From Burkholderiales bacterium (lineage in GTDB: Bacteria > Pseudomonadota > Gammaproteobacteria > Burkholderiales > CAIKXV01): a stretch of 33,039 nucleotides of DNA. The stretch is taken from positions 1-33,039 of the forward strand of contig JACMMK010000128.1 in the NCBI GenBank assembly GCA_014379045.1. Reading direction: 5' to 3'. The notes under the pieces were generated by a model. It was not told where the DNA came from. It did not search any database and was given only the letters and a program-made list of their open reading frames with translations. A program made the position numbers and the translations under genes. This document shows positions 1 to 33,039 of the stretch, one piece after another (positions within the stretch are counted from its first letter, which is position 1; every line of letters starts with the position of its first letter).

Positions 1-36
1 AGCATCGTGCGGGCCGGCCGGGAAGGGGGCGACAGC

Positions 37-660
37 GTGCGCCGCGTAGCTGACGCGGGCGCCGAACTCGTGGCGGGCGTCGGCATCGTGCTGCCGGCCA
101 CGTCGGCGATCGCCGCCGGTCTGGACCTCGGCGCTCAGATCTACAGGCAGCTCGCCGCTGTACGTGCGGCGCGGGCGCTCGATGAATCGCTGGAACGAAT
201 GCAGCCGGTGGTCGATCGCGTCACCGAACTGATCGCAGCACAGCTCGACGAGGCACGCGTGATACTCGTCGCGGCGACGCGCATCGGCGAGGTGAAGCTG
301 CGTTCGCAGTTCGCCGACGAGACCGGCTATCTGCTCGCGCTGCGCAAGGAGCGCGTGGCGCTGTATGCACTGACGCCGCTCACATCGGCAAACGTCGAGC
401 GCCTGCTGCAGATCGAGCGCGTCGAGCGCGCGGTACTCGCGCGTCTGGCACCGATGAACACGGAACTGCGCGCCGGCAACCTGCGCCTGCAATCGGCGCT
501 GCAGCTGACCGCCAGCACACGGCAGGCACTCGCCGACTGGTCGCTGGCCCATCGACAACTGCTCGCCTCGGTGCGCGACGGCACGCCGCTCGATCCGCAG
601 GCGCTCACGCAATCGGTGATCGAACTGCGCGAACTCGTGCAGAGGCTGCGAACGCGGTGA
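37..660 (+). CDS. Hypothetical helical protein, first gene of the conflict block
   Basis: I do not recognise a family. The reading frame is open to the left window edge, so a start upstream is possible. I chose the GTG at 37 because a GGAAGGGGG Shine-Dalgarno run (21-29) stands before it; a GTG at 7 has no such site. From 37 the product is 207 aa. After a short polar start it has a hydrophobic stretch of about 25 residues (roughly residues 8-32) that could be one membrane helix or a buried helical hairpin. The rest is almost entirely charged amphipathic helix, rich in Arg, Glu, Gln and Leu, with no cysteines or obvious catalytic motif. It precedes a second all-helical gene and a TIR gene on the same strand. 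By position it may be an adaptor, sensor or membrane-active partner. That role is inferred from context only. Confidence 0.6.
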   Translation: MRRVADAGAELVAGVGIVLPATSAIAAGLDLGAQIYRQLAAVRAARALDESLERMQPVVDRVTELIAAQLDEARVILVAATRIGEVKLRSQFADETGYLLALRKERVALYALTPLTSANVERLLQIERVERAVLARLAPMNTELRAGNLRLQSALQLTASTRQALADWSLAHRQLLASVRDGTPLDPQALTQSVIELRELVQRLRTR

Positions 661-699
661 GCGGTTCAGACACGACGACGTCGATGACGCGCGCACACG

Positions 700-716
700 G
701 CCTGGTCGAACCAGGC
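700..716. repeat. Perfect 7-bp inverted repeat between the two helical genes
   Basis: GCCTGGT at 700-706 and ACCAGGC at 710-716 form a perfect stem with a 3-base loop. It lies in the 134-bp gap between the first and second genes. No T-run follows, so it is not a convincing terminator. It could be a processing or attenuation hairpin or an operator half-site pair. Confidence 0.4.
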
Positions 717-794
717 AAGACGAACTGAGATGAGCGCGCCGGCGGGGCTGCAGCCATCGGCACCGGTGAACCCTAACGACTGGCGAGGTATCGA

Positions 795-1334
795 ATGAGC
801 CAAGACACGCGGCAGAGCGCGACCGACGACTGGGACCGCATCGAAGGCATCGAGGGCTGGACGCGCAAGCTGCGCTCGCTGTTGCAGGAAGACGCCGCGC
901 TCGCGGCAAAGGCGAGCGATACCTCGGCTCGGCTCGCGATGAGCGAACGGCTGACGCAGTTCGTCGAGCATTCGTTTCCGAACACCGACGCGATCAAGGC
1001 GCTCGACGCGATCGCGACCCGCGCTGCCATCGGCATGCTCGAACAGACGATTGACGAACGTCTGCGCAGCCTGGTCACGCGCAATCTCGAACTGGCGACG
1101 CTGACCAAGCAGCTCGAAGTCGGCACCGACGACGCGCACACGGCCGCAGCGAGCATCCGCCTGGCGCGCGCAGAGAAGACGCTCACCGCGCTGAACGAGG
1201 GCGTGACGATGCTGCGCGAACTGCGCACCAGTCTGAAGCCGGAGGACGATCGACAACTCGTGGCCAGCATCGACAGGGCGATGCTCGCGACGCAGGCGGT
1301 GCGCGCACTGCTTGAGCGCACCCGGGTCGGGTGA
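795..1334 (+). CDS. Hypothetical helical/coiled protein coupled to the TIR gene
   Basis: This 179-aa protein has no recognised domain. Its sequence is nearly all amphipathic helix (several Leu/Ala-rich heptad-like stretches between residues 15 and 175), with no signal peptide, membrane segment or cysteine cluster. A GAGG (785-788) six bases before the ATG supports the start. The stop codon overlaps the GTG start of the next gene by 4 bases (GTGA), so translation is probably coupled and the two products may be made in fixed ratio or act together. Its helical character resembles the gene upstream, though I cannot show homology by eye. As partner of a TIR-membrane protein it could be an oligomerisation or sensing adaptor. 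That function is inference. Confidence 0.75.
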   Translation: MSQDTRQSATDDWDRIEGIEGWTRKLRSLLQEDAALAAKASDTSARLAMSERLTQFVEHSFPNTDAIKALDAIATRAAIGMLEQTIDERLRSLVTRNLELATLTKQLEVGTDDAHTAAASIRLARAEKTLTALNEGVTMLRELRTSLKPEDDRQLVASIDRAMLATQAVRALLERTRVG

Positions 1335-2233
1335 CGCGCGACATCGCCCGGTCGAACGCCGTGCCCGGCCCCGCCATCTTCCTGAGCTACCGTCGCGCCG
1401 ACACCGGCGGGTACGCGGGTCGACTCGCGGCGTCGCTCGAACAGCGCTTCGGTCCGGGCAGTGTTTTTCATGACGTGGTGACGATCGCCCCGGGCAAGGA
1501 TTTCGTCCAGGCGATCGAGGGCGCGATCGAACACGCGCAGGTGGTCCTGGTAGTGATCGGCGACACCTGGCTCGACGCCCGGCATGCCGACGGCGGGCCG
1601 CTCCTCGAACGCCCGGACGATTTCGTGCGCATCGAGGCGGCGACCGCGCTTGCTCTCTCGAAACCGGTGTTGCCGCTGCTCGTCGAAGGGGCGAAGATGC
1701 CCGATGAGAAGCGGCTACCCGACAATCTGAAGGCGCTGGCGCGGCAACAAGCGCTCGAGCTCTCCGACAGCCGCTGGGACTACGACTTCGAACGGCTGGT
1801 CGATTCGCTGCGCACCTTGACTGCGCTAACCGGTCCGACGGACGCCGCCGCGCCGCCCAGGCGACGGACGACGCTGCTCGCACTGGCCGCCGGTGCGGCG
1901 CTCACCGTCGCCGCAGCCGTGTACTTCCTGCAACCCGCACGCCCCCCTGACATTACCGGACGCTGGGATTTGCCCACCGGCAGTTTCTGGATCATCGTGC
2001 AGCAGGGCGATCGCTTCACGATCGAGGAAACGCATTACCAGTCCAGGGAGATATGGAAACGCGGAACCGGTACGATCGCCTCCGGACGCTTTGACTTCAC
2101 GCTCGCCTTGGTGTTCGAGCGCCGGGCGCCCGAAACCGGCAGTCTGCGTCTGTCGACCGATGCGCGCACGCTGGCAGGCGAACTGCGCCGCAGCGACGGC
2201 CGGTCCACCCCGATCGCGTTGACTCGTCACTGA
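1331..2233 (+). CDS. TIR domain protein with C-terminal transmembrane anchor and extracytoplasmic tail
   Basis: This is a 300-aa protein. Residues 14-165 form a TIR domain: it opens with the FLSYRRAD strand and box-1 motif, and carries a DFVRIE segment whose Glu102 sits where bacterial TIR enzymes have the NAD-cleaving glutamate. Residues about 181-200 are one hydrophobic helix preceded by three arginines, which puts the TIR in the cytoplasm and residues about 205-300 outside it. The tail is predicted beta-rich, with no motif I know. Bacterial TIR domains often hydrolyse or cyclise NAD, but some only scaffold; activity here is inferred. The start is GTG, overlapping the previous stop by 4 bases. 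The tail could let an envelope event control the TIR. The domain is clear; the role is not proven. Confidence 0.88.
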   Translation: MTRDIARSNAVPGPAIFLSYRRADTGGYAGRLAASLEQRFGPGSVFHDVVTIAPGKDFVQAIEGAIEHAQVVLVVIGDTWLDARHADGGPLLERPDDFVRIEAATALALSKPVLPLLVEGAKMPDEKRLPDNLKALARQQALELSDSRWDYDFERLVDSLRTLTALTGPTDAAAPPRRRTTLLALAAGAALTVAAAVYFLQPARPPDITGRWDLPTGSFWIIVQQGDRFTIEETHYQSREIWKRGTGTIASGRFDFTLALVFERRAPETGSLRLSTDARTLAGELRRSDGRSTPIALTRH

Positions 2234-2296
2234 AATGGCCCAGCCACGCAATGCGCGTTTGACCGTCCGCATTACCCACCCGGCGGATCGAAGCCG

Positions 2297-4288
2297 ATGA
2301 AACCGCACGCGTTCGTCGCGATGCCGTTCGGCATCAAGCCCGGCCACGACGGCATCCCGATCGATTTCAACCGGGTGTTCAGCGAACTGATCCGTCCCGC
2401 GCTGGAACAGGCTGGCTGCGTCGTCTTCCGCGCCGATGAAGAGACGCGCGCCGGCGACATCCGCACCGACATGTTCCAGGAACTGCTGGTGGCGGACCTG
2501 GTGCTCGCCGATCTGACGCTCGACAACCCGAACGTGTGGTACGAACTCGGCGTGCGCCATGCGCTGCGCGCACGCGGCGTGGTGTTGATTCAGGGCCCGC
2601 GACCCACGCAACCGTTCGATATCTACACCGATCGTAAACTGCGCTATTCGGTCAAGGACGGCGGGCCCGACCCGGCAACCGTCGAGACGGATCGGGCGCG
2701 TCTGTCGACGATGGCGCGCGAGACGATCGATGCGAACAGCGCGCGCAAAGTCAGCCCGGTCTACACGCTACTCGATCACCTGCGCGAACCCGAGTGGCGC
2801 GACCTGCTGCTGTCGGAGGACAACGAGTTCAGCCGCGCCTACGAGGCCTGGCGCTCCCGGATGGAAGTCGCGCGTCAGAAGAATCGGGCCGGCGACATTC
2901 TCGTCCTGGCCGAGGAAACACCGACGCAGGCCCTGCAACTCGAAGCGCGGCGCGCGGCGGGCGATTGCCTGATCAAGTTGCGGCACTTCGATTTCGCGCT
3001 CGAACAGTTCGAGGCCGCCCTCGCGCTGGACGATCAGGATCGCAGTGCGCGCCTGAAACGCGCGCTGTGCCTCGCCCGGCTCGGACGCTTCGAAGAGGCG
3101 CGCGAAGAGGTGCGCAGGTTGCGTGACCAGCGCCCGGGCGATCCCGAGATCTGCACCCTGCTCGGACGCATCGAAATGGAGAGCTGGATTCAGCGCTGGC
3201 AGCAGCCCGACCCCGGCGGCGGCGCAACGCCCTCGGGATCGGGTGCCGGCAGCACCACTGCGTCGCTGCGGGCGGCCGCCGCCGCCGAAGAAGCGAGCCT
3301 GTCCGACGCGATCGAACCCTATCGCACCGCGTTCACCCTGCAACCCGCGAACTACTATGCCGGCGTTGCCTGGCTCACCCTTGCGACACTGCATGTGCAC
3401 CTGACCGAACGCGCCGACCCGGCGTTGATCGAACAGGTGCTGGGCGGTGTGCACTGGTCATGCCTGAGCGCGCTCGAGCGCAGTCCGCGCGACTACACGT
3501 CGCGCGCGAGCTACGCGGAGATGTGCCTGCTCTGCTTCGACGCGGGGCGCGTTCGGGAGTCCTGGAGCACCGCGGTCGCCGCCGCCAACCGTGACTGGTT
3601 CGCGCTCGACTCGTCCCGGCAGACGCTTGCGATGTTAAGAGACCTCGAGTTCCGACCGACGGAAACGGCGCTCGCGCTGTCGATCGTCGAGCGCGAGATC
3701 GCGCGTGCGGCACCGCCGTTCCAGCCCCGCCAGGTGTTCGTGTTCAGCGGACACATGATCGATCAGCCGACGCGACCGATACCGAGATTTCCGATGGAAA
3801 AGTCCACTGGGGCGGCCGCACGCATCGGTTCGGCACTCGATCAGTTAAGTGCGGGGCCCGGCGATCTGGCGCTCTGCCAGGCTGCCGCCGGCGGCGATCT
3901 GCTGTTCCTCGAAGCGTGTCAGCAGCGCAGCGTACGCTGCCAGATGATGTTGCCGTTTCCCGAGCCCGATTATATCGAGCGCTCGGTGTTGCCGGCCCAG
4001 GAAGGGGAGTCGTGGCGCGAACGCTACTACGCGGCCAAGCAGAAACTGACCGACCCGCCGAGAATCATGACGGTAGAGATCGGGCCGCTGCCACGAGGCG
4101 CGAACGCGTATGAACGCTGCAATCTCTGGTCGTTGAACACCGCGCTCGCGTGGGGCGTCGAACGCGTGCGTTTCGTCTGCCTGTGGAACGGTATCGGCGG
4201 CGATGGTCCCGGCGGCACCGCCCACATGTACAACGAGGTCAAGCGGCGTACCGGCCGCGTGACCTGGATCGACGTGCGCTCGTTGTGA
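2297..4288 (+). CDS. Deoxyribosyltransferase-like / TPR / SLOG-like scaffold (DUF4071, ASK-related, TPR-S type)
   Basis: This 663-aa protein has three parts. Residues 1-120 are a Rossmann-like domain with FVAMPFG at the N terminus and ADLTLDNPNVWYELGVRHA near residues 71-89, as in nucleoside 2-deoxyribosyltransferase-like (DRHyd) domains; Glu83 is a plausible catalytic residue. Residues about 200-460 are TPR-like helices, including the NYYAGVAWLTL segment typical of DUF4071 proteins and of the TRAF-binding region of animal ASK1/MAP3K5. Residues about 477-663 resemble a SLOG-type nucleotide-binding domain, with FSGHMID, AAAGGDLLFLEAC and LPFPEPDY segments. Comparative-genomic work has proposed that such TPR-S scaffolds sense NAD-derived signals, which fits the TIR genes on both sides. 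A Gly/Ser/Ala-rich linker lies near residues 307-325. Domain recognition was by eye; the ligand is unknown. Confidence 0.85.
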   Translation: MKPHAFVAMPFGIKPGHDGIPIDFNRVFSELIRPALEQAGCVVFRADEETRAGDIRTDMFQELLVADLVLADLTLDNPNVWYELGVRHALRARGVVLIQGPRPTQPFDIYTDRKLRYSVKDGGPDPATVETDRARLSTMARETIDANSARKVSPVYTLLDHLREPEWRDLLLSEDNEFSRAYEAWRSRMEVARQKNRAGDILVLAEETPTQALQLEARRAAGDCLIKLRHFDFALEQFEAALALDDQDRSARLKRALCLARLGRFEEAREEVRRLRDQRPGDPEICTLLGRIEMESWIQRWQQPDPGGGATPSGSGAGSTTASLRAAAAAEEASLSDAIEPYRTAFTLQPANYYAGVAWLTLATLHVHLTERADPALIEQVLGGVHWSCLSALERSPRDYTSRASYAEMCLLCFDAGRVRESWSTAVAAANRDWFALDSSRQTLAMLRDLEFRPTETALALSIVEREIARAAPPFQPRQVFVFSGHMIDQPTRPIPRFPMEKSTGAAARIGSALDQLSAGPGDLALCQAAAGGDLLFLEACQQRSVRCQMMLPFPEPDYIERSVLPAQEGESWRERYYAAKQKLTDPPRIMTVEIGPLPRGANAYERCNLWSLNTALAWGVERVRFVCLWNGIGGDGPGGTAHMYNEVKRRTGRVTWIDVRSL

Positions 4289-4415
4289 GCGCGCCGAGCA
4301 CTACCGGCACGGCGCCCGGTGCGCGTCGCGCCTGCCCTGCTGTCCTGCCGCCCCGCCATCCCGGTCGTAGCCGACCACCCCTGCATCCCTGAACCCCCGC
4401 GAAAAGGAGTCTTCG

Positions 4416-5588
4416 ATGAGCGCAGCCCTGATCGAACGTATTGCAAGTCCCGGCCCGAAGAAGATCCTCGCCTGCGACGGCGGCGGCATTCTCGGCCTGA
4501 TGTCGGTCGAAGTGCTGGCCAAGCTCGAAGCCGACCTGCGCGTCGCACGCGGCGACCCGACCCTCGTTCTTTCGGATTTCTTCGATTTCTGCTGCGGCAC
4601 CAGCACCGGCGCGATCATCGCCACCTGCCTCTCGGCCGGCATGTCGATCGACGAGATCCGCGCGTTCTACGTGGGCAGCGGCAAGCAGATGTTCGACAAG
4701 GCTTCGCTGTTCAAGCGCCTTCGCTTCAACTACAACGACGAACCGCTTGCCCAGAAACTGCGCGTCGAACTCAACCGTGCACTCGGACGCAGCGAAGGTC
4801 CGCCCTTTGCTTCACTCGGCGACGAGAACCTGCGCACGCTGCTGATGATGGTGATGCGCAATCACACCACCGACTCGCCGTGGCCGGTGTCGAACAATCC
4901 CCACGCGCGTTACAACGCAGCGCAACGCGGTGACTGCAACCTCAATCTCCCGCTGTGGAAACTCGTGCGTGCGAGTACCGCTGCGCCGACGTTCTTTCCG
5001 CCCGAAGTCGTGCTTTTCGGGGAAGGTTCGCCCAAAGAGTATTCGTTCATCTTCGTCGATGGCGGCGTGACCACCTACAACAATCCCGCGTTCCTCGCCT
5101 TCCAGATGGCTACCGCCGCTCCCTACCAGGTGAACTGGAAAACCGGCGTCGACCAGATGTTGATCGTGTCGATCGGCACCGGCAGCGCGGCCAAGGCGCG
5201 GCCCGACCTGGCCACCGGTGACCTCAATCTGCTGCATTACGCGACGACGATACCCTCGGCGCTGATGAACGCCGCCTCCGCGGGTTGGGACATGGCCTGC
5301 CGCACGCTCGGCGCGTGCCGTTTCGGCCCGTCGATCGATCGCGAGGTCGGCGACATGACGCTCGCTGAAGGTTCTCCCTCTAACTGGACGGCCGAGAAGC
5401 TGTTCACCTACGTGCGCTACGATCCCGATGTCACCCAGCCCGGGCTCGACGCCCTCGGCCTCTCGTCGATCCAGGCGGCGAACGTGCAGGTGATGGATTC
5501 GGTCGAGTTCATTCCCGACATTCAAGCGGTCGGTAAAGCGTATGCCGAACACCATGTCACCCTCGAGCACGTTCGTCCGTTCGTCTGA
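4416..5588 (+). CDS. Patatin-like phospholipase, candidate effector
   Basis: This 390-aa patatin-fold lipase has all three active-site elements. DGGGILGL at 21-28 is the oxyanion-hole loop, GTSTG at 61-65 holds nucleophile Ser63, and VDGG at 214-217 supplies the catalytic Asp215. Length and layout match soluble bacterial patatins such as the CapV effectors of CBASS, which are switched on by a nucleotide messenger and degrade the inner membrane. No signal peptide or transmembrane segment is visible, so it should act from the cytoplasm. A strong AAGGAG (4404-4409) precedes the ATG. Its 3' end overlaps the convergent membrane-protein gene by 32 bp. Next to TIR and SLOG-like genes it is the obvious killing effector. 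No nucleotide cyclase is in the window, so control by a TIR-derived signal or by direct contact is more likely than classical CBASS. Confidence 0.92.
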   Translation: MSAALIERIASPGPKKILACDGGGILGLMSVEVLAKLEADLRVARGDPTLVLSDFFDFCCGTSTGAIIATCLSAGMSIDEIRAFYVGSGKQMFDKASLFKRLRFNYNDEPLAQKLRVELNRALGRSEGPPFASLGDENLRTLLMMVMRNHTTDSPWPVSNNPHARYNAAQRGDCNLNLPLWKLVRASTAAPTFFPPEVVLFGEGSPKEYSFIFVDGGVTTYNNPAFLAFQMATAAPYQVNWKTGVDQMLIVSIGTGSAAKARPDLATGDLNLLHYATTIPSALMNAASAGWDMACRTLGACRFGPSIDREVGDMTLAEGSPSNWTAEKLFTYVRYDPDVTQPGLDALGLSSIQAANVQVMDSVEFIPDIQAVGKAYAEHHVTLEHVRPFV

Positions 5589-7248
5589 GCCCGTGAACGT
5601 GCGCGCGACCGGAGTCCGGCGGCGCAGCGCCGAGCGCGACTTGAAGCAGGCGCTTGCGCAGGAGCGTGCGGGACGAGCGATCTTCGTGCGTCAGATCGAT
5701 CCACGACAGCACGCTCGCATCCGCGTCGGGCGCACGCGCCAGCGAACGTTCGGCCAGCGCCCGATCGGTGTTCTCGTCGGCAACGAATACGCAGTCGGCC
5801 ACCCGCCCGACGCCGGCCAGCTGCTGCAGCTCGAATACGCAACCGGCATTCGACGCGGTAAAGCCGCGCAGATCCATCAACACGACCCGGCTGCGCGCCA
5901 CCAGTGCCTGCAGTGTCGGGCGCCACGTGTCGTCGAAACAGAAAAACTCCTCGATGCGGTAACGCCCATCAGGATCGACGCGCGCCTGCTGCAACGCGTG
6001 CAGCCGGGCGGCAAGCCCTGCGCGGTCGGCGACATAGCTCGACTCGATCTCGCCGTGCGCGAACGCCAGTGCCTCGTCGACATCGACCGAGCGCAGCGCG
6101 AGATCGGCGCCGGCGATCATTGCCACCGGCCCGGTGAAGCGCCAGCGCGCGGCCACCGCGTCGAACAATCGCTCGGTACGCTGCTGATGCCCGAACACCC
6201 GCAACAGCAACAGCGCGGGTCCGTCGCCGCGGCGTCCCAGATCGAGCCGACGCAACAGAAGCCTCACCCCGAAGAAGTAGACGACGTACGCCCCTGCCGC
6301 GCACACCAGTGCAGTCGATGGACCGTAGCGCCACAGCGAGGTCAGCCCGAACGCGACGATGACGCCCCACCAGGCATCGGCGAGCAGTTGCATGTCGCTG
6401 AAGCGGCGGGCGCGGTAGCGCGCGGCCAGTGCCCCGGCTGCGCGCCACGCGAACCAGCCGACCGGCAGGCTCGCGCCAAGAATGATCGACGCGGGCCCCG
6501 TGTTCATCGCCAACAGGCGTATCGGCGTCAATTCGAGCGGCTCGGTCCCGGCGAACAGAAGCATGAAACCGTGATAGACGATTGCAATCACCAGCGACAG
6601 CGACATCACCATGACGAGGACGAGCGGCAGCACGTTGCGCAGGCGCGGGCGCCCGGTCAGGTAGACCAGCGCTGCGGGCACCGCGGCAGTCCAACCGAAG
6701 CCCGCGAGAAAATAGCCCGCATTGAGCAGCAGTTCGAGGGTGAGTTCGCGTCCGGTCGCCAGGCGCAGCAGTGCCGGCACCGCCACGGCGAGGACGGTGC
6801 CGATGGCACACACCAACGCGAACCCGAGCCAGGTCTGCCGGCGCTCCGCGTGTACCAGCGCTGCGATGATGAACAGCGCGGCGGCCCAGTTGGGATACCA
6901 CCAGATCGCCGCCCGCAACGCGCCCAGCCCGTCGCTCGACTCGCGCCACAATTCGAACATCGGCGGGGCATGAAGGACTGCTGCGGACAATCCGAACGCC
7001 ACCGCGTACGCGAACACGAGCCCTCGCCGGACCCGTACGTCGTCTTGCGCGTGGGTGGCAAACGCGCGCGCCGGGGGCGGCGGCGCCATCGGCTGCCCGG
7101 CGTCGAAGTCGCGCGCATTCGACACCATGCGCATCGTCCTGGCGAGCGCACGCCGATAGAAACCGAGAAACGCCCACGTGACGAGCAGCGAGACGAGCAA
7201 GCCGCTGGCAAGGGCGTAGAGAATTTCTCCCGACTGTATCGTGGACAT
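5557..7248 (-). CDS. Polytopic membrane protein with C-terminal cytoplasmic Rossmann-like domain
   Basis: This 563-aa protein has about eight or nine hydrophobic helices (near residues 8-30, 75-95, 118-135, 140-163, 172-195, 207-233, 248-268, 290-304 and 313-333), then a soluble domain from about 345 to 545. The soluble part alternates hydrophobic strands with helices, including VAMIAGADLAL (375-385), RVVLMDLRGF (454-463) followed by ASNAGCVFEL, and CVFVADENTD (486-495). This looks like a Rossmann, TIR or SLOG-type fold. I recall similar unnamed membrane proteins but know no assigned function. The start is ATG. It is the only minus-strand gene of the block and overlaps the patatin gene tail to tail by 32 bp. 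It could be a membrane sensor or effector that binds a nucleotide or NAD-derived ligand; that is inference. Confidence 0.8.
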   Translation of the reverse strand: MSTIQSGEILYALASGLLVSLLVTWAFLGFYRRALARTMRMVSNARDFDAGQPMAPPPPARAFATHAQDDVRVRRGLVFAYAVAFGLSAAVLHAPPMFELWRESSDGLGALRAAIWWYPNWAAALFIIAALVHAERRQTWLGFALVCAIGTVLAVAVPALLRLATGRELTLELLLNAGYFLAGFGWTAAVPAALVYLTGRPRLRNVLPLVLVMVMSLSLVIAIVYHGFMLLFAGTEPLELTPIRLLAMNTGPASIILGASLPVGWFAWRAAGALAARYRARRFSDMQLLADAWWGVIVAFGLTSLWRYGPSTALVCAAGAYVVYFFGVRLLLRRLDLGRRGDGPALLLLRVFGHQQRTERLFDAVAARWRFTGPVAMIAGADLALRSVDVDEALAFAHGEIESSYVADRAGLAARLHALQQARVDPDGRYRIEEFFCFDDTWRPTLQALVARSRVVLMDLRGFTASNAGCVFELQQLAGVGRVADCVFVADENTDRALAERSLARAPDADASVLSWIDLTHEDRSSRTLLRKRLLQVALGAAPPDSGRAHVHGLRRTDERARG

Positions 7249-7309
7249 CGGTGTCGTCCAGGCGCATAACTGCGCTGAGAGTTCCGCAAACTACCGCGCC
7301 CGAAGACCC

Positions 7310-7534
7310 ATGGCAACCGTCGAATCCAGCGACTCTGCGCCTTCTACAGCGCGACCCTCCGCGTCGGCCGCGGCGAGTGGTCAGGCGATCGCGGACAATG
7401 TCGCGCCGCGCATCCGCGCATCGCGCTGGCTCCCAGGTTGGGCACGCTTCATACTCGCGCTCTGGGCCGTGGTACTGCTTTTGCTCGCGTTTCAACATGT
7501 TTCGCTGATGCTGTTCACTGCATCTGTCGGCTGA
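7310..7534 (+). CDS. Small single-pass membrane protein (74 aa), tentative
   Basis: The first 40 residues are Ala/Ser/Thr-rich and polar. Residues about 46-66 form one strongly hydrophobic helix following an Arg-rich patch, which suggests an N-in, C-out membrane protein with almost nothing outside. The ATG at 7310 is preferred; an ATG at 7241 in the same frame would overlap the divergent membrane-protein gene and add 23 unremarkable residues. No strong ribosome site is visible. The stop lies 54 bp before the triple-TIR gene on the same strand. It could be a membrane partner or a small toxin-like component, but it might also be non-coding, since GC-rich DNA easily holds short open frames. Confidence 0.5.
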   Translation: MATVESSDSAPSTARPSASAAASGQAIADNVAPRIRASRWLPGWARFILALWAVVLLLLAFQHVSLMLFTASVG

Positions 7535-7588
7535 CACCCCGCGCTCGTCCCCATCACGGGCAGACCTGAACCGCACCGCACGCTTTCG

Positions 7589-9151
7589 ATGAGCTTCGAC
7601 CGTCACGCTTTCATCAGCTACGCGCACATCGACAATGAACCTCTCACCCCGGAACAGAAGGGGTGGGTGACGCGGTTTCATGCGACGCTTGGTACGATGC
7701 TCAGCCAGCGTATCGGGCAGAAGGCAGACATCTGGCGCGACGATAAGTTGGCCGGCAACGACGTCTTTTCCGAGGAGATCGTCGACCAGTTCGCGCGCAC
7801 GGCACTGCTGATCTCGGTATTGACGCCGCGCTACCTGAAGTCCGAATGGTGTACCCGCGAGATCCGCGAGTTCTGCGCGGCGGCGGAGCGAACCGGCGGC
7901 TTGCTCGTCGACAACAAATGCCGGGTGTTCAAGGTGATCAAGACCCCGGTCGACAGCGAAGCGTGCCTGCCCCCGGTGATCGGCCAGGTACTCGGTTATG
8001 AATTCTTCGCACTCGACGAGGACCAGACGCCCCGCGATCTCGATCCGGTATTCGGCGATGCCTCACGCCAGGAGTTCCTGCGCAAGTTGAACAAGCTCGC
8101 GTGGGACATCGCGCAGTTATGGGAGCAGCTCGACGAACGCAGGACCGCGACCGCGGACGAGGTCGTGACGAACGGTCGCACCGAGGCAGCCACCACGCAG
8201 GCGCCGCGGGGTGTGCGCAAGCCGGCCGTCTTCCTGGCGCAGGTCAGCCGCGATCAGCGCGCCGCGCGCGAGATGATCGAAGCCGGTCTGAAGCGCCACG
8301 GTTATGTCGTGCTGCCCGACCGCCAGTTGCCGCTCGACGAGGAAATGTTCGTCTGCGCAGTGGAGTCGTGTCTGGCGCAGTGTGCATTCTCGATCCACCT
8401 GATCGGCAACGGTTACGGGGTGGTGCCCGACGGCCCCAGCCAGCGCTCGCTCGTCGTGCTGCAGAACGAACTCGCGGCCGCCCACAGCCGCGATCGAGGG
8501 TTGAAACGGCTGATCTGGATCCCGCCGGGCACCGCCGGGGAGCAACCGGCACAGCGGGCATTCATCGCCACGTTGCTCTCCGACGCCAGCGCGCAACTGG
8601 GTGCAGACCTGCTCACCGGAGATATCGAAAGCGTAAAAGGCGCGGTTCATGCTGCGCTTACCCGAATTGAACTCGCGCAGACGACCGAGCGCGCACGTGC
8701 ACCGGCAAACGGCGCCACCGAGTCGCACAAGGCCGTCTACCTGCTGTGCGATGAGCGCGATCGACGCGACATCGTGCCGCTGATTCGTCATTTGCGCAGT
8801 GCCGGCCTGGAGGTGACCACGCCGGTGTTCACCGGCGACGCCGCCACCGTGCGCGAGGCGAATCAGCAACGGCTCGCGACCTGCGATGCGGTGATCCTTT
8901 TTTATGGAGCGGGTGACGAGGCCTGGAAGTATCACCAGGAGAACGAGCTTCGGAAGATGGCCGGCTTGCATGTGTCGCACTCGGCACCGCCGGTCCATCT
9001 TTACGTCTCGGCTCCGGCGAGTCCGGACAAGGAACTGTTGGTTTCGTTGCAGGAGCCGAATCTGATCGACGGGTCGGGCGGCCTGGCGGTCGAAGCCCTC
9101 GCGCCGTTCATCGCGGCATTGCGATCGGGCGACGCGCTTTCATGCCGGTAA
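7589..9151 (+). CDS. Protein with three tandem TIR-like domains
   Basis: This is a 520-aa soluble protein. Residues 5-185 are a TIR domain of the type starting HAFISYAHIDN; it has IWRDDKL (48-54) and SEWCTREI (85-92), where Glu91 matches the NAD-glycohydrolase glutamate. Residues about 212-360 repeat the pattern with a degenerate TIR-like fold (AVFLAQVS start, FSIHLIGNGYG strand, LQNELA helix). Residues about 382-512 form a third, with AVYLLCDE, CDAVILFYGAGDEAW and QENELRKM. TIR 1 looks catalytic. TIR 2 and 3 resemble the diverged domains placed before STAND proteins and may bind signal or scaffold. Its 3' end overlaps the nSTAND gene by 10 bp, so the two are probably cotranslated and act together. 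No Shine-Dalgarno is obvious before the ATG. Confidence 0.9.
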   Translation: MSFDRHAFISYAHIDNEPLTPEQKGWVTRFHATLGTMLSQRIGQKADIWRDDKLAGNDVFSEEIVDQFARTALLISVLTPRYLKSEWCTREIREFCAAAERTGGLLVDNKCRVFKVIKTPVDSEACLPPVIGQVLGYEFFALDEDQTPRDLDPVFGDASRQEFLRKLNKLAWDIAQLWEQLDERRTATADEVVTNGRTEAATTQAPRGVRKPAVFLAQVSRDQRAAREMIEAGLKRHGYVVLPDRQLPLDEEMFVCAVESCLAQCAFSIHLIGNGYGVVPDGPSQRSLVVLQNELAAAHSRDRGLKRLIWIPPGTAGEQPAQRAFIATLLSDASAQLGADLLTGDIESVKGAVHAALTRIELAQTTERARAPANGATESHKAVYLLCDERDRRDIVPLIRHLRSAGLEVTTPVFTGDAATVREANQQRLATCDAVILFYGAGDEAWKYHQENELRKMAGLHVSHSAPPVHLYVSAPASPDKELLVSLQEPNLIDGSGGLAVEALAPFIAALRSGDALSCR

Positions 9152-11307
9152 CCGGGTCTGAAGGCCTGCGCAGCGCCAGCGACCCGCGACATCAGCCCGG
9201 GTTCAATCCGTTTCCGGGGTTGCGACCGTTCCAGGAACACGAGGAGTATCTGTACTTCGGCCGCGAGCCGCAGGCCGATGCGCTGATCACGAGGCTCGCG
9301 GCAACGCACTTCCTCGCCGTGGTGGGCACGTCGGGGTCGGGCAAATCGTCGCTGGTCAACTGCGGACTGCGCCCTGCCCTCCACCGCGGCCTGATGACCA
9401 GCGCCGGCAGCGCGTGGCGCATGGCGTACCTGCGACCGGGCCTGGCACCGCTGACGTCGCTGGCCGAAGCGCTGGCGGCGCCCAACGTACTCTTTTCATC
9501 GGTCGACACGGGGGAGTTCAGCCAGGCCGAGCTGATCGAAAGCTCGTTGCGGGTGAGCAAACTAGGGCTGATCGATGCGTTCACCCAGGCGCGGCTGCCC
9601 GCGCACACGAACCTGCTGATCGTGGTCGACCAGTTCGAAGAGCTGTTCCGCTATCGCGCGCTGGCTAGCGCCGGCCGGGTCGATGAGGCACGCGTGCGCG
9701 AGGACGCGACCGCGTTCATGAATCTTCTGCTCGAGGTGCCGGAACATCCGAACCTGCCGATCTTCGTCGTGTTGACGATGCGCTCCGACTTTCTCGGCGA
9801 TTGCGCGCAGTTCTTCGGCCTTCCCGAGGCGATCAATCGCGGCCAGTATCTCGTACCCAGGATGACGCGCGAGGAGCGTCGCACCGCGATTTCCGGTCCG
9901 ATCGGTGTCGGCGGCGCGGAGATCGACCCGGTACTGTTGACGCGCCTGGTCAACGACGTCGGTGACAACCCTGATCAGTTGTCCCAACTGCAGCACGCGA
10001 TGAATCGTACGTGGGCCGGGTGGCGCGACGAGTGCGAGCGCGACGCCGGCACCGCCGTGCCAATCAGCCTGCGCCACTACGAGGCAATCGGCACCATCGC
10101 CCAGGCACTGAACCAGCATGCCGAAGAGGCTTTCGACGCGCTTCCGACCATCCGGGCGCAGATGCTGTGCGAAGCGCTGTTCCGGGCGATCACCGACCGT
10201 CGACTCGACGCACGCGGCACCCGTCGACCCACCCGGCTCGACACGCTCTGCGCGATCACCGAGGCCGATGCCGACACGTTGATCGAGGTGATCGACGTCT
10301 TTCGTGATCCGCGCTGTGCATTCCTGATGCCTCCGGCAGGCGAGCCGATCGATGCCGATACCGTGATCGACATCTCGCACGAAAGCCTGATGCGGGTGTG
10401 GACGCGTCTGCGCCAATGGGGCGAGGAGGAAGCGCTGTCGGCGCGCGTGCTACGACGTCTCGCGAAGACCGCGGAACTCAACGCGGCCGGCCAGGCGAAC
10501 CTGCTGCGTAATCCTGAGCTGCAGGTGGCGCTCGATTGGCGCCGCCAGGAAAAACCGAACGAGGCATGGGCCTCGCGCTATCACCCCGTATTGGACGATG
10601 CGCTGAAACTGATCGACGCGAGTCAGGCGATGGTCGAGCATGAAGAAGCGGAGGACGCGCGCAGGCGTGCCGAGGAAGCCCACCTGCGGGCGGAGATCGC
10701 GCATTCGGGTCGCCGCCGCCGCTTCTGGATGGGAGCAACGACGCTGTTCATTCTCGTCGTCACTATCGGCTCGTACTTCGTCTATCTGCAACAGAAGGCG
10801 ATCAGCGCCGAGCGGGCGGCGTTCGAAAGCGAAAAGACCGCCCTCGCCGCGAAGATTGCCTTCGAGGCGGAGCGCTCGCGCGTGAGAATCCTGGACGCCG
10901 AAAGCAGGGACGCCCAGAACCAGCTCGCCGCGGCATACCAAGCGGCGCCAAATCTGGTGAAAGGGGTGTCGGGCGCACCTGCCACCGCGACAGTGGTTTA
11001 TCTGCAAGTTCCTGCCGGACAGAATCGCGCTGAGGCGCAATCGGTGCAGAAACAATTGCAGGGCGCCGGGTACAAAGCGCCCGGCGTCGAGGGGGTGAGC
11101 GTCAGCCCACGAAATTTCGAGCTACGCTATTTCCGCGAAGAAGATGAGAACAGTGCGCGCAAGGTGGCCGAACTGGTGCGTAGATGGACTTCAAGCGACC
11201 TGCGTCTGGTCCGCGTTCCCGGCTTCGAGACGCGCTCGCGATTGCAGCAGTTCGAGCTCTGGTTTCCTGCGCAGGACGCCGCTGCGCCAGCGCGCACGCG
11301 GAACTGA
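9142..11307 (+). CDS. nSTAND1-type NTPase with membrane anchor and C-terminal LytR_C/SPOR-like domain
   Basis: This is a 721-aa protein. It opens with NPFPGLRPF (22-30) and YFGRE, the hallmark entrance of the novel STAND NTPase 1 family. The Walker A motif GTSGSGKSS is at 62-70 and Walker B LLIVVDQFEELF at about 158-169; ISHESLMRVWTRLRQW near 412-427 is the usual end of the helical part. Relatives often continue into WD40 repeats. Here the chain instead has a charged coiled coil (about 498-525), one membrane helix (about 529-550), a second coiled coil (to about 610) and a compact alpha/beta domain (about 625-712) with VVYLQVP and FELRYFREED segments, like LytR_C or SPOR-type domains attached to other conflict proteins. 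STAND proteins sense a trigger and oligomerise. The anchor and likely periplasmic tail suggest envelope sensing. It overlaps the triple-TIR gene by 10 bp. Confidence 0.92.
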   Translation: MPVTGSEGLRSASDPRHQPGFNPFPGLRPFQEHEEYLYFGREPQADALITRLAATHFLAVVGTSGSGKSSLVNCGLRPALHRGLMTSAGSAWRMAYLRPGLAPLTSLAEALAAPNVLFSSVDTGEFSQAELIESSLRVSKLGLIDAFTQARLPAHTNLLIVVDQFEELFRYRALASAGRVDEARVREDATAFMNLLLEVPEHPNLPIFVVLTMRSDFLGDCAQFFGLPEAINRGQYLVPRMTREERRTAISGPIGVGGAEIDPVLLTRLVNDVGDNPDQLSQLQHAMNRTWAGWRDECERDAGTAVPISLRHYEAIGTIAQALNQHAEEAFDALPTIRAQMLCEALFRAITDRRLDARGTRRPTRLDTLCAITEADADTLIEVIDVFRDPRCAFLMPPAGEPIDADTVIDISHESLMRVWTRLRQWGEEEALSARVLRRLAKTAELNAAGQANLLRNPELQVALDWRRQEKPNEAWASRYHPVLDDALKLIDASQAMVEHEEAEDARRRAEEAHLRAEIAHSGRRRRFWMGATTLFILVVTIGSYFVYLQQKAISAERAAFESEKTALAAKIAFEAERSRVRILDAESRDAQNQLAAAYQAAPNLVKGVSGAPATATVVYLQVPAGQNRAEAQSVQKQLQGAGYKAPGVEGVSVSPRNFELRYFREEDENSARKVAELVRRWTSSDLRLVRVPGFETRSRLQQFELWFPAQDAAAPARTRN

Positions 11308-11345
11308 ACGCGGCGGCGGACTCAGCCAATGTCCGCGCGGCCCGG

Positions 11346-11783
11346 TCAGTGGTAAAGCGCCCGCTCGACCGTGGAGGCAACAGGACTCTCTTCCATCCCC
11401 AGCGAACGCCACCGCTTGATCCCACCCGACAGTTCCAGGACCTTCAATCCCCGCAACGACAGCAGATGGGCTGCGCGCGCCGACAACGTGCTCCATTCGT
11501 CCCAGCAATACACCACCATGGTCGCGTCCGAGGGCAATTGACGCCACCTGACCTCGAGTTCTTCGACCGACAGGATGCGCGCATCAGGCAACGTGCTGCG
11601 CAACATTTCCTTGGGGCTATTGCGCACATCGATGACGATCAGCTTGTCACCCAGGCGTTTTCGCAACCCCGCTAGGGCTGCGGGCTCGATCGTACTTATT
11701 TCGACGGACCGTTGGTCGGCGCGAACGCAACGCGGAGCCGAACCGCTCACCATTACTTCCAGACCCTTCCATGTGTCCATCAT
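11346..11783 (-). CDS. Single-domain rhodanese-like sulfurtransferase
   Basis: This is a 145-aa single-domain protein. LIVIDVRNS (48-56) is the conserved rhodanese strand and VYCWDEWST (91-99) is the active-site loop, with Cys93 as the persulfide-carrying cysteine. The LSGGIKRWRSLG segment near the C terminus is the usual rhodanese ending. Such proteins transfer sulfur from thiosulfate or a persulfide to cyanide, thiols or partner proteins. The loop lacks the positive residues of classical thiosulfate sulfurtransferases, so the acceptor is uncertain. No signal peptide is seen. A GAGG (11790-11793) precedes the ATG. It lies downstream of the fasciclin gene on the same strand but beyond a terminator, so it probably has its own promoter or depends on read-through. 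Confidence 0.88.
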   Translation of the reverse strand: MMDTWKGLEVMVSGSAPRCVRADQRSVEISTIEPAALAGLRKRLGDKLIVIDVRNSPKEMLRSTLPDARILSVEELEVRWRQLPSDATMVVYCWDEWSTLSARAAHLLSLRGLKVLELSGGIKRWRSLGMEESPVASTVERALYH

Positions 11784-11807
11784 TGTCAGCCTCGCGATCG
11801 AACCAGG

Positions 11808-11839
11808 TAAGAAAAGACCGCTGCGGAAATCCGCAGCGG
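11808..11839 (-). terminator. Rho-independent terminator after the fasciclin gene
   Basis: On the minus strand a perfect 9-bp GC-rich stem (11818-11826 with 11831-11839, 4-base loop) is followed at once by TCTTTTCTT. It ends transcription coming from the fasciclin gene. It lies only about 25 bp before the rhodanese start, so it could also act as an attenuator for that gene. Confidence 0.8.
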
Positions 11840-11866
11840 CAAACGCACCGATTGATGAGGGGGGGT

Positions 11867-11927
11867 GATCTGCAGGCCATTACGCCGGTTCCCTGGCGCG
11901 GCTTGCCGGCGCGCCAAGGTGCAGATC
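11867..11927. repeat. Nested long inverted repeat just downstream of the fasciclin gene
   Basis: GATCTGCA (11867-11874) pairs with TGCAGATC (11920-11927). Inside it, TGGCGCG (11894-11900) pairs with CGCGCCA (11910-11916). The structure starts 31 bases after the fasciclin stop, before the terminator, and would fold in the 3' untranslated RNA. No T-run follows it directly, so mRNA stabilisation or processing is more likely than termination. Confidence 0.45.
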
Positions 11928-11958
11928 ATCGGTGCGGGAGGGAGCATTTAATTGATGA

Positions 11959-12447
11959 TTACTTCGGCAGAATGACGGAGTCGATCACGTGAATGACGCC
12001 ATTGCTGGCCATCACATCGGCGCTGATTACCTTGGCACCGTTGACGGTCACGCCGCCCGCGGTATCGAGCCTCACGTCCTGCCCGTTGACTGTCTTGACG
12101 CCGCCCGCCTTTACATCCTTCGCAAGCACTCGGCCCGGAACGACGTGATAGGTCAGTACGGCGGCCAACTTCTCTTTGTCTTTAGCCAGCCCATCCAGCG
12201 TGGCTTTCGGCACTTTTGCAAACGCCTCGTCGGTCGGGGCGAAGACCGTGAACGGGCCCTTGCCTTTGAGGGTGTCGACCAGGCCGGCCTGTTTGATCAG
12301 GCTGACAAGCGTCTTGAACGAGCCGTTCTTGGCCGCGGTGTCGACGATGTCCATGTTCGCCATATCGGCAGCGGAAGCCGTTGCAGCAGCAATACCCAGG
12401 GTCATTGCAGCACTCAGGTTGAGGGCGATTGAACGCAGTGATTTCAT
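11959..12447 (-). CDS. Secreted fasciclin (FAS1) domain protein
   Basis: This 162-aa product has a Sec signal peptide (about residues 1-26, basic start, hydrophobic core, ATASA cleavage region) followed by one FAS1 domain that fills the rest. FAS1 motifs are clear: [11 protein letters not shown] in the first conserved box, [10 protein letters not shown] in the middle, and [13 protein letters not shown] at the C terminus. FAS1 proteins are adhesive or surface proteins of the periplasm or cell exterior; the ligand is unknown. An ATG at 12459 exists, but I chose 12447 because GGAGAAC (12451-12457) lies at the right distance before it. The gene is divergent from a TetR gene and followed by structured RNA and a terminator, so it is probably a single-gene transcript. 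Confidence 0.93.
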
Positions 12448-12534
12448 GATGTTCTCCATTTCTTCAGATACGGTTAAGGAAACGATTCGGTTGCGCGGAA
12501 GCCTTTTGTCCTAGCCAGAAACGCAACGGTCGAA

Positions 12535-12564
12535 TTGTGACTCATTAGTCATTTTTTGTACAAT
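12535..12564 (+). promoter_or_regulatory. Promoter of the TetR gene with an operator-like palindrome in the spacer
   Basis: TTGTGA at 12535-12540 and TACAAT at 12559-12564 are 18 bp apart and read towards the TetR gene. TGACT-CATT-AGTCA at 12538-12551 is a perfect 5-bp inverted repeat that covers the end of the -35 box and the spacer. This is an ideal place for a repressor to block RNA polymerase, which suggests autoregulation by the adjacent TetR protein. It is inferred from position and symmetry. Confidence 0.55.
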
Positions 12565-12619
12565 AAAGTTCTATGATCGAGGCATCCAGCCCAACAGGCA
12601 CTGAGCGGGCGCCATACAA

Positions 12620-13216
12620 ATGAGACTTTCATTTAAGAAACAGCAGTTTGAAGCCCGGGCCGATGCGATTCTCGACGCCGTGAACCTCCTTCTCGCGAAG
12701 AAGGGATTCGACTTGATGACGATGGACGACGTCGCCGCCGAAGTCGGCATCGCGAAGGGCAGCCTGTACAAACACTTCGCGTCGAAGGAGAGCCTTGCCG
12801 CCGCCGCGCTGTGTCGGATGACCCGCGAGACGATCGAGATCCTGGCGGGTCTAGCCTCCGATCTGACCCCGCTCGAGAAGCTGAAGGCGACGCTGCGCTG
12901 GGCACTCGAGCGCCGTCTGCAGGGCGCCGTGCCGCACCTGCCTTCGACCAGTGTCGCGCTGCAGCGCAGCCTCATGCTCAACATCAGCTACGTTCGATTG
13001 ATCATGAAACTCAACGCCGAACTGAAGCTGCTGGTGATCGCGGCGCAGAATGAAGGGTCGCTCGACCGCAGCCTGCCCCACGAAGTGATCCTCTATACGA
13101 TCTATGCGCGCTCTTGCGATCCGACGCTCGAGTTCCTGCGCACTACCGGCCGGTACAACGACGAGCAGACTGTCGCGTACCTCGTGCGTACCTGCTTCGA
13201 AGGGCTGAACGGCTAG
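12620..13216 (+). CDS. TetR/AcrR-family transcriptional regulator
   Basis: This is a 198-aa protein with the standard TetR layout. An N-terminal three-helix DNA-binding region contains a helix-turn-helix at about residues 35-54 (TMDDVAAEVGIAKGSLYKHF), the most conserved part of the family. A long helical ligand-binding and dimerisation domain (about 60-198) follows, which cannot be matched to a known inducer. It starts at ATG 12620. It is divergent from the fasciclin gene, and the 172-bp gap holds a palindrome inside its own promoter, so it may repress itself and perhaps the fasciclin gene. A DMT exporter lies convergent downstream. The regulon is otherwise unknown. Confidence 0.93.
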   Translation: MRLSFKKQQFEARADAILDAVNLLLAKKGFDLMTMDDVAAEVGIAKGSLYKHFASKESLAAAALCRMTRETIEILAGLASDLTPLEKLKATLRWALERRLQGAVPHLPSTSVALQRSLMLNISYVRLIMKLNAELKLLVIAAQNEGSLDRSLPHEVILYTIYARSCDPTLEFLRTTGRYNDEQTVAYLVRTCFEGLNG

Positions 13217-13249
13217 GAGGTCGTCGGAACGCTTTGACGCGGGTGCGTA

Positions 13250-14245
13250 TCACGCCGGCGCGTCGGGCGCGGATTCGCGCGCACGCGCGCCATGGGCGGT
13301 AAATCGCGTCAGCAGGATGCCCGCGAAGATCAGCGCGATGCCGAACAGATGGAACGTCTCGACTGCTTCATCCAGCCACAGCCAGCCCATCAACGGCGTG
13401 TAGACCGGCATCAGGTACATGAACGGTCCGGCGCGGCTCGCGCCGAGAATCTGAACGCCCTTGTTCCAGCAGAAATAGGCGAGCACCGTCGCGCCGACAC
13501 TGATATACACGACCGCCGCCAGCAGCTGCGATGACCACACGAAGCGCGCACCCGACGCGAATTCTGCCGCAGCCAGCGGCAACGCGCACAGCGCGCCGAG
13601 CGTCGATATCGCACAGAGCAGGGTCGCCGCCGGCAATCCCGGCGGTCGCCAGCGCAGGCAGATCGTGTAGAACGCCAAGCTCACGGTGCCCAGCAGGATC
13701 CACATGTCGCCGACGTTCAGGGTCCAACCCGCGACAGCCTCAGGATGGCCGCGGGTGACGATCCACAATGCTCCGCTCAGCGCGATGACCACCCCGGCGA
13801 GCACCGCCTTAGTGAGTTTCTCGCCTATCACCAGCCACGCGATCAGGAGAATGAACACCGGCGTGGTGGCGTTGAGCAGCGATGCAGTCGTCGCGGTCGT
13901 CGTGCGCAGCCCGATGTATACCGGCAAGTGCTGCAGGACGCTCGCCAACAGCGCCAGGACGAGCAGGACACCCCATGACCGGCGCAGCAACGCCCAGTGC
14001 TGCACGATCGACCGTCGGCTGTAGACCAGCAGTATCACCGCCGAGATCGCCCAGCGCAGGAAGGTGATGCCCGCGGGCGGCGCATCGAAACGGATCATCC
14101 GCCCGATCACCCAGTTGCCGGCCCACGAGGCGACGGCCAGTGCGAGCAGGCCGGAGGCGATCCAGGCGCGCCCGTCTACCCGCGTGCTCGTCACCCCTGC
14201 GCAGCGCGGGGTACCCGCAGAGCCACGCAGCGCGCGCCGCAGCAC
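13250..14245 (-). CDS. EamA/DMT-family membrane transporter
   Basis: The product is 331 aa, with ten hydrophobic helices arranged as two EamA repeats of five, typical of drug/metabolite exporters such as RhaT/YdcZ relatives. Recognisable features are the NWVIGR segment after helix 1, the LRWAISA segment near helix 2, and the LNATTPVFILLIAWL and GASRAGPFMYLMPVYTPL segments that end each half. The start is uncertain: GTG at 14245 gives a 26-residue Arg-rich leader, while GTG at 14194 gives a more normal N terminus. The substrate cannot be assigned. It is convergent with the TetR gene and 21 bp downstream of the M24 hydrolase on the same strand, so it may be cotranscribed with it. Confidence 0.9.
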   Translation of the reverse strand: MLRRALRGSAGTPRCAGVTSTRVDGRAWIASGLLALAVASWAGNWVIGRMIRFDAPPAGITFLRWAISAVILLVYSRRSIVQHWALLRRSWGVLLVLALLASVLQHLPVYIGLRTTTATTASLLNATTPVFILLIAWLVIGEKLTKAVLAGVVIALSGALWIVTRGHPEAVAGWTLNVGDMWILLGTVSLAFYTICLRWRPPGLPAATLLCAISTLGALCALPLAAAEFASGARFVWSSQLLAAVVYISVGATVLAYFCWNKGVQILGASRAGPFMYLMPVYTPLMGWLWLDEAVETFHLFGIALIFAGILLTRFTAHGARARESAPDAPA

Positions 14246-14266
14246 GCGCTGGGGCTCGCGGCGGAT

Positions 14267-15469
14267 TCAGCCGACACGAAAGAACCCGCGCGGTGAACGA
14301 TGCAGACTTTCGCAACCGGTCGCGGTGATGCGCACCAGCTCGCCGACCTGCACACCGGCCGGTCGCGCGCGGTCGATCACGTTCGGCTGCACCACCATCG
14401 TCATGTTCTCGGCAAGCACGAAGTCGGGAAGCGGCCCGGCGGGACGGCTGCGCGTGCCCAGGATCGGCGGAAAGTATCCGCCGCCGAACCCGTGGACCAG
14501 GTCATCGCAGATGGTGAAGCCCCGCTCCTCGATCACCGAGGTAGCGTCGACGATCTCCGCCATTGTGCATCTGGGGCGCATCACGCGCGTCACCGCATCG
14601 TAGGCCGCCTCCGCCGTGTCGAACAGATCGCGGTACAGCGCAGTCGGCTCGGCGCCGACCGCGAACGTGCGCAGCACCTGCCCGCCATAATCCCAGAACG
14701 CGCCGGTGATCTCGGTGAATACGCAGTCGCCGGCGCGCACGATGCGGTTCATTGGATGCTGCCGTGGCACGAAGCAGTCGGGGTCCGCCATCGCGGTGAC
14801 ACCGAAGTAATGGAGGAAGGTCGTGCCGCCGAACGGCACATAGGCGCGCTCGACGATGTCGCCGAGCTCGCGTTCGTTCAGCCCGGGTGCGAGCTGTTCG
14901 CGCAAGGCACCGATCGACGCATCGCAGAACGCCGCGCCGATGCGCAGCCAATCGAGCTCCTCCGCCGACTTGGTGAGGCGCAGCCGCCCGTACTCGGCGT
15001 TCAGGTCGACGATGTCGGGAAAGCTCGACGCGAGCTTGCGATACTTGCCGAAATTGAACACCCCGATGATGCCGATGCGACGCGCTGCGCGTCGCTTGAG
15101 TTCCGCGATCACCTTGTCGACGCTGCGGTGCTCGCTCCACTCGACATCGCAGTCCCACGCGATCTGCTTGGCGAGGGGCGCATGGTTCACCCACTCGACG
15201 AACATCTTCGGCCGCTCACGGGGGTCGACCACCACGATCTGCTCGGTGGTCGTGACCCACCCGGTGACCCAGGACACGCCGGTACCGGCGCGCTGTTCGC
15301 CGCAGACCAGCAGTTGGTCCACCTCGTGCTTGTGCATCAGCGCGCCGAGCGCGACGCGGCGGCGCGCGATTTCGGCGTCCGAGAAGCGCGGGAACGGTTG
15401 CTCGAGAATCGCACGCAGTCGCGATTCGAGATTCAGGCAGGCAGAATCGGCTGGAATGCGCGATGTCAT
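14267..15469 (-). CDS. M24-family (pita-bread fold) hydrolase with altered metal site
   Basis: This 400-aa protein has a creatinase/prolidase N-terminal domain (about 30-165) and a C-terminal pita-bread domain (about 175-400). In metal-dependent M24 peptidases the ligands are Asp, Asp, His, Glu, Glu. By eye the matching positions here are Glu253, Gln264, His326, Gln361 and Glu377, so only two are retained. It may resemble creatinase, which keeps the fold without metal, or may hydrolyse a C-N bond in a small molecule rather than a peptide. The frame opens at 15694, but GGAGAC stands just before ATG 15469 and the upstream residues are low-complexity. It is divergent from a Bug receptor gene, which suggests that the receptor delivers its substrate or an inducer. 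Confidence 0.87.
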   Translation of the reverse strand: MTSRIPADSACLNLESRLRAILEQPFPRFSDAEIARRRVALGALMHKHEVDQLLVCGEQRAGTGVSWVTGWVTTTEQIVVVDPRERPKMFVEWVNHAPLAKQIAWDCDVEWSEHRSVDKVIAELKRRAARRIGIIGVFNFGKYRKLASSFPDIVDLNAEYGRLRLTKSAEELDWLRIGAAFCDASIGALREQLAPGLNERELGDIVERAYVPFGGTTFLHYFGVTAMADPDCFVPRQHPMNRIVRAGDCVFTEITGAFWDYGGQVLRTFAVGAEPTALYRDLFDTAEAAYDAVTRVMRPRCTMAEIVDATSVIEERGFTICDDLVHGFGGGYFPPILGTRSRPAGPLPDFVLAENMTMVVQPNVIDRARPAGVQVGELVRITATGCESLHRSPRGFFRVG

Positions 15470-15562
15470 GAAGTCTCCGGGCGCTGTCGCGTCGTGCGTG
15501 GACATGAAAAACCGTCGGGTGGACGCCAAACGCCGCCGGCCAGACATCGAAGGGCGTCCGTG

Positions 15563-15593
15563 TGAACAAACGTCGCCGGCTATTGAACAAACG
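15563..15593. promoter_or_regulatory. Direct repeat TGAACAAACG x2, candidate operator in a divergent gap
   Basis: TGAACAAACG occurs exactly at 15563-15572 and 15584-15593, offset by 21 bp, about two helical turns. Both copies lie in the 170-bp gap between the divergent M24 hydrolase and Bug receptor genes. Same-face spacing of two identical half-sites suggests binding by one dimeric regulator controlling both genes. No regulator gene is adjacent. Confidence 0.5.
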
Positions 15594-15646
15594 CGGCTGC
15601 CTGGAACCGATGCCTCTGGAACAGACCCGATAGAATAGGAATGATC

Positions 15647-16666
15647 ATGCGATGTTACCGACCTTCGAAGCGTTCCGGCGTCCTGCGGCGTCATGCGCTG
15701 TCACTCGCAGGTCTCGCTGCAATGCTCGGGTCGGTCCTGCCCCGCGCCGGTCCGGTGTTTGCCCAAGCCTGGCCGTTGAAGCCCGTTCGCATCGTCCACG
15801 GCTTCGCGCCGGGCAGCGCGATCGACGTGTCGATCCGGCCTCTCGCCGCGCAACTTTCCGAACAGTTCGCGCAGACCTTCTCGGTGGAGCCGCGCCCGGG
15901 TGCGACGGGTCAGCTCGCCAACGAACTCGTATCGAAGTCGACCCCGGATGGTTATGTGCTGCTAGCTGCACCCGGCACCTCGCTCACTTCGGCGCCACAG
16001 TTGCAGAAGGCGCCTTACGATCCTCTGAAGGACTTCGCGCCGGTCGCGATGATTACCGCGTTCTCGTACCTGCTCGTCGCGCATCCCGCCGTTCCCGCGA
16101 AGAGCGCGCGCGAACTCGTCGCGCTCGCGCGTGCGAAGCCCGGCTACCTCACGTTCGGCTCCACTGGCATCGGCAGCGGCTTCCATCTGGCCGGTGAACT
16201 GTTCGCCTCGCTCGCCGGCGTCAAGCTCGTCCATGTCCCGTACCGGGGTGGAGGCAGCGCCGCGATGCCCGATCTGGTCAGTGGACGGGTCGACCTGATG
16301 TGGGACAGCTACGGCACCGTGCGCACGCAGGTATTGGCCGGCAAGCTGCGCGCGATCGGCGTGACCGGCGCGACCCGCATCGCGGCACTCGCCGACGTGC
16401 CGACGATCGCCGAGAGCGGGCTCCCGGGCTACGACCTGGTCGGCTGGCACGGAGTGCTCGCACCTGGCGGTGCCTCCCGAGAGGTCGTCGAGCGCCTGAA
16501 CACCACGATCAACCGAACACTCGATCGCGCCGATCTGCGCGCGCTCTGGACCCAGCAGGGTTTCGAGACGCCGCAGCTGACGCCCGAGCAGTTCGACCAG
16601 CGTATCCGCCGCGACTTCGAGTTGTACGGAAAGCTTATCAAGACGATCGGCCTGCGCGCCCAATGA
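15647..16666 (+). CDS. Bug/TctC-family extracytoplasmic solute-binding receptor
   Basis: This 339-aa product is a tripartite-tricarboxylate-transporter-type receptor. A signal peptide with a twin-arginine-like RR start, a hydrophobic core and a VFAQA end precedes WPLKPVRIVHGFAPGS, the standard first strand of Bug proteins. APYDPLKDFAPVAMI and VPYRGGGSAAMPDLVSG are further family landmarks around the ligand cleft. Start 15647 fits the AGGA six bases before it better than the in-frame ATG at 15641. Bug proteins bind small acids or amides in the periplasm; most lack a nearby TctAB membrane pair, as here. It is divergent from the M24 hydrolase, whose substrate it may capture, and is followed 31 bp later by uup. 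Confidence 0.92.
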   Translation: MRCYRPSKRSGVLRRHALSLAGLAAMLGSVLPRAGPVFAQAWPLKPVRIVHGFAPGSAIDVSIRPLAAQLSEQFAQTFSVEPRPGATGQLANELVSKSTPDGYVLLAAPGTSLTSAPQLQKAPYDPLKDFAPVAMITAFSYLLVAHPAVPAKSARELVALARAKPGYLTFGSTGIGSGFHLAGELFASLAGVKLVHVPYRGGGSAAMPDLVSGRVDLMWDSYGTVRTQVLAGKLRAIGVTGATRIAALADVPTIAESGLPGYDLVGWHGVLAPGGASREVVERLNTTINRTLDRADLRALWTQQGFETPQLTPEQFDQRIRRDFELYGKLIKTIGLRAQ

Positions 16667-16697
16667 CTGCAGTGCGCTTCACAGGCCAGCGCGCGCG

Positions 16698-18608
16698 ATG
16701 CTGATCGGGTTGAATCGTGTCGCCCTCGGATTCGGCGCGGGGTTATTGCTCGACTCGGCCGAGTTCACGCTGCGCGCCGGCGAACGCGTTGGCCTGATCG
16801 GTCGCAACGGCAGCGGCAAGTCGACGCTGCTGAAACTGATCGCAGGGCGGATCGACGCCGACAGCGGGGAAGTCGTGCGCAGCCCCGGCCTGCGCTGCAC
16901 CCTGCTCGATCAGGAGCCGGTGTTCGCGCCGGGCCTCACCGTCGAGCAGGTGATCGCAGGCGGCTTCGGCGAGATCGCCGACGTGTTCGCCGAACATCAC
17001 GCACTCGCGCACAACGATGCCGAAGCGGCCAGCGCGGCAGACTCCGCACGGTTGCACGATCTGCACGACCGACTCGACGCCGAGCGGGGCTGGGACCTCC
17101 CCGCGCGGATCGGCTCGTTGCTGCTCACGCACGGCTTCGACGGCGCGGCCGCGTTCGACGCGCTTTCGGGTGGCGGCCGGAAGCGCGTTGCCCTGGTGCG
17201 CGCGCTCGCCGGCGATCCCGACGTGTTATTGCTCGACGAGCCGACCAACCATCTCGATCTGGACGCGATCGAATGGCTCGAGAACACGCTGCTCGCGTTT
17301 CGCGGGGCGGTGATCGTGGTCAGCCACGACCGGCGTTTCCTCGATCGCGTGATCTCGCGCATCATCGAACTCGACCGCGGACAGCTGGCGAGCTATCCCG
17401 GATCGTTCCGCGACTACAAGACGCGCAAGGCGCAGCAACTCGCCGACGAATCGGTGTCGCAGGCGCGCTTCGACAAGCGCCTGGCCGAAGAGGAAGTCTG
17501 GATCCGCAAGGGTATCGAAGCGCGGCGCACGCGCAACGAGGGGCGCGTGCGCCGCCTCGAGCAGTTGCGTCGGGATCGCGCTGCGCGCCGCGATCGGATC
17601 GGCCAGGTCGGATTCCGTCTGAATTCGGGAGATGCGTCGGGCGAACTGGTGGCCGAGCTCGACCACGTTTCGATCGCGCTCGGCGGACGCACGTTGATTC
17701 GCGATTTCTCGACGCGCATCGTGCGCGGCGATCGGATCGGCCTGATCGGCCCGAATGGCGCGGGCAAGACCACGCTGCTGCGCATCCTGCTCGGCGAACT
17801 CGCTGTCGACACGGGTAGCGCACGGCTTGGCACACGGCTCGAGATTGCTTACTTCGACCAGTTTCGCGCACAACTCGACCCGCTGGCGCGCTTGACCGAC
17901 GTGGTCAGCCCCGGCTCGGACTTCGTCGAGATCGGGGGCGCGCGTCAGCACGTGATCGGGTATCTCGCCGAGTTCCTGTTCCCGCCCCAGCGCGCGCGCT
18001 CACCGGTGTCGGCGCTGTCCGGGGGCGAGCGCAACCGGCTGCTGCTCGCCCGACTGTTCGCGCGCCCTGCGAACCTGCTGGTGCTCGACGAGCCGACGAA
18101 CGATCTCGATATCGAGACCCTCGACCTGCTCGAAGCCCTGCTCGCGGAGTACCGCGGCACGGTGCTCGTGGTCAGTCACGATCGCGAGTTCCTCGACAAC
18201 GTGACGACCCAGGTGATTGCGTTCGCCGGGGCCGGCGAGCTGATCGAGATCGCCGGCGGGTACAGCGATTGGCAACGCTATCGTGCAGGTAAGGCGGGCG
18301 AGGACGCCGGCACCATCGGCGTCGAGCCGACCGGTTCATCGGTCGCGCCAGACGCGCCATCCAGACCGGCGCGCGCGCGGCTGAGCTTCAAGGAGTCGCG
18401 CGAACTCGACGCGATGCCATCGACGATCGAGGCGATCGAAGCGCAACTCGCGGGACTGAACCAGCGCCTTGCCGATCCTTCGGTCTACGCCGGCGATCCG
18501 AACGAGATCCGCACGCTCAGAGGACAGGTCGCGACATTCGAATCCCAGCTCGTCGGTGCCACCGAGCGCTGGGATCTGCTCGAGCGCAAGGCACGCGGCG
18601 CCGCGTGA
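16698..18608 (+). CDS. uup: ABC-F ATPase Uup
   Basis: This 636-aa protein has two ABC cassettes and no membrane helices, the ABC-F plan. Walker A motifs are GRNGSGKST (35-43) and GPNGAGKTT (about 352-360). The signature motifs are LSGGGRKR and LSGGERNR, and Walker B motifs end in LLDEPTNHLD and VLDEPTNDLD. The charged linker between the cassettes (about 245-300) is the P-site tRNA interaction motif region, and a C-terminal coiled coil (about 560-630) is diagnostic of Uup. Length is close to E. coli Uup. ABC-F proteins act on the ribosome; Uup is linked to ribosome function and to precise excision of transposons. It lies 31 bp after the Bug gene and 22 bp before the DUF4149 gene. Confidence 0.93.
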   Translation: MLIGLNRVALGFGAGLLLDSAEFTLRAGERVGLIGRNGSGKSTLLKLIAGRIDADSGEVVRSPGLRCTLLDQEPVFAPGLTVEQVIAGGFGEIADVFAEHHALAHNDAEAASAADSARLHDLHDRLDAERGWDLPARIGSLLLTHGFDGAAAFDALSGGGRKRVALVRALAGDPDVLLLDEPTNHLDLDAIEWLENTLLAFRGAVIVVSHDRRFLDRVISRIIELDRGQLASYPGSFRDYKTRKAQQLADESVSQARFDKRLAEEEVWIRKGIEARRTRNEGRVRRLEQLRRDRAARRDRIGQVGFRLNSGDASGELVAELDHVSIALGGRTLIRDFSTRIVRGDRIGLIGPNGAGKTTLLRILLGELAVDTGSARLGTRLEIAYFDQFRAQLDPLARLTDVVSPGSDFVEIGGARQHVIGYLAEFLFPPQRARSPVSALSGGERNRLLLARLFARPANLLVLDEPTNDLDIETLDLLEALLAEYRGTVLVVSHDREFLDNVTTQVIAFAGAGELIEIAGGYSDWQRYRAGKAGEDAGTIGVEPTGSSVAPDAPSRPARARLSFKESRELDAMPSTIEAIEAQLAGLNQRLADPSVYAGDPNEIRTLRGQVATFESQLVGATERWDLLERKARGAA

Positions 18609-18630
18609 GTCGATTCCGGGGGAATGACGC

Positions 18631-19104
18631 ATGGCCACCGATGCGATCGTTTCGATTCCGGTGACCGTGCTGTTTTCGATGCTGGCCGACCGTGTCGCGT
18701 GGGGCGCACTCGCCATCGCTGCGACACTCGGTGCGATGGTGTTCTTCTCGGCGTTCATCACGCCGTTGGTGTTCATCAGGCTCAACCCGCAGATCGCCGC
18801 ACGTTTCATTCGTGCGCTGTTCCCGTGGTACTACGCGTTCGGGGTAATCGGGAGCGGCAGCGCGGCGCTGCTTTGCGCAGCGCATGCACCGATCGCCTCC
18901 GCCTTGACGTTCGTCGTCTGCCTCGCGTTCATCGTGGCGAGGCAGGCGCTGCTCCCGGCCATTAACGCGGCGCGCGACGCGGCGATGAGCGATTCGACGA
19001 TCGCACGCCGCTTCGAACGCCTGCACCGCGCCAGCGTCGCGCTCAATGTCCTGCAGATGCTTCTGCTCGCGCTCGCTTTCGCATTTGCGTTCCATCGCGC
19101 CTGA
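18631..19104 (+). CDS. DUF4149 integral membrane protein
   Basis: This 157-aa protein has four hydrophobic helices (about residues 22-48, 62-78, 85-110 and 130-153). The FFSAFITPLVFIRL and FPWYYAFGV segments and the LPAINAARDAA helix followed by RRFERLHRASVALN are typical of DUF4149 (TMEM205-like) proteins, which have no assigned biochemical role. It starts with ATG 22 bp after uup on the same strand and is probably in the same transcript. It ends 33 bp from the convergent cyanase gene. Confidence 0.88.
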   Translation: MATDAIVSIPVTVLFSMLADRVAWGALAIAATLGAMVFFSAFITPLVFIRLNPQIAARFIRALFPWYYAFGVIGSGSAALLCAAHAPIASALTFVVCLAFIVARQALLPAINAARDAAMSDSTIARRFERLHRASVALNVLQMLLLALAFAFAFHRA

Positions 19105-19137
19105 GGCCACGCCGCGTTTGGAGGACGCACGGGGACT

Positions 19138-19626
19138 TCAATACGTCTTGTACGGCAGAAACTTGCCGCTCAACACGACCTTCACCCGATCGCCCTTGGG
19201 ATCGGGCTCGCGCGTGATATCCATCGAGAAGTCGATCGCGCTCATGATGCCGTCGCCGAATTCCTCGTGGATCAGCTCCTTGATCGTCGTACCGTAGACG
19301 TTGACGATCTCGTACCAACGATAGATCAGGGGGTCGGTGGGTATGGCGCTCGGCAGCGATCCCTTGTACGGCACGACTTGCAGGAGCGTGATCGCCTCCT
19401 TCGACAACCCGAGCATGCGTCCGAGCGTATCGGCCTGCTTCTTCGTGAGCGTCATCTGTCCGAGGCAGGCGGCGGTGACCCATTCCTTGCTCTCGCCGAC
19501 GCGGCGCGCGATGTCGGCCCACTTGAGCGCCTTCTGGATCTTGATCGAGACGATCTGCGCGGTGACATCGTCGCGCGTCATCGGTCGCGGGTTGGTAAGC
19601 ATCGCGTCGTTCAGGTCTCGCTTCAT
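19138..19626 (-). CDS. cynS: Cyanase (cyanate hydratase)
   Basis: The 162-aa enzyme converts cyanate and bicarbonate to carbamate and CO2, the carbamate then giving ammonia. The N-terminal half is helical and resembles a helix-turn-helix domain, as in known cyanases. The C-terminal half holds the catalytic triad: Arg103 and Glu106 in YRWYEIV and Ser129 in GIMSAIDF. These match E. coli Arg96, Glu99 and Ser122 with the same 7-residue offset. Length is near the usual 156. GAAGGAG stands before the ATG. It is the last gene of a minus-strand operon after the three ABC transporter genes, 75 bp downstream of the ATPase. It detoxifies cyanate and releases nitrogen. Confidence 0.97.
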   Translation of the reverse strand: MKRDLNDAMLTNPRPMTRDDVTAQIVSIKIQKALKWADIARRVGESKEWVTAACLGQMTLTKKQADTLGRMLGLSKEAITLLQVVPYKGSLPSAIPTDPLIYRWYEIVNVYGTTIKELIHEEFGDGIMSAIDFSMDITREPDPKGDRVKVVLSGKFLPYKTY

Positions 19627-19701
19627 CGGTCATCTCCTTCGTCAGGGGTGGCTTCGTCTACGTCACGGATGCGTCGCTTCGCCGCGTAGCGCGCCGAGGC
19701 G

Positions 19702-20658
19702 TCACTTCGCCGCGTACAGCGCCGGGTTGTCCGGCGCGTGGGAAGGCCCGTGCGCCGAGAGCGCGTCGAGCCCTGCGGGGCCACCTTGCGGCATCGCGGG
19801 CGCGGGATCGTGCAGACCGGGGCGCAACACCGGCGGGCTCGCCGGATCGAAGCCGGCCAGCGTCTCGTCGCGGAACGTCTTGGAACGGTTCACCAGGAAG
19901 TCGACCAGATGATTGCGGATCCGGTAGAACTGCGGATCCTTGTGCAGCGTCGGCCGGCTGCGCGTACGCGGCATCGTGTTGACGACCACCTCGGCGATCC
20001 GCGCATCGGGCGCGTTCGTCATCAGCAGGATCCGGTCGGCCAGCAAGATCGCTTCGTCGACGTCGTGCGTGATCATGAACACGGTCTGGCGGGTCTGCGC
20101 GCAGATCTTCAGCAGTTCGTCCTGGATCACCCCGCGCGTAAGCGCATCGAGCGCGCCGAACGGTTCGTCGAGCAGCAGCATCTTCGGCTCGATCGCAAAG
20201 GCGCGCGCGATGCCGACGCGCTGCTTCATGCCACCGGAGAGTTCAGCCGGCCGCTTGTGCTCGGACCCGCACAGACCCACCATCGACAGATACTGGTCGC
20301 ACACCGCCTTCACCCGCCGCGCGTCGTACCCGGGCCAGCGCGAGCGCACCGCGAAGGCCACGTTCTTCTCCGCCGACAACCACGGCATCAGCGCGTGGCC
20401 CTGGAACACCACGCCCCGATCGAGGCTCGGGCCGCGCACTTCACGTCCGTCCATGAACACGTAACCACTGCTCGCGTGATCGAGGCCCGCCAGTACGTTC
20501 AGGATCGTCGACTTGCCACAGCCCGAGTGGCCGATGATGCAGACGAACTCGCCTTCGCCGACGGTGAAGTTGACTTGATCGAACACGGTGAGCGGTGGCG
20601 CCCCGCGCTGCGCGGCAAACACCTTGCGCAGGTTCTCGACGGTCAGGAAGGCACTCAC
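19702..20658 (-). CDS. cynD: Nitrate/cyanate-type ABC transporter ATPase
   Basis: This 318-aa ATPase belongs to the NrtD/SsuB/TauB group. Motifs in order are Walker A GHSGCGKST, signature LSGGMKQRVGIARAF, Walker B MLLLDEPFGALD and the switch histidine in FMITHDVDEA. The cassette ends near residue 260; the last 50 residues are a Pro/Ala-rich tail of unknown use. The start is GTG, 7 bp downstream of the permease stop. It would energise the adjacent NrtB-like permease. Linkage to cyanase favours cyanate over nitrate or taurine, so I use the cyn name by context. Confidence 0.9.
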   Translation of the reverse strand: MSAFLTVENLRKVFAAQRGAPPLTVFDQVNFTVGEGEFVCIIGHSGCGKSTILNVLAGLDHASSGYVFMDGREVRGPSLDRGVVFQGHALMPWLSAEKNVAFAVRSRWPGYDARRVKAVCDQYLSMVGLCGSEHKRPAELSGGMKQRVGIARAFAIEPKMLLLDEPFGALDALTRGVIQDELLKICAQTRQTVFMITHDVDEAILLADRILLMTNAPDARIAEVVVNTMPRTRSRPTLHKDPQFYRIRNHLVDFLVNRSKTFRDETLAGFDPASPPVLRPGLHDPAPAMPQGGPAGLDALSAHGPSHAPDNPALYAAK

Positions 20659-20665
20659 GCGGCGC

Positions 20666-21523
20666 TCAATCCTGGTAGTCGACCAGGCGAGTCAACTGTC
20701 CGAACACCATGTCGAGGAGCATCCCGACGACGCCGATCATCAGGATCGCGAAGATCACGTTGGTCAACGACAGGTTGTTCCACTCGTTCCACACGAAGTA
20801 ACCGATACCGGTGCCGCCGACCAGCATCTCTGCGGCAACGATGACCAGCCAGGCGATACCCATCGATATCCGCATGCCGGTCAGGATCGTCGGCGCGGCC
20901 GCAGGCAGCACCACCCGCAACGCAGTGCGCCCCGGCCCGACTTCGAGGGTTTTCGCCACGTTCAGCCAGTCGCGCCGCACCGAGGCGACGCCATGCGCGG
21001 TGTTGAGCAACATCGGCCAGACCGAACAGATGAAGATCACGAAGATTGACGAGATCGTCGAATCCTTGATCGTGAACAGCGCGAGGGGCATCCAGGCCAG
21101 CGGCGAGATCGGCTTCAGGATCTGGATGAACGGATTCAGCGCGCGGTACAGCAACGGCGACATGCCGATCGCGAATCCGAGCGGGATCGCCACCAGCGCG
21201 GCGAGCGAGAAGCCGAGCATCACGCGCGCGATCGAGTACCCGACCTGGATCCCCACGCCCTTGTCGTTCGGGCCATTGTCGTAGAACGGATCGGACAGAT
21301 GCTTGAGGATCGCGGTACCCATCTGCTCGAGCGTGGGTAACCCCGACGTCGTCTGTCCCTTGCCGCCCATCAGGCGTGCGTATTCCGGATCGGCGAACTG
21401 CGGGGGCGCGACCGGTGCGGTGGCGTAGCGATACAGGAGCAACAGCAGCGCGAAGATCGCGATCGACAATAGCGCTGCGCGCAGCTGTTGCGACCGGACC
21501 GTGCTTTCCAGGAAACGAACCAC
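20666..21523 (-). CDS. cynB: Nitrate/cyanate-type ABC transporter permease
   Basis: This 285-aa NrtB/SsuC-type inner-membrane permease has about six helices. The first, near residues 17-32, is followed by a long periplasmic loop (about 35-90) characteristic of the nitrate/cyanate/bicarbonate branch. The EAA coupling loop, where the ATPase docks, begins DWLNVAKTLEVGPGRT near residue 185. The start is GTG, 5 bp downstream of the binding-protein stop, and the ATPase follows after 7 bp, so the three genes form one tight transcription unit. Confidence 0.9.
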   Translation of the reverse strand: MVRFLESTVRSQQLRAALLSIAIFALLLLLYRYATAPVAPPQFADPEYARLMGGKGQTTSGLPTLEQMGTAILKHLSDPFYDNGPNDKGVGIQVGYSIARVMLGFSLAALVAIPLGFAIGMSPLLYRALNPFIQILKPISPLAWMPLALFTIKDSTISSIFVIFICSVWPMLLNTAHGVASVRRDWLNVAKTLEVGPGRTALRVVLPAAAPTILTGMRISMGIAWLVIVAAEMLVGGTGIGYFVWNEWNNLSLTNVIFAILMIGVVGMLLDMVFGQLTRLVDYQD

Positions 21524-21528
21524 GCGAC

Positions 21529-22956
21529 TCAGGTGCGCCGAATCGCGAAGCTGTTGATGTACTGGTCAACGCCCTTGGTGGGGTCGAACTCCTTACCCAT
21601 GACCTTGATCCGCGGATAGGCGTCTTTCGGCGCGGTCATCTTCAGTTCGCCCATCGCCTTGCGGGCATCGGTGATCATGAACACTTCTTCGGCGATCTGC
21701 CGATAGTTGACGTCGCCCTTCACGTAACCCCAGCGCTTCATCTGGGAGAGGATCCACACCGCCATCGTGCCCCACGGGAACGGGTCGAAGTCCACGCGGT
21801 TCGGCTCCTTGCGCACGTTGCCCAGGCCGTCGGCGAAGGTGCCGGTCAACACCTGCTCGATCACTTCGTAGGGCTGGTTCAGATACTGCGCCGGGGCGAT
21901 CGCGTTGGCGATCAACGGACGATGTTTCGGATCGCGGGCCATCGCATGCGCGTTCAGGATCGCGCGATAGAGCGCGGCGAAGGTGTTCGGATGCTGGCGA
22001 ATCCAATCGTCGGACACGCCGAACGCGCAGCAGGGATGTCCGTCCCACAGTTCGCGGGTAAGCAGATGGATGAAGCCGATGCCGTCGTAGACCGCACGCT
22101 GGTTGAACGGTTCGGGTCCGAGAAAGCCGTCGATATTGCCTGCGCGCAGGTTCGCCACCATCTCCGGTGGCGGCGTCACGCGGATCTGGATGTCCTTGTC
22201 CGGGTCGAGTCCCGCTTCGGCGACGTAGTAGCGCAGCAGGAAGTTGTGGATCGAGTATTCGAACGGCACCGCGAAGCGCATCCCCTTCCAGGTCTTCGGA
22301 TCGCGTCGGTCCTTGAACTTCTGGTGCAGCGTGATCGCCTGCCCGTTGATGTTCTGGATCGTCGCCACGTTGATACCGGTTGCGACCGAGCCGAGCCCGA
22401 GCGAGATCGACAAGGGCATCGGCGAGAGCATGTGCGAGGCGTCGAACTCCTTGTTGATCATCTTGTCGCGCACCAGGGCCCAGCCGGCGGTGCGCTGCAA
22501 TTCGACGTTTAGCCCTTCGCGCTCGTAGAAGCGCAGCGGATGCGCCATGATCAACGGCGTCGCGCAGGTAATCGAGACGAAGCCGATCTGCAGCGATTTC
22601 TTCTCGAGCGCGAGCTTGGTGTCCTGGGCGATCGCCTGCATCGCGCCGATCGGCAGGACCGAGGCGATCGCGCTCATCGCCGTGCGTGCGCCTACCGCCT
22701 GCAGGAACCGACGCCGCACTTCATCGCGAGGGAAGAGCGCCCGCACGACCGTCTGTTCGATCACCCGATTGCCCGCCGACTCGGTCGCCGCGTTGCCGTC
22801 GAACCAGGTCTGCGGCGCGTCCGATGCATCTGCCGTCGCGCTGCGCGCGCCGAACCCGACCGCCTGTGCGTCATGCTCCGATTGCGTTGCGTGATGGCCG
22901 CACTCGCAGGCAGCAAGGGAGAGCGACGGGTCGAACGGGTTGTCGAAGGCAGGCAC
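21529..22956 (-). CDS. cynA: CmpA/NrtA-family cyanate-type binding protein with long Cys/His N-terminal extension
   Basis: This is a 475-aa periplasmic binding protein of the CmpA/NrtA family. A twin-arginine signal, RRRFLQAVGA, is at residues 81-90, with cleavage likely near the AIAQD at 109-113. The binding domain then starts LQIGFVSITCATPLIMA; family landmarks include TAGWALVRDKM, NINGQAITLHQKF, FLLRYYVAEAG and GNIDGFLGPEPFNQRAVY. Cyanase linkage points to cyanate, but nitrate cannot be excluded. Unusually, 80 residues precede the twin arginines, including a Cys17, Cys19, His21, His22, His28 cluster. I kept this start (GTG 22956) because GGAG stands six bases before it and I recall related proteins with a similar N-terminal Cys/His motif. 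Confidence 0.88.
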   Translation of the reverse strand: MPAFDNPFDPSLSLAACECGHHATQSEHDAQAVGFGARSATADASDAPQTWFDGNAATESAGNRVIEQTVVRALFPRDEVRRRFLQAVGARTAMSAIASVLPIGAMQAIAQDTKLALEKKSLQIGFVSITCATPLIMAHPLRFYEREGLNVELQRTAGWALVRDKMINKEFDASHMLSPMPLSISLGLGSVATGINVATIQNINGQAITLHQKFKDRRDPKTWKGMRFAVPFEYSIHNFLLRYYVAEAGLDPDKDIQIRVTPPPEMVANLRAGNIDGFLGPEPFNQRAVYDGIGFIHLLTRELWDGHPCCAFGVSDDWIRQHPNTFAALYRAILNAHAMARDPKHRPLIANAIAPAQYLNQPYEVIEQVLTGTFADGLGNVRKEPNRVDFDPFPWGTMAVWILSQMKRWGYVKGDVNYRQIAEEVFMITDARKAMGELKMTAPKDAYPRIKVMGKEFDPTKGVDQYINSFAIRRT

Positions 22957-22974
22957 TCGGAGCTCCGATCGGAG
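22957..22974 (-). promoter_or_regulatory. cynA ribosome site inside overlapping palindromes
   Basis: The cynA Shine-Dalgarno GGAG is part of two overlapping perfect palindromes, TCGGAGCTCCGA (22957-22968) and CTCCGATCGGAG (22963-22974). In the mRNA the GGAG could pair with a CUCC on either side, so translation start might be partly masked. The stems are short (4 bp plus), so this may be chance. Confidence 0.35.
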
Positions 22975-23061
22975 GGTGGGTCAGCCCCCGGAGGAAGCAG
23001 CAGTCATGCCAGCCGGGCAATGGTGGTGCGAAATGCCGTGCGCGCACGCTTCGCGTCGAGC

Positions 23062-23129
23062 CACCCCCGTTCGATGGTGCAACCCCGCGCACCCGCGCAC
23101 CATCGTGCAGCGTGACGGTCGAGGGGGTG
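23062..23129. repeat. Nested inverted repeat in the cynA upstream region
   Basis: CGATGGTGC (23072-23080) pairs perfectly with GCACCATCG (23097-23105) across a 16-base loop. Outside it CACCCCC (23062-23068) pairs with GGGGGTG (23123-23129). Together they could fold a long imperfect hairpin in either transcript. No riboswitch class I know matches. Confidence 0.4.
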
Positions 23130-23152
23130 ACGCCGTCATCTCGATCGACTAA

Positions 23153-23167
23153 ATAGGGCTGCCCTAT
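23153..23167. promoter_or_regulatory. 15-bp palindrome with LysR-type T-N11-A symmetry
   Basis: ATAGGGC-T-GCCCTAT is a perfect 7-bp inverted repeat with a 1-base centre. It contains T-N11-A (23154-23166), the usual recognition pattern of LysR-type regulators; CynR and NtcB, which control cyanate and nitrate genes elsewhere, are of that family. It lies 197 bp before cynA and 326 bp before the DUF4394 gene. No LysR gene is in the window. Confidence 0.5.
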
Positions 23168-23492
23168 CGGTGAAGAACGTCTGCCTGCGTGCCTCTCGTA
23201 AGGGCCTGACCCTGAGCGCGCGCGCTCCGTCGTCGATGTCGCGGGAGGCGCCGCGATGCATGGACATCCAACAGGCGGAGTCGGTCGTATCGGCGATGCG
23301 CTGCGACTGCCGTACTTGCGGGAGTGGCTTCCGCGGGGTCTGTCCTCTTTCGCATCGTTCGCTCGGAGGCTTGCATGGGCTGCGCAACGTTTCGAACAAT
23401 CCATGCTTGCGCCTGATATCAGGCCCTGAGCGCGCGCACCAGGCGGTTCCCGAATACTCGAAGTGATCCCGAACTACACATAGGAGACTGAG

Positions 23493-24389
23493 ATGATGGT
23501 TAAGCATGGCACGACCCGGTTCCTGGCCGGAGCGATTGCGCTGGCGCTGAGCGCGCAGGCGTCGGCGTTGACCCTCTACGGGATCACCGGTCCGAACAAT
23601 CTGATCAGCTTCGACAGCGCCACGCCAGGCATGACGAGTGCCCCGCTCGCGATCACCGGCCTTGCCGCGGGCGATTCCATCGTCGGCATCGATGTGCGTC
23701 CCGCCAATGGCGCGCTGTTCGGTCTGGGCAGCGGCAGCCGCATCTACTCGCTCAATCCGACCACCGGGGTCGCGACCCCGGTCGGCGCTGCCGGGGCCTT
23801 CGCGCTGTCCGGAACCTCGTTCGGGTTCGACTTCAACCCGGTACCCGATCGCATTCGCGTGACCAGCAACAACGACCAGAGCCTGCGCCTGAACCCGGAC
23901 ACCGGCGCGCTGGCCGCTACCGACAGCATGCTGGCATTCGCCGGGACCGATGTGAACGCGGGTACCAACCCGAACATCGTCGGCTCGGCCTACACCAACA
24001 GCATCGGTCCGTCGCCGCGCACCCCGCCGCCGGGTACGCTGCTGTACGGCATCGACTCGTCGCTCGACATTCTGGTCACGCAGGATCCGCCGAACGACGG
24101 CATATTGAATACGGTCGGCGCACTGGGCGTGAATACCAGTGACCAGGTGGGTTTCGACATTTTCGCCCCCGGCAATCTGGCATTCGCCTCCCTAACCGAC
24201 GGGACGTCGGGCTTCTCGAGCCTGTACAGCATCAATCTGACGACCGGCGCGGCGACGCTCATCGGCGGCATCGGCAGCGGCCTCGCGGTGCGCGACATCG
24301 CGGTGGCGCAGATTCCTCTACCTGGCTCGATGGCACTGTTGATTGCCGGATTGGCGGGCATGCTTGGCGTCTACCGCCGCAAAGCGTAG
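23493..24389 (+). CDS. Exported DUF4394 protein with PEP-CTERM-like sorting tail
   Basis: This is a 298-aa protein. Residues 1-25 are a Sec signal peptide ending SAQASA. Residues about 27-270 match DUF4394: LYGITGPNNLISFDSATPG at the start, GIDVRPANGALFGLG, FGFDFNPVPDRIRV and LNPDTG, a repeated pattern suggestive of a beta-propeller-like fold. The C-terminal end is PLPG, a hydrophobic helix, then a YRRKA basic end. This is the three-part sorting signal of the PEP-CTERM/VPLPA-CTERM class, which directs exopolysaccharide-linked surface proteins to an exosortase. The PEP motif is varied to PLPG. A GGAG (23483-23486) precedes the ATG pair at 23493/23496. No exosortase gene is in the window. The biochemical role is unknown. 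Confidence 0.88.
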   Translation: MMVKHGTTRFLAGAIALALSAQASALTLYGITGPNNLISFDSATPGMTSAPLAITGLAAGDSIVGIDVRPANGALFGLGSGSRIYSLNPTTGVATPVGAAGAFALSGTSFGFDFNPVPDRIRVTSNNDQSLRLNPDTGALAATDSMLAFAGTDVNAGTNPNIVGSAYTNSIGPSPRTPPPGTLLYGIDSSLDILVTQDPPNDGILNTVGALGVNTSDQVGFDIFAPGNLAFASLTDGTSGFSSLYSINLTTGAATLIGGIGSGLAVRDIAVAQIPLPGSMALLIAGLAGMLGVYRRKA

Positions 24390-24410
24390 TCGTCGTTTCA
24401 GCAAGTAGCG

Positions 24411-24434
24411 AACGGGCAGCCCAGGCTGCCCGTT
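24411..24434. terminator. Hairpin terminator after the DUF4394 gene
   Basis: AACGGGCAGC (24411-24420) pairs perfectly with GCTGCCCGTT (24425-24434) across a 4-base loop, 21 bp after the stop codon. Only a weak T-rich stretch follows, so termination may be partial. It separates the DUF4394 gene from the catabolic cluster. Confidence 0.7.
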
Positions 24435-24491
24435 CTCGTTGAAGGTCTCGTTCTGCGAGTTTGTGGCGTCCGCGGCGCGCGGGCCCGGCAA

Positions 24492-24500
24492 TGATATAAA
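24492..24500 (+). promoter_or_regulatory. Extended -10 promoter directly at the dehydrogenase start
   Basis: TGATATAAA (TG, one base, then TATAAA) is a good extended -10 element, which can work without a -35 box; none is visible. Its transcript would begin about at the ATG at 24508, and no Shine-Dalgarno is present, so the mRNA could be leaderless. Confidence 0.45.
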
Positions 24501-24507
24501 GCGTGCC

Positions 24508-25494
24508 ATGCCTGCCCTGCGCATCCTCGGCGAAGACGACGTCCGCGCGGTCATCGATACCGACCAGGCGCTCGACCTCGCCCGGCGCACGTTGCGCGAC
24601 CAGGCCGAAGGGCGCAGCTTTCTTTCAACCCCCTCGGCGATGACACTCGATGCCACGGCATTCGGGTCGGGGCGGTTCAAGTTCAAGGCGGCCAACGTCG
24701 GACATCTCGGCTTTGCCGGGATCCGTCTGATCTCACGGCGTTCCGCCACCGACACCCAGGCCTGCAACTACACCGCGCTCTATCGTCATGGCGGCCTCGA
24801 ACTGTCGGGCCTGGTTCCCGAGCGCTGGACCAGTCGAATCCGGACCGCGGCGTTCGGCGCCGCGACGATCGAGCGTCTGTGCGAGCGGCGTCCGCTGGTG
24901 GTGGCACTGTTCGGTACCGGCCACATTTCCCACGAGATCGTGCCGATGCTCGCGCGTACGCTGGATATCGCGGAGATGCGCGTGAGTTCGCTGCGCGCCG
25001 AAAGCATGGCCGCCTTCGTCGCGGCGCACGCCCCGCAGAACCCGTTCCGGTTGTACGCCGCACCCGACCGGGCGAGCGCCGTCGCGGATGCCGATCTGGT
25101 GATCACGCTCACCGACGCGGCAGAGCCGCTCGTCACACCCGGTCTGCTCAAGCCGGGCGCGGTCGTCTGCTCGATGGGCGGGCGTAACGAGGTCGACTAT
25201 GGCGTGATGCTAGAGAGCAGACGACTGATCGTCGACGATCCTGATTTCGCCGCCGAAGTCGGCGACGGGGGCGCCTGGATCAGACAAGGCCACCTGTCGC
25301 GCGCAGACTTTCTCGCCCGCATCGATGCGATCGCGTACGAGGTCGTCGCGGGCTTGAAGCCCGTCCGGCTGTCTGCCGACGATCGCGTGATCGCCATCGT
25401 CCAGGGCATGGCGATCGGCGATATCGCGTTTTCCGCATTCGCCTTGCAGCAGGCCGAAAGGCTCGGCCGGGGCGCGCTGATCGACCTTCCTTAA
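24508..25494 (+). CDS. Ornithine cyclodeaminase / mu-crystallin family protein
   Basis: This is a 328-aa NAD(P)-binding enzyme. The central Rossmann fold has GTGHISHEIVPML as its dinucleotide loop, then the strand ending DADLVITLTDA and the CSMGGRNEVDYGV segment characteristic of the family. The N-terminal part (RFKFKAANVGHLGFAGIRLIS) forms the substrate-binding half. Members include ornithine cyclodeaminase, lysine cyclodeaminase, alanine dehydrogenase and ketimine reductases, so the reaction cannot be fixed. An in-frame upstream start at 24439 is unlikely: the ATG at 24508 begins the conserved domain and a -10 element lies just before it. The next gene, a Bug receptor, starts 19 bp downstream and is probably cotranscribed. 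Confidence 0.88.
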   Translation: MPALRILGEDDVRAVIDTDQALDLARRTLRDQAEGRSFLSTPSAMTLDATAFGSGRFKFKAANVGHLGFAGIRLISRRSATDTQACNYTALYRHGGLELSGLVPERWTSRIRTAAFGAATIERLCERRPLVVALFGTGHISHEIVPMLARTLDIAEMRVSSLRAESMAAFVAAHAPQNPFRLYAAPDRASAVADADLVITLTDAAEPLVTPGLLKPGAVVCSMGGRNEVDYGVMLESRRLIVDDPDFAAEVGDGGAWIRQGHLSRADFLARIDAIAYEVVAGLKPVRLSADDRVIAIVQGMAIGDIAFSAFALQQAERLGRGALIDLP

Positions 25495-25513
25495 CCACCG
25501 CCGGGTGCTCTCG

Positions 25514-26479
25514 ATGAACCGCCTTCTCGTCCTGCTTCTCGCCGCCCCGATCGCCACGGTCGCGACCTGCGCGCTCGCGCAAGGCTATCCCGCGAAACCT
25601 GTGCGTCTGATCCTCGCGTATCCGCCCGGGGGAGCCACCGACACGCTCGGCAGGATCATCGGCAAGGCGCTGTCGGAGACCTGGGGCCAAAGCGTCATTG
25701 CGGACAATCGCCCGGGCGCGAGTGGCAGCATCGGCACGACCCTGTGCGTGAAGTCTCCGCCCGACGGCTACACGATGTGCACGGTCTCGGTCGCTCAGAG
25801 CACCGCATCGCGTATGTCCGCCAACGCGGGCTTCGATTCGCTCAAGGACTTCTCGCATGTGTCGCTGATCGCCACGATGCCGATGATGCTGCTCGTGCAT
25901 CCGTCGCTGCCGGTGAAGAATGTCGCGCAGCTCGTCACGCTCGCGAGGAAGAACCCCGGCGCGCTCAGCTACGCCTCCAGTGGCGGCGGCGCCGGCCCTC
26001 ACCTGGCCGCGGAACTGTTCAAGCAGCTGGCGGGCATCGATATCCTGTCGGTCACGTACAAGGGCGCGGGCGCCCAGCTGACCGACCAGCTCGCCGGACG
26101 CGTCGAGGTCGCCTTCGCACCCGCCGTCGGCTTCGTGTCGTTCGTGAAGGAAGGCAAGCTGCGCGCGCTGGCGGTGTCGACCCGGCAACGTTTCCCGCTG
26201 TTTCCCGACGTGCCCTCGATCAGCGAGTCGGGAATTCCGAAGTACGACGCGAGTTCGTGGCAGGGACTGTCGATGCCCGCCGGCGTGCCACGCGATATCG
26301 TCAACCGGGTCAGTGCTGACGCCAATCGTGCGCTGAAGACGCCAGCGATCCGTGATCGCATCCTTGAACTGGGTGGCATCGCCGGCGGCAACACGCCGGA
26401 AGAGTTCTCCGCCTTCTTTCAGACGGAATCGGACAAGTGGTATCAGGTCGCCCGCGCCGCGAAGGTGGTGACCGAATGA
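25514..26479 (+). CDS. Bug/TctC-family solute receptor, paralogue of the one at 30694-31776
   Basis: This is a 321-aa receptor with a short signal peptide (about 1-22, ending CALAQ) and the Bug start YPAKPVRLILAYPPGG. Further landmarks are NRPGASGSIGT, FDSLKDFSHVSLI and LTDQLAGRVEVAF. The sequence is strikingly close to the second Bug receptor in this cluster, including uncommon cysteines in TLCVKSPPDGYTMC. It starts at ATG 25514; a GTG at 25505 is also in frame. It follows the dehydrogenase by 19 bp and ends 1 bp from the convergent hydrolase. It probably binds the compound degraded by the cluster and delivers it, or a signal, to an unlinked TctAB-type carrier. Confidence 0.93.
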   Translation: MNRLLVLLLAAPIATVATCALAQGYPAKPVRLILAYPPGGATDTLGRIIGKALSETWGQSVIADNRPGASGSIGTTLCVKSPPDGYTMCTVSVAQSTASRMSANAGFDSLKDFSHVSLIATMPMMLLVHPSLPVKNVAQLVTLARKNPGALSYASSGGGAGPHLAAELFKQLAGIDILSVTYKGAGAQLTDQLAGRVEVAFAPAVGFVSFVKEGKLRALAVSTRQRFPLFPDVPSISESGIPKYDASSWQGLSMPAGVPRDIVNRVSADANRALKTPAIRDRILELGGIAGGNTPEEFSAFFQTESDKWYQVARAAKVVTE

Positions 26480-26480
26480 T

Positions 26481-27320
26481 TCAGGGTCGTCCCTCGTTCG
26501 GGAAGCGACGTTGCAGGAACGACATCGCGTCGCGTGCACAGCGATCGGGCAGATAGTCGCAGATGTTGTGATTGGCGCTTTCGTAGTCGAGCCGTTCGCT
26601 GCCGATGATCAGGCGCTGCATCTCGTCGTACGCGGAGGCATTGCCGATCGAGTCGCCGGCGGGCGCGACGATCAGCGTCGGGCAACGGATTCGTGCCAGG
26701 TCCGGCATCCAGTACTGCGTCGTCATGTACAGCACGAAGCGCCGGACGAACACCGGGTCGTTGCGTGCAATCTCGTCGAGGAACCAGTCGATGTGGGGCT
26801 GGCTCAGCTGCGCCGTCGGCAGGCGTTCATCGAGGGTCTCGGCGATGAAGGTGCGCAACCCCCGACGTTCCATCTCGGGAATCCAGGCCGCGCCGTTGCT
26901 GTCCTTGAATCCGGGGCGCGAGGCAAACAGCAGCAGGCTCGATACGCGCGCAGGGTCTTCGATCGCAAGCCGCTGCGCGAGATAACCGCCGCCCGAAACA
27001 CCGAGCAGATGGGCCGTCGTGATCCCGAGGTGGTCGAGCAACTCGACCAGATCCTGGGTGAGCCGGGCGAGGGTAAGCGGCGTGTCGGCTGGCGGCACTG
27101 CGGAACAGCCGTGTCCGCGCAGATCCATCCGCACCACCCGATACGTCCGCGCGAAGTACGGCACCAGCGCGTACAGCCGCCGCATGCTGCTCATAGCCGA
27201 ATGGAGCATCACCACCGTCGGTGCGCGGGCCCAGGGGTCGGTGAAATCGTCGATGCGGTAGGCGATGTCGATGCCGTCACTGGTGATCGTGTGCTGTACA
27301 TCGTCGCGGTGCGCGCGCAT
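26481..27320 (-). CDS. Alpha/beta-hydrolase, enol-lactonase-like
   Basis: This is a 279-aa alpha/beta-hydrolase. The nucleophile elbow GVSGGG holds Ser109. The oxyanion region follows VVMLHSAMSS (36-45), and the strand MDLRGHG (65-71) is typical of 3-oxoadipate enol-lactonase and related hydrolases. The acid is probably the Asp in VAPAGDS and the base the His in SANHNICDYL. Start 27320 is chosen because AAAGGAG lies at ideal distance; ATG 27338 overlaps the upstream stop by 4 bases and is an alternative. It is the last gene of a minus-strand operon after the molybdenum hydroxylase. It may hydrolyse an ester, lactone or amide intermediate. Confidence 0.9.
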   Translation of the reverse strand: MRAHRDDVQHTITSDGIDIAYRIDDFTDPWARAPTVVMLHSAMSSMRRLYALVPYFARTYRVVRMDLRGHGCSAVPPADTPLTLARLTQDLVELLDHLGITTAHLLGVSGGGYLAQRLAIEDPARVSSLLLFASRPGFKDSNGAAWIPEMERRGLRTFIAETLDERLPTAQLSQPHIDWFLDEIARNDPVFVRRFVLYMTTQYWMPDLARIRCPTLIVAPAGDSIGNASAYDEMQRLIIGSERLDYESANHNICDYLPDRCARDAMSFLQRRFPNEGRP

Positions 27321-27334
27321 CGGCGCTCCTTTCG

Positions 27335-29629
27335 TCATTGCCCGAGCCGCCGGGACGCGTCGATCATGTGCCAGAGGCGTGAAGGAGAGAGTGGCAATTC
27401 GCGCGGCTGGATGCCCAGCGGCGCGAGCGCCGCGGCGACGGCGTTGGCGATCACCCCGCCCACGGGAATGATGCCGCCTTCCCCCGCACCTTTGGCGCCG
27501 AGCGGATTATGCGGCGACGGATACTGCTCGAGCGACACCGCCCGGATGTTCGGAAACGACATCGCCGTCGGCAGCAGATAGTCGGCGAGCGTCCCGGTCA
27601 TCAGTTGTGCCTGATCGTCGTAGACGAGGTGCTCGAGTAGGGTCGCACCCAGGCCCTGCACGATGGCGCCGAGCACCTGCCCGTGCAAGGTCATCGGGTT
27701 GATGATGCGACCGACATCCTCGACGGCCACATAGTCGATCAGTTCCAGCGCCCCCGTGCGCGCGTCGATCGCGACATGCGCCGCATGCGCGCCGTAGCTG
27801 TAGGTGCGCCGATTACTGGCGAAGGTACCGTCGACGCTGAAGCCTTCGGCCGACAGCTCGGTGAGCGTGCGCAGCAGACCGCCCGCCGACACCGTCGACA
27901 GCCCGTCGCCCAGTTCCACGGCTTCGGGCGCACAACCGAACTGCGCTGCCGCGGCGCGCCGGATCGCCGCTTTCAGATTGCTCGCGGCATCGAGCAGCGC
28001 CGACCCACCCATCACCGTCGCGCGTGAGGCGTTCGATCCCCAACCTTCAGCGACGAGCGTCGTCGACCCGTGAAACACGTCGCGAATCCGGTTGATCGGA
28101 ACGCCCAACGCATCGGCGGTGATCTGCGCGAAGATCGTCTCGATCCCCTGCCCCACCGACGACGATCCGACGTAGACCGTGATCGCACCGTCGGGGGCCA
28201 TCGCGAGGCGCACGTTCTCGCGCGGCCCGGTTCCGCCACCCTCCAGATAGCAACCGATGCCGAGGCCATGATGTCGGCCATCGGCGCGGCGGCCCTGTTG
28301 CGGTGACTCGACCGCCCAGCCGATCTCGTCGAGGCAACGCTGCAAGGTCACCGAATAGTCGCCGCTGTCGGTTTCACCGCGGGTGCCGAGCGGATGCACG
28401 ATCGGCAATGCGTGCGGGATCTCCGCGGTCGACAGCAGATTGCGCTGGCGAAATGCGACCCGGTCCAGGCCCAGCTCGGCGGCAGCGATATCGAACAGCC
28501 GCTCGCGAAAGAAATCGCACTCGAAGCGGCCGGGGCCGCGATAGCTCGCAACCGGCGTCTTGGTCGTGAGCACCATCGAGACGTCCATGTGCAGATTTGG
28601 CACGCGGTACGGGCCACCGATCATCTGCGCAAGATTGCGCTGCGCGGTGATCGCGTTGGGGCGCAGGTATGCGCCCATGTCCGCCACCGCGATCCCGCGC
28701 AGCGCGAGGATCGTGCCATCGCGCCGGCACGCGATCTCCAGCTCGCACTCGACCTCGCGCGCCGGGCTGGTCGCCAGCAGATGCTCGCTGCGGTCCTCGA
28801 CCCACTTCACCGGTCGCCCGAGCAGGCGGGCCGCGTACGGCACCAGAAAATCTTCCGGATAGAACTCACCGCGTACACCGAAGCCGCCGCCCGCGTCGTT
28901 CTCGATGACCTCCACACAGGCTTCCGGAAGCTCCATCAGGCGCGCGAGGATGGCTCGGGTAGCGAACGGCACCTTGATCGCGCCGAACGCGCGCAGCCGT
29001 CCGGCCTGCGCATCCCAATGCGCGAGCACGCCGCGCGTCTCGAGCGGCACCGCGGCGTGGCGCTGCACCCGCATGCGTTCGCGGCGAACGAAGTCCGCAA
29101 CTTCGATCGCGGCACCTGCATCCCCGTGCAAGCCAGTCAGTGTGAAAGCGTGATTCGTACCCTCGTCCTCGAACAGCAACGCGCTCCCGGTCTGTGAAGC
29201 CAGCGCGTGCGGGACGGACGGCAGCGCATCGATCTCGACCGAGATGGCGGACAGCGCATCCTCGGCGAGCGCCGCGGTATCCGCAACCACCACGGCGATC
29301 GGCTCGCCGACGTAGCGGACCTTGCGGTCGGCAATCACCGGTTGCTCGAAACGCGTGAGTTCGCCGCGTGCCTCGATACGGACCGGAATCCTCGGCACCG
29401 CGGCGCCGAATTCGTCTGCCGTGAACACCGCGTGCACCCCGGGCATCGCCCGCGCCGCGGCGGTGGCGATCGACCGGATGCGACCGTGCGCGATCGCACT
29501 GCGATAGATCACCGCATGCAACACGCCGTCGGGCGCCAAGTCATCCACATAACAACCCTGTCCCCGAAGGAAGCGGGCGTCCTCGAGGCGCTCGACCGCG
29601 CGTCCGACGTACGGACCCTCAGCGTTCAT
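27335..29629 (-). CDS. Molybdenum hydroxylase (xanthine dehydrogenase/CoxL-like) large subunit
   Basis: The 764-aa product is the molybdopterin-binding subunit. Residues 1-110 form the N-terminal alpha/beta-hammerhead domain (GRAVERLEDARFLRGQGCYVDD). Later come GGGFGVRGEFYPED, YRGPGRFECDFFRERL (position of the CoxL AYRGAGRPE loop, without the active-site Cys of form I CO dehydrogenase) and SVGQG for the cofactor. GAKGAGEGG, near residue 714, carries the catalytic glutamate. It should hydroxylate a carbon next to nitrogen in a heterocycle or aldehyde. The usual FAD and 2Fe-2S subunits are not in the window, so its electron partner is elsewhere or it is an unusual form. The start overlaps the asparaginase-type gene by 11 bp, implying coupled translation. 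Confidence 0.93.
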   Translation of the reverse strand: MNAEGPYVGRAVERLEDARFLRGQGCYVDDLAPDGVLHAVIYRSAIAHGRIRSIATAAARAMPGVHAVFTADEFGAAVPRIPVRIEARGELTRFEQPVIADRKVRYVGEPIAVVVADTAALAEDALSAISVEIDALPSVPHALASQTGSALLFEDEGTNHAFTLTGLHGDAGAAIEVADFVRRERMRVQRHAAVPLETRGVLAHWDAQAGRLRAFGAIKVPFATRAILARLMELPEACVEVIENDAGGGFGVRGEFYPEDFLVPYAARLLGRPVKWVEDRSEHLLATSPAREVECELEIACRRDGTILALRGIAVADMGAYLRPNAITAQRNLAQMIGGPYRVPNLHMDVSMVLTTKTPVASYRGPGRFECDFFRERLFDIAAAELGLDRVAFRQRNLLSTAEIPHALPIVHPLGTRGETDSGDYSVTLQRCLDEIGWAVESPQQGRRADGRHHGLGIGCYLEGGGTGPRENVRLAMAPDGAITVYVGSSSVGQGIETIFAQITADALGVPINRIRDVFHGSTTLVAEGWGSNASRATVMGGSALLDAASNLKAAIRRAAAAQFGCAPEAVELGDGLSTVSAGGLLRTLTELSAEGFSVDGTFASNRRTYSYGAHAAHVAIDARTGALELIDYVAVEDVGRIINPMTLHGQVLGAIVQGLGATLLEHLVYDDQAQLMTGTLADYLLPTAMSFPNIRAVSLEQYPSPHNPLGAKGAGEGGIIPVGGVIANAVAAALAPLGIQPRELPLSPSRLWHMIDASRRLGQ

Positions 29630-30677
29630 GCGCTGCGCCCCGCGCCGAATCGTCGTGCCGGCCGGGCGGAGCAGAAAACGCCATCGCGTTGGCGCGGATG
29701 CGCCCGACCACGGCGCCCGTGCTGTTCAGTACCGGCGGTTCTGCCAACGCCGCCAGGGCCTGCGCCTCGGATGCATCGAGCAGGCCCAGCGCAGACAGCA
29801 GCGCCAGCAGCGCCGGCACCCGCGCGCGCGCCTCCCCGTCGGTGATCTTCAACGCGAGGCCCAATCCCTGCCTCGGTACGAATGCGCATAGGAAGCCTTC
29901 CGCGCCCGTCTTCATAATGATGCGTCCCCGCGTCGCACGGACAAGCATCACCGCCGGTTGGTCGGTGCCGGACAGCAGGTGCGGATGCGCGCGCATCGCC
30001 TCCTGGATCGCGACGATCGCCGCACGGCGTCGCGGCGATGCAACGCGCGCGTCGGCGAACCGCGCCATCAGCACCGCCATCGTGGCGACCGGCAACGCAG
30101 CCGCCGGCAGCGCACACCCGTCCACACCGAACGGCAATGCGCTCGCATCGGCGCCGGTCAACTCGGAGAGGGCATCGAGATAGCGCTGCTGCGCGGGGTG
30201 CTGCAGTCGATCGTAGTCGTGCAGCGACCAGCCCTCGTGTTGGGCGACGGCAAGAAAGCCGCAGTGCTTGCCCGAACAATTGTGGAAGATTCGCTGGCGG
30301 GGACGGCCCGCGATGAGGGCCGCGGCTGCCGCCGCCTCATCGGCAGGACGGTCCTCACCGCAGACGAGCGCTTCCTGATCCAACCCCAGCACGTCCAGCC
30401 ACTCGGTGACCAGCGTGCTGTGAACGGGCTCGCCGCGATGCGAAGCACAGGCGATGGCAAGGTGTCGCGGGGTCAGCCCATCGTCCCGATACGCGCCCGA
30501 CTCGACCAGCGCGATCGCCTGGACCGGCTTCAGCGCAGAACGCGGATACGTGACCAGCGCGGTGTCGCCCCACCCGGCAATGATCTCGCCCTGGGCGTTG
30601 GCGACCGCAGCGACCCCCGCATGCGCGCTCTCGACCAGCGGGCCGCGCCAGACTTCGACCATCCTCGGCGACGACAT
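29619..30677 (-). CDS. Asparaginase II-type amidohydrolase
   Basis: This is a 352-aa protein of the Asparaginase_II family (PF06089 type), distinct from E. coli AnsB. Motifs: VWRGPLVESAHAG at the start, YPRSALKPVQAIALVESGA, CASHRGEP, HNCSGKHCGFLAV, FGVDGCALPA and KTGAEGFLCAFVP, all conserved family blocks. It should hydrolyse asparagine or another small amide to acid and ammonia. No signal peptide is seen, so it is cytoplasmic. The open frame starts at 30800, but that part overlaps the Bug gene and is low-complexity; ATG 30677 lies just before the conserved domain. Between a Bug receptor and a molybdenum hydroxylase its real substrate may be an amide made in the pathway rather than asparagine. 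Confidence 0.88.
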   Translation of the reverse strand: MSSPRMVEVWRGPLVESAHAGVAAVANAQGEIIAGWGDTALVTYPRSALKPVQAIALVESGAYRDDGLTPRHLAIACASHRGEPVHSTLVTEWLDVLGLDQEALVCGEDRPADEAAAAAALIAGRPRQRIFHNCSGKHCGFLAVAQHEGWSLHDYDRLQHPAQQRYLDALSELTGADASALPFGVDGCALPAAALPVATMAVLMARFADARVASPRRRAAIVAIQEAMRAHPHLLSGTDQPAVMLVRATRGRIIMKTGAEGFLCAFVPRQGLGLALKITDGEARARVPALLALLSALGLLDASEAQALAALAEPPVLNSTGAVVGRIRANAMAFSAPPGRHDDSARGAAHER

Positions 30678-30693
30678 CGGCACCGTCTGCCCG

Positions 30694-31776
30694 TCAGTCG
30701 AGGGTGACATTGGCCGCGCGCGCCACCTTGAACCACTTGTCCGACTCCGCCTGGAAGAACGCGGCGAACTCCTCGGGCGTGCTGCCGACGACGATGCCAC
30801 CCATCTCGATGATCCGGTCGCGTACTTCGGGCGTCCTCAGTGCGCGCGTCATGTCCGCGTTGACGCGGTGGACGATGTCGCGCGGAACGCCCGCCGGCAT
30901 CGCGATGCCCTGCCAGGAACTGCCGACGACGCCTTTTTGCCCCGACTCGTCCAGCGTCGGGACGTTGGGCAGCGCGGGCAGGCGCTGCGCAGTCGAGACT
31001 GCGATAGGTCGCAGGCGGCCATCGCGCACATACGGCATCAGTCCAACGGACAGATTGAACGCAAGTTCGACCCGCCCCGCCAGCTGATCGGTCAATTGAC
31101 CGCCGCCGGTGCCTTTGTAGGTCATCAGCACGATATCGAGGCCGGCGCGTTGTTTCAGCATTTCCATCATCAGCTGCGGCGTGGCCCCGCCACCGCTCGA
31201 CGCGTAATTCAGCGCGCCGGGGCGTCGCTTGGCCAGCGCGACCAGATCGGCAACGCTCTTCACCGGAAGAGACGGGTGAACGAGCAGCAGCAGCGGCAGC
31301 TCAGTGACGAGCGTGACGTGCGAGAAGTCCTTCAGCGAATCGAAGCCGGCGTTGGACGACAGACGTGACGCCACCGACTGCGCCGGCGATACCGAACACA
31401 TCGTGTAACCGTCCGGCGCCGCGCGCACACACAGCGTGGTACCGATGTTGCCGCCCGCGCCGGGGCGGTTCTCGACGATCACCGGCACCGGCCACGTGTC
31501 GCTCAGGGTCTTGGCCATCATCCGTCCGAGTACGTCGGTCGAGCCCCCGGGCGGGTAGGAAAGAATCATCCGCGCGGGCTTCGACGGGTAGGCGACCTGC
31601 GCTTGCGCCCAGCCCGCCGGAATCGATGTCGAGAACACGAGCACCGAAAGCGCGCGCAATAGGCGCCTTGCCGCAAGCGACCGAACGCTCGGCCGCGCGT
31701 TCCTGCCAGGCGGGCGACGCGCGACGCCGCGCACGCGCAAACGCCGCGCGCAGTTTCCTTCGGTGCAGAACATCAT
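30694..31776 (-). CDS. Bug/TctC-family solute receptor, first gene of the minus-strand operon
   Basis: The mature part begins YPSKPARMILSYPPGG and shows NRPGAGGNIGT, FDSLKDFSHVTLV and LTDQLAGRVELAF, with the same cysteine pattern as its paralogue at 25514-26479. The start is uncertain: the open frame reaches 32187, but that part overlaps the divergent hydantoinase gene. ATG 31776 has AGGG at a suitable distance and gives 360 aa, with about 30 Arg-rich residues before a signal peptide core (LLRALSVLVFSTSIPAGWAQA). The asparaginase-type gene starts 16 bp after its stop. It probably binds the substrate of the cluster in the periplasm. No TctA or TctB gene is present. Confidence 0.9.
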   Translation of the reverse strand: MMFCTEGNCARRLRVRGVARRPPGRNARPSVRSLAARRLLRALSVLVFSTSIPAGWAQAQVAYPSKPARMILSYPPGGSTDVLGRMMAKTLSDTWPVPVIVENRPGAGGNIGTTLCVRAAPDGYTMCSVSPAQSVASRLSSNAGFDSLKDFSHVTLVTELPLLLLVHPSLPVKSVADLVALAKRRPGALNYASSGGGATPQLMMEMLKQRAGLDIVLMTYKGTGGGQLTDQLAGRVELAFNLSVGLMPYVRDGRLRPIAVSTAQRLPALPNVPTLDESGQKGVVGSSWQGIAMPAGVPRDIVHRVNADMTRALRTPEVRDRIIEMGGIVVGSTPEEFAAFFQAESDKWFKVARAANVTLD

Positions 31777-31840
31777 TAGCATCCCTGATCTGCGCGCGCC
31801 TTCCGAAGACGCGCTCCATCGTTGAAAGAGAGCCCCACCG

Positions 31841-33039
31841 ATGCCCGCAACACACGCCGTCGCCGGCGCCCGGCTCGCCGTCGACATCGGCGGCACCTTC
31901 ACCGATATCGTACTGGAGGCGCGCGGCACGCGCTGGACCGGCAAGGTATTGACGACCCCGCGCGCGCCGGAAGAAGCCGTGGTGATCGCGATCGACGAGA
32001 TCCTCGCGCGCGCCTCGCTCGAGCCCGCGGCGCTCGGTTTGTTCATCCTCGGCACCACGCTCGCCACCAACGCGCTGATCGAACGCAAGGGGGCGAAGAC
32101 GGCGCTGGTGACGACGCAGGGCTTCCGCGATCTGGTCGAGATCGGCTGGGAGCACCGCTTCGCGCAGTACGACATCTTTCTGGACAAGCCGGCGCAATTG
32201 GTGCCGCGCTATCTGCGTCTGCCGGTTCCCGAACGCATCGACGCGCAGGGACGCGTGCTGCTGCCGCTCGACGAAGCCGCAGTGAACGCACTCGTGCCCG
32301 GGCTCGAGCGCGAGGGTGTGGAGAGCGTAGCGGTCGCCTTCCTGCAAAGCTTCGTCAATGCGGATCACGAGCGCCGCACCCGCGACCTGCTGCAGAAGGC
32401 GCTGCCGGACCTGTGGATCACGCTGTCCTCCGACGTCTGCCCCGAGATCCGTGAGTACGAGCGCATCTCGACGACCTGTGCGAACGCGTACGTCCAGCCG
32501 GTGATGGCCGGTTACCTCAACCGCCTCGGCGCGCGGCTGAAGGCGATGCACATCGATTGCCCGGTATTCCTGATGACCTCCGGCGGTGCGTTGTGCACGC
32601 TGGGGATGGGCGCCGCGGAGCCGGTGCGACTGGTCGAGTCGGGTCCGGCCGGCGGGGCGATCCTTGCGCGCACCGTCGCCGAGAGCGTCGGCGCAAAGCG
32701 TGCGCTGTCCTTCGACATGGGCGGCACCACGGCGAAAATCTGTTTCATCGACCACTACGAGCCTGAAATCTCGCGCAGTTTCGAGTTCGGACGGATGTAT
32801 CGCTTCATGAAGGGGAGCGGGCTGCCGATCCGTATCCCGGTCATCGAGATGGTCGAGATCGGTGCGGGGGGCGGCTCGATCGCGCGCGTCGACGACCTCG
32901 AACGCATCCAGGTCGGGCCCGACAGTGCCGGGTCGGAGCCGGGCCCGGCGTGCTATGCGCGCGGCGGCACGCATGCGACCGTGACCGACGCCGACTGTGC
33001 GATGGGCCTGCTCGATCCGCGACGATTCGCCGGCGGTCG
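31841..33039 (+). CDS. hyuA: Hydantoinase/oxoprolinase subunit A, 3' end beyond the window
   Basis: The open frame runs from ATG 31841 to the window end without a stop, giving the first 399 residues of a protein that is usually about 700. VDIGGTFTDIV (14-24) is the first phosphate-binding loop of the ASKHA fold; GTTLATNALIERKG, then SFDMGGTTAKICF and VEIGAGGGSIARVD, are hallmark segments of the HyuA family. These enzymes open hydantoin, 5-oxoproline, acetone or related substrates using ATP, normally with a HyuB subunit encoded next. It is divergent from the Bug receptor with about 64 bp between starts, so the two transcripts probably share control. The substrate is not deducible. Confidence 0.93.
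   Translation, partial: MPATHAVAGARLAVDIGGTFTDIVLEARGTRWTGKVLTTPRAPEEAVVIAIDEILARASLEPAALGLFILGTTLATNALIERKGAKTALVTTQGFRDLVEIGWEHRFAQYDIFLDKPAQLVPRYLRLPVPERIDAQGRVLLPLDEAAVNALVPGLEREGVESVAVAFLQSFVNADHERRTRDLLQKALPDLWITLSSDVCPEIREYERISTTCANAYVQPVMAGYLNRLGARLKAMHIDCPVFLMTSGGALCTLGMGAAEPVRLVESGPAGGAILARTVAESVGAKRALSFDMGGTTAKICFIDHYEPEISRSFEFGRMYRFMKGSGLPIRIPVIEMVEIGAGGGSIARVDDLERIQVGPDSAGSEPGPACYARGGTHATVTDADCAMGLLDPRRFAGG

Follow-up and report, generated by a model that had tools for sequence, protein, structure and literature searches.

The window analysed here, a 33,039-nucleotide stretch of contig JACMMK010000128.1 from a Burkholderiales bacterium (assembly GCA_014379045.1), carries on its minus strand, at positions 14267 to 15469, a gene for a 400-residue protein of the M24 fold that belongs to a group named here E-Q-H-Q-G after the residues at its five metal positions. 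The translation ends at a stop codon at 14267-14269. An alternative in-frame ATG at 15694 would give a protein of 475 residues, overlapping the divergent gene for a TctC-type periplasmic binding protein on the plus strand (15641 to 16666, with its start at 15641). Because the longer reading frame enters this TctC gene and the starts of the orthologues fall near 15469, the shorter form is preferred. On the same strand, and only 22 bp downstream of the M24 gene, lies a gene for an EamA (DMT) transporter (13250 to 14245), which is possibly co-transcribed with it. This EamA gene adjoins the M24 gene in five genomes of the genus, that of the window included, and is missing from others. As for the TctC neighbour, the 3.8 Mb genome from which the window derives holds at least 150 TctC-type genes, so its presence says little, and we set it aside as a weak functional clue. 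Elsewhere in the window (7589 to 11307), a TIR-domain gene and an nSTAND1 NTPase gene overlap on the same strand (9142/9151) and are possibly a defence pair.

The frame of 400 residues is intact, and both M24 domains score above their curated Pfam cut-offs (Peptidase_M24, E=2.5e-18, 67.1 bits against a cut-off of 23; Creatinase_N, E=1.2e-5, 26.3 bits against 22). No curated NCBIfam model, in turn, reaches its cut-off with this protein; the matches are weak, the top ones being the DoeA models (1e-10), with 40.9 bits against a cut-off of 575 and 39.6 against 613, and the DddP model is absent among them. The structure prediction that the sequence-only reading had called for, an AlphaFold2 model of the full-length protein built on an eight-sequence alignment (pLDDT 83.5, pTM 0.85), matches M24B structures and, together with the two Pfam domains, places the protein in the M24 fold. 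In Foldseek searches, prolidase, EutD and creatinase match the model about equally (query TM 0.68-0.76), and the ranking separates none of the three from the others. The loops at residues 235-238, 330-332 and 338-342, which by homology lie near the site, have a pLDDT below 50.

In the case of the metal site, E. coli PepQ, PepP, YpdF and the methionine aminopeptidase Map all read D-D-H-E-E in our alignment, whereas the window protein reads E253, Q264, H326, Q361 and G376, so that the earlier claim that most of the metal ligands had been lost is borne out. Four of the five residues then listed were also correctly placed, namely Glu253 at the first position (codon at 14711 to 14713; Asp in the peptidases, Glu in DoeA), Gln264 at the second (14678 to 14680; Asp in the peptidases), His326 at the third, where the His is kept (14492 to 14494), and Gln361 at the fourth (14387 to 14389; Glu in the peptidases, with Glu or Lys instead of Gln in a few relatives). 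The fifth, given as Glu377 (14339-14341), was off by one residue: the canonical Glu pairs gap-free with Gly376 (14342 to 14344), and Glu377 pairs with the residue that follows, usually an Asp. All these codons are on the minus strand, with coordinates computed as 15469-3*(n-1). With Gly376 as the true fifth residue, the pocket resembles a dinuclear metal site still less than had been proposed, and no other acidic residues, the observation named beforehand as fatal to the proposal, were found at the metal positions in the sequence alignment. The ligands of the Pyrococcus horikoshii prolidase are Asp212, Asp223, His287, Glu316 and Glu330 (PMC2814137), and in a profile alignment D212, D223, E316 and E330 of 1wy2, with the numbering matched to that publication, stand opposite E253, Q264, Q361 and G376. 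An HMM alignment that paired His326 with another prolidase His was set aside, because relatives with the HGxGxG motif and a MAFFT L-INS-i alignment put His326 in the metal-His column.

What is retained from the peptidase site, then, is His326 and one carboxylate (Glu253, replacing Asp), the other three of four carboxylates having become Gln or Gly. The catalytic His that precedes the first ligand (references being His79 of methionine aminopeptidase and His195/198 of prolidase; the role of His198 is described in PMC2814137) is found in the four E. coli peptidases, creatinase and DoeA, while its column is occupied here by Arg236; likewise, in the HGxGxxxHE motif the second His has given way to Phe333. 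Both columns are variable across the clade. PepP, PepQ and YpdF (1pv9, 2zsg, 1wy2) share the two-domain fold of the window protein and provide its best sequence matches and some of its best Foldseek matches, but other residues stand at four of the five ligand positions and in place of both catalytic His, so that neither the ligand set nor the His pair of an M24 metallopeptidase is present. As the sequence-only reading had warned, annotation as an Xaa-Pro aminopeptidase would be misleading, given the replaced site, the separate clade and the lack of any NCBIfam model reaching its cut-off.

The altered site is strongly conserved. All of the 45 relatives collected read E-Q-H-(Q/E/K)-G, at identities down to 18%, and not one of the 45 departs from E253, Q264, H326 and G376, although invariant columns number only 11 of 400 overall. 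Among the 40 members with Gln or Glu at the fourth position, conservation reaches 97% or more at Q361, Q374, D322 and W259. Exceptions to Gln at the fourth position are one relative with Glu and five with Lys, the latter being five proteins of one alphaproteobacterial MAG. In this MAG (G486, loci L063-L066) the E-Q-H-K-G branch is multicopy, with two tandem genes in L066. Compared with its orthologues in the genus, the window gene shows a dN of 0.11-0.20 and a dS of 0.70-1.01 (dN/dS about 0.15-0.2), and dN being well under dS, the protein is under purifying selection. In our tree the 45 members form a single clade (support 100/99), separate from creatinase, from DoeA and its relatives, from the canonical peptidases and from a group reading D-C-H-E-E. 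The E-Q-H-(Q/E/K)-G signature arose once in this tree, and one state change was still sufficient (support 87) when the site columns and their neighbouring columns were left out. The deep branching order is unsure owing to long branches.

Orthologues of the gene are present in nine other genomes of the genus (74-83% identity), a tenth having a paralogue only, and in two genomes of another family of the order (G055 and G098; 55-59%); relatives at 46% occur in two MAGs labelled Rhizobium and Rhodospirillaceae. A second paralogue group, 33-37% identical, has Asn in place of Glu377 and the five metal positions unchanged, and the window's own genome encodes a further E-Q-H-Q-G gene (contig C144, L002). 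In haloarchaea, relatives at about 32% identity, reading E-Q-H-Q-G and E-Q-H-E-G, are encoded on plasmids of Haloarcula and Haladaptatus. Of 399 genomes sampled evenly across the phylum, at least one passes E=1e-50, the window's genome being the only one among the candidates scored; this count is a lower bound, as few candidates were scored per genome. Within the class to which the Rhizobium-labelled MAG belongs, 8 of 385 genomes pass 1e-60. The clade is thus an uncommon one, found in Burkholderiales MAGs, some Alphaproteobacteria and haloarchaeal plasmids. We found no published description of it, in a literature search that covers few subscription journals, and no activity, substrate, metal content or structure for any of its members.

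Departures from the canonical site are also seen elsewhere in the fold. The window's own genome (G000) has seven M24 genes (L103-L109), of which only the methionine aminopeptidase reads D-D-H-E-E, the other six sites being E-Q-H-Q-G (twice), D-C-H-E-E, E-G-H-E-K, E-N-H-E-E and D-N-H-E-E. The D-C-H-E-E proteins, in which Cys replaces the second Asp, constitute a second M24 family (L045:16109-17470, L049:4590-5951, L004) whose genes adjoin those of 2-oxoacid dehydrogenase E1; the nearest curated model is that of DddP (E=5e-33), far under the cut-off. Creatinase (creatine amidinohydrolase; 1chm, 1kp0, 7yto) has the fold of the window protein, has partly lost its ligands and keeps the third-position His, and to this extent the sequence-only reading was justified in calling the window protein creatinase-like, that is, a metal-poor member of the same fold. 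The likeness goes no further, as creatinase reads N-A-H-E-H, aligns a His with Arg236 and a Glu with Gln361 of the window protein, and lies on a separate branch of the tree.

Gene neighbourhoods vary from clade to clade. In the window's genus, the M24 gene is flanked only by the EamA gene and the very common TctC gene. In G055 and G098 the neighbours encode an aldo-keto reductase, a TctC protein, a 3-hydroxyisobutyrate-dehydrogenase-like protein, 2-oxoacid dehydrogenase E1 and E2 and a second M24 protein, and in the paralogue group they encode an aldo-keto reductase, RidA, an amidohydrolase, a GntR regulator and an alpha/beta hydrolase. The last of these matches the C-C-bond hydrolase of 2,6-dihydroxypseudooxynicotine (2jbw, E=7e-49), and related FrsA-like alpha/beta hydrolases occur in three further lineages, near the paralogue of the window's own genome, beside L080/L081 and beside the Haloarcula gene. 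Another lineage has a molybdenum hydroxylase with an alpha/beta hydrolase, to which one genome adds a gentisate-type dioxygenase, while the haloarchaeal relatives lie near an ABC transporter, an amidohydrolase and an aldehyde dehydrogenase. Taken together, the neighbours of these relatives suggest a role in small-molecule catabolism.

A pocket rebuilt from conserved polar residues and these catabolic neighbours point to a metal-independent small-molecule hydrolase, and we put at roughly 50% the probability that the family is an M24 fold without the dinuclear metal site, acting as a predicted metal-independent hydrolase on a small organic molecule within a catabolic pathway. In such an enzyme Glu253, by analogy with Glu255 of DoeA, may either activate a water molecule or itself attack the substrate, which would be an amide, a lactam, an amidine or an activated carbonyl. 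His326, perhaps with Asp322, could serve as proton shuttle, and Gln264, Gln361 and Gln374 would, as hydrogen-bond donors at the former metal places, hold the substrate carbonyl or oxyanion. Judging from its homologues, the active site would lie at the dimer interface, as in other M24B proteins. In the EutD work of Mais et al. 2020, Glu255 of DoeA is reportedly the residue bonded to the substrate.

Alternatively, the protein might be a non-catalytic pseudoenzyme with a ligand-binding or regulatory role, in which the M24 fold serves as a binding module, like the Ebp1/PA2G4-type proteins. The loss of the metal ligands and of both peptidase catalytic His residues would be expected in such a protein, and a non-peptidase M24 pseudoenzyme is described (PMC3888471). 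The replacements, however, are polar and, in the case of Glu, Gln and His, invariant over deep divergence, and several relatives reside in catabolic clusters, which fits an enzyme better; we therefore consider this explanation unlikely, if still worth bearing in mind. A further possibility is that the protein is an enzyme that depends on metal, bound in an altered and probably mononuclear site formed for example by His326 and Glu253 with Gln264 and Gln361 as weak ligands, and that it is possibly a lyase like the DMSP lyase DddP. Here, the retention of His326 and one carboxylate, as well as the fact that the position of Gln361 is not fixed (Glu in one relative, Lys in five), could be accommodated, and DddP is itself an M24 fold turned to non-peptidase chemistry that nonetheless kept its metal (PMC4108388). 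DddP, however, conserves the M24 ligands, and iron has been found in it (PMC4108388), whereas in the window protein three of the four carboxylates have become Gln or Gly, Gly occupies the fifth position throughout the clade, and the conserved ligands and equivalog match of a DddP protein are both absent. Such a metal enzyme seems to us a distinctly doubtful candidate.

Among characterised proteins, DoeA/EutD (6twj, 6twk, 6yo9) is a closer comparison for the window protein than creatinase, since it combines the M24 fold with lost metal ligands and a Glu at the first position (Glu255 in DoeA, Glu253 here). One could hence argue, also from the top NCBIfam matches, that the gene encodes an ordinary ectoine or hydroxyectoine hydrolase that has diverged. 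Glu at the first position, however, is found in other M24 variants as well and is not diagnostic; the scores of about 40 bits are far from the cut-offs of 575-613, identity is about 20%, and the sites differ, DoeA reading E-P-Y-M-T against E-Q-H-Q-G and keeping the His in the catalytic-His column, where the window family lacks it. Moreover, a genuine doeA gene is adjoined by doeB/eutE, eutABC and an ectoine transporter, none of which was seen among the annotated neighbours. A tree grouping DoeA with the clade gave an AU p=0.35, so that a common clade is neither shown nor rejected, but on score, site and neighbours we rejected the identification as ectoine hydrolase, which appears very improbable. 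Separately, a Rhizobium gallicum plasmid (L099:3980-5149) has, next to eutB and eutC, a gene for a DoeA-like protein with the site E-A-Y-M-S; this protein scores under the DoeA cut-off, and it is possible that it is a variant acting on a related substrate. Lastly, although the source assembly is fragmented (534 contigs, 85% complete), a decaying gene or a sequencing artefact is refuted by the intact frame, the dN/dS of about 0.15-0.2 and the single signature shared by 45 proteins from many genomes, and can hardly be entertained.

Returning to the metal-independent hydrolase, the M24 fold itself is well known, and what is new here is a defined, uncharacterised clade of metal-less members. At a little short of even odds, we suggest that the E-Q-H-(Q/E/K)-G proteins represent a third independently built metal-free M24 site, besides those of creatinase and DoeA, with a chemistry of its own, for instance a Glu nucleophile that hydrolyses an amide, a lactam or a C-C bond in the catabolism of heteroaromatic compounds or keto acids, and common to bacteria and haloarchaea. 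Public records call the genes of this clade Xaa-Pro peptidase or M24 metallopeptidase, names that are very likely wrong, and the signature can be used to re-annotate these genes. The recurring neighbours reduce the range of substrates to be considered, and the family as a whole is a concrete case in which to test how a dinuclear metal centre gives way to a metal-free site.
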